From Caulobacteraceae bacterium (GTDB taxonomy: Bacteria > Pseudomonadota > Alphaproteobacteria > Caulobacterales > Caulobacteraceae), in NCBI GenBank assembly GCA_947476325.1, contig CANJPZ010000005.1:1-64000 (forward strand): a stretch of 64,000 bases of DNA, read 5' to 3'. Each line of letters opens with the position of its first letter. Position 1 is the first letter of the stretch. Made by a program: the position numbers and the translations under genes. The notes below the pieces were generated by a model. It was not told the DNA's origin. It made no database searches and saw nothing but the letters and a program-made list of their open reading frames with translations. This document shows, piece after piece, positions 1 through 64,000 of this stretch.

Positions 1-831
1 ACCGCGACAGTTTGCGCGCGCTTTGGCCTGCCATGCCACGTCTACATGGGCGCGACCGATGTCGAGCGGCAAAAGCCGAATGTCTTTCGCATGAACCTGC
101 TGGGCTCGGAGGTCGTCCCGGTGACCAGCGGCACCTCGACCCTGAAGGACGCCATGAACGAGGCGATGCGCGACTGGGTCACCAATGTGCATGACACCTA
201 TTATCTGATCGGAACGGCGGCGGGGCCGCACCCCTATCCGGTGATGGTCCGCGACTTCCAGTCGGTGATCGGCATTGAGACTCGCGCCCAGATGCTGGAG
301 ATGGAAGGCCGTCTTCCGGACGCCGCTGTCGCCTGCATCGGCGGCGGCTCCAACGCCATCGGCATGTTCCATTCCTTCCTCAATGACGAGGGCGTGCGCC
401 TGATCGGCGTCGAGGCGGCTGGCCACGGCCTGGCCTCGGGCGAACACGCCGCCTCCCTGACCGGCGGGCGCCCCGGCGTTCTGCACGGCAACAAGACCTA
501 TCTGCTCCAGGACGCCGAGGGCCAGATCAAGGACGCCCACTCGATTTCGGCGGGTCTGGATTATCCGGGCATCGGCCCGGAACACTCGTTCCTGCACGAG
601 ACCGGGCGTGCCCAGTATCTGTCCGCGACCGATGATGAGGCCCTGGCCTCGTTCCAGCTTTGCGCGGAACTGGAAGGCATTATTCCGGCGCTTGAAACGG
701 CCCACGCCATGGCTCGCCTGCCGGAAATCGCCAAAGAGATCGGCAAGGACGGCATCGTGGTGCTGTTGCTTTCGGGACGCGGCGACAAGGACATCTTCTC
801 GGTCGCCGAACACCTGGGCCGCAAGATCTGA
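1..831 (+). CDS. trpB: tryptophan synthase beta chain, 3' part (5' end outside window)
   Basis: This is the C-terminal 276 residues of TrpB, which condenses indole with L-serine on PLP in the last step of tryptophan synthesis. The frame is open from base 1, so the gene starts upstream of the window and the PLP lysine is not visible. The glycine-rich phosphate-binding motif GGGSNAIG and the family motif HETGRAQY are present. About 130 residues are missing compared with the usual 400. The stop (829-831) overlaps the next ATG by one base, so translation is probably coupled. Confidence 0.96.
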
Positions 832-1199
832 TGAGCGACAGGACGTTCGTCTTGGTCTGCCTGGCCGGTGTTTTCGGCCTGATCCTGACGGTCGGCGGAT
901 TTCTGTCGCTGCTCATGCTGCATTCGGGCCGCGCCAAGGCCTGGAAAAACAAGGCGGCCCTGGCCAAAGCCATGGGCCAGCCCATACCGGCCAGGCCGCA
1001 GCCCGTCGCCCTGATCATCTTCACACTCGTGGTCCTGGCGGTCGCCGCCGCCGTGGGCCTCTACGTCTTCCTTCCGACGCTCGCGTCTTCGCCGCCGCCA
1101 AAGGCCCCCGCGCCGGTGGCGCTTCCCAAGACCCCGCCCGCGCCGGTGGTCACATCGCCCGCGGCGCCACCCGCCCAGCCTTCGAGCGCTCCCAAATGA
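831..1199 (+). CDS. small membrane protein of unknown function inside the trp operon
   Basis: This 122-residue protein is not one I recognise. It has a hydrophobic segment at about residues 6-29, a short basic loop, a second hydrophobic segment at about 58-82, and a proline/alanine-rich tail (about 86-122). It probably sits in the inner membrane as a two-pass protein. Its start overlaps the trpB stop (TGATG) and its stop overlaps the trpA start (ATGA), so it is locked into the trp operon. Codon use looks like that of its neighbours. The context does not prove any role in tryptophan synthesis. Confidence 0.75.
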
Positions 1200-2020
1200 C
1201 CCGCCGTATCGACACCACTTTCGCTGGCCTGAAGGCGCAAGGCCGCTCTGCCTTCATCGCCTACATCATGGCCGGCGATCCTGACGCTGAAACCGCCTTT
1301 ACCATCATGAAGGGCCTGCCCGCCGCCGGCGCTGACATCATTGAACTGGGCTTTCCCTTCTCCGATCCCATGGCCGAGGGCCCGCCGATCCAGCGCGCCG
1401 CCCAGCGGGCGCTGAAAGCCGGCATGACCCTGTCGGGGACCCTTGATCTGGTCCGCCGGTTTCGCGAGATCGACAATGCGACCCCCATCGTCCTGATGGG
1501 CTATCTCAACCCCATCCTGAATCGCGGGTTCGAGACCTTCGCGCGCGATGCGCGGGCCGCCGGCGTCGATGGCCTGATCGTCGTGGACTGCCCGCCGGAA
1601 GAGGCCGACCCCCTGGTCGACGCCCTGGACGCTGAACAGATTTCCATGATCCGGCTGGCGACGCCGACCACCGACGATGCCCGCCTGCCAGCTGTGATCC
1701 GCCGCACTTCGGGTTTCGTTTACTATGTTTCGGTAGCTGGGGTGACTGGCGTAAAGGAAGCCGACGCTGATGCGGTAGCTCCGGCCGTCGCACGAATCAG
1801 GAAGGCCTCGGGTTTGCCCGTCGTCGTGGGTTTTGGCGTGAAGACGCCGGAAAGGGCGGCCAGCGTGGCAAGAATCGCCGATGGCGTGGTTGTAGGATCG
1901 GTGCTGGTCGACGAAGTGGCGAGCGCCATCGCACAGTCGTGTGATCCGGTGTCGAAAGTGCTGGAACGGGCCGCCGCACTGAGCGAGGCTGTGGCCAGTG
2001 TCAGGGCGGACGGGCCTTAG
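1196..2020 (+). CDS. trpA: tryptophan synthase alpha chain
   Basis: TrpA (274 residues, the usual length) cleaves indole-3-glycerol phosphate to indole and glyceraldehyde 3-phosphate and passes indole to TrpB. The motif [17 protein letters not shown] carries the two catalytic acids (the Glu of ELGFP and the Asp of SDP). The phosphate-binding GFGVKTPE loop lies near the C-terminus. I chose the ATG at 1196 because it overlaps the preceding stop by four bases and gives the family-typical N-terminus [13 protein letters not shown] longer in-frame opening upstream is only a shadow of the preceding gene. Confidence 0.97.
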
Positions 2021-2025
2021 TCGGC

Positions 2026-2943
2026 ATGAGTATGGCTGAAATCAAAACACCGGCTTCCGGGCCCTCGGGCCAGCCCGAACGCAAACGCGGCTGGCTGTCC
2101 AGGATTGCGCCCGGCGTGCGCAAGATCGCCAAGCGTGAATCGCCCGAGAACCTTTGGGAAAAGTGTCCCGCCACCGGCGAGATGATCTATCGCCCGGATC
2201 TGGAGGCCAGCCTTTGGGTGACCCCGGCCGGCCATCCGATGCGCATCGGACCGGACCTGCGCTTTGCCTACACCTTCGATGACGGCGTACACGAAGAGAT
2301 CGAGGCGCCGACCTCGCTGGACGATCCGCTGCATTTCACCGACCAGAAATCCTACAAGGATCGCCTGGCCGCCGCGCGCAAATCGACCGGCGAGCCTGAC
2401 GCCATGGCCATCGCTTATGGCAAGGTCGGCGGCGTTCCGGCCGTTGTCCTGGTCCAGGACTTTGCCTTCATGGGCGGATCGCTCGGCGTCGCCGCCGGCG
2501 AGACTTTCCTGAAAGCCGCCGAAGAGGCCGTGCGCCGCGATGCGCCCCTGGTCATCTTCACAGCTTCGGGCGGCGCCCGCATGCAGGAAGGCACGCTGTC
2601 GCTCATGCAGATGGCGCGCACCACCATCGCAATCCAGACCCTCAAGGCCGCCGGCCTGCCCTACGTCGTCGTCCTCACCGACCCGACCACAGGCGGCGTT
2701 CTGGCCTCCTATGCCATGCTGGGCGATGTCCATATCGCCGAGCCGTCGGCGACCATCGGTTTTGCCGGGCGCCGGGTGATCGAGGAGACCATCCGCGAGA
2801 CCTTGCCCCAGGGCTTCCAGACCGCCGAGTTCCTGGTCGAGCGCGGCATGGTCGACCGGGTCGTGACCCGCAAGGACCTGCCCCAGGTTCTGGGCTCGAT
2901 TCTGGGCACCCTGATGATGGGCCGCAGCCGCAAGGCGGCGTAA
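2026..2943 (+). CDS. accD: acetyl-CoA carboxylase carboxyltransferase subunit beta
   Basis: AccD (305 residues) is half of the carboxyltransferase that moves CO2 from biotin to acetyl-CoA to make malonyl-CoA for fatty acid synthesis. The crotonase-like core is clear, with SGGARMQEG and PTTGGVLASYAMLGD. The N-terminal region that forms a four-cysteine zinc ribbon in E. coli is changed: only one cysteine remains (EKCPATGE), and the second pair is replaced by VTPAG. I believe this loss is common in alphaproteobacterial AccD. The order trpB-trpA-accD-folC is a classic arrangement. ATG 2026 or 2032 could be the start. Confidence 0.96.
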   Translation: MSMAEIKTPASGPSGQPERKRGWLSRIAPGVRKIAKRESPENLWEKCPATGEMIYRPDLEASLWVTPAGHPMRIGPDLRFAYTFDDGVHEEIEAPTSLDDPLHFTDQKSYKDRLAAARKSTGEPDAMAIAYGKVGGVPAVVLVQDFAFMGGSLGVAAGETFLKAAEEAVRRDAPLVIFTASGGARMQEGTLSLMQMARTTIAIQTLKAAGLPYVVVLTDPTTGGVLASYAMLGDVHIAEPSATIGFAGRRVIEETIRETLPQGFQTAEFLVERGMVDRVVTRKDLPQVLGSILGTLMMGRSRKAA

Positions 2944-2953
2944 ACCCGCAACC

Positions 2954-4264
2954 ATGACCTACGACACCATCCGCGCGTCCGACCAGGCGGTCGCCCGCCT
3001 GCGCGCGCGGCATCCGGACCTGATCGACCTGACCACAGGACGGGTCTTGCGCCTGCTCGAGACGCTGGGCCGTCCCCAGGACCGGCTGCCGCCGGTGATC
3101 CATGTGGCCGGCACCAACGGCAAGGGCTCGGTCTGCGCCTATCTGCGAGCCATGACCGAGGCCGCCGGCCTGACCGCTCACGTCATGACCTCGCCGCACC
3201 TGGTTCGCTTCGCCGAGCGCATCCGTATCGCCGGACAGCTGATCAGCGATGCGGCCATGATGGATCTGATCGATCGGGTCGAGACGGCCAATGCCGGCGA
3301 GGCGATCAGCTTTTTCGAGCTGACCACAGCGATCGCCCTTGTGGCCTTTGCCGAAACCCCCGCTGACGTGGCGATCATTGAGGTCGGCCTGGGCGGCCGG
3401 TTCGACGCCTCGAACGTGTTCGATCATCCGGCCGTCACGGTGATTGCGCCGGTGGACTATGACCATCTGGACATGCTGGGGCCCGACCTGCCGCGCATCG
3501 CCTGGGAAAAAGCCGGCATCATGCGGCCGGGCGTTCCCTGCGTCGTCGCCCGCCAGATGGATGAGGCCCTGGAGGTGATCGAGGACGAGGCCGAAGCGGC
3601 CGGGGCGCCTCTGATGGTCATGGGCCGGGACTTCGACGCCTGGGCCGAACGCGGCCGTCTGGTTGTGCAGCTGCCGGACGAACTTCTGGACCTGCCGCTG
3701 CCATCCTTGTTCGGTGAACACCAGGTCGCCAATGCGGGCCTGGCGGTGGCCGCGGCGCGCGCCCTGACGTCACCGACCCTCAATCCTGAGGGCATAGCCC
3801 GCGCCCAATGGCCGGCGCGTTTTCAAAGGCTTACCGCAGGCCCTCTGGAAAATGCTGCGCGCCGGCGGGGCGCAGCATTATGGCTCGACGGCGGACACAA
3901 CCCCCATGCGGGCCGCGCCCTGGCCGACGCCTGCGAGCGGATGATCGAGCGCGATCCGCGACCGCTGGTGCTGATCGTCGGCATGCTGAACCGCAAGGAT
4001 CCGCTCGGCTTTCTGGCCCCGTTCAAAGGTCTGCCGACGCGCGTTTACGCGACCGGGTTCGACGCCCCCAACGCCATGCCGGCCATGACCATCGCCGCCG
4101 CCGCGCACATGGCCGGCCTTCCCGCCGAAGAGACGGAAAATGTCACCGAGGCGATGGAACGGGCCCTGGCCCTGGACGGCCCCGCGCCGCACATCCTGAT
4201 CTGCGGGGGCCTCTACTTCGCCGGCGAGGTGCTGGCCATGAGCCCCGAGACCTGGCCCACCTAG
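2954..4264 (+). CDS. folC: bifunctional folylpolyglutamate synthase / dihydrofolate synthase
   Basis: FolC (436 residues) adds glutamate to dihydropteroate and to folates, using ATP, in the cytoplasm. The Mur-ligase-type P-loop HVAGTNGKGSV is at about residues 50-60. Further ligase signatures are TSPHLVRFAERIRI, EVGLGGRFDASN and WLDGGHNPHAGRAL. Length and motif order match the family. It starts 10 bases after accD and ends the plus-strand operon, followed by a separate GST gene. Confidence 0.95.
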   Translation: MTYDTIRASDQAVARLRARHPDLIDLTTGRVLRLLETLGRPQDRLPPVIHVAGTNGKGSVCAYLRAMTEAAGLTAHVMTSPHLVRFAERIRIAGQLISDAAMMDLIDRVETANAGEAISFFELTTAIALVAFAETPADVAIIEVGLGGRFDASNVFDHPAVTVIAPVDYDHLDMLGPDLPRIAWEKAGIMRPGVPCVVARQMDEALEVIEDEAEAAGAPLMVMGRDFDAWAERGRLVVQLPDELLDLPLPSLFGEHQVANAGLAVAAARALTSPTLNPEGIARAQWPARFQRLTAGPLENAARRRGAALWLDGGHNPHAGRALADACERMIERDPRPLVLIVGMLNRKDPLGFLAPFKGLPTRVYATGFDAPNAMPAMTIAAAAHMAGLPAEETENVTEAMERALALDGPAPHILICGGLYFAGEVLAMSPETWPT

Positions 4265-4328
4265 ACGCCGGGGCCCGGGCCGCCTACCAGTCGGGTCAGG
4301 TTTGATCCCGCACAGAGGCGACACCCCG

Positions 4329-4955
4329 ATGCTGACCGTTCACCACCTCAATGAATCGCGTTCGCAGCGGATCCTGTGGCTGCTCGAGGAACTGGGAACG
4401 CCCTATGACCTGAAGATATACGCGCGCAACGCCCAGACCCGCCTGGCGCCGCCCGAACTGGCGGCCATCCATCCGCTCGGCAAGAGCCCGGTCATCACCG
4501 ACGGCGATGTTGTCGTTATCGAGACCGGCGCGATCATCGACTACATCATCCGCCGTCACGCCGGCGGCCGCCTGCAGCCCGACCCGGCCACCGCCGACTA
4601 CGACCTCTATATGCAATGGCTGCACTATGCGGAGGGCTCGGCCATGCTGCCCCTGATGCTCAACATGTACGTCGGGCGGCTGAAAGAGGCCGGCGCGCCG
4701 CTGCATCCGCGCATTGAGAGCGAAATCGCCAACCATCTGGGCTTCATCAACGGCGCGCTGAAGGGTCGGCAATTCTTTGTCGGCGAGACCCTGACCGGCG
4801 CTGACATCGCCATGAGCTTCGTCGCCGAAGTAGCGCGAGCGCAGAGGAAGCTGGCGGACTATCCGCTGTTCGACGCCTGGCTCGACCGCATGCACGCCCG
4901 TCCGGCGTGGAAAGTCGCGCTGGAAAAAGGCGGTCCCTACGCCCTGGGGCAGTAG
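4329..4955 (+). CDS. glutathione S-transferase family protein
   Basis: This is a 208-residue cytosolic GST-type protein. The N-terminal thioredoxin-like half has HHLNESRSQRILWLLEELG and the cis-proline glutathione-binding signature HPLGKSPVI with the ETGAI turn. The all-helical C-terminal half has TGADIAMSF. I start it at ATG 4329 (MLTVHHLN), which fits the family N-terminus. An upstream in-frame ATG at 4302 would add nine unlikely residues. The substrate cannot be told from sequence. It converges on trxA. Confidence 0.9.
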   Translation: MLTVHHLNESRSQRILWLLEELGTPYDLKIYARNAQTRLAPPELAAIHPLGKSPVITDGDVVVIETGAIIDYIIRRHAGGRLQPDPATADYDLYMQWLHYAEGSAMLPLMLNMYVGRLKEAGAPLHPRIESEIANHLGFINGALKGRQFFVGETLTGADIAMSFVAEVARAQRKLADYPLFDAWLDRMHARPAWKVALEKGGPYALGQ

Positions 4956-4968
4956 GATCCGGTCTGGA

Positions 4969-5292
4969 CTAGACCCCCGCTTCAGCCAGCCAGTCGAGGA
5001 TCTTCTGCTTGGGCATGGCGCCGACCTTCATCGAGGTCATCTGGCCGTCCTTGAACAGCATCATGGTCGGAATGCCCCGCACGCCGTAGCGGCCGGGCGT
5101 CATGGGGCTGTCTTCGATATTGATCTTGGCGACGGTGACCTTGCCGGCAAGCTCGGCGCCGATTTGCTCGAGGGCGGGCGCGATCTGTTTGCAGGGGCCG
5201 CACCATTCGGCCCAGAAATCCACCAGCACCGGGGCGCTGGACTTCAACACGTCGGCTTCAAAGCTCTCGTCGGTGACGGCTACCGTACTCAT
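4969..5292 (-). CDS. trxA: thioredoxin
   Basis: This 107-residue protein is a typical thioredoxin that reduces disulfides in cytoplasmic proteins using electrons from thioredoxin reductase. The redox motif WCGPC is at residues 30-34, and the cis-Pro segment GIPTMMLF and the helix 2 context FWAEWCGPCK are intact. The frame also offers a TTG at 5301, but I chose ATG 5292 because GGAG lies about ten bases upstream of it. It follows addA by 31 bases on the same strand and may be co-transcribed. Confidence 0.96.
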   Translation of the reverse strand: MSTVAVTDESFEADVLKSSAPVLVDFWAEWCGPCKQIAPALEQIGAELAGKVTVAKINIEDSPMTPGRYGVRGIPTMMLFKDGQMTSMKVGAMPKQKILDWLAEAGV

Positions 5293-5323
5293 TGAACCCA
5301 ATCTCCAATTCTGAGCCCTAAAG

Positions 5324-8300
5324 CTAGGGTGCGCGGGCCAGTTCCGCCAGCGCCTTATGGACGAGGATTTCTGGAATCGTCATCAGCTTAGGTCCATCGG
5401 TCCAGACCAGCGCCGCCTCGACGTCGCGGCCGGGCAAGGCTTCGCGCAGAACCGCGACATAGGCCGCCATCTGGCGGATGTAGGCCGGGTCAGCATCCTC
5501 GATCCGCAGCGGAGCCGGGCGGTTCGTCTTGTAGTCGACCACGAGGATGCGGTCCTTCTCGACGATCAGGCGGTCGATCTGGCCGCTGATCGCCATGCCT
5601 TCCGGCAAGGCGCTGGCCTGCCCTGCAATGGCGACCTCGGCGCGCGAGCCGGGGGCGAAGACCGGGGCGAACACCGGATCGTTCAGCACGCCCAGGGCGG
5701 CGGCGGCCATCTCGGTCCGCTGGCCGTCCGACATGTCCGGCTCGCGCGCCAGAAGGCGGACGGCGGCGCCGGCCCGGGCCGCTTCGTCAATATCGGGCAA
5801 CAGCTGCAGCAGGCGGTGGATCAGGGTCCCGCGCCGGAAACGCCCCAGACCGCCGGTCGCCGCGAAGGGTGATACCGCCGAGGCCTGGGCAGCGTCGCCC
5901 AGCGATGAGGGCGCAACAAAGCGCAGGCCCGGACCCTCGCGTGGCGGTGCGGCCGACAGCCAGGCCGGGGCGGCAGGCGGCGGCGACGACGGCGCCGGCC
6001 CCGCCTCGGCTGGAACCGGGTCCGGCCCGTAGCGGCGATAGGCCGTCCAGCCGCCGGCCACGGTCTTCACGTCATCGAACAGGCCGGGCCGCTCCAGCGC
6101 CATCTGGGCCGCCTTGTACCAGTCGCCGATGTTCTCTTCCTTGCCGCCCTTGCGCAACTTGCCGCACAGGATCAGCCGGTCGCGGGCGCGCGTCAGGGCG
6201 ACATAGAACAGGCGCCGCTGCTCGTCGGCGTCCCTTTCCGTCGCGAACTCGCGGGCGGTTTTGGAGGCGTCGCAGTCAACCGCCTTCGAGGTGCTCCACA
6301 GATAGCCGCCGGCCTGCGTCTTCAGCAGCGGCCCTGCACGGGCGGGCGCCTTCCAGGCCGCTTCCGGCAGGAAAACGATGGGCGCTTCCAGCCCCTTGGC
6401 GCCATGGGTGGTCATCACCCGCACCTGACCGTGGCCCTCGTCCATGTCGCGCTTGACGGTGATGTCGAGGCCGCCGAGCGCGTCGGTCAGGCTCTCCAGA
6501 TCGCGGGCTCCGCGCCGCTCGGCGGCCAGAACCTGGGCCAGGAATTCGTCGATCGCTTCGGACGCCTCGGCGCCCAGCCGGCCCAGCAGCTTCTGGCGAC
6601 CGGACAGGCCATCGGGTCCCACCTGCGACAGGATGCGGCCGTAAAGGTCAAAGGGCCGCCTGGACCGCCCAGCGGTGATGACGCCTTCGAGAAAGTCCTG
6701 GGCCAGACCCCACAGCCGGTCCTCATCTGCCCGCTTCTGCAGCAGGGGCCACAGGTTGGTGGTCCGCCGCCCAAAGGCCAGCCGGTAGAGGCTGTCGTCG
6801 TCCAGGCCGCAGAACGGGCTCTTGAGCAGGGCGGCCAGGGTCAGTTCATCCTCGGGGAACAGGGCGAACCGGGCCAGGGCCAAAAGGTCGTCAAATGCGA
6901 TGTGGGCCGACAGGGCCAGCCGGTCGGCGCCGGCCACGGGGATCAGGTTCTGCTTGAGCGCCCGCAGAATCTCTTCGAACAGGGCGCCCCGGCGGCGCAC
7001 CAGGATCAGCACATCGCCGAATGACGCCGCCCGGCGGGCGCCCTTGCCCTCGTTCAGGGTCTTGTCGAAAACACTGTCCCCGCGTGCGACCAGTTCCTGG
7101 ATTTCGCGGGCGATCTTGCCGGCCAGCACCCGGTCGGCGCCCTGCTCGGCGACCTCGTCCATGGGAGCGTCCCAGGCGGTGGGCTCTGGCCGGACCGGTT
7201 CGCGTTCCGGCTCCCACAGGTCAACGCAGCCCGGCCCGTCGCTGCGCTGGGGCTGGTGGGCGATGGGATCATCGCCCGACTGCACTGCCCGGCGCATCTC
7301 AGGGGGCGCGAATACCTCGTCGACGAACGACAGGACTTGCCTGGTCGATCGCCAAGATTCGGTCAGGGTCACGGCCTGGGGTGTCTCACCGGCGGCTGTG
7401 ATCCTGGCCATATAGGCCGTGGTCTCGATGGCCAGACGTTCCGGTGCGGCGCCCTGGAACGAATATATCGACTGTTTGTCGTCGCCGACCACGAACATGG
7501 TCCGCGTCAACGGACGGTTGGAGGGGCGGCCTTCGCCGGAGAAGAACTCGCTGGTCAGGCCCTCGATGATCTTCCACTGGTCCGGCGCGGTGTCCTGGGC
7601 CTCGTCCAGCAGGATGTGGTCGATGCCGCCGTCCAGCTTGTAAAGCACCCAAGCCGCCGCCGGCCGGTCGCGCAGCAGGTGGCAGGTCTTTTCGACCAGG
7701 TCGCCGAAATCCAGCGCGCCCCGCGCCCGTTTGGCGGCCCGGTAGGCGTCGAGATAGGCCTTGGCCAGGGCCATGACCCAACTGGTGTCCTCGGCCACAC
7801 GATTGGCGCGGGCTTTTTCAAAGGCGACGACCAGACGTTCCTGCTCGTCCGCCAGCCAGGCGCGAATGTCGGTATCCACCTGGCTCGTCGCCGGTGATTT
7901 ACGCGGACTTCCATTCTGGGTGAAGAACAGGTCCCGCACATCGTCGATGCGAGCCTCGCCGTTCAGTGCGGTCTCAGCGACCATCTGCATCCTGAGACCG
8001 GCTGGCTGGTCGGATTTTTCCGAGCCGCGCGACATCGCCTTCGACGCGGCAAACCAGGCTCCCGGATCAAGCTCGGGCGGCAGAACCGCCCGCGTCTCGA
8101 CATCGACCGAGGATTCCAGCCGCTCCAGTCCGCAAGCCGCGATGATCGCCTGCACCGGCCCGCCCGTCTCGCCGGTCTGGTCCAGCCAGGCGGCGATCCC
8201 GGCCCGTTCAGCCTCGAACGTCGAGAACATCTTCTGGAAGGCTTCGAAGTCCAGCGCGATGGACATGCGCCCGTAGGCCTCGGCGAGGAACAGCTCGGTA

Positions 8301-8800
8301 TCGCTGAGCACCCGGCCTGCGATGGCGTCGCGGGCGGCGCGGGCAATGTCGGCGGCGGCGGCATCGTCAATGACCTCGAATCCGGGCGCGATTCCGGCTT
8401 CCAGCGGAAAGCGCCGCAGCAGACGCTCACAGAACCCGTGGATGGTCTGGATCTTCAGGCCGCCCGGCGTCTCCAGCGCCTGGGCGAACAGCCGCCGGGC
8501 GTTGGAAAGCGCCTCCTCGTCAAAGCTCGCCGCCGGCTTGCCGACCAGCACGCCCAGCTTTCTGGCCAGGGCGGGATTGTCCAGCACCGACCAGGCGCCC
8601 AGCAGATCAAACAGCCGCCGCTGCATCTCGGCCGCTGCCGCCCGCGTGTAGGTCACGCACAGGATGGCCGCCGGATCAGCCCCGGCCAGCAACAGCCGCG
8701 CCGTGCGGTCGATCAGGGTCTTGGTCTTGCCCGAACCGGCATTGGCCCGGACAAAGGCCGAGCCATTTGGATCAGCGGCGATCTGCTGGGACCGGCTCAT
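5324..8800 (-). CDS. addA: double-strand break repair helicase-nuclease AddA
   Basis: AddA (1158 residues) is the UvrD-like helicase and nuclease subunit of AddAB, which resects double-strand breaks for RecA. The Walker A GSGKT lies at residues 22-26. Other motifs are VTYTRAAAAEMQRRL, the Walker B-like ILLDEAQDTAPDQW, VGDDKQSIYSFQGA, VMTTHGAKGLEAPIV and YVALTRARDRLI. The C-terminal RecB-type nuclease motif VVDYKTNRPAP is present. I start at ATG 8800, which overlaps the addB stop by four bases, and not at the upstream in-frame ATG 8833. Confidence 0.97.
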   Translation of the reverse strand: MSRSQQIAADPNGSAFVRANAGSGKTKTLIDRTARLLLAGADPAAILCVTYTRAAAAEMQRRLFDLLGAWSVLDNPALARKLGVLVGKPAASFDEEALSNARRLFAQALETPGGLKIQTIHGFCERLLRRFPLEAGIAPGFEVIDDAAAADIARAARDAIAGRVLSDTELFLAEAYGRMSIALDFEAFQKMFSTFEAERAGIAAWLDQTGETGGPVQAIIAACGLERLESSVDVETRAVLPPELDPGAWFAASKAMSRGSEKSDQPAGLRMQMVAETALNGEARIDDVRDLFFTQNGSPRKSPATSQVDTDIRAWLADEQERLVVAFEKARANRVAEDTSWVMALAKAYLDAYRAAKRARGALDFGDLVEKTCHLLRDRPAAAWVLYKLDGGIDHILLDEAQDTAPDQWKIIEGLTSEFFSGEGRPSNRPLTRTMFVVGDDKQSIYSFQGAAPERLAIETTAYMARITAAGETPQAVTLTESWRSTRQVLSFVDEVFAPPEMRRAVQSGDDPIAHQPQRSDGPGCVDLWEPEREPVRPEPTAWDAPMDEVAEQGADRVLAGKIAREIQELVARGDSVFDKTLNEGKGARRAASFGDVLILVRRRGALFEEILRALKQNLIPVAGADRLALSAHIAFDDLLALARFALFPEDELTLAALLKSPFCGLDDDSLYRLAFGRRTTNLWPLLQKRADEDRLWGLAQDFLEGVITAGRSRRPFDLYGRILSQVGPDGLSGRQKLLGRLGAEASEAIDEFLAQVLAAERRGARDLESLTDALGGLDITVKRDMDEGHGQVRVMTTHGAKGLEAPIVFLPEAAWKAPARAGPLLKTQAGGYLWSTSKAVDCDASKTAREFATERDADEQRRLFYVALTRARDRLILCGKLRKGGKEENIGDWYKAAQMALERPGLFDDVKTVAGGWTAYRRYGPDPVPAEAGPAPSSPPPAAPAWLSAAPPREGPGLRFVAPSSLGDAAQASAVSPFAATGGLGRFRRGTLIHRLLQLLPDIDEAARAGAAVRLLAREPDMSDGQRTEMAAAALGVLNDPVFAPVFAPGSRAEVAIAGQASALPEGMAISGQIDRLIVEKDRILVVDYKTNRPAPLRIEDADPAYIRQMAAYVAVLREALPGRDVEAALVWTDGPKLMTIPEILVHKALAELARAP

Positions 8801-11796
8801 TCGTCGCCCCCATCTTCGGCGGCCGTCGCCCACTCATAGACCCGCGCCAGATGGTCGTAGTCGCTGTCATAGGTGCGCACAAAGGCCGGGGCGATGCGCG
8901 AGACATAGGCCCTTTTCGGATCGTCATAGTCCCCGATCAGCGTCTGTAATCCGATGCGGGCATCAGCTATGGCGTCTGCCGCAACGCCGTCCTTGCCCAG
9001 GGCGGGAGTCTCCTTGCCGGCGGGTTTTCGCCCGGTGACCGAGACATAGACCAGGTCACCGATCCGTTTTGCCGACAATTCCGGAAAGCCGCCTTCGATC
9101 AGGATCGCGGCGGTCAGGGTCAGCTGGGGCGAAAAGCCCGTCTTGACCTGTTTCGGCGATGGCGGGCCGCCGGTCTTGAAATCCAGAATATGGCCGGTCC
9201 CGTCGGGTGTCAGTTCGATGCGGTCAGCGCGGGCCGACAGGGTGAAGCGTCCGCCCGGGGTTTCAAACGCGATCGAGCCTTCAACCTCGACCTCGATGCG
9301 CGGCGAAGTTTGCCTGCGCCCGGCTTCCCAGTCGGCGACCCAAGCGGCGGCCTCGCGGGCCAGGGCCTCTTCACGCGCCATGGCCCCGGTCGCCATGCCG
9401 GCGTCGCGCAGGGCGGCGACATAAAGCTTGCAGAACTCGCCCGCCGCATCGGCCGGCAGGGCCGCGGGCCAGAAGCGGGAGAAGGTCTCGAACGCCGAAT
9501 GGATGGCCGAGCCGCGCACCAGGGCGTCGGCCTCCCGGTCAGGCCGATCGAGCGCCCTCAGATGCAAGATGTGTTTGGCCCAGACGGCGTAAGGATCCCG
9601 CGTCAGGGTCTCGACCTGGGTAACCGACAGGGCGCGTGGACGGTCGGCGACCGGCGGCCTCGGCGCGGGCCGGGGGGCAGGTGCGGGCGAACCCGCCGCC
9701 TCGTCCAGGGCGCTTGCCCAGGCCAGCACCTCGTCGCGGCCGGGCAGGGCGACCACACCTGCGCCGCGCGCCAGGGTCTCCAGCCGCCACAGCCAGCGCG
9801 ACTTGACGGTGGGCTGGCCGGCGCGGCGCCGCGCGTGGATCAGATAGACATCCGGCGCCGAGGCAAGCTGGACAAAGTCGTGGGCCGACAGGCCGATCCG
9901 CCGCTCCGGCGAGGGCAGGCCTAGGGCCTGTCGCATGGGCCGCGACAGGAAGGGATCGGTCGGCGCATTGGGCGGCCACACGCCTTCTTCGAGGCCGGCC
10001 AGAATGATCCGGTCGGCGTGGACCAGACGCGCCTCGATGGCGCCCAGGATCTGCAGGCGTGGGTGGGCTGTCGGCGCGGCGCGCACCGTCTCGCCCTGCA
10101 TCAACCGGTCGGTCAGCCGGGCGAAGCGCTCGGCCGGCATGGCGCCCAGCAGCCCGCCGTCCTCCATCAGGGCGGCCAGCAGCCCGGCGGCGGCCTCACC
10201 CGCAGCGCCGGCCCACAACCCGCCGGTTCCGCCTTGCGGGCCCAGGCAGAGCGACTCAGCGACGGCGCCGATCAGGCGGGCGGCGGCGCTGGCGTCCAGG
10301 TCGCCGGCCGAAAACGCTGCGCGCACCGGCTCCACCTGCGCGTAGACTGACTCGGCGAACCCCGTCTGCTGATCCTTTTCCAGCAGCCGCGCCATGACCT
10401 CGTCGGCTTCTCGGGGCCGCCGCCCGCGCAGGGCGTACCGCTCAAGCCTGTCGCATCCGGCGTCGCGGGGGCCGGACTCCAGCCCGAGCCGGACCATAGG
10501 ATGCTTCAGAATGGCCAGCAGCACGACAGGGTCGTCCGGGTCGGCGGCCAGCTGCGCCAGAAGGCCCAGCAGAATGCCAACAGGGGTGTCGGCGAGAGGA
10601 ATCCCGGCAGACGAGTCCACCGCAACGCCCCAGCGCGCCAGACGCGCCGAGACCCGGCGGGCGAAGTCCTGGTCCGGCGTCACCAGGGCGGCCGTAGTGC
10701 CGGGCGTCTCCAGCGTTTCGCGCAGCAGCACGGCCGCGGCGCCGGCTGCGTCTTCCTCGGCTCGCGCGGTGAGCACATGCAGTCCGTCCAGGCCGGTCCG
10801 GACCGGTTCGGTGGTCTCGTCCGCCGCCTCGGCGTTCAGGGCCTCGATCTGCTTGTACCAGTCGCCGGTGGCGCTGGCCGGCCGCAGGGCCTCATTGATC
10901 ACCCGCCGGCGCCAGCGGGCCGGGGCGGTATCCTCGATCGGCCATGGGCTGACGTCGCCGCGGGCCATCTGGGCATGCTCCAGCAGGCGCTTGAGGGAAT
11001 ACTGCGGATGCTGCGGCTCAATCTCGTCCCAGGCCTCATCCGCCAGGTTTTGATCCAGGCCCGGCAGCACCACGCAGCCGCGCGGCGAGCGGGCGATCAC
11101 GGACAGCAGGGCGGCGGTCGACTTGACGCTGCCGGTCGATCCGGCGGCGATCACCGGAAAGGCGGGCGGCGCGCTCTCCCACTTGTCCGCCAGCCGGCGC
11201 AGCAGGGCCACGCGCCGGGTGGCCGGATCGGACAGGCCCAGCGCTTCCAGCCGCTGCGGCCAGGCCTGGACCGCCAGGGCCAGGAACGAAGCAGAATCTC
11301 GCCAGTGTTCAGCCAGGTCCGCCTCGACCAGCGTTGCGATCCGGTCGCGGTCCGTGATCTCTTCAATCTCAAGACTGTCAAAGAAGGCGCCCAGGGCGTC
11401 GGCCAGCTCAAAGGCCGCCGCGCCGTCGAAGTCGCCCTTCAGGCGGGGCAGATAGTCCTGCACCAGCCGGGACAGTTCGAACCGCCGGCGCCAGGGCGAG
11501 ATCGCGGGGGCCAAGTCGATCGCCAGGTCGCCGGCCTCGAACGGGGGCTCGCCCTCATCCAGATCGCCGAGGGCGCGGATTTGCGGCAGCAGCAGCGCCC
11601 GTTGGCCCGAGGCCTCGACGAAAGCCTGGCTCAAGGCCCGTGCGCCGCGCCGGTTGGGCAGCAGGATGACGCTTTGCGCCAGTGAATCCTCGCCGCCGGG
11701 ACCAAGCGTCTCGAACAGCCTGCCGGCCAGGTCGCGCAAAAAGGGACGCCCCGCCGGTATGGAAAACCAGTTCGCGGGGCGCCCGAACAGGTTCAC
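8797..11796 (-). CDS. addB: double-strand break repair protein AddB (alphaproteobacterial type)
   Basis: AddB (999 residues) partners AddA in the recombination nuclease. The N-terminus lacks an intact Walker A P-loop and the protein behaves like an inactive helicase scaffold. A RecB-family nuclease core lies near the C-terminus, with IELTPDGTGHILDFKTGG. The C-terminal cysteine cluster that forms an iron-sulfur staple in Bacillus AddB is absent. The start is GTG at 11796, overlapping the murU stop by four bases (GTGA), and the gene end overlaps addA in the same way. Confidence 0.93.
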   Translation of the reverse strand: MNLFGRPANWFSIPAGRPFLRDLAGRLFETLGPGGEDSLAQSVILLPNRRGARALSQAFVEASGQRALLLPQIRALGDLDEGEPPFEAGDLAIDLAPAISPWRRRFELSRLVQDYLPRLKGDFDGAAAFELADALGAFFDSLEIEEITDRDRIATLVEADLAEHWRDSASFLALAVQAWPQRLEALGLSDPATRRVALLRRLADKWESAPPAFPVIAAGSTGSVKSTAALLSVIARSPRGCVVLPGLDQNLADEAWDEIEPQHPQYSLKRLLEHAQMARGDVSPWPIEDTAPARWRRRVINEALRPASATGDWYKQIEALNAEAADETTEPVRTGLDGLHVLTARAEEDAAGAAAVLLRETLETPGTTAALVTPDQDFARRVSARLARWGVAVDSSAGIPLADTPVGILLGLLAQLAADPDDPVVLLAILKHPMVRLGLESGPRDAGCDRLERYALRGRRPREADEVMARLLEKDQQTGFAESVYAQVEPVRAAFSAGDLDASAAARLIGAVAESLCLGPQGGTGGLWAGAAGEAAAGLLAALMEDGGLLGAMPAERFARLTDRLMQGETVRAAPTAHPRLQILGAIEARLVHADRIILAGLEEGVWPPNAPTDPFLSRPMRQALGLPSPERRIGLSAHDFVQLASAPDVYLIHARRRAGQPTVKSRWLWRLETLARGAGVVALPGRDEVLAWASALDEAAGSPAPAPRPAPRPPVADRPRALSVTQVETLTRDPYAVWAKHILHLRALDRPDREADALVRGSAIHSAFETFSRFWPAALPADAAGEFCKLYVAALRDAGMATGAMAREEALAREAAAWVADWEAGRRQTSPRIEVEVEGSIAFETPGGRFTLSARADRIELTPDGTGHILDFKTGGPPSPKQVKTGFSPQLTLTAAILIEGGFPELSAKRIGDLVYVSVTGRKPAGKETPALGKDGVAADAIADARIGLQTLIGDYDDPKRAYVSRIAPAFVRTYDSDYDHLARVYEWATAAEDGGDE

Positions 11797-12500
11797 CGCA
11801 GCTGCTCGTCGGCGTAGTCGCGCCCTGCCGGGTCGGAGACGTGGATGATCGTCGCATCGGTGACCGCACCGAACAGGCGACCACGGGCCGACAGGTCCTT
11901 CCAGATCGGCAGGATGGAGAAGGACGCCTCACGCCCGCTCAGCAGCGCCGGTTTCAGGATCTGGAAGCCGATGTTGTTGAACGGCGGCAGGGGGTCGGGT
12001 GAGTTGGAATGGGTCAGGCGGCCGGCCGGATCCATCACGAAGCCCTCGGGGCGATTGTATCCATAACAGTTGGCGCGCGGCGACAGCAGGATGCGGATGT
12101 CCATGACCTCCGGGTCCCAGCCGTCCGCGAGGCTGGCGAGCGCCGGGGTCTTTCCCTCGATCCAGACATTGTCGATGTTGGCGACAAGGACCGGATCATC
12201 GCCCAGGGCGCCGAGCGCATGGGCTATGCCGCCGCCGGAATCCAGCAAGCCTACACGTTCGTCGGAAATGACGATGCGCAGGTCGGTGCGGCGCGCCAGG
12301 TGGGCCTCAACCATGTCGGCGAAGTGGTGGACATTGACCACGGCGGTGGTCACGCCCGCCTCAACCAGCCGGTCCAGGGTATGGTCGATCAGGGCCCGTC
12401 CCGCCACGGGCACAAGAGGCTTGGGAAGGGTGTCGGTCAGGGGGCGCATGCGCGAGCCGATGCCGGCGGCCAGCACCATGGCGGTTTTCAGGCCGCTCAT
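11793..12500 (-). CDS. murU: N-acetylmuramate alpha-1-phosphate uridylyltransferase (nucleotidyltransferase)
   Basis: This 235-residue sugar-1-phosphate nucleotidyltransferase has the N-terminal signature MVLAAGIGSRMRPLTDTLPK and the metal-binding VANIDNVW. Directly upstream is an AmgK-type kinase, and this pairing is the recycling route from N-acetylmuramate via MurNAc-1-phosphate to UDP-MurNAc, known from Pseudomonas and alphaproteobacteria. The specific function therefore rests partly on context. ATG 12500 overlaps the amgK stop (ATGA). An ATG 90 bases upstream is in frame but lies inside amgK. Confidence 0.88.
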   Translation of the reverse strand: MSGLKTAMVLAAGIGSRMRPLTDTLPKPLVPVAGRALIDHTLDRLVEAGVTTAVVNVHHFADMVEAHLARRTDLRIVISDERVGLLDSGGGIAHALGALGDDPVLVANIDNVWIEGKTPALASLADGWDPEVMDIRILLSPRANCYGYNRPEGFVMDPAGRLTHSNSPDPLPPFNNIGFQILKPALLSGREASFSILPIWKDLSARGRLFGAVTDATIIHVSDPAGRDYADEQLR

Positions 12501-13612
12501 GAGCGCAGGTCCTGCGGCACGCGCGCCTCGATCCAGCGGCGGACGGGCGTCAGGTCGTCGCGCTGCAGATTGGTCATCAGGTGACGCCACATGCGCGGCA
12601 GGAAGGCGCGATAGCGCGGCTTGCCGTCGCGGGAAATCAGCCGGGAAAAGATGCCGATGATGCGCGCCTCGTTGAGGGCCGCCAGGGCCGCATAGTCGGC
12701 CATGAAGGTCTCACGTTCGATGTCGGGCCGCAGGGCGAAATAGTGGTCCAGCATCGCCGCCTCCAGTTGCTGCGGCACATCGCGGCGAGCGTCCTGCAGC
12801 AGGGAGTGCAGATCCCATGAAGGATGAGCCAGCACGCAGTCCTGAAAATCGATCATCCCGACCCGGGCCACGCCCGAGCGCTGGGGCAGCCACAGCAGGT
12901 TCTCGGCGTGATAGTCGCGGTGGGTGAAGGCTGTGGCTCCGGCGGCGGCGCGCAGGCGGGCCGGCCGCCACAGCGCATCCCATTCGGCGGCATCGTCGGC
13001 GCTGATGGCAACGCGCGGATCGAGCTTCGGCAGCCATTGTACGAAAAGGTCAGCGCCGGTCTTCAGGGCCAGGTCGTCATAGGCCAGTAGCGGCCAGGAC
13101 GCGCCATCGGCCTGCAACACCGGGGGCGGGGTTTCGTTCTGCAGCAGAACCAGAGCCTCGACCGCGGCGGCGTAGAGCGGCCTCTGATCCTGGCCGTCCT
13201 CGATCAGCCGGGCGAACAGCCCGTCGCCCAGGTCTTCCAGGATGGCGAAGCCCAACCCTGTGTCGAAGGCGATGATCTCCGGCGCCGAAAGGCCGCGCGC
13301 CCGCAGGTAGCCGGCCGAAGCGACAAAGGCGTCGATGCGGCTGGCCGACAGCCGGGCCATGGCGGCATAGCCCGCGGCGATGCGCTCGTCCTCGGTGGCG
13401 CCGGCCGGAAGGGTGCGGCCCTCGGCGGCGGGCGGCGAGTCCATCAGCATCAGGCTGGGGCGGCCGGACCGGACCAGTCGTACATAGGCGCGTGTTGAGG
13501 CGTCTCCCGGCAGGGCCTGACGTTCGGCGTCCGCCAGCCCGGCGGCGGCCAGAAACGCCTCTCTTTGAGCCGCGCGCTCAGAACTCAAGGGCCCGTCCTT
13601 CGAAATCGCCAT
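12497..13612 (-). CDS. amgK: N-acetylmuramate/N-acetylglucosamine kinase, aminoglycoside phosphotransferase fold
   Basis: This 371-residue protein has the aminoglycoside-phosphotransferase fold. The catalytic loop is FTHRDYHAENLL and the metal-binding loop is VGMIDFQD. The N-terminal PGDASTRAYVRL is typical of the AmgK group, which phosphorylates MurNAc at the anomeric position for MurU. It overlaps tsaE by 35 bases if ATG 13612 is used. A TTG at 13588 would reduce the overlap, so the start is not certain. Confidence 0.88.
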   Translation of the reverse strand: MAISKDGPLSSERAAQREAFLAAAGLADAERQALPGDASTRAYVRLVRSGRPSLMLMDSPPAAEGRTLPAGATEDERIAAGYAAMARLSASRIDAFVASAGYLRARGLSAPEIIAFDTGLGFAILEDLGDGLFARLIEDGQDQRPLYAAAVEALVLLQNETPPPVLQADGASWPLLAYDDLALKTGADLFVQWLPKLDPRVAISADDAAEWDALWRPARLRAAAGATAFTHRDYHAENLLWLPQRSGVARVGMIDFQDCVLAHPSWDLHSLLQDARRDVPQQLEAAMLDHYFALRPDIERETFMADYAALAALNEARIIGIFSRLISRDGKPRYRAFLPRMWRHLMTNLQRDDLTPVRRWIEARVPQDLRS

Positions 13613-14039
13613 GGGGCGTCAGGCGCGCCCGGCGCGCATCCCCGTCTATGGCGAGTTCTATATCGAGTCGCGTGGACGGCAGCGCGCCTTCGAGGCGCTC
13701 GGGCCATTCGATGATGGCGCAGCCGGCATCGAGGGCTTCGTCCAGCCCCAGCTCATAAGCCTCGTCAGGTGATTTCAGACGATAAAGATCGAAGTGGGCG
13801 ACGGTGCAGCCGGAACCCTGGTAGGTCTGGACCAGGGTGAAGGTCGGACTTGGAACCTCTTCATCGGGTGTGGTCAGGGCGCGGATCAATCCGCGGGCCA
13901 GAGTCGACTTGCCTGCGCCCAGGGGGCCGAACAGGCAGACTGCATCACCGGCCTCCAGCAGGCCCGCGACCGCTGCGCCCAGCCGGGCGGTGGCTTCGGG
14001 CGTGTCGAGGCGGAAATCGCCTTCGTCGGAAACGATCAT
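13578..14039 (-). CDS. tsaE: tRNA threonylcarbamoyladenosine biosynthesis ATPase
   Basis: TsaE (153 residues) is the ATPase that works with TsaB and TsaD to make t6A37 on ANN-decoding tRNAs. The P-loop GPLGAGKS is at residues 38-45. The family motifs SPTFTLVQTY and HFDLYRLKSPDEAYELGLDE follow, and CAIIEWPERL carries the conserved Trp. Its ATG overlaps the stop of the acyltransferase gene by four bases (ATGA). Function is well supported by motif and length. Confidence 0.95.
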   Translation of the reverse strand: MIVSDEGDFRLDTPEATARLGAAVAGLLEAGDAVCLFGPLGAGKSTLARGLIRALTTPDEEVPSPTFTLVQTYQGSGCTVAHFDLYRLKSPDEAYELGLDEALDAGCAIIEWPERLEGALPSTRLDIELAIDGDARRARLTPHGDFEGRALEF

Positions 14040-14869
14040 CGAAATTCCCCGTCCGGCTCGAGGGGCAGGATGTGCTCGACATAGTGCTTCAAGGCCAGTG
14101 TCGCTGCATGGGAGTCAGTTTCGAGCACACCCGGCGCGATGGGGCGGCCGAAGATCAGGCCATAGGTCTTGCCGGCCTTGTTGAGCATCTCGTGGAACAG
14201 GGTGATGTCGCGAAGCTCCTGGCTGAAGCGGCCGAACAGGTGGAACAGGGTCGACCAGGGCCCGCTCATGTGGACGGGTATGATCGGCGCGTCATACCTG
14301 CGGGCCAGGGACGCTGCGCTGGGCGCCCACGGGGGATCCGACAGCGTTCCGTCCGCCCCCCGCACCGCCAGACGGCCGGCCGGAAACACCACAACGCAGC
14401 GCTCGGCCTCGAGCGCTTCGCGCGCCCGCAGCAGGGTCTCGCGTGTCTTTTCTCGGGTGCGTTTTTCCTCCACCCATTCCACCGGGATCACCACCTCGCC
14501 CAGACGGTGTGAGACGCGCAAGGCATCAGCGTTGGCGAAGAAGATGGCGTCCGGCCGCCGCTTCTTCAGGGCGCCGTACAGGGCGATGCCATCCGCGATG
14601 CCGGTGGGATGGTTGCTGATCACGATCACGCGACCGGTGGCCGGAATCCGGTCAAGCCCAGTAATGTCGAGCTTGAGGGCCAAGAGGTCCGAGACATAGC
14701 CCATGGCGTCGGGGCCGCTGACAGACGCCACCTTGTCGGCCATGGCCCGGGCTCGGTCGTAGTCCAGCAGGGCATAAAGGGCGGGCCGCACGACCGGCCA
14801 CAGGGGACTTGCCGCCAGCCTCGGCGCGCGCTCGGCGATCAGGATGTCGACGATGTGGTCGGCGGGCAT
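14036..14869 (-). CDS. lysophospholipid acyltransferase family protein (PlsC-like)
   Basis: This 277-residue protein resembles 1-acyl-glycerophosphate and related acyltransferases. The acyl-transfer motif is ISNHPTGIADG, with the His and Asp one residue further apart than in classical HX4D. The second block VVVFPAGRLAVRG corresponds to the FPEG-type phosphate motif. The variant NHPTG is seen in proteins annotated as haemolysin-like acyltransferases, so the acceptor lipid is unknown. There is no obvious signal peptide. It heads the tsaE-amgK-murU-addB-addA series. Confidence 0.8.
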   Translation of the reverse strand: MPADHIVDILIAERAPRLAASPLWPVVRPALYALLDYDRARAMADKVASVSGPDAMGYVSDLLALKLDITGLDRIPATGRVIVISNHPTGIADGIALYGALKKRRPDAIFFANADALRVSHRLGEVVIPVEWVEEKRTREKTRETLLRAREALEAERCVVVFPAGRLAVRGADGTLSDPPWAPSAASLARRYDAPIIPVHMSGPWSTLFHLFGRFSQELRDITLFHEMLNKAGKTYGLIFGRPIAPGVLETDSHAATLALKHYVEHILPLEPDGEFR

Positions 14870-14914
14870 GGCGGCAGTTAGGCGGGTTGGCCGAACCCTG
14901 GCAAGGGCCTCGCC

Positions 14915-15553
14915 CTAGAGCTCGCAGGCCGCGACCACCTCGGCGCGCAGGTCGGGCAGTCCGGTTCCCTTCTCGGCGCTGGTCGCCAGCACGCGCGGGA
15001 AGGCGGCCGGGCGCTTGGCGATAGCCTTCTGGGTGGCTGCGACGCAGGCCGCCGCTTCGTGTGGTTTGATCTTGTCGGACTTGGTCAGGACGATCTGGTA
15101 GGAGACCGCCGCCAGATCCAGCGCATCCAGGGCCTCGGTATCCACCGACTTGAGACCATGGCGTGCGTCGATCAGCAGATAGACCCGCTTGAGATTGGCC
15201 CGGCCGCGCAGATAGGCCCGGCCCAGGTTCTGGAACTTGTCGGTGGCGGTTTTCGAGGCCCGGGCAAAGCCATACCCGGGCAGGTCGACGAGGCGTAGGC
15301 GGCCGTCCAGATCAAAGAAATTGACCTCGCGCGTGCGGCCAGGCTCGTTCGAGGCCCGGGCCAGATGTTTGTGGTTCACCAGGGCGTTGATCAGGCTGGA
15401 CTTGCCGACATTCGATCGTCCGGCGAAGGCGATCTCCGGCAGGTCGGGATCCGGCAGACCATCCATGGCCACGCAGCCCATGATGAAGCTGGCGGGGCGT
15501 GCGAACAGGACCCGTGCGGTCTCGATCTGGTCTTCGGTGAAGGTGTCGGTCAC
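14915..15553 (-). CDS. engB: ribosome biogenesis GTP-binding protein EngB/YsxC
   Basis: This 212-residue GTPase assists 50S subunit assembly. The G1 motif GRSNVGKS is at residues 45-52, G2 lies in [10 protein letters not shown]3 is DLPGYG and G4 is TKSD. I start at GTG 15553, which overlaps the yidC stop by four bases (GTGA). The ATG further upstream at 15733 lies inside yidC. The downstream position after rpmH-rnpA-yidC is conserved in many alphaproteobacteria. Confidence 0.95.
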
Positions 15554-17349
15554 CCGGCAGGCTTCGGCTTGCCGGTGATCCGGCGAAGGCCCGCATCGAT
15601 CGGATTGTCCACCTTGAAGCGCCGCATGATGATGTACTGCTGGACGATCGTCAGGCTGTTGGACCAGCAGTAGTAGATGATCAGACCGGCCGGCAGGCTG
15701 GACATCACGAAGGTAAAGATCACCGGGATCCATTTCATGATCATCTGCTGGGTCGGATCACCGGCCGGGGGGCTCATCGACTGGGTGAGGATCATGGTTA
15801 TGCCGTAGAGCAGCGGCCAGATACCCAGGTGCAGCGGCCCGTCCAGGAAGCCGCCGATCAGCGGCACCAGCGAAGGGTCCCAGGGAATCGCGCCGAACAG
15901 GGTCAGGATGGAAGTCGGGTCGCGGTCGGAAAGGTCCTGGATCCAGCCGAAGAACGGCGCCTGGCGCATCTCGATGGTGGTGTTGAGCACTTTGAACAAG
16001 CCGAAGAACACCGGCATGGTCGCCAGCATCGGCAGGCAGCCGAGCAGCGGATTGATCTTCTCCTCCTTGTACAGCTTCATCATGTTCTGCTGGAGGGCGG
16101 CAGGGTCTTCCTTGAACCGCTCCTTCAGCTTGTCGAGCTGAGGCTGGACCTTCTTCATCTTGGTCATGGATTCAAAGGACATATTGGCCGGGAAGAAGAA
16201 GGCGATCTTGATGGCAACCGTCAGCATCAGGATGGCGAGGCCGAAGTTGCCGATATAGCGCTGGAAGAATTCGATCAGCCAGAACAGCGGCTTGGTGATG
16301 TACCAGCCCCAGCCCCAGTCGATCGCGTCGACGAACCGCGGGATGCCCAGGGACTTGGTGTAGCCGGTCAGCACGGGCGCGCGCTTGGCGCCGGCGAACA
16401 GGCGGCGGGTCTCGGTGACCTGGCTTCCGGGGTTCAGCAGATGGGGCTGGCCCTCGTAGCGGATCTGGAAAACCTTTTCCGAGCCGAAGGGACCGGCCGA
16501 GAAGCGTGCGTTCAGCGGCTCCTTCTGGTCGGGGACCAGGGCGGTCAGCCAGTACTTGTCGGCGATGCCCATCCAGCCGCCGGTCGAGGGCAGGTCGTAC
16601 TGGCCATCCTTGGCCCACGGCTTGTACTGCCGGATCTTGAGCCGGTACTCCTTGTCCTTGCCCAGCACGCTGAAGGCCCCGTCGGCCGAGGCGCTGGCCC
16701 GCGCCTTGGGCGGAGGAACGCCCTGGCGCTCCACGGCGCCGTAAGGCGTGATGGTGACCGGCGCCGGGCCGCTGTTCACCACCGTGTCGGTGACGGTGAA
16801 CATGAACTGGTCGTCCACCGCGATGTCGCGGGTGAAGGCCAGGCCCTGGGGTGTTGAATAGGTCAGGCGCACCGGATGGCCCGGGGTCAAGGCACCGGTG
16901 CTGGCCAGGGTCCAGGGCGTATGGGCGTCGGGCAGGCCGGTCAGGTTCTGTCCGCTCCAGCCGAACTGGGCGAAGAAAGCGTGTTGCGCGCCCAGCGGGC
17001 GCAGCAGTTCAACCATCGGCGACTTCGGATCGAGTGTCTGACGATAGTTGCGCAGGTTGAGGTCGTCGAAGCGGCCGCCCTCCAGCGAGATCGATCCGGT
17101 CAGCGCCGGGGTGTCGATCGCCACGCTGGGGCGGGCAAGGGCCTGGGCGACGGGAATGAACACCGGCGCCGGCGTGCCGTCGGGATTTACCGCAACGCCG
17201 GGCTGGGCGATGGCCTGCTTTTGCTGGATCGCCTTTTGCGCGGCCTGTTGCTTCTGGGCCGGCTGCAGCACCAGGAAGTCATAGGCGAACCATAGACCCA
17301 GGGCGCAGATCACAAAGATGATCGTGTTGCGGGAGTTATCGTTGTCCAT
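15550..17349 (-). CDS. yidC: membrane protein insertase YidC
   Basis: YidC (599 residues) inserts and folds inner-membrane proteins, alone or with SecYEG. There is an N-terminal membrane anchor (about residues 8-26), a long periplasmic beta-rich domain to about residue 340, and then the conserved insertase core beginning near [17 protein letters not shown]. The core includes [19 protein letters not shown], and the last segment is [14 protein letters not shown]. Length and order match Gram-negative YidC. It follows rnpA by 56 bases, with no yidD gene between them. Confidence 0.97.
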
Positions 17350-17405
17350 GAGAGATGTATGGCTCGGCGAGATGGAAGCGGGCGGATTCGCCCCCGCCCG
17401 GGCGG

Positions 17406-17759
17406 TTACAGGTCAGTCGGCGCGAGCCTTATCAGCGCGCTTTTCACATCGTCAAGCAAACGCGCCCAGGGACGGGCGGGCGTGCCGGCGCGCGCGACGA
17501 ATACATAGTCGTGCCCCGGCCTTCCGTGAAGGGGCAGCAGCAGTCTGGCGGCCTCGCGCAGCCGACGTTTGGCGCGGTTGCGAACTACTGCCCCGCCGAT
17601 CCGCCGGGTGGCCGTAAAGCCGACCCGCACCTTGGGGTTATCGTCCGCCCGGTCGCGGTCCTGAATGACCACCGCGCCGCGCGCTACGGACACAGCGGCG
17701 GAAGCGGCCAGGAAGTCGGGCCGTTTCTTGATGCGTTCGATGGTGGGCGTGTCAGACAT
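17406..17759 (-). CDS. rnpA: ribonuclease P protein component
   Basis: This 117-residue basic protein is the protein subunit of RNase P, which matures tRNA 5' ends. The RNR-type signature GGAVVRNRAKRRLREAAR spans about residues 55-72. The N-terminal RIKKRPDFLAA is also typical. It lies 38 bases downstream of rpmH, the conserved bacterial arrangement. Confidence 0.95.
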   Translation of the reverse strand: MSDTPTIERIKKRPDFLAASAAVSVARGAVVIQDRDRADDNPKVRVGFTATRRIGGAVVRNRAKRRLREAARLLLPLHGRPGHDYVFVARAGTPARPWARLLDDVKSALIRLAPTDL

Positions 17760-17797
17760 CGCTCATGCCCCCAGGGATGAGCGCGAAGGGGTATTCC

Positions 17798-17932
17798 CTA
17801 GGCGGTCAGGCGCTTGCGGCCCTTGGCGCGGCGGCGAGCCACGATCTTGCGGCCGTTCATCGTCGCCATACGGGCGCGATAGCCGTGACGGCGCTTGCGC
17901 ACGAGACGCGAGGGCTGAAAGGTGCGCTTCAC
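17798..17932 (-). CDS. rpmH: 50S ribosomal protein L34
   Basis: L34 (44 residues) is read directly from the sequence: it starts [20 protein letters not shown] and ends GRKRLTA, the full canonical protein. The start codon is GTG at 17932, and the stop is TAG at 17798-17800. It is first in the rpmH-rnpA-yidC-engB order. No dnaA gene or obvious replication origin lies next to it in this window. Confidence 0.96.
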
Positions 17933-17995
17933 AATAGGGCTCCGGGAAAGGCTTTTCTAAAGAGGCGCGGTGGATAGGGGAAAGGACCGCCCGTG

Positions 17996-19036
17996 TCAAC
18001 GTCCGCCTGGCACAGCAGGCAAAAGCCTGAGGTTCAGCAGGCTTTCGGCCGTGGCGATGATGGCGTCTTCATTGGGTCGCGGGTCCCAGCCCAGCAGGGT
18101 GCGGGCCTTTTTGCCGGTGGCGTTCCGCGGCTTGCCCAGCTCCGGCAGGATTTCACGCACGCCGACATCGCGCAGCGCCACGATCCGCAACAGCCAGTTG
18201 GGCAAGGTCCTTACCGGAACCAGACCGGCGGTAATGCCCATCCGCCGCTTGAGCATCCGGGCGATCTCGATCATCGGCGGGAAATCGCCGGCCACGGCCA
18301 GAAACCGCTCGCCCGCGGCGGCGGGGTGGGTCATGGCGCGGATGTGCAGGTCGGCGACATCGCGCACATCCACAATGCCGAACCACATCTTGGGGCAACC
18401 TGGCAGCGAGCCGTTCATCAGCCGGCGGACGACCTCGATCGAGGTTGCAAAGTCGGGTCCCAGGATCGGGCCAAAAATACCGACCGGATTGACCACCGAC
18501 AGCTCAAGCCTGCCGCCCTCCTGGGCGATGAAATCCCAGGCGGCCCGCTCGGCCAGGGTTTTGGACTTCACATAGGCGCTGACGCCGGCGTCCGGATTGG
18601 TCCAGGTGGTCTCGTCATAGGCCTCGGTCCGGCCCTCATGGCCATAGCCGATCGCCGCGAAGGACGAGGTCAGAACCACCCGCTTGACCCCTGCGTCCCG
18701 CGCTGCCCTCAGCACCCGCAACGCGCCCTCGCGGGCCGGGATGATCAGATCGTCCTCATGCTTGGGCGCGCCCAGCGGAAAGGGCGAGGCGACATGCAGG
18801 ACGTAATCACAGCCTTCGATAGCCTGCGCCCAGCCGGCGTCGCTTTCCAGGTCGGCGGCAAAAAAGGACAGGGCCTTGCCCGGCTTGGCGCCGCCCTGCG
18901 CGAGCATGGTCCGCACATCGGGCTCGCGCGCCAGATTCCGGACGGTGGTGCGCACCTGATGGCCGGCGGCCAGCAGCTGCAGGATGCAATGGCTGCCGAC
19001 AAAGCCGGACCCGCCGGTGACCAGAACAGTGCTCAT
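17996..19036 (-). CDS. NAD-dependent epimerase/dehydratase family (extended SDR, dihydroflavonol-reductase-like)
   Basis: This 346-residue protein is an extended short-chain dehydrogenase. The nucleotide-binding motif VTGGSGFVGSH lies at the N-terminus. The catalytic region has LTSSFAAIGYG and the YVKSK motif (Tyr-X3-Lys). It resembles aldehyde or dihydroflavonol reductases, but the substrate cannot be assigned. I start at ATG 19036 (MSTVLVTGG). An ATG five codons upstream is possible. Confidence 0.88.
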   Translation of the reverse strand: MSTVLVTGGSGFVGSHCILQLLAAGHQVRTTVRNLAREPDVRTMLAQGGAKPGKALSFFAADLESDAGWAQAIEGCDYVLHVASPFPLGAPKHEDDLIIPAREGALRVLRAARDAGVKRVVLTSSFAAIGYGHEGRTEAYDETTWTNPDAGVSAYVKSKTLAERAAWDFIAQEGGRLELSVVNPVGIFGPILGPDFATSIEVVRRLMNGSLPGCPKMWFGIVDVRDVADLHIRAMTHPAAAGERFLAVAGDFPPMIEIARMLKRRMGITAGLVPVRTLPNWLLRIVALRDVGVREILPELGKPRNATGKKARTLLGWDPRPNEDAIIATAESLLNLRLLPAVPGGR

Positions 19037-19098
19037 GAGCGCTTCCCCCAAGGTTTGCCGATCCTATGAGCCAAAGCCGGGCCGGACGCTACCGGACC

Positions 19099-20091
19099 TT
19101 AAAGGTCCGGCCGGATGATCGCCTTGCCCACCACCTGGCGGCCCGCCAGCAGGTCGTAGGCCTGCCGCCAGCTTTCCAGCGGCAGTTCGGCGTGCACCCT
19201 TGGGGTCAGCTTTCCGGCCTGCGCCATGCCCCAGATGGACTCCAGATTGACCTGACCTTCCTCTGGAAAGCGCCGGCCGTATTCTCCGGCGCGAACGCCG
19301 ACCAGGGCAAAGCCCTTGATCAGCGCCATGTTGACCGGCAGCGTCGGGATGCGCCCGGATGCAAAGCCGACCGAGAGCAAACGGCCGCCAAAGGCGATGC
19401 AGCGCACGCTCTCATCGAAAACATCGCCGCCTACCGGATCGTAGATGATGTCGGCCCCACCGCCGGTGATGGACTTGACGGCGTCCTTGAAACCACCCGT
19501 GACATTCAGCACCGCGTCGGGCCCGTAGGCGGCGTTCACCAGGGCCAGCTTGTCGTCCGAGGCGCCGGTGGCGATCACCTTCGCGCCGAGCGCCTTGGCA
19601 AGATCCACCGCCGCCAGACCCACGCCGCCCGATGCGCCGTGAACCACCACCCAGTCGCCCGGATTGAGATTGCCGCAGCAGACCAGCGACACCCAGGCGG
19701 TCAGATAGGCCGTGCCAAAGGCTGCTGCCTCGGCGTAGGCCAGGTTGGCGGGCTTTGGCCGGGGCGCGATCATCACGCAATATTCGGCAAAGGCGCCCGA
19801 GCCGGGAACCGACGCGTGCCGGGCCGGGCCGACGACGGCGTCGCCCACCGCAAAACCTGCTCCGTCGCCGGCTTCCACAACATCGCCAGACGCCTCCATG
19901 CCGGCGATGAACGGCAGATCGGGCTTGTGCTGATACTTGCCCTCGGTCTGCAGCAGGTCGGGGAAATTGACGCTGGCGGCGCGGACCTTGACCACAACCT
20001 GTCCCGGGCCGGCGCGGGGCCGCTCGACATTACGCACGGCAAGGCCAGCGAAATCTGGCGCAAGTCGGTCGAGGACAAGGGCGCGCATCAT
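19099..20091 (-). CDS. NADPH:quinone oxidoreductase family protein (MDR superfamily)
   Basis: This 330-residue medium-chain dehydrogenase belongs to the zinc-free quinone-reductase branch. The N-terminal catalytic domain carries AASVNFPDLLQTEGKYQ and PFIAGMEASGDV. The Rossmann domain has VHGASGGVGLAAVDLAK. Structural zinc cysteines are not seen. It probably reduces quinones or enones with NADPH, but the substrate is unknown. The next gene upstream is 48 bases away on the same strand. Confidence 0.9.
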   Translation of the reverse strand: MMRALVLDRLAPDFAGLAVRNVERPRAGPGQVVVKVRAASVNFPDLLQTEGKYQHKPDLPFIAGMEASGDVVEAGDGAGFAVGDAVVGPARHASVPGSGAFAEYCVMIAPRPKPANLAYAEAAAFGTAYLTAWVSLVCCGNLNPGDWVVVHGASGGVGLAAVDLAKALGAKVIATGASDDKLALVNAAYGPDAVLNVTGGFKDAVKSITGGGADIIYDPVGGDVFDESVRCIAFGGRLLSVGFASGRIPTLPVNMALIKGFALVGVRAGEYGRRFPEEGQVNLESIWGMAQAGKLTPRVHAELPLESWRQAYDLLAGRQVVGKAIIRPDL

Positions 20092-20139
20092 GCCAAGCTT
20101 AAGAGCCTGATTTTCAGACGCGCCGCAACCTTTGTGAAG

Positions 20140-20391
20140 CTAGCGGTTGCACCGGCTGAGGCACTGACTCCATTTCGGCGAGCAGTCCGTCTGGTCCGAG
20201 CCCGAGATGCAGAAGTAATAGGTCCGCGAGCAGGTCGCCTTGCACTGGGCGATCTCATCAGCCTTCGACGGCGCCGGGCTCATGCGTCGAACGGGCGGCG
20301 GCGGCGGTGTTGCCTCGTCACGCTTTGCAGTCTGCGCGGTGGCGGGCAGCGCAAGGGAGAAAGCCAGGAAAATGAGGGCGAAACGGCGCAT
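20140..20391 (-). CDS. small secreted cysteine-rich protein of unknown function
   Basis: This 83-residue protein starts with a clear signal peptide (MRRFALIFLAFSLALPATAQ) and is probably exported. After a proline-rich stretch (PPPPPVRR) it has five cysteines in CKATCSRTYYFCISG, DCSP and QCLSRC-like spacing, which suggests disulfides in the periplasm. I chose ATG 20391 and not the one seven codons upstream because it begins the signal peptide. A CtrA-type site lies 24 bases upstream. I do not recognise the family. Confidence 0.7.
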   Translation of the reverse strand: MRRFALIFLAFSLALPATAQTAKRDEATPPPPPVRRMSPAPSKADEIAQCKATCSRTYYFCISGSDQTDCSPKWSQCLSRCNR

Positions 20392-20414
20392 GGCGTGAGC
20401 CTGCCGCGGCACAG

Positions 20415-20429
20415 TTAATAGCCTGTTAA
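20415..20429. promoter_or_regulatory. candidate CtrA-binding site, TTAA-N7-TTAA
   Basis: Two TTAA half-sites (20415-20418 and 20426-20429) are separated by exactly seven bases, the CtrA cell-cycle regulator consensus of Caulobacterales. It lies 24 bases upstream of the small secreted protein gene and overlaps the stop codon of the DUF72 gene. In DNA this GC-rich a perfect match is unlikely by chance, but binding is not shown. Confidence 0.5.
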
Positions 20430-21238
20430 CCGAGATTGTCTGTTCGCTCGATCAGGGCCATGGCCCCATGGGGTGCCCGCACCTTGCCCTCGTGAATGAT
20501 GAAGGCGAACACATCGCGTGGCGTAACAGCCGGGCTGTGTTCTGGATCGACACGCGGCAGGTCGGCAGGCTCGCCGCCGCCCGCCCAGGTTTTCAGCCGC
20601 CCGGCCCAGCCGTCGAGATCCGCCGCTGAATAGGCGGTCGCAATATCGTCCGACCCGGTCTGCAGGCGCGCATAGACGAAGGGGCCGGTGACATCGGCGA
20701 TTTCGGGATAGATCCCGTGGTCGGCATAGACGCAGGCCATGCCATGCTTGCGCAACAGGGCGGGGAATTCAGGCGTGCAGAAACTGTCGTGCCGCACCTC
20801 GACACAGTGACGCAGGCTTCGGCCCGATAGCGCGTCCGGCAGCAGGTTCAGGAAGTCCTCGAAGTCGGCCGCATCGAACCGCTTGGTGGGCGCCAACTGC
20901 CAAAGCAGCGGACCCAGCCTGTCGCCCAGCTCACTGATGCCCTGGCCCATGAACCGGGCGATCGACTCAGCGCCGTCCTTCAGCGCCCGCCGGTTGGTGC
21001 AGAACCGCGAGCCTTTGACCGAAAAGATAAACCCGTCAGGGACCTGGGCCGCCCAGCTGGCAAAGGTCTCCGGCTTTTGCGAGCCGTAATAGGTCGAATT
21101 GATCTCGATGGCGGTCAGCTTGCCGGCCATATAGGCCAGATCGTCCTTCTGGCGCAGGCCGTCCGGATAGAAGACCCCGCGCCAGGGTTCAAACGTCCAG
21201 CCCCCCACGCCGATGTGGATTTTCCCTGCTTGCGTCAT
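20426..21238 (-). CDS. DUF72 domain-containing protein
   Basis: This 270-residue protein matches the DUF72 (YecE-like) family, a TIM-barrel-like fold of unknown activity. Visible family motifs are GVGGWTFEPWRGVFYP, the AIEINSTYYG segment, PDGFIFSVKGSRF and HCVEVRHDSF. It is a soluble protein. I chose ATG 21238 (MTQAGKIHIG). An upstream ATG (21262) adds eight residues. No biochemical role can be given from sequence. Confidence 0.88.
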   Translation of the reverse strand: MTQAGKIHIGVGGWTFEPWRGVFYPDGLRQKDDLAYMAGKLTAIEINSTYYGSQKPETFASWAAQVPDGFIFSVKGSRFCTNRRALKDGAESIARFMGQGISELGDRLGPLLWQLAPTKRFDAADFEDFLNLLPDALSGRSLRHCVEVRHDSFCTPEFPALLRKHGMACVYADHGIYPEIADVTGPFVYARLQTGSDDIATAYSAADLDGWAGRLKTWAGGGEPADLPRVDPEHSPAVTPRDVFAFIIHEGKVRAPHGAMALIERTDNLG

Positions 21239-21288
21239 GGGCCGGATGCTAGTTTGAAGCATCGCTAGAGGCGAGGGGATGCGAGGCC

Positions 21289-21510
21289 ATGGCGGACGTG
21301 ATTGTGACGGCGGATATGGGCGGGGTGGTGTTCACCCTCGACGTGGCGGCGGGCGATGCGGTCGCCGCCGACCAGACCCTGTGCGTGCTGGAATCGATGA
21401 AGATGCACATCCCCGTCGAGTCGCCGAAAGCCGGAACCGTGGCCGAAATCTTCGTCGCCGAGGGCGATATGGTGGCCGAAGGCCAGCCCCTCATCCGTCT
21501 GACGGTCTAG
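21289..21510 (+). CDS. stand-alone biotinyl (biotin/lipoyl attachment) domain protein
   Basis: This 73-residue protein is a single biotinyl domain. The biotinylation motif ESMKM places the target lysine at residue 38, and conserved glycines lie on both sides (DMGGVVFTLDV and EGDMVAEGQPL). It resembles the C-terminal domain of carboxylase BCCP subunits but has no linker or other domain. No carboxylase gene is nearby: it sits between two minus-strand genes, ending four bases from the neighbour's stop. Its partner enzyme is unknown. Confidence 0.85.
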   Translation: MADVIVTADMGGVVFTLDVAAGDAVAADQTLCVLESMKMHIPVESPKAGTVAEIFVAEGDMVAEGQPLIRLTV

Positions 21511-21514
21511 AGCC

Positions 21515-22207
21515 TCACTTCAGGTTCTGGGTGATCGACTGGGCGGTGTCGCTGGACTTTTTCAGCACGTTGCTGAGCGTCTCCATCATCTTGCTCAGAC
21601 GATCCATCGCCATCTGCAGGCGCAGGCTTTCGGCCTCGCCCATCTCCGACATCGAATCCAGGTCGTTCTTCATGTTGTCGACCAGGTTGTCGAGCGAGGC
21701 GCGCTTGCTATCGTCCAGATTGTAGACCTGGGCCAGGGCCGCCCGATTGGCTGCGCCGGCGGCGCGCAGGCTGGCCTGATCTTGCCGCTGGGCGGCCTTC
21801 TGGGCGTTTCGCGTCTTCATCTCATCGATCTGGCTGCGAAGATCGTCAGCCGCGTCCCGGCCGGCCTGCAGCATGATGGCCTGGATCAGCGCGTCTATGT
21901 CCGCCGAACCGAGGTTGCCAAGGCCCCCCTGCGTGACGGTCGTTCGCACGCTGGCTTCGGTCCAGTCATCGCCCCCCGCGATCCGCGCCGCCTCGCGGGC
22001 GATCAGGGCGCGGCTGGCCGGACCGAACCGGCTTTGGCTTGAGGTGATGCGAAGCTCGGCACCCGGCGGCACGCGCACGATCGCCCGCGTTGGCGCAACG
22101 GCGGGTGCGACGCGGGCTCTTGGGGGCTGGATCTGCACCTGGGCATGGGCTGCGCCGGCGGCGGCAAGCACGCCGGCCAGCGCCAGAATGGATGATCGCA
22201 AGGTCAT
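21515..22207 (-). CDS. secreted alpha-helical protein of unknown function
   Basis: This 230-residue protein has a signal peptide ending near AGAAHAQ (residue 23). The mature part has a short proline-rich section and then charged helical stretches, including DLRSQIDEMKTRNAQKAAQRQ and a C-terminal helix with many Met and Leu. A coiled coil is likely. It is probably periplasmic. I do not recognise a family. The next minus-strand gene upstream encodes a TPR protein, 42 bases away. Confidence 0.75.
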   Translation of the reverse strand: MTLRSSILALAGVLAAAGAAHAQVQIQPPRARVAPAVAPTRAIVRVPPGAELRITSSQSRFGPASRALIAREAARIAGGDDWTEASVRTTVTQGGLGNLGSADIDALIQAIMLQAGRDAADDLRSQIDEMKTRNAQKAAQRQDQASLRAAGAANRAALAQVYNLDDSKRASLDNLVDNMKNDLDSMSEMGEAESLRLQMAMDRLSKMMETLSNVLKKSSDTAQSITQNLK

Positions 22208-22249
22208 GGCGCGCGTCTCCTGTCGGGCCGCGCCAGATTAGGCACCGGT

Positions 22250-23068
22250 TCAGCCGCCGCGCAAGGCGGGGGCGGCGGCGGCGGGCGTCAGGCTCTTGCT
22301 GGCGGCCACGGCGCGCAGATAGGCAACATTGTTGTTGGCCAGTTCCGGCGGCAGGTCCTCGCGCACCAGAGCCTCGGCCTCGGCCAGCTTGCCCTGCATG
22401 CCCAGCACCAGAGCCAGGTTCTGGCGGATCTGGATGGTCGAGCCGGGCTGGCTCACCGCCTGGCGCAACAGGCCCTCGGCCCGCACGGCGTCGCCCCGCG
22501 TCGCATAGAGCATGGCCAGGTTGGACAGCACCGCCGGGTTGGCCGGCGACAGGGTCAGGGCCCGCTGGTAGGTCGTCACCGCATCCTCGGTCCGCTCGAC
22601 CTGTTCATAGGCCACGCCCAGCAGCGACACCGGCCGCCAGTCGCGAGGCGCCTGGGCGCCGGCCTGGCGCAGGGCGTCGATGGCGTAAAAGGCCTGACCC
22701 GCGGCGATGCGGGCGCGGCCGAACTCCAGCAGGGCTTCGACATTGTTCGGCTGCAGGGTGATCACCCGCTGGGCGGCGTCGGCCGCCTGGTCGTACTGGC
22801 CGATGGCGCGCAGGGCACCGGCCAGCTTGACGCCGGCCTCGGCGTCATTCGGATCGATCTGGGTTTCACGGCCCCAGAAGGCGGCGCGGGTCATGGGCGC
22901 CTCACGGTCCGCCAGGCGGCGCTGTTCGGCCGAGGCCCTGGCGGGCGCCGCTGACGCTGCCGGCGCGGCTACGGGCGCAGGCGCCTGAGCCGGCGATGCG
23001 GCCAGGGCCGCGCCCGCCGGCAGGGCGATTGCAAAGACGGTTGCAGCGAACGCGAGCTTGCGACACAT
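22250..23068 (-). CDS. exported tetratricopeptide repeat protein
   Basis: This 272-residue protein has a signal peptide (residues 1-23), an Ala/Pro-rich linker (about 24-48), and four or so TPR units, for example DPNDAEAGVKLAGALRAIGQYDQA and SPANPAVLSNLAMLYATRGDAVRA. The tail is alanine-rich. TPRs mediate protein contacts. The arrangement resembles TadD-like pilus-assembly proteins, but no tad genes are nearby, so I leave the function open. It is divergent from the aminopeptidase gene. Confidence 0.85.
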   Translation of the reverse strand: MCRKLAFAATVFAIALPAGAALAASPAQAPAPVAAPAASAAPARASAEQRRLADREAPMTRAAFWGRETQIDPNDAEAGVKLAGALRAIGQYDQAADAAQRVITLQPNNVEALLEFGRARIAAGQAFYAIDALRQAGAQAPRDWRPVSLLGVAYEQVERTEDAVTTYQRALTLSPANPAVLSNLAMLYATRGDAVRAEGLLRQAVSQPGSTIQIRQNLALVLGMQGKLAEAEALVREDLPPELANNNVAYLRAVAASKSLTPAAAAPALRGG

Positions 23069-23159
23069 GGAATGAAGCGCTCCTGGACTTGAAAGGCGCC
23101 CAAAGCATGCCCTTGCCCCGTCAACGAACCGTTAAGCATAAACCTGCGCAGGTGGCCGG

Positions 23160-24526
<1,367 letters not shown>

Positions 24527-24530
<4 letters not shown>

Positions 24531-25357
24531 GCGATCCGCGCCTGACCCTGATCCGCGACGGCGTGGCTGCGGCCCATCTGGAAGGCGTGGTCGAGGCTGA
24601 CGCCTATGCGCCCCTGACCCCCATGCGCTGCATCGCGGCGACGGCGGCCATCCGCAAGGCGCCCAACGCGGCCAGCGAGCAACAGGACCAGCTGGCGTAC
24701 GGCGAGGCCTTCGATGTCCTGGCCCGGGACGGGGCTTTCTGCTTTGGCCAGGCGTCCCGCGACGGCTATGTCGGCTGGGTCGAGGCCGCCGACCTTGCGC
24801 CCGGCCATCTGGCGCCCACCCACTGGGTCAGCGCGCTCAGCACCCTGGTCTTCACCCGGCCGGATCTGAAATCGGCGACGGCCATGAGCCTGACCCTCAA
24901 CAGTCTGGTCCGCATCGAACAGGCCGAGGGCCGGTTCGTAAAGGCGGCCGGCGCCGGCTGGATCTTCGAGGGCCATCTGACCCCGATCGCGATCTACGAA
25001 GCCGATCCCGTCGCCGTCGCGTCGCGGTTCGCCGGCGCGCCCTATCTGTGGGGCGGGCGCCAATGCGGCGGGCTGGATTGTTCAGGTCTGCTGCAGCAGG
25101 CCAGTTACGCCTGCGCCATGCCCTCGGCGCGGGACACCGACATGCAGGCCGCGCTGGGCCGCGCCGTCAGCCGCGAGGATCTGCAACGCGGCGATCTGGT
25201 TTTCTGGAAGGGCCACGTCGGCCTGATGGCCGACGCCGAGACCCTGCTTCACGCCAACGCCCATCACATGGCTACGGAAACCGAATCCCTCGCCCGCGCC
25301 ATCGCGCGCATCGAGGTCGCCGGAGTGGGCGCGCCTGTCGGGTACCGAAGGGTGTGA
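24527..25357 (+). CDS. NlpC/P60 family peptidase with N-terminal SH3-like domains
   Basis: This 276-residue protein has SH3-like segments (about residues 30-155) and a C-terminal NlpC/P60 domain. The catalytic Cys is at 185 in GLDCSGLLQQ and a catalytic His is at 230 in GHVGLM. Family members cut gamma-D-Glu to diamino-acid bonds in murein peptides. No signal peptide is seen, which fits a role in recycling murein peptides in the cytoplasm together with the overlapping aminopeptidase gene. That role is an inference. Confidence 0.9.
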
Positions 25358-25393
25358 CTTCCGCCTGCCCCATTATGGGCCGTTGCGAAAATA

Positions 25394-25504
25394 TGCGTGG
25401 TTCGAGACGCGCCCGTTGGGCGCTCCTCACCATGACGAACAGGTGTGCATAATCGAAAACGTCGTCATCCTGAGGAGGCCCGAAGGGCCGTCTCGAAGGA
25501 CGCA
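25394..25504. repeat. REP-like inverted-repeat element, family A copy 1
   Basis: Two arms of about 43-45 bases (25394-25438 and 25462-25504) are imperfect inverted repeats: one arm contains TTCGAGACGCGCCC and CTCCTCACCATGACG, and the other contains CGTCATCCTGAGGAGG and CGTCTCGAAGGACGC. Each arm also has an internal GC-rich hairpin. A second copy lies at 28039-28153. The element fills the gap between two convergent genes and could fold into a stable cruciform or transcript end. Confidence 0.85.
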
Positions 25505-25556
25505 CGATCAGTGTTGCAACAGCCCCCTTGATGGGGCGGCAGAACCTTAGTCTAGC

Positions 25557-26297
25557 TTATTTCGCCGCCGGAGCCGCCGCCGCCTTGGGCGCCGCGGCGG
25601 GGGCTGCAGGAGCCCCGGCCTTCGGAGCCGCCGCAGCGCCAGCAGCGGGAGCCGCCGCCGGAGCCGCGCCTGCCGCCGGGGCCGCGGCCGGAGCCGCGCC
25701 AGGGGCCGGATGCAGGGCCGCTTCCATCGCCGCCGAGCGCGCCGCGTCAGGCGCCGGGATCGGCAGGCTGGCGTTCAATGTGTGCAGATAGGCGATGACA
25801 TTGATGCGGTCTTCGAGGTGTTTCAGACCGGCGAAGGTCATCTTGGTGCCGTCGACATATTTCTGCGGCTTGGCTAGGAACTGCTCCAGCTCGTCAAAGG
25901 TCCACTGGGCATGGCTGGCGCCGAACGCCGTCATCCCGTCGGAATACTTGAACGGCGCGGGCGTGCCGACATGCGAGGCCGGTTTGCGGCCGATGATGGC
26001 CAGAAGTCCGGGGCCGGTGCCGTTCTCGTCGGTGGGTTTGTGGCACGAGGCGCACTTGGCGAACACCACCTCGCCCTCGGCCACTTCAGCGGCCGGCAGA
26101 ACCGTGCCCCAGTCCTGCGGCGGCAGGATTACAGCGGCCACTTCGGGTCCGCCATCGACGGCAGGCTCGATTTTGTAGCCCATGGTCTTCGGGGCAACCG
26201 GTTCGAACACCTTGTCCGAAACCTGGTTCATGAAGACGATCGCCAGGCCCGTCGCCAAAACGGCGGCAGCGATCTTGTTAAAGCCGAGGTCGCTCAT
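25557..26297 (-). CDS. membrane-anchored cytochrome c with Ala/Pro-rich tail
   Basis: This 246-residue protein has an N-terminal uncleaved membrane anchor (about residues 9-25, AAAVLATGLAIVFMNQV) and a class I cytochrome c domain with the haem motif CASCH. GTGPGLLAIIGR and KMTFAGL (Met ligand) follow. It resembles the CycM/c-552 type that carries electrons from bc1 to the aa3 oxidase. The last 40 or so residues are a low-complexity Ala-Pro-Gly repeat not found in the core family. I chose ATG 26297 (MSDLGFNK). Confidence 0.9.
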   Translation of the reverse strand: MSDLGFNKIAAAVLATGLAIVFMNQVSDKVFEPVAPKTMGYKIEPAVDGGPEVAAVILPPQDWGTVLPAAEVAEGEVVFAKCASCHKPTDENGTGPGLLAIIGRKPASHVGTPAPFKYSDGMTAFGASHAQWTFDELEQFLAKPQKYVDGTKMTFAGLKHLEDRINVIAYLHTLNASLPIPAPDAARSAAMEAALHPAPGAAPAAAPAAGAAPAAAPAAGAAAAPKAGAPAAPAAAPKAAAAPAAK

Positions 26298-26463
26298 GAT
26301 TCGTCCGATAATCCCCTGCGCGGCGCGGGGAATCACACCCGGAATCCCCGCCACGTTCTTGCGTCGGGCTCTCTTACACGCTACCGCCGCTCGTGCAACC
26401 GGCCAAATGGCGCAGGGGCGTGTCGCATATCCTCAAGGCCTGAATAGACGGGAATTTTGCCTG

Positions 26464-27204
26464 ATGGGGGCGGTCAATCCAATCATCATGATCCCGGCCC
26501 GCCTGGCCGCCATGCGCTTGCCGAACAAGCCCCTGGCGGACATCGGCGGCGTGCCGATGATCGTGCGGGTGCTGCGGCAGGCCCAGGCCGCCAACGCCGG
26601 GCCGGTGGTGGTCGCCGCGGGCGATCCTGAAATCGTCGCAGCCGTCGAGGCGGCTGGCGGGCGCGCAGTGCTCACCGATCCGGCCCTGGCCTCGGGCTCG
26701 GACCGAATCATGGCCGCGCTCGAGGAAATCGATCCACACGGCGACCATGACCTGATCGTCAACGTCCAGGGCGACATGCCATTCATCGACCCGGCCCACA
26801 TCCGCACCCTGGTCGACCGTTTCGACGAGCAGCCCGGCCTGCAGATGGCCACCCTGGTCGCCGCCGAAGCCTCGCCCGCCGACCGCACCAATCCCGACGT
26901 GGTCAAGGCGGTGCTCAGCCTGGCCCGCGGCGCCGATTTCGGCCGCGCCCTCTATTTCACCCGATCGACCCTCTATGGCGACGGCCCCGTCTGGCGCCAC
27001 ATCGGCCTCTACGCCTACACCCGCCAGACTCTGGAAGGCTTCGTCGTCGCCCCGCAAACCCCGCTGGAAAAGCGCGAAAAGCTGGAACAGCTGCGGGCCA
27101 TGGAGCTGGGGGTCGAGATCTGGGCTGTCATCGTTGATACCGCGCCCATTTCGGTGGATAGCCCTGCCGACCTCGAGGCGGCGCGCAAGGAAGCGGCGAA
27201 ATGA
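26464..27204 (+). CDS. kdsB: 3-deoxy-manno-octulosonate cytidylyltransferase
   Basis: KdsB (246 residues) makes CMP-KDO for the lipopolysaccharide inner core. The N-terminal nucleotide-binding motif is IPARLAAMRLPNKPLADIGG. VNVQGDMPFI holds the metal-binding Asp, and IGLYAYTR and LEQLRAMELG are typical of KdsB. I chose ATG 26464 over a far-upstream in-frame ATG that would overlap the cytochrome gene. It overlaps pheA by four bases (ATGA). Confidence 0.95.
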   Translation: MGAVNPIIMIPARLAAMRLPNKPLADIGGVPMIVRVLRQAQAANAGPVVVAAGDPEIVAAVEAAGGRAVLTDPALASGSDRIMAALEEIDPHGDHDLIVNVQGDMPFIDPAHIRTLVDRFDEQPGLQMATLVAAEASPADRTNPDVVKAVLSLARGADFGRALYFTRSTLYGDGPVWRHIGLYAYTRQTLEGFVVAPQTPLEKREKLEQLRAMELGVEIWAVIVDTAPISVDSPADLEAARKEAAK

Positions 27205-28034
27205 CCAGCAAGATCGCATTCCAGGGCGAGCCCGGCGCCAACAGCGACGAGGCCTGCCGCACCCATTTCCCGGACCATGAGCCCCTGGCCTGCCCGACCT
27301 TCGAAGAGGCCTTCGAGGCGATCAAGACCGGCGTCGCGGACTTAGGGATGATCCCGGTGGAAAACTCCATCGCCGGGCGCGTGGCCGACGTGCACCACCT
27401 TCTGCCCTCATCGGGGCTCTACATCGTCGGCGAGCGGTTCAAGCCGATCCGCTTCCAGCTGATGGTCAATCCGGGCGTCAAGCTGGAGGACGTGAAAACC
27501 GTCGCCTCCATGCCCATCGCCCTGGCCCAGTGCCGCAAGGCCCTGAAAAAGCTGGGCGTAAAGCTTGAATCGGCCGGCGACACCGCCGGGGCGGCCAGGG
27601 CGCTGGCCGAACATCCCGACCCGCACAAGGCCGCCGTCGCCCCGCGTCTGGCGGCAAGGCTCTATGGCCTGGATATCCTGCTCGAGGACATCGAGGACGA
27701 AAAGCACAACACGACCCGCTTCCTGGTCATGGCCCGCGAGCCGGCCCAGCCGCCGAAGGATGCGCCCTGCATCACCAGCTTCGTCTTCCGGGTCCGCAAC
27801 ATCCCCGCCGCCCTCTACAAGGCGCTGGGCGGCTTTGCGACCAACGGCGTCAACATGACCAAGCTGGAAAGCTACATGGAAAACGGCGTCTTCGCCGCGA
27901 CCATGTTCTACGTCGAGGTCGACGGGCGACCGGAAGACCCGGCCCTGGCCAGGGCGTTCGAGGAACTGAAGTTCTACTCCGACCACTTCGCCGTGCTGGG
28001 AACCTATCCGGCCGACGGGTTCAGGGCGGGGTAG
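27201..28034 (+). CDS. pheA: prephenate dehydratase with ACT domain
   Basis: This 277-residue monofunctional enzyme converts prephenate to phenylpyruvate in phenylalanine synthesis. The catalytic domain has FQGEPGANSDEAC, PVENSIAGRV and HNTTRFLV, the last containing the essential TRF motif. The C-terminal ACT domain (from about residue 192) has the GVNMTKLES segment that senses phenylalanine. No chorismate mutase domain is fused. It is translationally coupled to kdsB. Confidence 0.95.
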   Translation: MTSKIAFQGEPGANSDEACRTHFPDHEPLACPTFEEAFEAIKTGVADLGMIPVENSIAGRVADVHHLLPSSGLYIVGERFKPIRFQLMVNPGVKLEDVKTVASMPIALAQCRKALKKLGVKLESAGDTAGAARALAEHPDPHKAAVAPRLAARLYGLDILLEDIEDEKHNTTRFLVMAREPAQPPKDAPCITSFVFRVRNIPAALYKALGGFATNGVNMTKLESYMENGVFAATMFYVEVDGRPEDPALARAFEELKFYSDHFAVLGTYPADGFRAG

Positions 28035-28038
28035 ACCC

Positions 28039-28153
28039 TGCGTGCTTCGAGACGCGCTCTTTCGAGCGCTCCTCAGCATGAGAACGTTTGTGCAGGCCCA
28101 CCCGCTCCGTCATCCTGAGGAGCCCGCGCCAGCGGGCGTCTCGAAGGACGCAT
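28039..28153. repeat. REP-like inverted-repeat element, family A copy 2
   Basis: This is a second copy of the element at 25394. The left arm (28039-28085) contains TTCGAGACGCGCTC and CTCCTCAGCATGAG, and the right arm (28108-28153) contains CGTCATCCTGAGGAG and GCGTCTCGAAGGACGC. The central loop differs from copy 1 while the arms are conserved. It begins five bases after the pheA stop, in the convergent gap before mutB. Confidence 0.85.
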
Positions 28154-28209
28154 TGGCCGCCAAGCGATGGAGGGGCGGGGGTCTGACCACGAATATTCCC
28201 CCAAAAAAC

Positions 28210-28319
28210 CCGCTCATCCCGGCGAATGCCGGGACCCAGATTCAGCCCCTCAGCTTCATGATTGTACGCGGAACGCTGCGCCTTACGATCTGGGCCCCGG
28301 CATTCGCCGGGGTGAGCGG
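28210..28319. repeat. REP-like inverted-repeat element, family B
   Basis: A different inverted repeat: the left arm has CGCTCATCCCGGCGAATGCC followed by GGGACCCAGAT, and the right arm is its complement, ATCTGGGCCCCGGCATTCGC followed by CGGGGTGAGCG. The arms also contain the inner dyad CCGGCGAATGCCGG. This sequence type recurs as interspersed repeats in several alphaproteobacterial genomes, from memory. Only one copy is in this window. Confidence 0.75.
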
Positions 28320-28684
28320 AAGAGGGAGTTTCTGGAAGCGTATGACGAAGCCCCGCTTGCCGATCGGGCGCGCAGGGCGGATTGATTTCCGGCTTCATGC
28401 CCCGCAACCACCGAAAATCATTCAGGATTATCGCGCGACGGCCCGCCAGCTGCGGAATACTGTCGCCTGCGCACGCTCTCCTGACCCGCGCTGATCACCA
28501 GCTGACAATGGCTGACGGATTCGTCACGCCTTGCCGCATCTGGCGGATTCGGCAAAAGCCGCCATTTCCTTGCACACAAGGGATTTCCGCAGGTTCCGCC
28601 CCGCCGCGAGCGACACACTTTTCGAAAAAAAGCTGTTATTGCTGTCAGTTTGCCGAAAACGACAGCGCGGGCAGGCCCACAGGC
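28320..28684. other. non-coding gap before mutB, no feature recognised
   Basis: This 365-base stretch lies between the last repeat element and the end of mutB. The short open frames in it show no family features and no ribosome-binding site. I see no tRNA, clear terminator or mobile element. A loosely AT-rich part lies around 28610-28660. Confidence 0.5.
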
Positions 28685-30831
<2,147 letters not shown>

Positions 30832-30835
<4 letters not shown>

Positions 30836-32283
30836 GCTTCACCTTCGAACGGTTCGGCCAGACGGACGGGTTTCAGCGGCGTGCAGGCCGAGTCAGGGCC
30901 CGGCTTGCGCGGATCGGGGGCGGCCACGGCGAACCGGGCCCCATCAACGGTCTCGACTTCAAGCTGGCCGGTGTCGGCGTTGCGGAATTTGGTGACCCCC
31001 AGAATTTCACGGGCCTTGCTGCGCACGGCCTCGATCTCGGCCGCCGCGGCCTGGGCGATCTCGTTTTGGACCAGGCCAGCCTCCAGCGCGGCGATGATCC
31101 CGCCGGCGGCCTCGATGGCCTGGAATTTCGCCCAGGCGGCGCGGGCCATGCCGTCGGTCAGGGTCTCGAGGAACCAGGTCCCGCCGGCCGGATCGGCGAC
31201 GCGGCCGATGTGGGCCTCTTCCATCAGCACAAGCTGGGTGTTGCGGGCCTGGCGGCGGGAAAAGTCGGTGGGCTCACCGTCCAGCGCGTCGGTGAAACAG
31301 CCCAGGGCGATGGCGTCGGCCCCGCCCACGCCGGCCCCGAACGCCGCCGAGGCCAGCCGCAGCATGTTGGTCCAGGGGTCCAGCGCGGTGAGCATCCGGT
31401 GAGACGAGCGCGCCTCGATCTTCGCGGGAGCAGAGGCGTCCGCGCCGCTCGCGGCCGCGACCTTGGCCCAGAGTACGCGGGCCGCGCGCAGCTTGGCGAT
31501 GGTGTTGAAGTATTCCGGTCCCGCCGACAGGCCCAGCACGATGCCGCCGAACGCCTGATCCGGCGTGGCGCCGGCCCGGATCAGTGCCCGTGCATAGGCC
31601 AGACCGCAGGCCATGGCGTGGGCCAGCTCCTGGGCTTCGGTGCCGCCGGCCTCGTGGGCGATGCGGCCCGAGGCCATGAACAGGCTGGCCCTGGGGTAGG
31701 CGCGACCCAGGCGTACGGCGGTATTGGCCGCATGCAGGATGTGGCTCTCGATCGGGCCCGGGGACGCGCCCTTCTGGGCGAAGGCGGTGAGGGGATCGAG
31801 GTGAAAGGCCAGCGGGGCTTCGGGCCCGCCCTTGGCCAGGGCCGCCAGCCAGTCGGCCGCTTCGGGTCCCAGGTAGCCGGCGTTCAGGGCGACCGGCGCG
31901 ATGTCCAGCAAAACCCCGTTCAGAACGTGGGAAAGGCCTTCCTCCGAGCCGACGGCGACGCCGCGCAGGCCTTTGGGGTCGATCTTGACCAGCACCGAGG
32001 CCGCGCCGTTCTGAAGGTCGTTCAGGATCTGGCTGTTGGCGCGGGCCGGATCGGGATGCCGGATCGAGGCGCGAAGATCCCACGGCCGGGCCGGATCGGC
32101 CGGCGTCTTGCGGACCGGCGCCGCCGGGCCGTCCCGATAAAGGGGAGCGATTTCCACGCCGTCGCGGGTGCGGCTGATCAGGGTCTCGGGGCCGGCGCCC
32201 TTGAGGGTCTTTTCAACAAGCTTGAGCCAGGCGCCTTCAGTCGGCGCGCCAAAGCCCGAGGCGAGGTCGAGGGTCGAGGCCAA
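30832..32283 (-). CDS. mutA: methylmalonyl-CoA mutase small subunit
   Basis: This 483-residue protein is the catalytically inactive partner of the heterodimeric mutase. It resembles the barrel of MutB ([20 protein letters not shown] and [17 protein letters not shown]) but has no DXHXXG cobalamin motif and stops before a B12 domain. It is upstream of and coupled to mutB. Its promoter should lie in the 229-base gap shared with the divergent cytochrome gene. Confidence 0.93.
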
Positions 32284-32440
32284 AGGTCAATCCCGCATTG
32301 CAGCAATTCCTGCTCGGGTCATGCGCGGGGAAGACCGCCTCCGTCAAGGGCGGTGCGACGTTGCAAACCCCCGTGGGCCGCCCGGCGCCCGCTTGTGCGG
32401 CCGCCTCACTTTAGCTTATTTGTCGCGCAAGGGATGAAGG

Positions 32441-32493
32441 ACCGCATCGTTCAGCGACGGTGCGGTTTCAATATGTGGTCCGGCCGCGGCCGG
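32441..32493. other. two dyad symmetries in the divergent promoter region
   Basis: In the gap between mutA and the cytochrome gene, ACCGCATCGT (32441-32450) and ACGGTGCGGT (32457-32466) form an almost perfect ten-base inverted repeat. CCGGCCGCGGCCGG (32480-32493) is a perfect palindrome 19 bases before the cytochrome start. They could be operators or a leader hairpin. I cannot match them to a known regulator. Confidence 0.35.
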
Positions 32494-32512
32494 TCACCTT
32501 TCGGAGACTGCA

Positions 32513-32974
32513 ATGTTCAAGACCAGCCGTATTGCTGAAATCGCCATCGCCACCGTTCTGATCGCGGGCATCGCAGGCGCCAGTTTCGCCCAGGACGCCG
32601 CCGCGGTCATCGCCTCGCGTCAGGCCTTCATGCAGGGCGTGACCCGCATGTCGAGCGCCGTCTCGACCGCCGCCGCCGCCGGCGACATGACTGCCGCCAA
32701 GGCCGCCGCCAAGACCCTGGATGACGGCTGGAAAGCCTTTGCGACCCAATTCCCGGCCGGCTCGGACAGCGCCGCCGGAAAGACCCGCGCCAAGGCTGAA
32801 ATCTGGTCAAATGCCACCGGCTTCAAGGCCGAGATGGACAAGGCCCTGGCCGCCAGCGCCGCCCTCGTCGCCGCCACCAACGGCACGGACAAGGACGCGA
32901 TGGCCAACGCGGTGAGCAATGTGAACGGCGTCTGCGTCAGCTGCCACAACGACTTCCGCGGCCCGCGCGGCTAG
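32513..32974 (+). CDS. cytochrome c-556-type protein (cytochrome c' fold), copy 1
   Basis: This 153-residue protein has a signal peptide ending at ASFAQ and a four-helix cytochrome c' fold. The haem motif CVSCH is near the C-terminus (141-145). The family segment AEIWSNATGFK is present. In high-spin cytochromes c' the distal position is usually Leu or Phe, but here RQAFM places Met40 there, which predicts a six-coordinate, low-spin electron carrier. A paralogue with the same Met40 lies at 49173. It is periplasmic. Confidence 0.88.
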   Translation: MFKTSRIAEIAIATVLIAGIAGASFAQDAAAVIASRQAFMQGVTRMSSAVSTAAAAGDMTAAKAAAKTLDDGWKAFATQFPAGSDSAAGKTRAKAEIWSNATGFKAEMDKALAASAALVAATNGTDKDAMANAVSNVNGVCVSCHNDFRGPRG

Positions 32975-32977
32975 GCG

Positions 32978-32991
32978 TTGATCTGGATCAC
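32978..32991. promoter_or_regulatory. FixK/FNR-type box TTGATCTGGATCAC
   Basis: This matches the FixK/FNR palindrome TTGAT-N4-ATCAA with one mismatch. Its centre is 41.5 bases upstream of the lipoprotein cytochrome ATG at 33026. A -10-like CATACT lies at 33014-33019, so transcription may start at the ATG itself. Confidence 0.75.
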
Positions 32992-33025
32992 GGCGCCCGG
33001 GCTGCCGCCCATTCATACTGGCAAG

Positions 33026-33379
33026 ATGAAACGCGCCGTCATCCTCGCCGGCCTTGTCGCCGCCAGCCTGCTGGCGGCCGGCTGTGGTCATCTGGACCAG
33101 ACCTTCTTGCCGACCCGTGAAGACAAGGCCGCCGAGCGCGGTCTCAGCTACGCCCGCAACAACTGCGCGGGTTGTCACGAGATCGGCGTCTCCGGCGCCA
33201 GTCCCCGCGCCCTGGCGCCCGCGTTTGGTCAGATTCGCAACCGCTTCAGCGCCCCCGGCCTGGAGCGCGAGATCGAAGCCATCGGCACCGTCGGCCACTA
33301 TGACATGAAGCCGATCCAGGTTGAGCCGTCTGACCGCCGGGACGTCGTGGCCTATATCCAGACCCTCAAGGGGCGCTGA
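33026..33379 (+). CDS. monoheme cytochrome c lipoprotein
   Basis: This 117-residue protein has a lipoprotein signal with lipobox LAAGC (Cys20) and a class I cytochrome c domain. The haem motif is CAGCH at 47-51 and the probable axial Met is M94 (HYDMKPIQV). It should be tethered to a membrane facing the periplasm and carry electrons. I chose ATG 33026 because it starts the lipoprotein signal. A FixK box lies just upstream and a second cytochrome gene follows after five bases. Confidence 0.88.
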   Translation: MKRAVILAGLVAASLLAAGCGHLDQTFLPTREDKAAERGLSYARNNCAGCHEIGVSGASPRALAPAFGQIRNRFSAPGLEREIEAIGTVGHYDMKPIQVEPSDRRDVVAYIQTLKGR

Positions 33380-33384
33380 GGCCG

Positions 33385-33729
33385 ATGGCGCTGCCGTTTG
33401 CAACAGCCCTGCTCTCAACCCTCGCCCTTCTGGCCGGCGCCGCGCCGCCAGCGCCGGACAGCACCGGCGGCAACGTCGACAAGGGACGGGTCTTTGCCGC
33501 CGACCGGTGCGGCCTTTGCCACGCCACCGGCCCCAAGGGCGCCAGCCCGATCCGTCAGGCGCCGCCCTTCCGTACGCTCAACGAGAAGTACGACGTCGAC
33601 GGCCTGGCCGAATCCCTGGCCGAAGGCATCAGCGTCGGCGATCCGATGATGCCTGAGCACGTGCTCAAGCCCGGCGAAATCGCCGACCTGCTGGCCTACA
33701 TCAAGAGCCTGGCGCCGCCTCGCCGATAG
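33385..33729 (+). CDS. small periplasmic monoheme cytochrome c
   Basis: This 114-residue protein has a signal peptide (about residues 1-20) and one haem motif CGLCH (42-46). The probable Met ligand is in GDPMMPEHVL. It resembles the cytochrome at 40552: both have APPFR, a MP pair and a final helix ending in SL. It lies in one unit with the preceding lipoprotein cytochrome and ends 41 bases before fixL. Its redox partner is unknown, but the block suggests service to the cbb3 oxidase. Confidence 0.87.
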   Translation: MALPFATALLSTLALLAGAAPPAPDSTGGNVDKGRVFAADRCGLCHATGPKGASPIRQAPPFRTLNEKYDVDGLAESLAEGISVGDPMMPEHVLKPGEIADLLAYIKSLAPPRR

Positions 33730-33770
33730 GCGCGCTCGCCAAAGCAACGCTCATTGGCTACTGAAGGTCC

Positions 33771-34973
33771 ATGAGCGCCAATCCCACCGTCCCTGGCCCC
33801 GGCACATCGGCGCGTGACGACGGCGCCTCGGCGGAGATCCAGCTGGCGTTTCTGCGCGACAACGAAGCGCACCTGAGATCCATTCTGGAGACGGTGCCCG
33901 ACGCTCTGGTGATCATCGACGAGCGCGGCGTCATGAGCTCGTTCAGCGCCACAGCTGAACGGCTGTTCGGCTGGACGGCGACGGAAGCCATCGGCCGCAA
34001 CGTCAGCATGCTGATGCCGCAGCCTTATCAAAAAGCCCACGACGGCTATCTGGCCCGCTATCTGACCACGGGCGAGCGCCGGATTATTGGCATCGGCCGG
34101 ATGGTTGTTGGCCAGCGCAAGGATGGCAGCACCTTTCCCATGGAGCTGGCGGTCGGTGAGGCCCGTTCAGGCGGCCGGCGATTCTTCACGGGCTTTGTGC
34201 GCGACCTGTCCGAACGGCATGAAACCGAGCGGCGGCTGCAGGACCTGCAAACCGAATTCGCCCACGTCTCGCGCCTGACATCGATGGGCGAGATGGCTTC
34301 GTCCCTGGCCCACGAACTGAACCAGCCCCTGTCGGCGATTGCCAGCTATGTGAAAGGCTCCGAGCGCCTGCTCGAGGCTGAAGACATTGACCGCGACCGT
34401 CTCCGGAACGCTCTGCGGCGGGCGAACGAACAGGCCTTGCGCGCGGGCGAAATCATCCGGCGGCTGCGCAATTTCGTCGCCAAGGGCGAAACCGAACGGG
34501 TGAAGGAAGATCTTGGCCGGCTGGTCGAGGAGGCCAGCCTGTTGTCCCTGGTGGGCGCCAAGGAGCATGGCGTTCACACCAGCTTCGATCTTGGCGCCGG
34601 CCGTGTCCAGGTCGAGGTCGACAAGATCCAGATTCAGCAGGTTATTCTGAACCTCATCCGCAATGCCATGGAGGCCATGGAGTCCAGCCCGTCGAAGAAC
34701 CTCGATGTCCGCATCGGGCGCAGCGATGACGGGGCGGCCGTCGTGATGGTTTCCGACACTGGATCGGGACTGGAGCCCAGCGTCTCGGCCACCCTGTTCC
34801 AGCCGTTTATGACCACCAAGCAGCAGGGCATGGGCATCGGCCTGTCGATCTCGCGCAGTATCATCGAAGCGCACGGGGGACGCATCTGGGCCGAAAACAG
34901 GCCGGAAGGGGGGTGCCAGTTCTGCTTCAGTTTGCCTATCATAGCCGCGGAGGGGGAGAGCCATGGCCGATAA
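33771..34973 (+). CDS. fixL: oxygen-sensing haem PAS histidine kinase FixL
   Basis: FixL (400 residues) senses oxygen through haem in a PAS domain and phosphorylates FixJ when oxygen is low. The PAS domain (about 33-150) keeps the haem-ligand His at 90 ([10 protein letters not shown]) and the oxygen-stabilising Arg at 110 (IIGIGR), spaced exactly 20 residues as in Bradyrhizobium FixL (200 and 220). The phospho-acceptor His is 181 in [12 protein letters not shown]. The ATPase domain has DTGSGLEPS and [18 protein letters not shown]. No membrane segments are seen, so it is soluble. It overlaps fixJ by 11 bases. Confidence 0.96.
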
Positions 34974-35571
34974 GGGCGTCATTCACATTGTCGACGATGA
35001 CGATGCGATGCGCGATTCCCTGGCCTTTCTGCTCGATACCTTTGGCTGGACAACCAGCCTTTGGCCCTCCGCCGAAAGCTTTCTGGACCATTGTGATGAT
35101 GCCAGAATTGATTGTGTGATCACCGACGTGCGCATGCCTGGATTAAGCGGTCTTGATCTGGTCCAGCGGCTCAATGCCCGCGGGTTCACCGCTCCGGTGA
35201 TCGTCATGACCGGTCACGGCGACATCCCGCTAGCGGTAGACGCGATGAAATCGGGCGTTGTCGACTTCCTTGAAAAACCCATCAACGACGAACTGCTGGT
35301 GCGGGCCGTCGATATCGCAGTATCGAAGAGCCGGACGTCCAGCGCGGACAATCCCGAGGCCCGCAAGGTGCGCGAGCGCTTTGAAAACCTGTCGCCGCGC
35401 GAACGCGATGTTCTGGGCGGGGTAGTGGCTGGAAAACCCAACAAGGTTATCGCCTTTGAGTTGGGCATCAGCCCCCGCACCGTGGAGGTCTATCGTGCGG
35501 GGCTGATGTCGAAAACCGGCGCCGGCAGCCTGTCGGAGCTTGTGCGCATGGCGGTCACTGCCGGAATCTGA
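34963..35571 (+). CDS. fixJ: response regulator FixJ
   Basis: FixJ (202 residues) is the transcription activator partner of FixL. The receiver domain has DDDD at 11-14, the phospho-acceptor Asp55 in DVRMPG, and the conserved Lys105 in EKP. The C-terminal LuxR/FixJ-type helix-turn-helix is seen in [22 protein letters not shown] and [19 protein letters not shown]. It is translationally coupled to fixL. The expected main target is fixK, about 1 kb downstream. Confidence 0.96.
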
Positions 35572-35581
35572 GATCGCCAGA

Positions 35582-35595
35582 TTGACATGGGTCAA
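35582..35595. promoter_or_regulatory. FixK/FNR-type box TTGACATGGGTCAA
   Basis: This is a perfect TTGAC-N4-GTCAA dyad, a common variant of the FixK consensus. Its centre is 43.5 bases upstream of the FixT-like gene, just after the fixJ stop. It suggests that the FixT-like gene is FixK-activated independently of fixLJ. Confidence 0.75.
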
Positions 35596-35631
35596 TGAGC
35601 GGGGCCTGCCTGATCGGCAGGGTGCCGCGAG

Positions 35632-36024
35632 ATGGACTTCCAGGTTTCCCCTCCACCGACTGTCATTCTCATCGATGATGATGCGGCGCTGTTGCGCGCG
35701 CTAAGCTTTTCGCTTGAGCTCGAGGGCTTTACCGTTGACCGTCATCGCAGCGGTTCAACAGTGCGTCCGAACGATCTGCCGGCCGAAAACGCGTGCCTTG
35801 TCGTCGACTACTACCTGCAGGGTCACAATGGGTTTCAGCTGCTCGAGCGGCTCAGGTTACATGGGGTAACCTTGCCGGCCATCGTCATAACCAGTCATGC
35901 CGGGCCGATGCTGCAAAACCTGGCGCATCGCGTAAACGCCAGCGTGGTCGAAAAGCCGCTGTTGGGACCAGAGCTGTTCGCCGAAATCCGGCGTCTGATC
36001 GCGACGCAATTTCCCATCCGTTGA
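35632..36024 (+). CDS. fixT: single-domain response regulator in the fixT position
   Basis: This 130-residue protein is a receiver domain with no output domain. The active site is complete: an acidic cluster at 15-17, phospho-acceptor Asp59 (VVDYYLQGHNG), Thr87 and Lys108 (EKPL). In Caulobacter, FixT is a single receiver made under FixK control that inhibits FixL kinase. Position, size and the FixK box agree with that role. Only one cysteine (C55) is present, so the iron-sulfur binding reported for Caulobacter FixT is not supported here. The name is a context-based inference. Confidence 0.7.
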   Translation: MDFQVSPPPTVILIDDDAALLRALSFSLELEGFTVDRHRSGSTVRPNDLPAENACLVVDYYLQGHNGFQLLERLRLHGVTLPAIVITSHAGPMLQNLAHRVNASVVEKPLLGPELFAEIRRLIATQFPIR

Positions 36025-36036
36025 AGGACGCTCGCC

Positions 36037-36414
36037 ATGACCAATTCTGCCCCCCTAAACCGCATTGTGCTTGAACTTGCTCGTGAGCCCGGGCACCCCG
36101 AAGGCGACGCCAACGACCGCTATGTGATCGTTGCGCCGCTGCACGCCGACGGCCGCCTCGACGGCGAGGCCTGGAAGGCGGTGCGCGACAGTTGCCGCGT
36201 GGTCCGCGAGACGGCCGGCGCCGAGGCGTCGCTGGGTCATCTGGTGCACGGGCCCGGCGGCCGGTGGATCCTGACTTTCGACATCACCAACGACCGGCCG
36301 GATGAGACCGGCTTCCGGTTCGAGATCGAGCCCTTTGTGTCTGGCGAATATGTTTCGATCGAGCGTGGGGACGAAACCCACGTGTTCCGCGTGGTCACCG
36401 CTGCCCGGGCCTGA
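36037..36414 (+). CDS. uncharacterised protein downstream of the FixT-like gene
   Basis: This 125-residue protein has no signal peptide, membrane segment, haem motif or cysteine pair. It is acidic and looks like a compact alpha/beta protein with VIVAPLHADGRLDGEAW and GFRFEIEPFVSGEYVSIER. It begins 12 bases after the FixT-like gene and is probably co-transcribed from the FixK box at 35582. I do not recognise the family. Its place makes a role in low-oxygen adaptation or in tuning the Fix pathway a reasonable guess only. Confidence 0.75.
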   Translation: MTNSAPLNRIVLELAREPGHPEGDANDRYVIVAPLHADGRLDGEAWKAVRDSCRVVRETAGAEASLGHLVHGPGGRWILTFDITNDRPDETGFRFEIEPFVSGEYVSIERGDETHVFRVVTAARA

Positions 36415-36420
36415 AAAAAA

Positions 36421-36448
36421 GGCCGGTTGGCGAGGGCGCCAACCGGCC
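36421..36448. terminator. strong hairpin after the fix operon
   Basis: GGCCGGTTGGCG (36421-36432) and CGCCAACCGGCC (36437-36448) form a perfect 12-base stem with a four-base loop directly after the operon. A run of A precedes it, so it looks like a classical intrinsic terminator only when read on the minus strand. On the plus strand no T-run follows. It may still end or stabilise the fix transcript. Confidence 0.6.
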
Positions 36449-36515
36449 AGAAGCTTTCGAGGTGAAGGAGGACAAGAAAGCTTGGGCATCTGGCGCGCAT
36501 TCGCCGGTGAAGTCC

Positions 36516-36529
36516 TTGACCTGTGTCAA
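36516..36529. promoter_or_regulatory. FixK/FNR-type box TTGACCTGTGTCAA upstream of fixK
   Basis: This is a perfect TTGAC-N4-GTCAA dyad centred 100.5 bases before the fixK ATG. It suggests that FixK or a related FNR protein acts on its own promoter. It lies seven bases upstream of a FixJ-like target, so the two could cooperate or compete. Confidence 0.65.
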
Positions 36530-36536
36530 CATCTCC

Positions 36537-36552
36537 TCCGTAGAAACCCTTA
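36537..36552 (+). promoter_or_regulatory. candidate FixJ-binding site at fixK
   Basis: TCCGTAGAAACCCTTA resembles the FixJ target pattern of rhizobial fixK promoters (TACGTAG-N3-CCCTTA type, recalled from the literature). It is 70 bases before the fixK start, a distance that suits an activator site near -50 to -60 with a short leader. The match is partial. Confidence 0.45.
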
Positions 36553-36622
36553 GGGGAAAGCCCCGAATTTTCGAACACGTCGCCGCACCCTAGCCTCTGG
36601 TTAACATCATACGGAGGCCCTG

Positions 36623-37273
36623 ATGCGCGATTTCCAAACCTCGACCCCGACAGCAGCACCGCCCCTGTACCAATCGGTCCGCGGTGAGCCGATTGATCAG
36701 ATGGGCGTGCGGATGACCTTCGCTAGGGACGAAGAGCTCTATGCCCAGGAAGAAGACGCTGATCTGGTCTATCGGGTCGTCTCCGGCGCAGTTCGCACCA
36801 CCTGCCTGATGTCTGATGGCCGACGCCATGTCGGAGCCTTCTATTTCGCCGGCGAGTTCTTCGGCATGGAAAGCGGGGACGCGCACCGCTTTTCAGCTGA
36901 GGCGCTGTGCGACACCGTCGTCACGGTCATGAAGCGCACCATCGCCGAGCGGGACGTCCAGATTGAGCGTTTGCTCTGGACCTCGACCGTCCAGGAACTT
37001 GCGCGCACCCACGAACATCTTTTGCTGCTCAGCCGCATGACGGCGGTGGAAAAGGTCGCCACCTTCCTGACGGACATGGCAACCCGCCAGGGTCGTCCCG
37101 AACTGGTGTTCCTGCCGATGGGCCGCCAGGACATCGCCGATTATCTCGGCCTGACCATCGAAACCGTTTCGCGCATGATCGGCCAGTTGCAGGCTGAAGG
37201 CTTTATCGAACTGCAAGATACCCGGCATATTCGGGTGCGCACGCGTGGCTCCCTGTTGAAGCGCTGCGCCTGA
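36623..37273 (+). CDS. fixK: CRP/FNR-family regulator FixK
   Basis: FixK (216 residues) is the transcription activator at the bottom of the FixLJ cascade. It has a cyclic-nucleotide-type sensor fold (about 25-140) and a C-terminal helix-turn-helix, GRQDIADYLGLTIETVSRMIGQL. The recognition helix has the E-x-x-S-R pattern that reads TTGAT half-sites. The cysteine cluster that binds iron-sulfur in FNR is missing, so it does not sense oxygen directly in that way. A GGAGG ribosome site precedes the ATG. The stop lies in an 8-base tandem repeat. Confidence 0.95.
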   Translation: MRDFQTSTPTAAPPLYQSVRGEPIDQMGVRMTFARDEELYAQEEDADLVYRVVSGAVRTTCLMSDGRRHVGAFYFAGEFFGMESGDAHRFSAEALCDTVVTVMKRTIAERDVQIERLLWTSTVQELARTHEHLLLLSRMTAVEKVATFLTDMATRQGRPELVFLPMGRQDIADYLGLTIETVSRMIGQLQAEGFIELQDTRHIRVRTRGSLLKRCA

Positions 37274-37312
37274 CCGCCTGACCGCCTGACCGCCTGACCG
37301 CCTGACCGCCTG
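37269..37312. repeat. 8-base tandem repeat at the fixK stop codon
   Basis: The unit CCTGACCG is repeated 5.5 times without error over 44 bases. The fixK stop codon TGA is the one in the first unit, so any gain or loss of units leaves the protein unchanged but alters the 3' end of the transcript. Perfect short tandem repeats are otherwise absent from the window. Confidence 0.95.
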
Positions 37313-37350
37313 TTCCCTGCTCCCGAAAACAACGAGTGAGTCTGGCAAAG

Positions 37351-37388
37351 GCCGGACCGCTTCACGGCGGTCCGGCTTTTTGTTCTTT
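37351..37388 (+). terminator. intrinsic terminator after fixK
   Basis: GCCGGACCGC (37351-37360) and GCGGTCCGGC (37367-37376) form a ten-base stem with a six-base loop, followed by TTTTTGTTCTTT. This is a textbook rho-independent terminator for fixK and separates it from hemN. Confidence 0.9.
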
Positions 37389-37451
37389 GCAGGCAACAGC
37401 CCACTCTTGGCGGTTGGGTCAGTCTCGATCTCAATGTCTGGAAAACAAGTC

Positions 37452-37483
37452 GACCGCGCGGATGAACGGAAATCCGCGCGGTC
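37452..37483. other. perfect 12-base hairpin between fixK and hemN
   Basis: GACCGCGCGGAT (37452-37463) and ATCCGCGCGGTC (37472-37483) are perfect complements around an eight-base loop. The flank is T-rich only when read on the minus strand. It could stop antisense transcription or act as a second insulator. It lies about 100 bases upstream of the FixK boxes of hemN. Confidence 0.55.
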
Positions 37484-37583
37484 AAAACCGGTCGCCGCAT
37501 CCCGCTTGGAAGTGGAGGCTTGCGTGGGGTCCGTCACGACGCCGATCTGATGGTCTTGATGTCACCATCGCCCGATGGGGTCT

Positions 37584-37597
37584 TTGATCCCGATCAA
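37584..37597. promoter_or_regulatory. FixK/FNR-type box TTGATCCCGATCAA, distal hemN site
   Basis: This is a perfect match to TTGAT-N4-ATCAA. It is centred 94.5 bases before hemN and exactly 33 bases (about three helical turns) from the second box, so two dimers would bind on the same face of the DNA. Confidence 0.85.
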
Positions 37598-37616
37598 ACT
37601 CCAGGCGTTTCCCGGC

Positions 37617-37630
37617 TTGATCCAGATCAG
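37617..37630. promoter_or_regulatory. FixK/FNR-type box TTGATCCAGATCAG, proximal hemN site
   Basis: It has one mismatch to the FixK consensus and is centred 61.5 bases upstream of the hemN ATG. With a standard -41.5 activator position the transcript would start about 20 bases before the ATG. Confidence 0.8.
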
Positions 37631-37684
37631 CGCCGCGAAAGGCGTTCACGCTAAAATCAGATCAGGTATCCGGAGGCTCCTGCA

Positions 37685-39079
37685 ATGTCCGCAATCGCCG
37701 AATTCGTAACGCATTCCCAGGCTTCCAGCCGTGCAAGCGACGCTGTGCTCATCGAGAAATATGACGGCCGGATTCCGCGCTACACCAGTTACCCGACCGC
37801 GGCCCAGTTCACGCCGGCGGTGAGCGCGGATGCCTATGCAGAGTGGCTTTCAGCTCTGCCGCTGAATGAGGCCCTGTCCCTCTATGTGCATGTGCCGTTC
37901 TGCCGCCGCCTGTGCTGGTACTGCGGCTGCAACACGCGGGCGGTAAACCGGCCTGATTCCCTTTCGGACTATGTCCGCTACCTGCGCCAGGAAATTTTCA
38001 TGCTGGAACAGGCCCTGCCGGGTCATATGCGGGTCACGTCCCTTCATCTGGGCGGCGGCACGCCCAACATGCTGAGCCGCGATGACCTGACCGAGCTGTT
38101 CTACGGTCTGCGCCACGTGTTCAAGATGAGCGGCGAGGTCGCCGCCGAGCTGGATCCGGCTGTCCTGACTGAAGAATGGGTGAAGGCGGCCGTCTTCCAC
38201 GGTCTGACGCGGGCCAGCCTTGGCGTGCAGGACCTGACGCCCGAGGTGCAAAAAGCCGTCAACCGGATCGAGAGCTTTGAGGTTCTGGCGCGCGCCACGG
38301 GCTGGCTGCGAGCCGCCGGTGTGCCATCAATCAATTTCGACCTGATGTATGGTCTGCCAAGGCAAACGGTTGAAGGCGTTCTCAGAACCCTCGATAGCGT
38401 ACTGACCCTGCGCCCGGATCGCGTCGCCCTGTTCGGTTATGCCCACGTGCCTTGGATGAAGCCCCATCAGGGACTGATCGATGTTGCTGAACTGCCCGGA
38501 CCGGTCGAGCGTCTGGCCCAGTCGCGGGCCGCGGCGGGCCGGCTTGAAGACGCCGGCTATGTCGCCATCGGCATTGATCACTTCGCCCTGCCGAACGACG
38601 AGCTGGCGCTGGCCAGCCGCGCCGGCCAGCTGCACCGCAATTTCCAGGGCTATACCACCGACCGGGCCCGCGCCCTGATTGGCATCGGAGCTTCGGCGAT
38701 CAGCCACCTGCCGCGGGGATACGTCCAGAACGAGACGGCCGAGGCGGCGTGGCGCAAGTTGGTAGAACAGGAAAGGCTTCCGGTCGCGCGCGGCGTTGCA
38801 TTTTCGGGCGATGACCTTTTCCGCGGCGAGATTATCGAGCGGCTGATGTGCGACCTGGCCGTCGATCTTCCAGCGATCTGCGCGGCTCACGGCCGGGCGA
38901 TGGCTGAGCTGGCCGACGCGCGCGCAGCCCTGCACGCCTTTGTCACCGACGAACTGGTGACCGATCAGGATGGCCGGATTGAAATCACGTCACGGGGCCA
39001 GCCCTTCGTGCGGGCCGTCTGCGCCGCCTTCGACCAGCACCTGGACGTCAGCGCAAATCGCCACGCGAGGGTCGTCTGA
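37685..39079 (+). CDS. hemN: oxygen-independent coproporphyrinogen III oxidase
   Basis: HemN (464 residues) is a radical-SAM enzyme that makes protoporphyrinogen IX without oxygen. The iron-sulfur motif is CRRLCWYCGC (Cys73, 77, 80, with the further Cys82 typical of HemN). HLGGGTPNML and LGVQDLTPEVQKAVNR follow, and GIDHFALPNDEL is near residue 300. Length is normal. Two FixK boxes upstream predict induction at low oxygen, supplying haem for the cytochromes encoded around it. Confidence 0.96.
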   Translation: MSAIAEFVTHSQASSRASDAVLIEKYDGRIPRYTSYPTAAQFTPAVSADAYAEWLSALPLNEALSLYVHVPFCRRLCWYCGCNTRAVNRPDSLSDYVRYLRQEIFMLEQALPGHMRVTSLHLGGGTPNMLSRDDLTELFYGLRHVFKMSGEVAAELDPAVLTEEWVKAAVFHGLTRASLGVQDLTPEVQKAVNRIESFEVLARATGWLRAAGVPSINFDLMYGLPRQTVEGVLRTLDSVLTLRPDRVALFGYAHVPWMKPHQGLIDVAELPGPVERLAQSRAAAGRLEDAGYVAIGIDHFALPNDELALASRAGQLHRNFQGYTTDRARALIGIGASAISHLPRGYVQNETAEAAWRKLVEQERLPVARGVAFSGDDLFRGEIIERLMCDLAVDLPAICAAHGRAMAELADARAALHAFVTDELVTDQDGRIEITSRGQPFVRAVCAAFDQHLDVSANRHARVV

Positions 39080-39091
39080 CCCGGCTGGCCG

Positions 39092-39520
39092 CTAGGCCAG
39101 ACCGGGATGACGCAGCCACTCGTCCAGATCGTGGTTTGCGACCTTGGTGAGGTCCTTGTTGACCTCATGGACTACCATGGCCCGCGCCTGCGCCGACAGC
39201 CCCTCGCGAAGCGCGCCCAGCATGCGCGCCGGGGCGACGATGCCCAGACGGTCAAACTTGTGGGCCCTGGCCTCGCCGTTCAGGTGCTCGGCCAGCTGAT
39301 GGGCAAAATCCTCGCGGCGGCGAGCGTGGACGTCTATCTCGCCCGCGCCACTGCGCGCGGGCGAAGCACTTTCATGCACCATGCCCCGTTCGTGGGAGGG
39401 GCTGTAATGCTCCGATGCGCTCATCTCGTGCAGGGTGACGAAGCCATGTTCACCGCGCTCTACGCAGCGGGCATGATCGCCGTTGGCGATGACGAAGCGG
39501 ACTTTGGAGGGAGCGTGCAT
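39092..39520 (-). CDS. host attachment family protein (bacterial release-factor-like fold)
   Basis: This 142-residue protein matches the family annotated as 'required for attachment to host cells' (baeRF family 12). FVIANGDHARCVERG, HARRREDFAHQLAEHLNGEA and KFDRLGIVAPARMLGALREGL are typical. It is short, soluble and has no signal peptide. The biochemical role of the family is unclear, with release-factor-related RNA or ribosome roles suggested from its fold. It is divergent from a universal stress gene, with a FixK box between them. Confidence 0.82.
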   Translation of the reverse strand: MHAPSKVRFVIANGDHARCVERGEHGFVTLHEMSASEHYSPSHERGMVHESASPARSGAGEIDVHARRREDFAHQLAEHLNGEARAHKFDRLGIVAPARMLGALREGLSAQARAMVVHEVNKDLTKVANHDLDEWLRHPGLA

Positions 39521-39576
39521 GGAGCGTCCTTTCTCGAATGGGCCTGTTACAGTTATCCAGCCGACAGCGCGTGGCC

Positions 39577-39590
39577 TTGATCCGGGTCAA
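39577..39590. promoter_or_regulatory. FixK/FNR-type box TTGATCCGGGTCAA between divergent genes
   Basis: This is a near-perfect FixK dyad. Its centre is 63.5 bases from the start of the host-attachment gene on the minus strand and 87.5 from the universal stress gene on the plus strand, both compatible with activation. Confidence 0.8.
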
Positions 39591-39670
39591 TGTTGACGGG
39601 GCCGGCCGGTTGATCCTGCTCAACGACAACGCATCATCGCCGGTTACGTTTACGAAAAGCGGAGATTCAA

Positions 39671-40531
39671 ATGAAGTACGCCCTGATCCTTTGCGTTCTG
39701 TCCGGAGCCCGTGACGATGGCCCGACCCTGCTGGCAGCCGCGGAGCTGGCCAAACGGGAAGGCGCCCTGCTTAAGATCATCCCTTCGCTGCCTTTCTCGG
39801 ACGCCGTCGTCTGGGCTGACGCCTTTGGCGCCAACTATATTGCGGCGAGCACGGTCGAAGAGCTGTCTGCGGCCCACCAAAAACTGCGCGACGATATGGC
39901 CGGGCTGGCGCGGCGCACAGCCGACAATCTGGGCCTGAAATTCGGGGATGCGTCCGGCGCAGGCATCGTCATGATCAGCGACCGCGCCCCAGCCTGGCAG
40001 CTCTTGACCCGGGAAGCAGCCCTTGCCGATCTTCTGGTCATTGGCGAAGCCACCATGCTGAATGACGGCTTCCTTGGCGGCGCGCCCGGTGAGGCGCTTA
40101 TGACCATTCGCAGCCCCGTGATGATCGTGCGCGCGGCCGAAACCCTCGAAGGCGGCGTTGCAGCCATTGCGTGGGACGGCAGCCTGCCGTCCGGCCGCGC
40201 AGTTCGCGGCGCACTGCCGCTGCTGCGCGCCGCAAAGTCCATTGTCATTCTGCAGGACCCCGACGGCATGACCGCCGAGGAAAAGGCCGCCGGCGATCCG
40301 GCGCGCCTGGTTGCCTATCTGGCTTCCCACGGCATTGCCGGCGCATCGGTGCAGATGGTCGCCGGGCGCCGCGAAGGCCCGGCCATCCTGGCGGCGGCCC
40401 AGGCGGCCGGCGCATCAGTGCTGGTCGCCGGCGCCTTCGGTCACAGCCGGTTGGGTGAGGCCTTGCTGGGTGGCGCGACGCGGGCCTTTACATCGCCGGC
40501 CAGCGGGCCGCATCTCTTGCTGGCTCACTGA
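39671..40531 (+). CDS. tandem-domain universal stress protein
   Basis: This 286-residue protein has two UspA-like halves (about 1-140 and 145-286). Each half ends in a typical segment: SPVMIVRA in the first and the ATP-binding-like GAFGHSRLGEALLGGATRAF in the second. The first half has a degenerate nucleotide loop (GEATMLNDGFLGGAPGEALM). Such proteins are commonly induced under anaerobiosis and near respiratory genes. A FixK box lies upstream, and a small cytochrome gene follows after 20 bases. Confidence 0.88.
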   Translation: MKYALILCVLSGARDDGPTLLAAAELAKREGALLKIIPSLPFSDAVVWADAFGANYIAASTVEELSAAHQKLRDDMAGLARRTADNLGLKFGDASGAGIVMISDRAPAWQLLTREAALADLLVIGEATMLNDGFLGGAPGEALMTIRSPVMIVRAAETLEGGVAAIAWDGSLPSGRAVRGALPLLRAAKSIVILQDPDGMTAEEKAAGDPARLVAYLASHGIAGASVQMVAGRREGPAILAAAQAAGASVLVAGAFGHSRLGEALLGGATRAFTSPASGPHLLLAH

Positions 40532-40551
40532 TTCACCCGGAGCCGCGCGCC

Positions 40552-40890
40552 ATGAATTTGTCCCTTTTCCCCGCGCTGGCGCTGGCCGCGCTTCTGGCGT
40601 CCTGCGCGCATCAGGGTGAGCGGCCAAGGGTCGCGGCCGGTCATCGCCTGGCCCAGCGCCATTGCGGCGAGTGCCATGCCATTGATGGGACCGGAAAGAG
40701 CGCCCTAGCCGACGCGCCGCCGTTCCGGGATTTGCCGGGAAGATTCCCGCTCGACCAGTTCACGAGGGCCTATGCTGACGGCATGTTCGAACACCATCCC
40801 CGCATGCCGCGCATGGAGCTGGGGCCGGACGAGCTGACCGAGCTGCAGGCCTATCTGTCGAGCCTGCTGCCACGTACCCGATCTCAGTAA
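40552..40890 (+). CDS. small monoheme cytochrome c lipoprotein
   Basis: This 112-residue protein has a lipoprotein signal (lipobox LLASC, Cys18), one haem motif CGECH (38-42) and a probable Met ligand in HPRMPRM (residues 82-88). It is a paralogue of the cytochrome at 33385. It probably forms a transcript with the universal stress gene. A role as an electron donor to the cbb3 oxidase is plausible but not shown. Confidence 0.87.
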   Translation: MNLSLFPALALAALLASCAHQGERPRVAAGHRLAQRHCGECHAIDGTGKSALADAPPFRDLPGRFPLDQFTRAYADGMFEHHPRMPRMELGPDELTELQAYLSSLLPRTRSQ

Positions 40891-40918
40891 ATCATCACCT
40901 TGCAGTGGTTCTCAATCC

Positions 40919-41194
40919 TTAGCGAGCGAGCCCGCCGCGCCCTTCAGCGACGAAGGCGACTGCACAGCACAGAGCCATGAACGTTGCAGCTGCAGCCGGC
41001 AAACAGGCCGGGCAGTGACCGAAGATGGCGAGCATGCCCTGATCGGTGCCGCAGATCTTTCCGGTGGCCATGAGCCTCGGCCATTCGCGGACCAGAACGG
41101 TCGCCCACAGGGTCAGGGCGGTCGCGGCGCTCATGGCACCTGCGGCCGCCAGGGCGGGCTGCAAGGTCGGGCGGGCCAGGGTGGGAGCCGGCAT
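40919..41194 (-). CDS. small cysteine-containing membrane protein divergent from ccoN, uncharacterised
   Basis: This 91-residue protein has two hydrophobic segments (about 14-36 and 66-84) joined by a loop with KICGTDQGMLAIFGHCPACLP. It has Cys48, His60, Cys61 and Cys64 (GHCPAC), and Cys76-Cys77 in the second segment. These residues could bind metal or form disulfides at the membrane. I chose ATG 41194 (MPAPT). The FixK box lies exactly between this start and ccoN. I do not recognise the family. A part in oxidase assembly or copper handling is only a guess. Confidence 0.7.
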   Translation of the reverse strand: MPAPTLARPTLQPALAAAGAMSAATALTLWATVLVREWPRLMATGKICGTDQGMLAIFGHCPACLPAAAATFMALCCAVAFVAEGRGGLAR

Positions 41195-41251
41195 GGCGAA
41201 TGCTCCTTCAGGATCAGAAATCGACCATGCGGCGCCTTGCCTCGTTACACG

Positions 41252-41265
41252 TTGATATAGGTCAA
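41252..41265. promoter_or_regulatory. FixK/FNR-type box TTGATATAGGTCAA shared by ccoN and a divergent gene
   Basis: The dyad is centred at 41258.5, 63.5 bases from the ccoN start and 64.5 from the divergent membrane protein start, so it sits symmetrically between them. A -41.5 position would give leaders of about 22 bases on both sides. Confidence 0.85.
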
Positions 41266-41321
41266 CGCTGCACCGCAGCGAATATGAGACTCGAACCCTG
41301 CAACCAGGGGGATTCCTGTCC

Positions 41322-42965
41322 ATGACCACCCACACCCAGAACCCGGTCCGGCTCTTGCCAGGTTCGGAACTGCTGCTTGCACTGGTGGCGGCCGGCGGCC
41401 TGTTATCGATACTGGCGGCGGGCTTTTCGCACGACCACCTGTTTCGCCTGCAGGCCTACGTCTTCGCAGGCGCAGCAGTCATTTTTGGTTTCGCGCTGAC
41501 GGCGGGGATTTCCGGTGGAACCCTGAAGTATGAGCCGGATCGCTATATGGACGGCGTCATTCGGGCGGGCGTCATCGCCACCATGTTCTGGGCAGTGATC
41601 GGCATGCTGGTCGGGGTGGTCATCGCCTGCCAGCTTGCATGGCCCACGATTTTCTATTTCCCTGAAGCTGGCTGGCTGAACTTCGGCAGGCTTCGTCCCT
41701 TGCATACCTCAGGCGTCATTTTCGCCTTCGGCGGCAACGCCCTGATCTGCACCTCGTTCTGGGTGGTCCAGCGGACCTGCCGGGCGCGCCTGGCCGGTGG
41801 AATCCTGCCCTGGTTCGTCTTCTGGGGCTATCAGATGTTCATCGCCCTGGCCGCCCTCGGTTACGTCACAGGCATTACCCAGGGCCGCGAATACGCCGAG
41901 CCGGAATGGATCGTCGATCTGTGGCTGACCGTCGTCTGGGTCGCCTATCTGCTGGTCTTCCTGGGCACCATCTGGAAGCGGAAGGAGCCGCACATCTATG
42001 TGGCCAACTGGTTCTACCTGGCCTTCATTGTCACAGTCGCCGTCTTGCACCTGGTCAATAACGCCGCCCTCCCGGTCGGCCCCCTGAACCACCGCGCCTA
42101 TTCGCTGTTCTCCGGCGTCCAGGATGCCCTGACCCAGTGGTGGTACGGGCACAACGCGGTCGGCTTCTTCCTGACCGCAGGCTTCCTGGGCATCATGTAT
42201 TACTTTGTTCCCAAGCGGGCTGAAAAGCCGGTGTTTTCCTACCGCCTGTCCATCGTCCACTTCTGGGCGCTGATCTTCATCTACATCTGGGCCGGTCCCC
42301 ACCACCTGCATTACACGGCCCTGCCGCAGTGGGCGCAGACCCTGGGCATGACCTTCTCGATCATGCTGTGGATGCCGTCCTGGGGCGGGATGATCAACGG
42401 TCTGATGACCCTGTCAGGAGCCTGGGACAAGGTTCGAACCGACCCCGTCATCCGCATGATGGTCGTCAGTCTGGCCTTCTACGGCATGTCGACTTTTGAA
42501 GGCCCGCTGATGTCGATCCGCGAGGTCAATTCGTTGAGCCACTATACGGACTGGACCATTGGACACGTCCACTCGGGCGCCCTGGGCTGGGTCGGCTTTA
42601 TCAGCTTCGGCGCGATCTACTGCATGGTTCCGTGGCTTTGGAAGAAGGAGAAGATGTTCTCCAACACCCTGATCGAGTGGCACTTCTGGATCGCGACCTC
42701 TGGCATCCTTCTCTACATCGCCGCCATGTGGGTCTCGGGCATCATGGAAGGCCTGATGTGGCGCGCCTACACCGATCAGGGGTTCCTGGCCTTCAGCTTT
42801 ATCGAAACGGTCAGCGCCAAGCACATCGAGTTCATCATCCGCGTTCTCGGCGGGGCGATGTTCCTCGGGGGCGCCCTGATCATGGTCTACAACATCTGGC
42901 GCACCATCCGGATGCCAAGCACCGCCCCGCAAGCCGAGGCGCGTCCCGCCCTGGCGGCGGCCTAA
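41322..42965 (+). CDS. ccoN: cbb3-type cytochrome c oxidase subunit I
   Basis: CcoN (547 residues) is the catalytic haem-copper subunit with haem b and the haem b3-CuB centre. About 12 membrane helices are visible. The haem and CuB histidines are in [55 protein letters not shown] and [19 protein letters not shown]. Cbb3 oxidases have high oxygen affinity and work at low oxygen. It begins the ccoNOQP-GHIS run and is preceded by a FixK box. Confidence 0.97.
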
Positions 42966-42986
42966 GTCCAGAGGGAGTAGAAAATC

Positions 42987-43730
42987 ATGTCAGTCTGGAC
43001 TCACCACAAAAAACTTGAGCGGCACTCGCTGCTGCTCGTCCTCGGCATCGTCCTCGTCGTCTCGGTCGGCGGTCTGGTCGAGATCGCTCCGCTCTTCTGG
43101 CTGAAAAGCACGGTCGAGAAGGTCGATGGCATGCGGCCCTACACGCCGCTCGAACTGGCCGGCCGCGACATCTACATCCGCGAGGGCTGCTACACCTGTC
43201 ATTCGCAGATGATCCGTCCCCTCAAGGACGAGGTCGAACGCTACGGCCATTACAGCCTGGCAGCCGAGAGCATGTACGATCACCCCTTCCAGTGGGGCTC
43301 CAAGCGCACCGGGCCCGACCTGGCGCGCGTCGGGGGAAAGTACTCCGACAGCTGGCACACCGAACACCTGATCAATCCGCGTTCGCTGGTCCCGGAATCG
43401 GTTATGCCGCCGTACAAGTTCCTCGCCGAAAAGGATCTCGACACCCGCGACATCGTCGCCAAGGTCCGGACCATGACTGCGGTGGGCGTGCCGTACACGG
43501 CCAGCGAGATCAGCCACGCCGAGGCCGACCTGCAGGCCCAGGCCGATCCCTATTCCACCGACGCCATCGACCTGAAGCATCGTTACGGCCCCAAGGTCGC
43601 CAACCGGGACTACGACGGCGATCCCGATCGCCTCACCGAAATGGACGCCCTCATCGCCTATCTCCAGATGCTCGGCACCCTGGTCGACTTCAGCACCTAT
43701 CAGGCCCAGTCGCCTGCCAATCAGCGGTGA
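42987..43730 (+). CDS. ccoO: cbb3-type cytochrome c oxidase subunit II (monoheme)
   Basis: CcoO (247 residues) is the membrane-anchored monoheme cytochrome of the oxidase. One membrane segment lies at about 13-34, and the haem motif is CYTCH in [29 protein letters not shown] and [11 protein letters not shown] (Met ligand) are typical. It passes electrons from CcoP to the CcoN centre. It follows ccoN by 21 bases. Confidence 0.96.
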
Positions 43731-43735
43731 GCCCG

Positions 43736-43900
43736 ATGACCTACGAAACCGTCTCCAAAATCGCCCAGCAGGGGGGCCTGGTCTACTTCACCCTGATCTT
43801 CCTGGCCGGCGTCGCCTACGCTTTGTGGCCCTCACATCGCGACGCCTTCCGCAAGGCCGCCAGCCTGCCGCTCGAAGACGAGGATCTGGCCAATGACTAA
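43736..43900 (+). CDS. ccoQ: cbb3-type oxidase subunit CcoQ
   Basis: This 54-residue protein, read directly from the sequence, starts MTYETVSKIAQQGGLVYFTL and has one membrane helix (about 15-31) and an acidic tail. It stabilises the oxidase. It starts five bases after ccoO and overlaps ccoP by eight bases, in the expected NOQP order. Confidence 0.93.
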   Translation: MTYETVSKIAQQGGLVYFTLIFLAGVAYALWPSHRDAFRKAASLPLEDEDLAND

Positions 43901-44756
43901 GAAGCCGCCCGAAGTCGAAGCCGAAAAGCCGACCACCGGACACGAGTGGGATGGCATCCGCGAACTGGACAATCCCCTGCCGCGCTGGTGGCTGGTGATC
44001 TTCTACATCTCGATCGTCGTCGCCATCGTCTACTGGATCCTGATGCCGGCCTGGCCGGGTATCAACGGCTATACCCACGGCATCCGTGGCCAGTCTGATC
44101 GGGTCAATCTTGAGCATTCGCTCGCCAAACTGCAGTTCCTTCGCGGCGCCCAGGCCGTCAAGCTGACCAACGCTTCGCTGGAGCAGATCGAAACCGATCC
44201 CCAGCTGCAGTCTTTTGCCCTGGCGGTCGGCGCATCGATCTTTGGCGACAACTGCGCCACCTGTCACGGGCAGGGCGGCACCGGCGGCAAGGGCTACGCG
44301 AACCTGCGCGACGATGTCTGGCTTTGGGGCGGCAAGCTGGAGGATATCCAGCACACCATTACTGTCGGCGTCCGCTCCGGCGCGCCGGAACGGACCACAC
44401 GCATGCCGTCCTTTGGCCGCGAAAACCTGCTGACCGAGCCCCAGATTTCCGACCTGACCCAGTACGTTCTGGCGTTGTCGGGCCGTTCAAAGGATCAGCC
44501 GGCGGTCAACCGCGCCGCCCCCGTCTTCGCCGCCCAGTGCGTCTCGTGCCACAAGGCCGACGGCAAGGGCGACCAGACCAAGGGCGCGCCGGACCTGACC
44601 GATCGCGAGTGGCTGTACGGCTCGCGGCCTGAAGACATCCGCGAACAGATCACCCAGGGCCGCGGCGGCGTCATGCCCAACTGGGGCAAGCGCTTCTCGC
44701 CTGAAATCATCAAGGCACTGGCCGTGTACGTCCACGTAAACGCGGGCGGTCAATAG
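43893..44756 (+). CDS. ccoP: cbb3-type cytochrome c oxidase subunit III (diheme)
   Basis: CcoP (287 residues) is the diheme cytochrome that accepts electrons from soluble donors. The N-terminal membrane helix is at about 33-51 and is preceded by the family motif HEWDGIRELDNPLPRWW. The two haem motifs are CATCH (121-125) and CVSCH (216-220). Met ligands are likely in RMPSFG and VMPNWG. Length matches the family. Confidence 0.97.
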   Translation: MTKKPPEVEAEKPTTGHEWDGIRELDNPLPRWWLVIFYISIVVAIVYWILMPAWPGINGYTHGIRGQSDRVNLEHSLAKLQFLRGAQAVKLTNASLEQIETDPQLQSFALAVGASIFGDNCATCHGQGGTGGKGYANLRDDVWLWGGKLEDIQHTITVGVRSGAPERTTRMPSFGRENLLTEPQISDLTQYVLALSGRSKDQPAVNRAAPVFAAQCVSCHKADGKGDQTKGAPDLTDREWLYGSRPEDIREQITQGRGGVMPNWGKRFSPEIIKALAVYVHVNAGGQ

Positions 44757-44761
44757 CGGTC

Positions 44762-46258
44762 ATGGTCACGGTCATCGAACGGAAGCCCTCGCCGGCCCCG
44801 TCAGGACCCGTTTCGGCGGCAGAGACGGCAAGGCGCAAGGAAGCGGGGGGGCTCACTCACCTCTACAAGCCCCGTACGCCGATCCATCCCAAGCTGGTTC
44901 ACGGCAAGTGGCGCAACGTCAAATGGGCGATGCTCATTTTTACCTTGGGTATCTATTACCTGACCCCCTGGATCCGCTGTAACAGGCCGGGTAATCTGCC
45001 GGATCAGGCGGTGCTGATCGACTTCGCCCACGCGCGGTTCTATTTCTTCTTCCTGCATTTGTGGCCGCAGGAGGTCTATTTCATCACCGGCCTGCTGGTG
45101 ATGTCGGCTCTGGCCCTGTTCCTGGCCACCTCGTTGTTCGGGCGGCTGTGGTGCGGTTATTCCTGTCCCCAGACCATCTGGACGGACTTCTTCATCACCA
45201 TCGAGCGCCTGTTCGAAGGCGACCGCAACGCGCGCATCCGGATGGACGCCGCACCTTGGAGCTTCGACAAGGTCTGGCGCAAGATCGCCAAGCACGCCAC
45301 TTGGCTGATGATCGGCTTCTGGACCGGCGGAGCCTGGGTGCTGTATTTCCACGACGCCCCCACCGTCGTGCGCCAGTTCTGGACCGGCACGGCCGAGCCC
45401 TCGGTCTATATCTCGTTCGCCGTCCTGACCCTGACGACCTACAGTTTTGCCGGACTCATGCGCGAGCAGGTGTGCTTCTATCTGTGCCCCTGGCCGCGCA
45501 TCCAGGGCGCCATGCTCGACAAGGATTCTCTGCAGGTCACCTATCTGCGTGATCGCGGCGAGCCGCGCGGCCCGCACAAGAAGGATGACACCTGGGAGGG
45601 TCGCGGCGAATGCATCGACTGCAACCAGTGCGTGGTCGTCTGTCCCATGGGCATCGATATCCGCAACGGCTCGCAGTTCGAGTGCATCAACTGTGGCTTG
45701 TGCGTCGATGCCTGCAACGAGATGATGGACAAGATCGGCCGGCCCCGGGACCTGATGGGCTATGACACCGACGCGGCCGTTGCGGCGCGGGCCTGCGGAA
45801 CCAAGCCCGTATACCGGCCGATCCGGCCCCGGACGATCTATTATGCCGTCGCCCTGACCTCGGTGACCGGTCTGATGCTGTGGGGCCTGACCCACAGGGC
45901 CGAGGCCTATGCCAACGCCATCCGCGACCGCAATCCGGTCTTCGTGCGCATGAAGGACGGCAGCGTGCGCGACGGCTTTACCCTGAAGATTTCCAACCGC
46001 GCCCTGACGCCCCAGACCTTCATGGTTTCGGTCAAGGGTCTGGAAGGCGCCACCCTGCATGCGCCGGGCGGCGTGAGCGGCGTGACTATTCCGATCCTGG
46101 CGCCGGCTGACTCGACGCGCGGCATCAAGGTGTTCGTCATCGCCCCGCCGGACGAGATGCGCCGGGCCAGTATTCCCATCACCTTTACGGCGGTTTCGCC
46201 CGAGATTTCGGCCACCGCCAGGGCCACTTTCCAGTCGTCCATGGAGATTGATCGATGA
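44762..46258 (+). CDS. ccoG: cbb3 oxidase accessory protein CcoG (FixG/RdxA), polyferredoxin-like
   Basis: CcoG (498 residues) has several membrane helices and two 4Fe-4S motifs, CIDCNQCVVVC and CINCGLCVDAC. The N-terminal cysteines in LWCGYSCPQTIWTD are also conserved. It has been linked to copper reduction for delivery to the cbb3 centre. A C-terminal periplasmic Ig-like domain follows the last helix. It begins five bases after ccoP and is coupled to ccoH (ATGA overlap). Confidence 0.95.
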   Translation: MVTVIERKPSPAPSGPVSAAETARRKEAGGLTHLYKPRTPIHPKLVHGKWRNVKWAMLIFTLGIYYLTPWIRCNRPGNLPDQAVLIDFAHARFYFFFLHLWPQEVYFITGLLVMSALALFLATSLFGRLWCGYSCPQTIWTDFFITIERLFEGDRNARIRMDAAPWSFDKVWRKIAKHATWLMIGFWTGGAWVLYFHDAPTVVRQFWTGTAEPSVYISFAVLTLTTYSFAGLMREQVCFYLCPWPRIQGAMLDKDSLQVTYLRDRGEPRGPHKKDDTWEGRGECIDCNQCVVVCPMGIDIRNGSQFECINCGLCVDACNEMMDKIGRPRDLMGYDTDAAVAARACGTKPVYRPIRPRTIYYAVALTSVTGLMLWGLTHRAEAYANAIRDRNPVFVRMKDGSVRDGFTLKISNRALTPQTFMVSVKGLEGATLHAPGGVSGVTIPILAPADSTRGIKVFVIAPPDEMRRASIPITFTAVSPEISATARATFQSSMEIDR

Positions 46259-46740
46259 CCGCCCAGGCGCCCACGGGCTTTCGGATGACCGGCCGGCTGT
46301 TCCTCGGCATCATCGTCACCTTCTTTGTGGTGATCATCGGCCTCGATGTCTGGTTCGCCTCGCTCGCCTACACGACCTATTCGGGCGATGTGGCGTCCAA
46401 CCCCTATGAAGCAGGAATCGCCTTCAACAAGACCCTGGCCCAGCGCCGGCGTGAGGCGAGCCTGGGCTGGCGCGTCGAGGCCGACGCCAGCCAGCCGGGC
46501 CTGATCGCCCTGACCCTGCGCGACCGTGCCGGAACGCCGCTGGACGGCCTGACCATCGCCGCCACCCTGACCCGCCCGGCGACGGAAACGGGCAAGAAGA
46601 TCCTGATCTTCAAGGCCGCAGGCCCGGGCCGCTACGCCGCCCAGACAGAAACTCTGACCGGCGCATGGGATCTGACCGCCACTGCCACCAGCCCGGCGGG
46701 CGAAACGTTTGAACTGGCCGACCGGATCGAGCGCAAATGA
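46255..46740 (+). CDS. ccoH: cbb3 oxidase assembly protein CcoH (FixH)
   Basis: CcoH (161 residues) has one N-terminal membrane helix (about 13-37, LFLGIIVTFFVVIIGLDVWFA) and a periplasmic domain with the FixH features SLAYTTYSGDVASNPYEAG and FNKTLAQRRREASLGW. It is needed for stable cbb3 assembly. Its start and stop overlap ccoG and ccoI by four bases each. Confidence 0.93.
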   Translation: MTAQAPTGFRMTGRLFLGIIVTFFVVIIGLDVWFASLAYTTYSGDVASNPYEAGIAFNKTLAQRRREASLGWRVEADASQPGLIALTLRDRAGTPLDGLTIAATLTRPATETGKKILIFKAAGPGRYAAQTETLTGAWDLTATATSPAGETFELADRIERK

Positions 46741-48917
46741 CCGCTGCCCTCGCGCCCCAGACCGATTTCAAGGCCTTCGTCAGCCACGATGCAGTCAGCG
46801 GCGATGATCGCGTCGAGGTGCTGGTCCGCGGCGCGCGGTGCGGCGCCTGCCTGGCCAAGATCGAAAAGGCCGTGGGCGCCCTGACCGGCGTCGAGGCGGC
46901 GCGCCTCAACCTGACCACCGGCAAGCTGGTGGCGACCTGTCACGGCGGTCAGGCCGATCCGGCCCGGGTGATCAGGACCATCGAGGACCTGGGATACGGC
47001 GCCAGTCTGTTCGATCCGGCCCGGGCCCTGGAAGCCGAAGACCGCGACGGCAAGGAACTGGCCCTGGCGCTCGGCGTAGCCGGTTTCGGCGTCGGCAATG
47101 TCATGATGTTCACGGTGCCTGTCTGGGCCGGCCTGTTCGGCCAGGAACTGGACGGGACCACCCGCCAGGTCATGTACTGGCTGGCCGCGATTGTCGCCAC
47201 GCCCTGCGCCCTGTTCGCCGGCCGCGTCTTTTTCCGTTCAGCGCTCGCCAGCCTGCGCAAGGGCCGGGCGAACATGGATGTGCCGATCTCCATCGGCGTG
47301 CTGTTGACCCTGGGGGTGAGCTTTTCCGAGACCCTGCTGGGCGGCCCGCATGCCTATTTCGACGCCGCCGTCACCCTGATCTTTCTGCTGCTGATCGGCC
47401 GGTATCTGGATCACAAGCTGCGGGCCCGCGCCCGCTCGGCGGCGCGCGATCTTCTGGCCCTGCAGTCACCGGTCGCCATGCGGATGTCGGCAGATGGGCG
47501 CACCTGCGCCGTTCCGGTCGCGGAGGTCTCGCCGGGCGACCTGCTCAGCATTGCCCCCGGCGACCGCATCCCGGTCGATGGCGTCATCACGCTGGGCGAA
47601 ACCGACATCGATAACGCCATGATCACCGGCGAGAGCCTGTCGGTGCGCGCAGCTCCGGGGGCAAAACTGCATGCCGGCGCGTTGAACCTGTCGGGCCACC
47701 TGACCCTGCGCGCCACCGCCCACAGCGAGGATTCGGCCATTGCCGCCATCGCCCGGCTGATGGAGGCTGGCGCCCAGACCAAGTCGGCCTACGTGCGCCT
47801 TGCCGACAAGGCCGCCGCCCTTTATGTGCCCATCGTCCACACTCTGGCTCTGGTCACCTTTGCCGGCGGCTGGGCCCTTGGTCTTGGTCCCCGCGAGGCG
47901 CTGCTCCGCGCCGCCGCCGTGCTGATCGTCACCTGTCCCTGCGCCCTGGGCCTGGCTGTGCCGGCCGTTCAGGTGACCGCCTCGGGCCGCCTGTTCCGCA
48001 AGGGCGTGCTGGTCAAGTCCGGCGCGGCGCTCGAGCGTCTGGCCGAGGTTGACTACGTTGTCTTCGACAAGACCGGCGTGCTGACCGCCGGCAAGCCGAG
48101 ACTGATCGGCTTTACACCCGCCCTGGTCGAGGCCGCCTCACGCCTGGCCCGAGCCTCGCGCCATCCGCTGGCCCGCGCCCTGGCCGAAGCCGGCCCGTGT
48201 CTGTCCTCCGTCGCAACCGATGTGGTCGAGGTCCCCGGCATGGGTATCACCGGCCAGATCGACGGCCGCGCCGCCCGCCTAGGCCGCGCCGAATTCCTCA
48301 ATGTCGAAAGTGATGGCGTCGAGACCGAACTGTGGTTTGCCTTTGAAGGTGAGCCCGCGACCCGCTTCGCCTTCTCCGATCAGCCCCGCAGCGACGCCGC
48401 CGCCACCGTGGCCGACCTGAAAGCCAGGGGCTACGGCGTCGAAATCCTGTCGGGCGACACGGCCGGCGCCGTCGCCGCCATCGCCGCTCAGGTCGGCATC
48501 GAAATCGCCCGCGCCGGGCTGACCCCGCAAGGCAAGGCCGCCGCCATCCAGGCGCTGACGGCGGCGGGCAAAAAGGTGCTGATGGTTGGCGATGGTCTCA
48601 ACGACGCGGCGGCCCTCAGCCTTGCTCACGCTTCCATGGCCCCTGGCTCGGCCATCGACGCCAGCCAGAACGCCGCCGACCTGGTGTTCGCCGGCGAGGG
48701 TCTTGCCGCTGTGCCCCTGGCGCTTGAAGTGGCGAAAAAGGCCAGGGCCCGGGCGCTGGAAAACTTTGCCTTCTCGGCCCTCTACAATGTCGTGGCCTCG
48801 CCGGCCGCCATGCTGGGCCTGATCAATCCTTTCATCGCCGCGCTGGCCATGTCGGGCTCATCGATTGTGGTGACCCTGAACGCCCTGCGCATGGGCCTGG
48901 CGGGGCGCGACAAATGA
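46737..48917 (+). CDS. ccoI: copper-exporting P-type ATPase CcoI (FixI) for cbb3 assembly
   Basis: CcoI (726 residues) is a P1B-type ATPase that supplies copper for cbb3 maturation. It has an N-terminal metal-binding domain with CGAC at 35-38, the CPC motif in TCPCALGLAVPA, the TGES loop, and GDGLNDAAAL. The phosphorylation motif is DKTGVLT with Asp444: the usual Thr after DKTG is replaced by Val448. It lies in the ccoGHIS operon with four-base overlaps on both sides. Confidence 0.95.
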   Translation: MTAALAPQTDFKAFVSHDAVSGDDRVEVLVRGARCGACLAKIEKAVGALTGVEAARLNLTTGKLVATCHGGQADPARVIRTIEDLGYGASLFDPARALEAEDRDGKELALALGVAGFGVGNVMMFTVPVWAGLFGQELDGTTRQVMYWLAAIVATPCALFAGRVFFRSALASLRKGRANMDVPISIGVLLTLGVSFSETLLGGPHAYFDAAVTLIFLLLIGRYLDHKLRARARSAARDLLALQSPVAMRMSADGRTCAVPVAEVSPGDLLSIAPGDRIPVDGVITLGETDIDNAMITGESLSVRAAPGAKLHAGALNLSGHLTLRATAHSEDSAIAAIARLMEAGAQTKSAYVRLADKAAALYVPIVHTLALVTFAGGWALGLGPREALLRAAAVLIVTCPCALGLAVPAVQVTASGRLFRKGVLVKSGAALERLAEVDYVVFDKTGVLTAGKPRLIGFTPALVEAASRLARASRHPLARALAEAGPCLSSVATDVVEVPGMGITGQIDGRAARLGRAEFLNVESDGVETELWFAFEGEPATRFAFSDQPRSDAAATVADLKARGYGVEILSGDTAGAVAAIAAQVGIEIARAGLTPQGKAAAIQALTAAGKKVLMVGDGLNDAAALSLAHASMAPGSAIDASQNAADLVFAGEGLAAVPLALEVAKKARARALENFAFSALYNVVASPAAMLGLINPFIAALAMSGSSIVVTLNALRMGLAGRDK

Positions 48918-49069
48918 ACCTGCTGCTGGTCCTTGCCCCTATCTCGGTTGCCCTCGGCGCGTTCGGCCTGCTGGCGTTTCGATGGACGGTAAAATCGGGG
49001 CAATACGACGATCCGCTGGGCGATGCGTCACGCATTCTCGACGATCATCTGCGCGACGGGCCGGAGTAG
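48914..49069 (+). CDS. ccoS: cbb3-type oxidase assembly protein CcoS
   Basis: This 51-residue protein, read directly, starts MNLLLVLAPISVALGAFGLL and continues with one membrane segment and the family motif SGQYDDPLGDASRIL. CcoS is required to insert cofactors into cbb3. It overlaps ccoI by four bases and is followed by a strong terminator. Confidence 0.94.
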   Translation: MNLLLVLAPISVALGAFGLLAFRWTVKSGQYDDPLGDASRILDDHLRDGPE

Positions 49070-49094
49070 CCACCATGCCGATTCGCCGCCTGCG

Positions 49095-49148
49095 CCCAAG
49101 CGCTGCCTCAGGGACTAGCCTGAGGCAGCGCTTGGGGGTAACTTTTTT
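49095..49148 (+). terminator. intrinsic terminator of the cco cluster
   Basis: CCCAAGCGCTGCCTCAGG (49095-49112) and its perfect complement (49119-49136) form an 18-base stem with a six-base loop, followed by a T6 run. It closes the ccoN-ccoS transcript. Confidence 0.92.
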
Positions 49149-49172
49149 CATTCAACGAGGGGAGAAACAGCC

Positions 49173-49634
49173 ATGAAAATCTCGAAGCGCAAAATCGGGC
49201 TCGCTGTGGCCGGTCTGGTCGCGGTCAGTCTGGGCGGGGCGGCCATCGCTCAGGATGCAGCGGCCAACATCACCGCGCGCCAGAAGGACATGCGCGATGT
49301 GCAGACCAACCAGTTGGCGGCCAACGACGGCGCCGGCAAGGGCGACATGGCCCGGGCCAAAGACGCCTCGATCAAGCTCAATTTGGCCTTCAGGGACGCG
49401 GCCACTCGCTTTACGGCCGGCTCGAACAGCGTCGCGGGCAAGACCACCCGCGCCAAGGCCGAAATCTGGAGCGATCCGGCAGGATTCAAGGCCAAGATCG
49501 ATCACGCGATCGACCTCACCGACAAGCTGGTCACTGCCGCAAGCGGCACGGATCCCATCGCCGCCCAGCTGGCGGTCGGCGAGGTCAACGCGCTCTGCGC
49601 CGACTGTCACGGCGTCTATCGCGGCGGCGGCTGA
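49173..49634 (+). CDS. cytochrome c-556-type protein (cytochrome c' fold), copy 2
   Basis: This 153-residue protein is a paralogue of the cytochrome at 32513, of equal length. It has a signal peptide ending at AAIAQ, the haem motif CADCH (142-146), the segment AEIWSDPAGFK, and Met40 in RQKDM at the distal haem position, which predicts a low-spin cytochrome. It lies after the ccoS terminator, so it should have its own promoter. No FixK box is seen in front of it. Confidence 0.88.
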   Translation: MKISKRKIGLAVAGLVAVSLGGAAIAQDAAANITARQKDMRDVQTNQLAANDGAGKGDMARAKDASIKLNLAFRDAATRFTAGSNSVAGKTTRAKAEIWSDPAGFKAKIDHAIDLTDKLVTAASGTDPIAAQLAVGEVNALCADCHGVYRGGG

Positions 49635-49797
49635 TAGGCGACTGACCTTCCGGGAAATCTCGACGCGCTCTTCGACCTGATGGGTTTGGTGCCCGACCTC
49701 TGAATGAGCACCAGCGGCCTTTTCGCCGACTCGACTTGAGCCGCCTCCTGCGGCATGGAAGCGCCTGTCTTGCTTCGCGTCAAAAAAGGAACCGCCC

Positions 49798-51294
<1,497 letters not shown>

Positions 51295-51304
51295 GGGCTG
51301 GGCG

Positions 51305-52444
51305 ATGGATTTCTCGCTCACCGAAGATCAGCGGGCGATCCAGGCGATGGCCCAGGCCTTCGCGGCGGCCGAGCTGGCCCCGCATTCGGCGCGCTGGGAT
51401 GAGGAAAGCATCTTTCCGGTCGACACCCTGCGCCTAGCCGCGGGCCTTGGGTTTGGCGGTATCTATGTCAACGAGGATGTAGGCGGCTCGGGCCTGACCC
51501 GCCAGGACGCCTCGCTGATCTTTGAGGCCCTGTCCTACGGCGACGTTTCGACGGCGGCCTTCATCTCGATCCACAACATGGCCTCGTGGATGATCGACCG
51601 GTTCGGCGGCGAGGCCCTGCGCCAGCGCTTCCTGCCGAAACTGGCGACCATGGACTACATCGCCTCTTATTGCCTGACCGAGCCGGGGGCGGGCTCGGAC
51701 GCGGCTTCCCTCGCCACCAGCGCAAAGCTGGATGGCGATCACTATGTCCTGAACGGCTCCAAGGCCTTCATCTCCGGCGCGGGAACGTCGGACATCTATG
51801 TGGTCATGGTCCGCACCGGCGGGCCGGGCCCCAAGGGCATCTCCACCCTGGTGGTGGAAAACGGAACGCCGGGCCTTTCCTTTGGCGCCAATGAAAAGAA
51901 GCTCGGCTGGAAATCCCAGCCCACAGCCCTGGTCAATTTCGACAACTGCCGCGTTCCCGTCATCAACCGCGTCGGCGAGGAAGGGCAGGGATTCTCCATC
52001 GCCATGGCCGGCCTCGACGGGGGACGGATCAATATCGCGTCCTGCTCACTGGGAGGGGCCGCATTGGCCCTCGACACGACGCGGGCGTACCTGACCACCC
52101 GCAAACAGTTCGGCAAACCCCTGGCCGATTTCCAGGCCCTGCAGTTCCGCCTCGCGGACATGGCCACCGAACTTGAAGCCGCCCGCCTGATGGTCCGCCG
52201 CGCAGCTCACGCTCTTGATCACAAGGATCCCAGGGCCACCCAGTACAGCGCCATGGCCAAGCGGTTCGCCACTGACGCCTGTTTTGACATCGTCAATCAG
52301 GCCCTGCAGCTGCACGGCGGTTATGGCTATCTGCGCGACTTCCCGCTCGAGCGGATCCTGCGCGATCTGCGCGTCCATCAAATTCTGGAAGGCACCAACG
52401 AGATCATGCGCGTTGTCATCGCCCGCGAGTTGATCCGCGAATGA
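51305..52444 (+). CDS. acyl-CoA dehydrogenase, isobutyryl-CoA dehydrogenase-like
   Basis: This 379-residue flavoprotein oxidises short acyl-CoAs. The FAD and substrate motifs are [17 protein letters not shown] and KAFISGAG. The catalytic Glu is in [36 protein letters not shown] is typical of the family. The next gene (3-hydroxyisobutyryl-CoA hydrolase) and mmsA suggest isobutyryl-CoA as substrate, which is an inference. It overlaps the next ATG by four bases. Confidence 0.93.
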
Positions 52445-53505
52445 GCGAAGCTGAAGAGGTTACGGTTCGCATCGAGGGCGGGGCAGGGCGCTTCACCCTC
52501 TACCGGCCCGGCGCGCTCAACGCCCTGACACTGGCCATGTGCCATGCCATGAGCGCCGCCCTGCATGCCTGGCGCGCCGATCCAGCGGTCAAGGTCCTGC
52601 TGATCGACCATGCCGGCGAGCGGGGTTTTTGCGCTGGCGGCGACATCCGCAATCTGGCGGCCGGCCACGCGGGCGATGGTTCGCCGCCGAAGAACTTTTT
52701 TTTCCACGAATATCGCCTCGACCATCAGCTCTTCACCTACGACAAGCCGGTAGCCTCGTTCATGGACGGCGTCGTCATGGGCGGCGGCGTGGGCGTGGCC
52801 ATGCCGGCCCGCTACCGGATCGCTACCGAGCGGACGACCTTTGCCATGCCCGAGACCGGCATCGGCCTGTTCCCGGATGTCGGCGGTGGCTGGTATCTGT
52901 CGCGCCTGCCCGGCCGGGCCGGTTACTGGATGGCCCTGACCGGCGCCCGCATCAAGGCTGCCGACTGCCTGGCCCTGGGCCTGGCCACTCACTTCGTGCC
53001 GGTGGAGCGGCTTGAAACCCTGAAGGTGGCGCTGGCCGCCGCGCCTGAACGGATCGAGGCCCTGCTGGCCGAACATTCCGCCGATCCGGGTCCTGCGCCG
53101 GTTGTCGCCAACCGCGAGATCATCGACCGCACCTTTGACGCTGACACTGTCGAAGGCGTCGTTGCCGCCCTGCAGGCCGATGGGTCGGACTGGGCGAACG
53201 CCCAACTGGCCATCCTCAAAACCAAGTCGCCCCTGATGAACAAGGTCGCCCTGCGCCAGCTGCAATCGGGCGCTCGCGCCGCGACCTTCGAAGACGACCT
53301 TTACATGGAATACCGCATCGCCGTGCGCTCGGTGCCCAGCCCCGACTTTACCGAAGGCGTGCGGGCGACCATTCTGGACCGCGACAACGCGCCCAAATGG
53401 AACCCGCCGGCGCTGGAAGGCGTGACGGATGCCATGGTCGACGCCTTTTTTGCTCCCTTGCCCGCCGGCGAGGAATGGACGCCCCTTGAGGAGAAAAACC
53501 GATGA
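52441..53505 (+). CDS. 3-hydroxyisobutyryl-CoA hydrolase (enoyl-CoA hydratase/isomerase fold)
   Basis: This 354-residue crotonase-fold protein matches 3-hydroxyisobutyryl-CoA hydrolases in length and motifs. [12 protein letters not shown] gives the oxyanion hole, followed by [14 protein letters not shown] and [23 protein letters not shown]. The C-terminal helical part ([20 protein letters not shown]) is typical of hydrolases, not hydratases. It acts in valine breakdown before MmsB. Four-base overlaps bind it to both neighbours. Confidence 0.92.
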
Positions 53506-54392
53506 TCAGGATCGCCTTTATCGGGCTCGGCAATATGGGCGCGGGCATGGCCGCCAACCAGGCCAAAGCCGGCAATACGGTCAAGGCCTTTGACCTGTCG
53601 CAGGCGGCGCTGGACCGCGCGGTGGCCGAAGGCTGCATCGCGGCCCCGTCGGTGGTCGAGGCGGTGAGGGACGCCGAGCTGGTCATCACCATGCTGCCGG
53701 CCGGCGCCCACGTGCGCGTGGTCTATGGCGACATCATCGGCACAGCGCCGACCAGCGCCCTGCTCGTCGACTGCTCGACGATCGAGGTCGAGATCGCCCG
53801 TGAAGTGGCGGCCAAGGCCAAGTCGGCCGGCTACCGGTTCGCCGATGCCCCGGTCTCGGGCGGCACCGCGGCGGCGGCGGCCGGGTCGCTGGCTTTCATG
53901 GTCGGCTGTGACGATGCTGATTTCGCCGACGTTGAAGCGGCGCTGAAGCCGATGTCGCGCGTCACCATCCGCGCTGGCAACCACGGCGCGGGCCAGGCGG
54001 CCAAGATCTGCAACAACATGGTGCTGGGCATTTCCATGCTGGCGGTGTGCGAAGCCTTCGGCCTGGCCGACAAGCTGGGCCTGGACGCCGCGCGCTTTTT
54101 CGACATCGCCTCGCAGTCTTCGGGTCAGTGCTGGTCCCTGACCTCATATTGCCCGGTTCCCGGCGTCGGCCCGGCCTCGCCCGCCGATCGCGGCTTTGAA
54201 GGCGGCTTTGCCACAGCCATGATGCTCAAGGACCTGAACCTGGCGCGCGCCGCAGCCCGAAGCGTCGGCGCAGATACGCCGATGGGGGCTGAAGCGCAGG
54301 GCCTGTACCAGAAGTTCTCCGACGCCGGTTTCGCCGGCAAGGACTTCTCGGCGGTGATTAAGATGCTGGAAGGCAGGACCGATGAGCTTTGA
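53502..54392 (+). CDS. mmsB: 3-hydroxyisobutyrate dehydrogenase
   Basis: MmsB (296 residues) oxidises 3-hydroxyisobutyrate to methylmalonate semialdehyde with NAD. The Rossmann motif is [19 protein letters not shown], the substrate motif is [21 protein letters not shown], and the catalytic Lys lies in [17 protein letters not shown]-type context. It overlaps the next gene's ATG (54382) by 11 bases. Confidence 0.94.
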
Positions 54393-55158
54393 AACTCTGA
54401 TCGTCGAGACCGCCGAGGGCGTCACCCTCATTCGCCTCAATCGCCCCCAGGCGCTGAACGCGCTGAACAGCGAACTCTGGACTGAACTGGTCACGGCTCT
54501 CGACGCCGCCGAGGCTGATAGCGCCGTCGGCTGTGTGGTCATCACCGGCTCGGCCAAGGCCTTTGCCGCCGGGGCCGACATCAAGGAGATGTCGACCAAG
54601 TCCTACGCCGACATGTTCACCGAGAACTTCTTCGCCCGCGGCGCGGCCCGCATCGAGACCTTCCGCAAGCCGATCATCGCCGCGGTGGCCGGCTATGCGC
54701 TAGGCGGCGGCTGCGAGCTGGCCATGCTGTGCGATTTCATCATCTGCGCCGACAACGCCAAATTCGGCCAGCCGGAAATCACGCTGGGCGTCGCGCCTGG
54801 CATCGGCGGCACCCAGCGTCTGACCCGCCTGGTTGGCAAGTCCAAGGCCATGGAGATGATCCTCACTGGCCGGATGATGGACGCCGCCGAGGCCGAGCGC
54901 TCGGGCCTGGTCAGCCGTATCGTGCCGCTGGATCAGCTTGAGACCGAAGTCCTCACGGTCGCGAAAAAGATCGCCGCCCTGTCGCCGCTGGCGGTGATGA
55001 TGAACAAGGACATGGTTGAGGCCGCCTACGAGACCACCCTGGCACAGGGCGTCAAGTACGAGCGGCGCCTGTTCCACTCGCTGTTCGCCTTCGATGACCA
55101 GAAGGAGGGCATGGCGGCCTTCATCGAAAAGCGGAAGCCGGACTTCAAGGGTAGCTAG
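54382..55158 (+). CDS. enoyl-CoA hydratase
   Basis: This 258-residue crotonase hydrates 2-enoyl-CoA. It has [13 protein letters not shown], the oxyanion loop [11 protein letters not shown], and the two catalytic glutamates in [13 protein letters not shown] and [20 protein letters not shown]. Length and motifs are those of a general short-chain enoyl-CoA hydratase. In this cluster it may act on methacrylyl-CoA or fatty acyl-CoA. Confidence 0.95.
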
Positions 55159-55161
55159 ATC

Positions 55162-56778
<1,617 letters not shown>

Positions 56779-56789
56779 GAGGAGTTACC

Positions 56790-57962
56790 ATGGCTGAAGC
56801 TTACATCGTCGCCGCCACGCGCACGGCGGGCGGCAAAAAAGGCGGACGGATGTCCGGCTGGCATCCGGCGGACCTGGCCGGTCAGGTGCTTGACGAACTT
56901 GTGCGCCGCGCGGGCGCCGATCCTGCCCTGGTCGAGGATGTGATCATGGGCTGCGTCGGTCAGGCCGGCGAGCAGAGCGCCAACATCGGCCGTAACGCGG
57001 TGCTGGCCTCCAGCCTGCCGGACAGCGTTCCGGGCACCTCGGTCGATCGCCAGTGCGGCTCGTCGCAGCAGGCCCTGCATTTTGCCGCCCAGGCGGTCAT
57101 GTCGGGTTCGATGGATGTGGTTATCGCCGCCGGCGTCGAGAGCATGAGCCGCGTGCCGATGGGTCTGCCGGGCGTCCTGGCTTACAAGAACGGCTTTGGG
57201 CACTATGTCTCCGAGAAGATCGGCAAGCGCTACGGCGTGCAGGACTTCAGCCAGTTCACCGGCGCCGAAATGATTGCCGAAAAGTACGGCTACTCCCGCG
57301 AAAAACTGGACGATTTCGGCTTTGCCAGCCAGCAGCGCGCTATCGCCGCAGCCCAGGAAGGCCGTTTCTACGCCGAAATCCTGCAGCTTGAAGTCACCCT
57401 GCCGGACGGCTCGAAGGAAATGCATCACGTCGATGAAGGCATCCGCTTCAACGTCGACCGCGCCGGCATGGCCAATGTAAAACTGGTCGCCGAGGGCGGC
57501 CGGATAACCGCCGCAACCGCCAGCCAGATCTGCGACGGCGCCTCGGGCGTCATGGTGGTCAATGAGCGCGGCCTGAAAGCCCTGGGCGCCACGCCCATCG
57601 CCCGCATCGCCCATATGACTGTCACCGCGGGCGATCCGGTGATCATGCTTGAAGAGCCCCTGTTCGGCACCCAGAAGGCGTTGAAGAAGGCAGGCATGAA
57701 GATCGACGACATTGATCTGTATGAGGTCAACGAAGCCTTCGCGCCCGTGCCGCTGGCCTGGCTGGAAGTCCTCGGAGCCGATCCGGAGCGGCTGAACGTC
57801 AATGGCGGCGCTATCGCCCTTGGCCACCCGCTGGGCGCCTCGGGAACCAAGCTGATGACGACGCTGGTTCACGCACTGAAGGCCCGCGGCAAGCGCTACG
57901 GCCTGCAGACCATGTGCGAAGGCGGCGGCCTGACCAACGTCACCATCGTCGAACGCCTCTAG
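56790..57962 (+). CDS. acetyl-CoA acyltransferase (thiolase), copy 1
   Basis: This 390-residue thiolase cleaves 3-ketoacyl-CoA. The nucleophilic Cys89 is in DRQCGSSQQ, the catalytic His in GGAIALGHPLGASG, and the second Cys in MCEGGG. The start is ATG 56790 after AGGAG. A longer upstream opening overlaps the ligase gene. It is one of two thiolases in this cluster and probably has a different chain preference. Confidence 0.94.
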   Translation: MAEAYIVAATRTAGGKKGGRMSGWHPADLAGQVLDELVRRAGADPALVEDVIMGCVGQAGEQSANIGRNAVLASSLPDSVPGTSVDRQCGSSQQALHFAAQAVMSGSMDVVIAAGVESMSRVPMGLPGVLAYKNGFGHYVSEKIGKRYGVQDFSQFTGAEMIAEKYGYSREKLDDFGFASQQRAIAAAQEGRFYAEILQLEVTLPDGSKEMHHVDEGIRFNVDRAGMANVKLVAEGGRITAATASQICDGASGVMVVNERGLKALGATPIARIAHMTVTAGDPVIMLEEPLFGTQKALKKAGMKIDDIDLYEVNEAFAPVPLAWLEVLGADPERLNVNGGAIALGHPLGASGTKLMTTLVHALKARGKRYGLQTMCEGGGLTNVTIVERL

Positions 57963-57970
57963 GCCCGGCC

Positions 57971-59044
57971 ATGAGTGCAAAAGGGCCCTTGTCGGGCGTT
58001 CGCGTCGTCGAGTTCGCCGGCATAGGGCCGGGGCCGTTCTGCGCCATGATGCTGGCCGACATGGGCGCCGAGGTGATCCGCATCGACCGCGAAGGCGCGC
58101 AGGGCTCCAACCCCGTGCTAGAACGCGGCCGGGCGCGGCTCAACCTCGACCTCAAGTCGCCCGAAGGCCGCGAGCGCGCCTTGGCAGCCCTCGAAAAGGC
58201 CGATGTGCTGGTTGAGGGGTTCCGTCCCGGCGTCATGGAGCGCCTGGGCCTGGGCCCCGACGAGGTGCTGGCCCGCAACCCGCGCATGATCTACGGGCGC
58301 ATGACCGGCTGGGGTCAGACGGGACCCTTGGCCCACGCCGCCGGCCACGACATCAACTATATCGCGCTGACTGGCGCGCTGGCCGCCATCGGCAAGCCGG
58401 GCCAACCGGCCCAGCCGCCCCTGAATCTGGTGGGCGACTTCGGTGGCGGCGGCATGTATCTGGCCTTCGGGATCGCGGCCGCGCTCTATGAGCGCGAACG
58501 CTCTGGCAAGGGGCAGGTGATCGATGCAGCCATAGTCGACGGCACCGCCTCGCTAATGGCCATGTTCAGCGGCACGGTTCCCGCAGGGCACATCACCGTC
58601 GAGCGGGACACCAACCTGCTGGGCGGGGCCGCGCCCTACTACCGCGCTTACCTCTGCGCCGATGGCAAGGAGGTTGCCATCGGCGCCCTGGAGCCGCAGT
58701 TCTACGCTGAACTGACCAAGCTGATCGGCGCCGAGCCTGTTCCGGGCCGGGGCGCCTCCGCCGGCTGGCCTGGAGGATCCAACGACTTCGCCGCCATCTT
58801 CGTCACAAAAACGCAAGCGGAATGGTGTGCGATCCTGGAGGGCACCGATGCCTGTTTTGCACCCGTGCTGACCCTGGCCGAGGCGCCCGGGCATCCGCAC
58901 ATGAGCGCCCGTGAGATCTATCCGGTTGTCGACGGCATCGCCCATCCTGCGCCGGCGCCAAGGTTCTCCCGCACGCCCGGCGATATCCAGCCTGGCGATC
59001 GCGATGGTGAAGCTGTCCTCAAGAGCTGGGGCGTAAAGGCATAG
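57971..59044 (+). CDS. CoA-transferase family III protein, alpha-methylacyl-CoA racemase-like
   Basis: This 357-residue protein resembles alpha-methylacyl-CoA racemase. The catalytic His is in AAGHDINYIALTG and the Asp is in NLVGDFGGGGM, the pair that distinguishes racemases from CoA-transferases in this fold. GVRVVEFAGIGPGPFCAMMLA and VLVEGFRPGVMERLGLG are typical. It would let branched (2-methyl) acyl-CoAs of either configuration enter beta-oxidation. ATG 57971 (MSAKG) fits best. Confidence 0.9.
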   Translation: MSAKGPLSGVRVVEFAGIGPGPFCAMMLADMGAEVIRIDREGAQGSNPVLERGRARLNLDLKSPEGRERALAALEKADVLVEGFRPGVMERLGLGPDEVLARNPRMIYGRMTGWGQTGPLAHAAGHDINYIALTGALAAIGKPGQPAQPPLNLVGDFGGGGMYLAFGIAAALYERERSGKGQVIDAAIVDGTASLMAMFSGTVPAGHITVERDTNLLGGAAPYYRAYLCADGKEVAIGALEPQFYAELTKLIGAEPVPGRGASAGWPGGSNDFAAIFVTKTQAEWCAILEGTDACFAPVLTLAEAPGHPHMSAREIYPVVDGIAHPAPAPRFSRTPGDIQPGDRDGEAVLKSWGVKA

Positions 59045-59046
59045 TC

Positions 59047-60231
59047 ATGAGCACCGATCCCGTCGTCATCGCCTCCTACGCGCGCACGCCCATGGGCGCC
59101 TTTCAGGGCGCGCTCGGGACGGTGAAGGCCACTGAGCTGGGATCAGTCGCGGTCCGCGCCGCGGTCAGCCGGGCCCGGGTCTCGCCCGAGATGATCGAGC
59201 AGATCTTCATGGGTTGCGTCCTGCCTGCTGGCCTTGGCCAGGCGCCGGCGCGTCAGGCCGGAATGGGGGCTGGCCTGCCGAAGTCGGTCCAGGCCACCAC
59301 CGTCAACAAGATGTGCGGCTCGGGCATGCAGGCGGCGATCATGGCCCATGACGCGCTTGCTGCTCGCACCGCCGATATCATCATGGCCGGCGGTATGGAG
59401 AGCATGTCTGGCGCGCCCTACCTGCTGGCCAAGCACCGCGCAGGTGCGCGCATCGGCCACGACACCGCCTTTGACCACATGTACCTCGACGGCCTGGAAG
59501 ACGCCTATGAGCCAGGCCGTCTTATGGGCTCGTTCGCCGACGAGACGGCCCGAGCCTTTCAGTTCAGCCGCGCGGACATGGACGACTATGCGGTCGAGAG
59601 CCTGGCGCGCGCGCGCCGCGCCACCGAGTCCGGCGCCTTCGCCCGCGAGATCACGCCGGTGGAAGTCGCGACCCGCGCGGGGACGACAACGGTCGACAAG
59701 GACGAACAGCCCCTCAAGGCCGATCCGGCCAAGATTCCGACCCTCAAGCCCGCCTTCGGCAAGGACGGAGCGATCACCGCCGCCAACGCCTCGTCGATCA
59801 GCGACGGGGCTGCGGCCCTCGTGCTCACCCGCGCTTCGGTCGCCGAGCGACTGGGACTCAATGTCGTCGCCCGCATCGTCTCCCATGCCGCTCACGCTCA
59901 GGAGCCAGCCCTGTTCACCACCGCCCCGGTGCCCGCCATCCAGAAGGCGCTGGACCGGGCCGGGTGGAACATCGCCGAAGTCGATCTGTTCGAGGTCAAC
60001 GAGGCCTTTGCCGTGGTGGCCATGATCGCCATGCGTGAACTGGGCATCGACCACGGCAAGCTCAATGTGAACGGTGGCGCCTGTGCGCTCGGACACCCCA
60101 TCGGCGCCTCAGGCGCGCGCATTCTGGCGACCCTGCTCTCGGCGCTGGAGGCCAGTGGCGGCAAGCGGGGCGTCGCCTCTCTGTGCATTGGCGGCGGCGA
60201 AGCCACGGCCATGGCGGTGGAACTGGTCTAG
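59047..60231 (+). CDS. acetyl-CoA C-acetyltransferase (thiolase), copy 2
   Basis: This 394-residue thiolase is of the acetoacetyl-CoA type. The nucleophile is Cys90 in VNKMCGSGMQ, the His is in GGACALGHPIGASG, and the second Cys is in LCIGGGEATA. It may degrade acetoacetyl-CoA or 2-methylacetoacetyl-CoA from isoleucine. It ends the nine-gene cluster. The next gene, feoA, is 112 bases away behind its own regulatory sites. Confidence 0.94.
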   Translation: MSTDPVVIASYARTPMGAFQGALGTVKATELGSVAVRAAVSRARVSPEMIEQIFMGCVLPAGLGQAPARQAGMGAGLPKSVQATTVNKMCGSGMQAAIMAHDALAARTADIIMAGGMESMSGAPYLLAKHRAGARIGHDTAFDHMYLDGLEDAYEPGRLMGSFADETARAFQFSRADMDDYAVESLARARRATESGAFAREITPVEVATRAGTTTVDKDEQPLKADPAKIPTLKPAFGKDGAITAANASSISDGAAALVLTRASVAERLGLNVVARIVSHAAHAQEPALFTTAPVPAIQKALDRAGWNIAEVDLFEVNEAFAVVAMIAMRELGIDHGKLNVNGGACALGHPIGASGARILATLLSALEASGGKRGVASLCIGGGEATAMAVELV

Positions 60232-60244
60232 GCGCTTGCCGCCC

Positions 60245-60258
60245 TTGATCTCCATCAA
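60245..60258. promoter_or_regulatory. FixK/FNR-type box TTGATCTCCATCAA upstream of feoA
   Basis: A perfect TTGAT-N4-ATCAA dyad, centred 92.5 bases before the feoA ATG. A -41.5 arrangement places the start of transcription near 60293. It links ferrous iron uptake to the low-oxygen circuit encoded 20 kb away. Confidence 0.8.
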
Positions 60259-60312
60259 CGCTTCCGAAGCGCGGGGCAGGCATGCTCTTGCTCCAAGCCC
60301 CGTCATCTGCTA

Positions 60313-60329
60313 TTAATAATCGTTATTAA
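60313..60329. promoter_or_regulatory. AT-rich dyad, candidate Fur operator, at feoA
   Basis: TTAATAA-TCG-TTATTAA is a perfect 7-3-7 palindrome in otherwise GC-rich DNA, 14 bases before the feoA ATG. It resembles Fur-type iron boxes. Downstream of the predicted start site it could repress feoAB when iron is plentiful. The regulator is not proved. Confidence 0.5.
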
Positions 60330-60343
60330 GAAACAGCCAGCGA

Positions 60344-60670
60344 ATGGACCCCGTGCGTCGCATTGCAGACACCGATCTGGATGGCCCCCTCGAGACCATA
60401 ACCCTGGTCTCGCTGGCGGACGGCCGGCGAGGGTTTTCAGGGTACATCGCCTCGGTGGACGCCCATGCGCCGGTGCCTGGCGGTCTGGCCGCGCACGAAC
60501 TTGAGCGCCGTCTTCTGGAGATGGGCTTTGTCGAAGGCGCCCGCATCGAAATCCTGCACGAAGGCTTCATCGGCCGCGATCCAATCTGCGTGAAGCTGGA
60601 CGACATGCGTGTCGCCCTTCGCCGCCGCGACGCCCGCGGTGTCATGGTTCGACCCGACGCGGCGCAATGA
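60344..60670 (+). CDS. feoA: ferrous iron transport protein A
   Basis: FeoA (108 residues) is a small SH3-like cytoplasmic partner of FeoB. The core LAAHELERRLLEMGFVEGARIEI is characteristic. The N-terminal 25 residues are an extension over the shortest FeoA proteins. It overlaps feoB by four bases (ATGA). Confidence 0.92.
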   Translation: MDPVRRIADTDLDGPLETITLVSLADGRRGFSGYIASVDAHAPVPGGLAAHELERRLLEMGFVEGARIEILHEGFIGRDPICVKLDDMRVALRRRDARGVMVRPDAAQ

Positions 60671-62574
60671 CCCCACCTGATCTCGCCACCGCCGTTGCGG
60701 CAGCCGCCGGCGGCGCGCCGGCCGCTCCGATCCGGGCCGCCCTGGTGGGCAATCCCAATTCCGGCAAGACGGCGATGTTCAACGCCCTGACCGGTTCACG
60801 CCAGAAGGTCGCCAACTATGCGGGCGTCACGGTCGAGCGCAAGGAAGGCCATCTCATTGCGCCGGACGGCCGACGGATTTCCATCCTCGACCTGCCCGGT
60901 ACCTATTCCCTGCGCGCCCGCAGCCCGGACGAGGTTGTCACCCGCGACGCAGTTCTCGGTCGATTGGCCGGCGAGACGCCGCCCGACGTGGTGGTGTTGA
61001 TAGCCGACGCCACCAACCTGAGGCTTGTTATGCGACTGGCGCTGGAACTGCGGGACGTGGGCCGGCCGGCTGTCCTGGCCCTCAACATGATTGATATCGC
61101 CACGCGGCAAGGGCTGGAAATCGACGCCACCCGCCTGGCGATCGAGTTGTCGATGCCGGTGGTGACCACGGTCGCCACGCGCAAACGAGGCATTGATGAG
61201 CTGGTGATTCAGATCGAGGCTCAGGCCGCCAACAGCGCCACCGCACCGGCCGATACCTGGACGGAGCCCTCCGCCGCTGCGCTGCGCGCCCTGCACCGAG
61301 AAGCTGAGCGCATCCTGAAAGCCTGCGTGCTTCCGCCCCGGCGGCCCGACACCTTCACCGGCAAGCTGGACAGCGTGCTGCTGCACCCAGTGGCGGGGAT
61401 CGGAGTCTTGCTGGTGGTTCTGTTCCTGATGTTCCAGGCTGTGTTCGCCTGGGCAGCACCCCTGATGGACCTCAGCAACGCGGGCTTTGAGGCGCTGGGC
61501 GCCGTTATGGGCAACCTGATGCCGGATGGCCTGCTCAAGAGCCTGATTACCGATGGCATCATCGCCGGGGTCGGCAGCGTGGTGGTCTTCCTGCCCCAGA
61601 TCGTCATCCTGTTTCTGTTCATCATCCTGCTGGAAGACTTCGGTTACATGGCCCGGGCGGCTTTCCTGCTGGACAAGATCATGGGCGGTGCCGGTCTGCA
61701 CGGCCGGGCCTTTATCCCCCTGCTCTCCAGCTTTGCCTGCGCTATTCCCGGGATCATGGCGACCCGGGTCATCGACAACAAACGCGACCGGCTGACCACA
61801 ATTTTGGTCGCGCCCCTGATGACCTGTTCGGCCCGCATCCCGGTGTACACCCTGATCATATCCGCCTTTATTCCGCGCCAGCAGGTCTGGGGCGTTCTGA
61901 GCCTTCAGGGCCTGATCTTTTTCGGCCTCTATGCAGCGGGTCTGATAAGCGCCCTCGTCGTCGCCTGGCTCGTGCGCAAGGTGTTCTGGCGCGGCGCGGC
62001 CGAACCCTTCCTGATGGAACTGCCGGCCTACAAGATTCCCGACCCGATGAACGTGGCGCGCAATGTGCTGCAGCGCGCCCAGATCTTTCTGCAGCGGGCC
62101 GGCACCATCATCCTGTCGATGATGATCCTGATCTGGTTTCTCTGCACGTTCCCGGGCGCGCCAGCGGGCGCTGTGGGACCGGCGATCGACTACAGTTTTG
62201 CCGGCATGATCGGTCACGCCATTCAGCCTGTCTTGGCGCCAATTGGCTTCAACTGGCAAATGAGCGTCGCCCTGATCCCGGGCATGGCGGCCCGGGAGGT
62301 CGCGGTCGGCGCCCTGGGCACCGTCTATGCCGTGGCCGGCGCCGATACGAGCGTGCTGGGCGCGAGCCTGGCCCACCAGTGGTCCCTGGCCTCGGCACTG
62401 GCGTTCCTGGCCTGGTACGTCTTCGCACCGCAATGCGCCTCGACCCTGGGCGTCGTGAAGCGCGAGACCAACTCCTGGCGCTGGCCGATCATCATGTTCT
62501 GCTACATGACTGGTCTGGCCTATGTGGCGTCTTTAATCGTCTATCAGACGGCGGTCGCGATGGGAGCCGGCTGA
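60667..62574 (+). CDS. feoB: ferrous iron transport protein B
   Basis: FeoB (635 residues) is the inner-membrane Fe(II) transporter with a cytoplasmic GTPase domain. G1 is GNPNSGKT at 28-35, G3 is DLPGTYSL and G4 is NMID. The membrane core includes EDFGYMARAAFLLDKIM and SSFACAIPGIMATR, and a second core repeat lies further on, with MAAREVAVGALGTVYA. It is at the short end for FeoB but complete. Iron from it would serve the haem and iron-sulfur proteins of the Fix block. Confidence 0.96.
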   Translation: MTPPDLATAVAAAAGGAPAAPIRAALVGNPNSGKTAMFNALTGSRQKVANYAGVTVERKEGHLIAPDGRRISILDLPGTYSLRARSPDEVVTRDAVLGRLAGETPPDVVVLIADATNLRLVMRLALELRDVGRPAVLALNMIDIATRQGLEIDATRLAIELSMPVVTTVATRKRGIDELVIQIEAQAANSATAPADTWTEPSAAALRALHREAERILKACVLPPRRPDTFTGKLDSVLLHPVAGIGVLLVVLFLMFQAVFAWAAPLMDLSNAGFEALGAVMGNLMPDGLLKSLITDGIIAGVGSVVVFLPQIVILFLFIILLEDFGYMARAAFLLDKIMGGAGLHGRAFIPLLSSFACAIPGIMATRVIDNKRDRLTTILVAPLMTCSARIPVYTLIISAFIPRQQVWGVLSLQGLIFFGLYAAGLISALVVAWLVRKVFWRGAAEPFLMELPAYKIPDPMNVARNVLQRAQIFLQRAGTIILSMMILIWFLCTFPGAPAGAVGPAIDYSFAGMIGHAIQPVLAPIGFNWQMSVALIPGMAAREVAVGALGTVYAVAGADTSVLGASLAHQWSLASALAFLAWYVFAPQCASTLGVVKRETNSWRWPIIMFCYMTGLAYVASLIVYQTAVAMGAG

Positions 62575-62575
62575 G

Positions 62576-62719
62576 ATGCTGCAGAGCGCGATCGTCTTCG
62601 CCATCGTCGCCGCAGCGACAGCCTACGCCGTCTGGCGCCTGTTCCTGCGTGGCTGGATGAAGCGACGCGCGGCTGCGAAAGCGGCAGGCTGTGGCCCGGA
62701 CTGCGGCTGCAGCGACTGA
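62576..62719 (+). CDS. small FeoB-associated cysteine-rich membrane protein
   Basis: This 47-residue protein, read directly, starts MLQSAIVFAIVAAATAYAVW, has one membrane helix and a basic stretch, and ends with three Cys in CGPDCGCSD. It matches the FeoB-associated cysteine-rich family in size and layout. It starts one base after the feoB stop, so it is in the feo operon. It may bind iron at the inner face of the transporter. Confidence 0.85.
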   Translation: MLQSAIVFAIVAAATAYAVWRLFLRGWMKRRAAAKAAGCGPDCGCSD

Positions 62720-62720
62720 C

Positions 62721-63380
62721 CTAGAGCGCGTTGAGCGGCACGACGCGCAGGCCCTGGGCCTCGGCGGCGCGAAGCTGGGCGGCCTGGGCAGCCTGATAGC
62801 CGGGGCGATCAGTCAGGCGCGTCCAGTAGGGCCCCGTCCAGTCCGGCAGCGGAATGTCCAGCGAGCCCGCCAGCAGCAGCGCATAGCCCACCGAGATATC
62901 GGCCGCAGTGAAGCGGTTTGCCGCCACATAGTCTGACGTCTCCAGAATGGCCTGCAGGGCCCTCAAGCGCGCCAGAAACCACTTGGCGTAGTCGGCGGCC
63001 ACGGTCGGCTGGCGGCGCTCTTCGGGCTCAAGGCGCAGGTAGCGCAGCACCAGGGTCTGAGGGAAGGTGAGGGTGGCCTCACCGTAATCCAGGGCATTGA
63101 GATAGGTGCCAAAGGCCGGCTCATCGGGACGCACGCCCAGCTTGCCGTCGCCGTAACGGGCGGCCAGATATTCAGCAATGGCCGCCGACTCCGTCATCCG
63201 GGTTTCCCCGTCGATGAAGAACGGGATGGTGCCGAGCGGATTGATCTTCAGATAGTCCCGCGCAAAGGCCCGCGGCGGGAAGGGCAGCATGTGCAGCTCG
63301 TAGGTGAGCCCGAGCTCCTCCAGGGCCCACAACGCCCGGAACGAGCGGGCGTTGTGGCAATGGTAAAGCGTCAGGCCCAC
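62721..63380 (-). CDS. glutathione S-transferase family protein
   Basis: This 219-residue GST has an N-terminal thioredoxin-like domain (YHCHNARSFRALWALEELG, the cis-Pro region NPLGTIPFFIDGE and the MTESAAIAEYL turn). The helical C-terminal domain has FTAADISVGYALLLA. The substrate is unknown. It converges on the feo operon with one base between stops. The protein is only distantly similar to the GST at 4329. Confidence 0.92.
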   Translation of the reverse strand: MGLTLYHCHNARSFRALWALEELGLTYELHMLPFPPRAFARDYLKINPLGTIPFFIDGETRMTESAAIAEYLAARYGDGKLGVRPDEPAFGTYLNALDYGEATLTFPQTLVLRYLRLEPEERRQPTVAADYAKWFLARLRALQAILETSDYVAANRFTAADISVGYALLLAGSLDIPLPDWTGPYWTRLTDRPGYQAAQAAQLRAAEAQGLRVVPLNAL

Positions 63381-63391
63381 CTTGAGATCTG

Positions 63392-64000
63392 CTATTTACC
63401 GTCGACGGTGAAGGCCAGCAGCACGTTGTCCGGCCCACTGGTGCTCGAGGCGCCGTTGAAGCCGGCCATGAGGAAGCCCATGTCGCCGGCGAAGACGATG
63501 CCGGTGGCGTCGAGGTTGCCGCCGCGCTGGTTCTTCACGCCGTTGACGGTGTCATACTTCTGGGCGCCGGTATCGAAGTCCCAGACCATGGTTCCGTTGG
63601 TCGCGTTGAAGGCGCGCACGTGGCCGTCCTGGTTGACGCCGTAGAGGACGCCGTTGGCCAGGGTCGGTGGGCCGGAATAGCCGCCGCCGCGATAGTTGGC
63701 GGTGTTGCAGTTGGGCTGCCAGGTGCAGACGCCCGCGCCGGTGGGCGCGACGTGTTGCCAGATCTTGGTCCCGTCGCTGAGCTTCAGCGCGGTCAGGCTA
63801 CGGCCGGGGCCGCCCGGAGTCTGGCCTTCCCGTTCGGCGCCCTGGTTAACGGCGACGTAGACATTGTTGCGGTCCGCCGCCATGCCCCACTCGACGCCGC
63901 CGAGCGCGCTGCCCATGCCGATCCGGTTCGTCCACAGGATCCGGCCGCCATTGTCGGGATCGAGGCCATAGACCTGACCCGACTTTTGACCGGCGACGAC
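63392..64000 (-). CDS. PQQ-type beta-propeller dehydrogenase, C-terminal part (5' end outside window)
   Basis: The frame is open to the window edge, so only about 202 C-terminal residues are seen. Repeated beta-propeller blades with W-type motifs are present: GQVYGLDPDNGGRILW, LTALKLSDGTKIWQHV and VRAFNATNGTMVWDFDTG. GGVEWGMAADRNNVYVAVNQ resembles polyvinyl-alcohol-dehydrogenase-like quinoproteins. It is probably periplasmic, but the signal peptide and PQQ ligands lie outside the window. The substrate is unknown. Confidence 0.85.
   Translation of the reverse strand, partial: VVAGQKSGQVYGLDPDNGGRILWTNRIGMGSALGGVEWGMAADRNNVYVAVNQGAEREGQTPGGPGRSLTALKLSDGTKIWQHVAPTGAGVCTWQPNCNTANYRGGGYSGPPTLANGVLYGVNQDGHVRAFNATNGTMVWDFDTGAQKYDTVNGVKNQRGGNLDATGIVFAGDMGFLMAGFNGASSTSGPDNVLLAFTVDGK

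Follow-up and report, generated by a model that had tools for sequence, protein, structure and literature searches.

The window analysed here, a stretch of 64,000 nucleotides from a Caulobacteraceae bacterium (positions 1 to 64,000 of contig CANJPZ010000005.1, assembly GCA_947476325.1), contains a small gene in the midst of an oxygen-signalling cluster. The gene, here called X, begins with ATG, occupies positions 36037–36414 of the plus strand and encodes an unnamed acidic protein of 125 amino acids. A sequence-only reading had proposed that its product might be a hidden partner in the FixLJ–FixT feedback loop. The locus thus raises the question of what X does, and of whether its place next to a FixT-like receiver reflects its function or is peculiar to this lineage.

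The genes in this part of the window are ordered fixL-like, fixJ, receiver, X, fixK-like, hemN-like, universal stress protein (USP), cytochrome c, ccoN and ccoO. The products include a FixL-like PAS histidine kinase (33771–34973, plus strand, as for all genes located here; 537.7 bits to the FixL model, cut-off 850), FixJ (34963–35571; 281.9 bits, cut-off 255), a FixT-like single-domain receiver (35632–36024) and a FixK-like CRP/FNR regulator (36623–37273; 203.5 bits, cut-off 300); amongst these four, FixJ alone scores above its NCBIfam cut-off. Further downstream lie the hemN-like gene (37685–39079), the USP gene (39671–40531) and ccoN (41322–42965). In the established order of this pathway, low oxygen acts through FixLJ on fixK, and FixK acts on its targets.

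Six perfect FixK boxes were found in the window. One of them, TTGACATGGGTCAA at 35582–35595 on the plus strand, lies 50 bp 5' of the receiver ATG, and others stand 107 bp before the fixK-like gene (36516–36529), 101 bp before hemN (37584–37597), 94 bp before the USP gene (39577–39590) and 70 bp before ccoN (41252–41265). The sequence-only reading was correct in placing a FixK box upstream, and also in stating that X opens 12 bases past the receiver stop. A candidate ribosome-binding site, GAAGGA (plus strand, 36023–36028), is located 8 nt 5' of the X ATG and overlaps the receiver TGA (36022–36024). The strong hairpin reported 3' of X is real as well (36421–36448, a 12-bp stem with a fold z-score of −4.4 against shuffles). 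Only the minus strand carries its T-run; read on the plus strand, the hairpin has an A-run before it and is therefore no canonical terminator for the fixT–X operon. The hairpin perhaps stops antisense transcripts, and no minus-strand gene was identified near it. Separately, the end of the fixK-like gene carries a perfect tandem repeat of CGCCTGAC in 5.8 copies (37267–37312).

X is a genuine gene under selection, and its coding character is beyond chance. Comparison with a sister species (G001) gives a dN of 0.22 and a dS of 1.43, that is, a dN/dS of about 0.15. The protein is acidic, as had been read from the sequence (pI 5.15, with 21 Asp and Glu against 14 Lys and Arg residues), and the X domain has a pI below 6 at 90 of the 108 loci described below. 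No Pfam or NCBIfam family matches X at E≤1, in agreement with the earlier statement that it has no recognised domain; hence X contains no receiver domain.

Homologues are present in 42 of 60 relatives (the genome of the window being counted), in 70 of 385 genomes spread evenly over the class Alphaproteobacteria, and in 34 of 398 genomes of a phylum-wide sample, all 34 of which belong to the same class. In an alignment of 43 members three residues (G67, L69 and W77) do not vary, and 14 further positions (L14, A15, R16, G23, Y29, P34, L35, G39, D42, C53, V55, R57, G103 and Y105) are conserved at 90% or more. When these members were compared with Pfam, NCBIfam and PHROGs, the best E-values were 0.0035 (CDC48_2, from 3 of the 43 members), 0.094 and 0.026, respectively, and all were taken as chance. 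No PDB sequence came below E 0.05 (the best values were 0.08 with a profile and 1.1 with the sequence), searches of viral contigs with two sub-alignments found no relatives, and a search of mostly open papers, without supplementary tables, found none that names the family. X is a real, unnamed alphaproteobacterial protein family and not an orphan.

The neighbourhood of X was mapped at 108 loci, counts from which are not independent because some of the loci are near-duplicates. The commonest neighbour is a USP gene, which is found directly 5' of X on the same strand at 51 loci (a raw count), the USP identity of this neighbour cluster being given by a match of its representative to Pfam PF00582. 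The gap between the two genes ranges from −40 to 141 bp and measures 10–50 bp in 40 of the 51 pairs. At the other 57 loci no USP gene lies directly 5' of X, and on the tree of the 108 X proteins, which rests on few columns and leaves many forks open, USP adjacency needs at least 21 changes. In the clustering of neighbours the label for X also takes in receivers, because a fused frame in G001, described below, bridged the two clusters.

In the window itself the USP gene is not adjacent to X and lies 3.3 kb away. In the third genome of the genus compared (G002), X is divergent from a USP gene with a FixK box between them, and the window USP is 49% identical to this G002 protein (258 bits, next best 123). 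Since X is found beside a USP gene and in a fixT operon within one genus, the USP encoded at 39671–40531 would be its original partner. To our knowledge, the partners of USPs are mostly unknown, and a small protein encoded right behind a USP gene is a direct candidate for one.

Two other observations concern the surroundings of X. A second unnamed small protein of about 90–117 amino acids, with the motif EHEHxPx, is encoded beside X at 7 of the 108 loci (L034, 5395–5748; L123, 4433–4738; L131, 3379–3651; L144, 3695–3994; L153, 4473–4751; L156, 4466–4750; L157, 4472–4780), and its representative matches no Pfam family. A Bosea plasmid (L036) carries two differing copies of X about 3.5 kb apart (5156–5539 and 9082–9537), in surroundings that include Hsp20, universal stress proteins and a c-type cytochrome.

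FixK/FNR boxes recur upstream of X. A strict box (TTGAY-N4-RTCAA) is present within 300 bp 5' of X at 20 of the 108 loci, at 62–105 bp in 19 cases and at 180 bp in one. Amongst other genes of the same regulon-rich loci the figure is 47 of 909 (Fisher p 5e-6 against X, a box between divergent genes being counted for each gene), and Markov-shuffled X upstream regions gave a mean of 0.055 boxed and a maximum of 2, compared with the 20 observed. At 7 more loci the box precedes the USP gene of a USP–X pair, and in the window and G001 it precedes the receiver gene, giving in total 29 of 108 loci with a perfect box before X or its operon. The same sparsely supported tree requires 20 or more changes of box state. 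Strict boxes are missing from 79 loci, and none of the 26 USP–X pairs amongst 40 relatives has one before either gene; control of X by FixK is therefore not universal. Where boxes occur, as at 35582 ahead of fixT–X, they suggest that X, though unnamed, belongs to the FixK/FNR hypoxia regulon and is under FixK control.

The gene content around X points in the same direction. A FixL-like, FNR-type or CcoN gene lies within 6 kb of X at 20 of the 108 loci, with at least 16 changes on the X tree. Within 8 kb, FNR-type genes are found at at least 15 and FixL-like kinases at at least 9 of the 108 loci; these are lower bounds, as many of the stretches are short. Amongst the ccoN matches listed, a hand count places X within 25 kb of ccoN in at least 11 of the 55 genomes holding both, compared with about 0.65 expected, a crude figure that uses a single mean genome size of 4.2 Mb and fragmented assemblies. 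Over the class, ccoN is present in 55 of 70 genomes with X and in 112 of 315 others (p 7e-11). Inside the 22 mixed families the association loses significance (odds ratio 3.0, p 0.19), so ancestry and genome size may account for the signal over the whole class. It is not independent evidence, and proximity and boxes are relied on instead.

Individual loci illustrate this pattern and its limits. A box stands between X and ccoN in Terrarubrum flagellatum, where the two genes are divergent and where X also has neighbours encoding a PAS kinase, a response regulator and a CRP-type regulator. The order in Sphingobium is ccoN, fnrL, FixJ-like, PAS kinase, USP, X (divergent), outer membrane protein and coproporphyrinogen oxidase, and no strict box was found in this stretch. 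Beside X in six further plasmid regions, of which one is unannotated, neither fix nor cco genes were seen. At four loci (L116, L121, L128 and L154) X follows a gene for an FNR-type regulator, in the same orientation and at a distance of 82–130 bp. In the literature, uspA is a member of FNR regulons of alphaproteobacteria (PMC2908626, PMC7713065). In the latter paper, SGRAN_3352 of Sphingopyxis granuli TFA is Fnr-dependent and is numbered next to uspA (SGRAN_3353); SGRAN_3352 could be an X homologue.

How closely X is tied to FixT itself depends on the receiver gene that precedes it. The receiver (35632–36024) covers profile positions 1–110 of the 111 of the Pfam model PF00072 (43.2 bits). With the NCBIfam FixT model (NF051882) it scores 34.6 bits, short of the cut-off of 150, and with the FixJ model, for which the cut-off is 255, it scores 54.4 bits. 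The receiver is FixT-like by position at most. Of the FixT-like operon described from the sequence, the place of the receiver between fixLJ and fixK holds good and an assignment to the curated FixT family does not.

In the window, receiver and X share a reading frame, separated by a single TGA, and X begins four codons later. In G001 they form one open frame without a stop (L038, 9222–10019), in which a Pfam receiver at residues 15–115 of 265 is followed by X; this rests on one genome, in which a sequencing error is possible. This frame offers a concrete starting point for relating X to FixT feedback. USP–X gene fusions had been suspected from long open frames, and none were found. A Pfam scan of 10 of the 14 X reading frames extended by more than 60 residues (L034, L068, L076 and L169 were excluded) identified a second domain in G001 alone.

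These features give some substance to a reading in which X serves the FixT-like receiver as a dedicated partner, binding either the receiver or FixL and modulating the inhibition of FixL autophosphorylation. Caulobacter FixT is reported to repress FixL autophosphorylation (PMC7078487). In the window a FixK box precedes the operon of the two genes, which are in frame with each other and separated by 12 nt; the frame is continuous in G001; and in a further genome (G006, locus L044) a FixT-like receiver of 143 amino acids is encoded 2.7 kb from X, with a FixK-like gene also 2–3 kb off. Against this, a receiver gene lies directly 5' of X at only 2 of 108 loci, those of the window and G001, which belong to one genus. 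G001 retains the in-frame ATG of X, preceded by AAGGAG, and free X may therefore still be made. In Caulobacter crescentus fixK and fixT are numbered consecutively (CC_0752 and CC_0753), which leaves no number free for an X gene between them, and the window receiver falls below the FixT cut-off. The fused frame leads us to leave this reading a small share of the probability, the largest of any alternative.

A conserved, specific linkage of X to fixT has accordingly been dropped as an idea, in view of these 2 loci and of G002, in which X is divergent from a USP gene. Matches to a FixT query occur within 8 kb of X at five other loci, of which L044 is FixT-like and L039, L135, L151 and L171 match better as FixJ. 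A lack of linkage to fix genes had been named beforehand as contrary to the proposed partnership; homologues of X are largely unlinked to fixT, and yet they are linked to the wider fix/cco/FNR regulon. What survives of the proposed partnership with the FixLJ–FixT loop is the FixLJ–FixK hypoxia neighbourhood of X, seen in its boxes and in the recurrence of FixL-like, FNR and ccoN genes.

Structure predictions were built from two sequences each. The model of the window protein is poor (pLDDT 58), and a fold search with it returned nothing at E≤0.001. A homologue from L002, about 50% identical to the window protein, gave a pLDDT of 81.3 and a pTM of 0.77, with strands at residues 8–15, 25–36, 55–59, 66–72, 78–81, 106–110 and 116–126, a short helix at 44–49, and a pLDDT below 50 at residues 85–93. 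This homologue is predicted to be a small antiparallel beta-barrel. Foldseek found nothing for it at E≤0.001. The best VIA-align match has a Z of 6.4 (rmsd 4.2, 95 aligned), and the top rows contain small antiparallel barrels, lipocalin-like proteins, VtrC and bradavidin2; all Z scores are below 8 and may mean no more than that the arrangement is widespread. Inspection of X by eye showed no signal peptide, and the protein is thus probably cytosolic.

The predicted barrel, together with the lipocalin-like proteins, VtrC and bradavidin2 in the top rows, would fit a calycin-like protein that binds a ligand, as a sensor of lipid, haem or nucleotide, and that acts independently of USPs, linkage to which would then reflect shared regulation only. 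We hold this to be somewhat less probable again than a receiver partner. The fold searches gave no Foldseek match at the threshold used and no Z of 8, and the 51 USP–X pairs, mostly with short gaps, point beyond shared regulation.

The explanation that we consider probable is that X is a USP-associated accessory protein of the low-oxygen response, captured in this lineage into a fixT operon. A drop in oxygen would lead FixLJ to activate fixK, a step that the boxes suggest for the window. FixK would then bind the box at 35582, from which fixT and X would be transcribed together, and would drive the USP gene, hemN and ccoN separately through their own boxes. X, as a small cytosolic beta-barrel, would be an accessory partner of the UspA-type USP (here that of 39671–40531) made under the same condition, and would bind the USP or its target when growth is hypoxic or limited by energy. 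The X gene would, in this genus, have shifted from the side of the USP gene into the fixT operon, and we propose that the dose of X would then follow that of the FixT-like feedback receiver. Neighbourhood does not prove that X binds a USP, and the physical partnership is put forward on that understanding.

A more ambitious scheme would make X a class-wide adaptor between USPs and the FixK/FNR circuit, joined in this genus to the receiver such that an energy or nucleotide signal borne by the USP gates FixL feedback; we regard this as improbable. That X is a chance reading frame, or a passenger without function, might be thought from its want of a named domain, and is made very improbable by selection (dN/dS of about 0.15) and by the breadth of a family that is present in 70 of 385 class genomes and keeps three invariant residues across 43 members.

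The result is real and of interest, if not extraordinary. It describes a recurrent alphaproteobacterial family, unmatched by curated Pfam and NCBIfam models in the copies searched, that is encoded beside USPs and partly beside cbb3 oxidase or oxygen regulators, and that is tied to the FixK/FNR regulon and, in one lineage, to a FixT-like receiver.

Four known systems invite comparison. FixT of Caulobacter and Sinorhizobium is a receiver-only inhibitor of FixL, and the gene 5' of X resembles it in that its product is a FixT-like receiver and that it lies between fixLJ and fixK, preceded by a FixK box. X itself, however, is no receiver, and the window receiver both scores far below the FixT cut-off and has one Cys in place of the 4-Cys motif of Caulobacter FixT. 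In PMC7078487 this motif is described for Caulobacter FixT and reported as absent from FixT outside that genus. Calycin and lipocalin-like beta-barrels share with the L002 homologue the predicted small antiparallel barrel, but the Z scores stay below 8, sequence matches are absent and no signal peptide is seen by eye.

The likeness to UspA (PF00582) operons lies in gene order, since X directly follows a USP gene at 51 of 108 loci, whereas X has no Usp match and in the window is 3.3 kb from the USP gene. In the accessible parts of the published FNR/FixK regulons, which comprise uspA, hemN and cco (PMC2908626, PMC7713065), X is not named; PMC2908626 lists unnamed hypothetical proteins. X shares with these regulons both the kind of box and the neighbouring genes.
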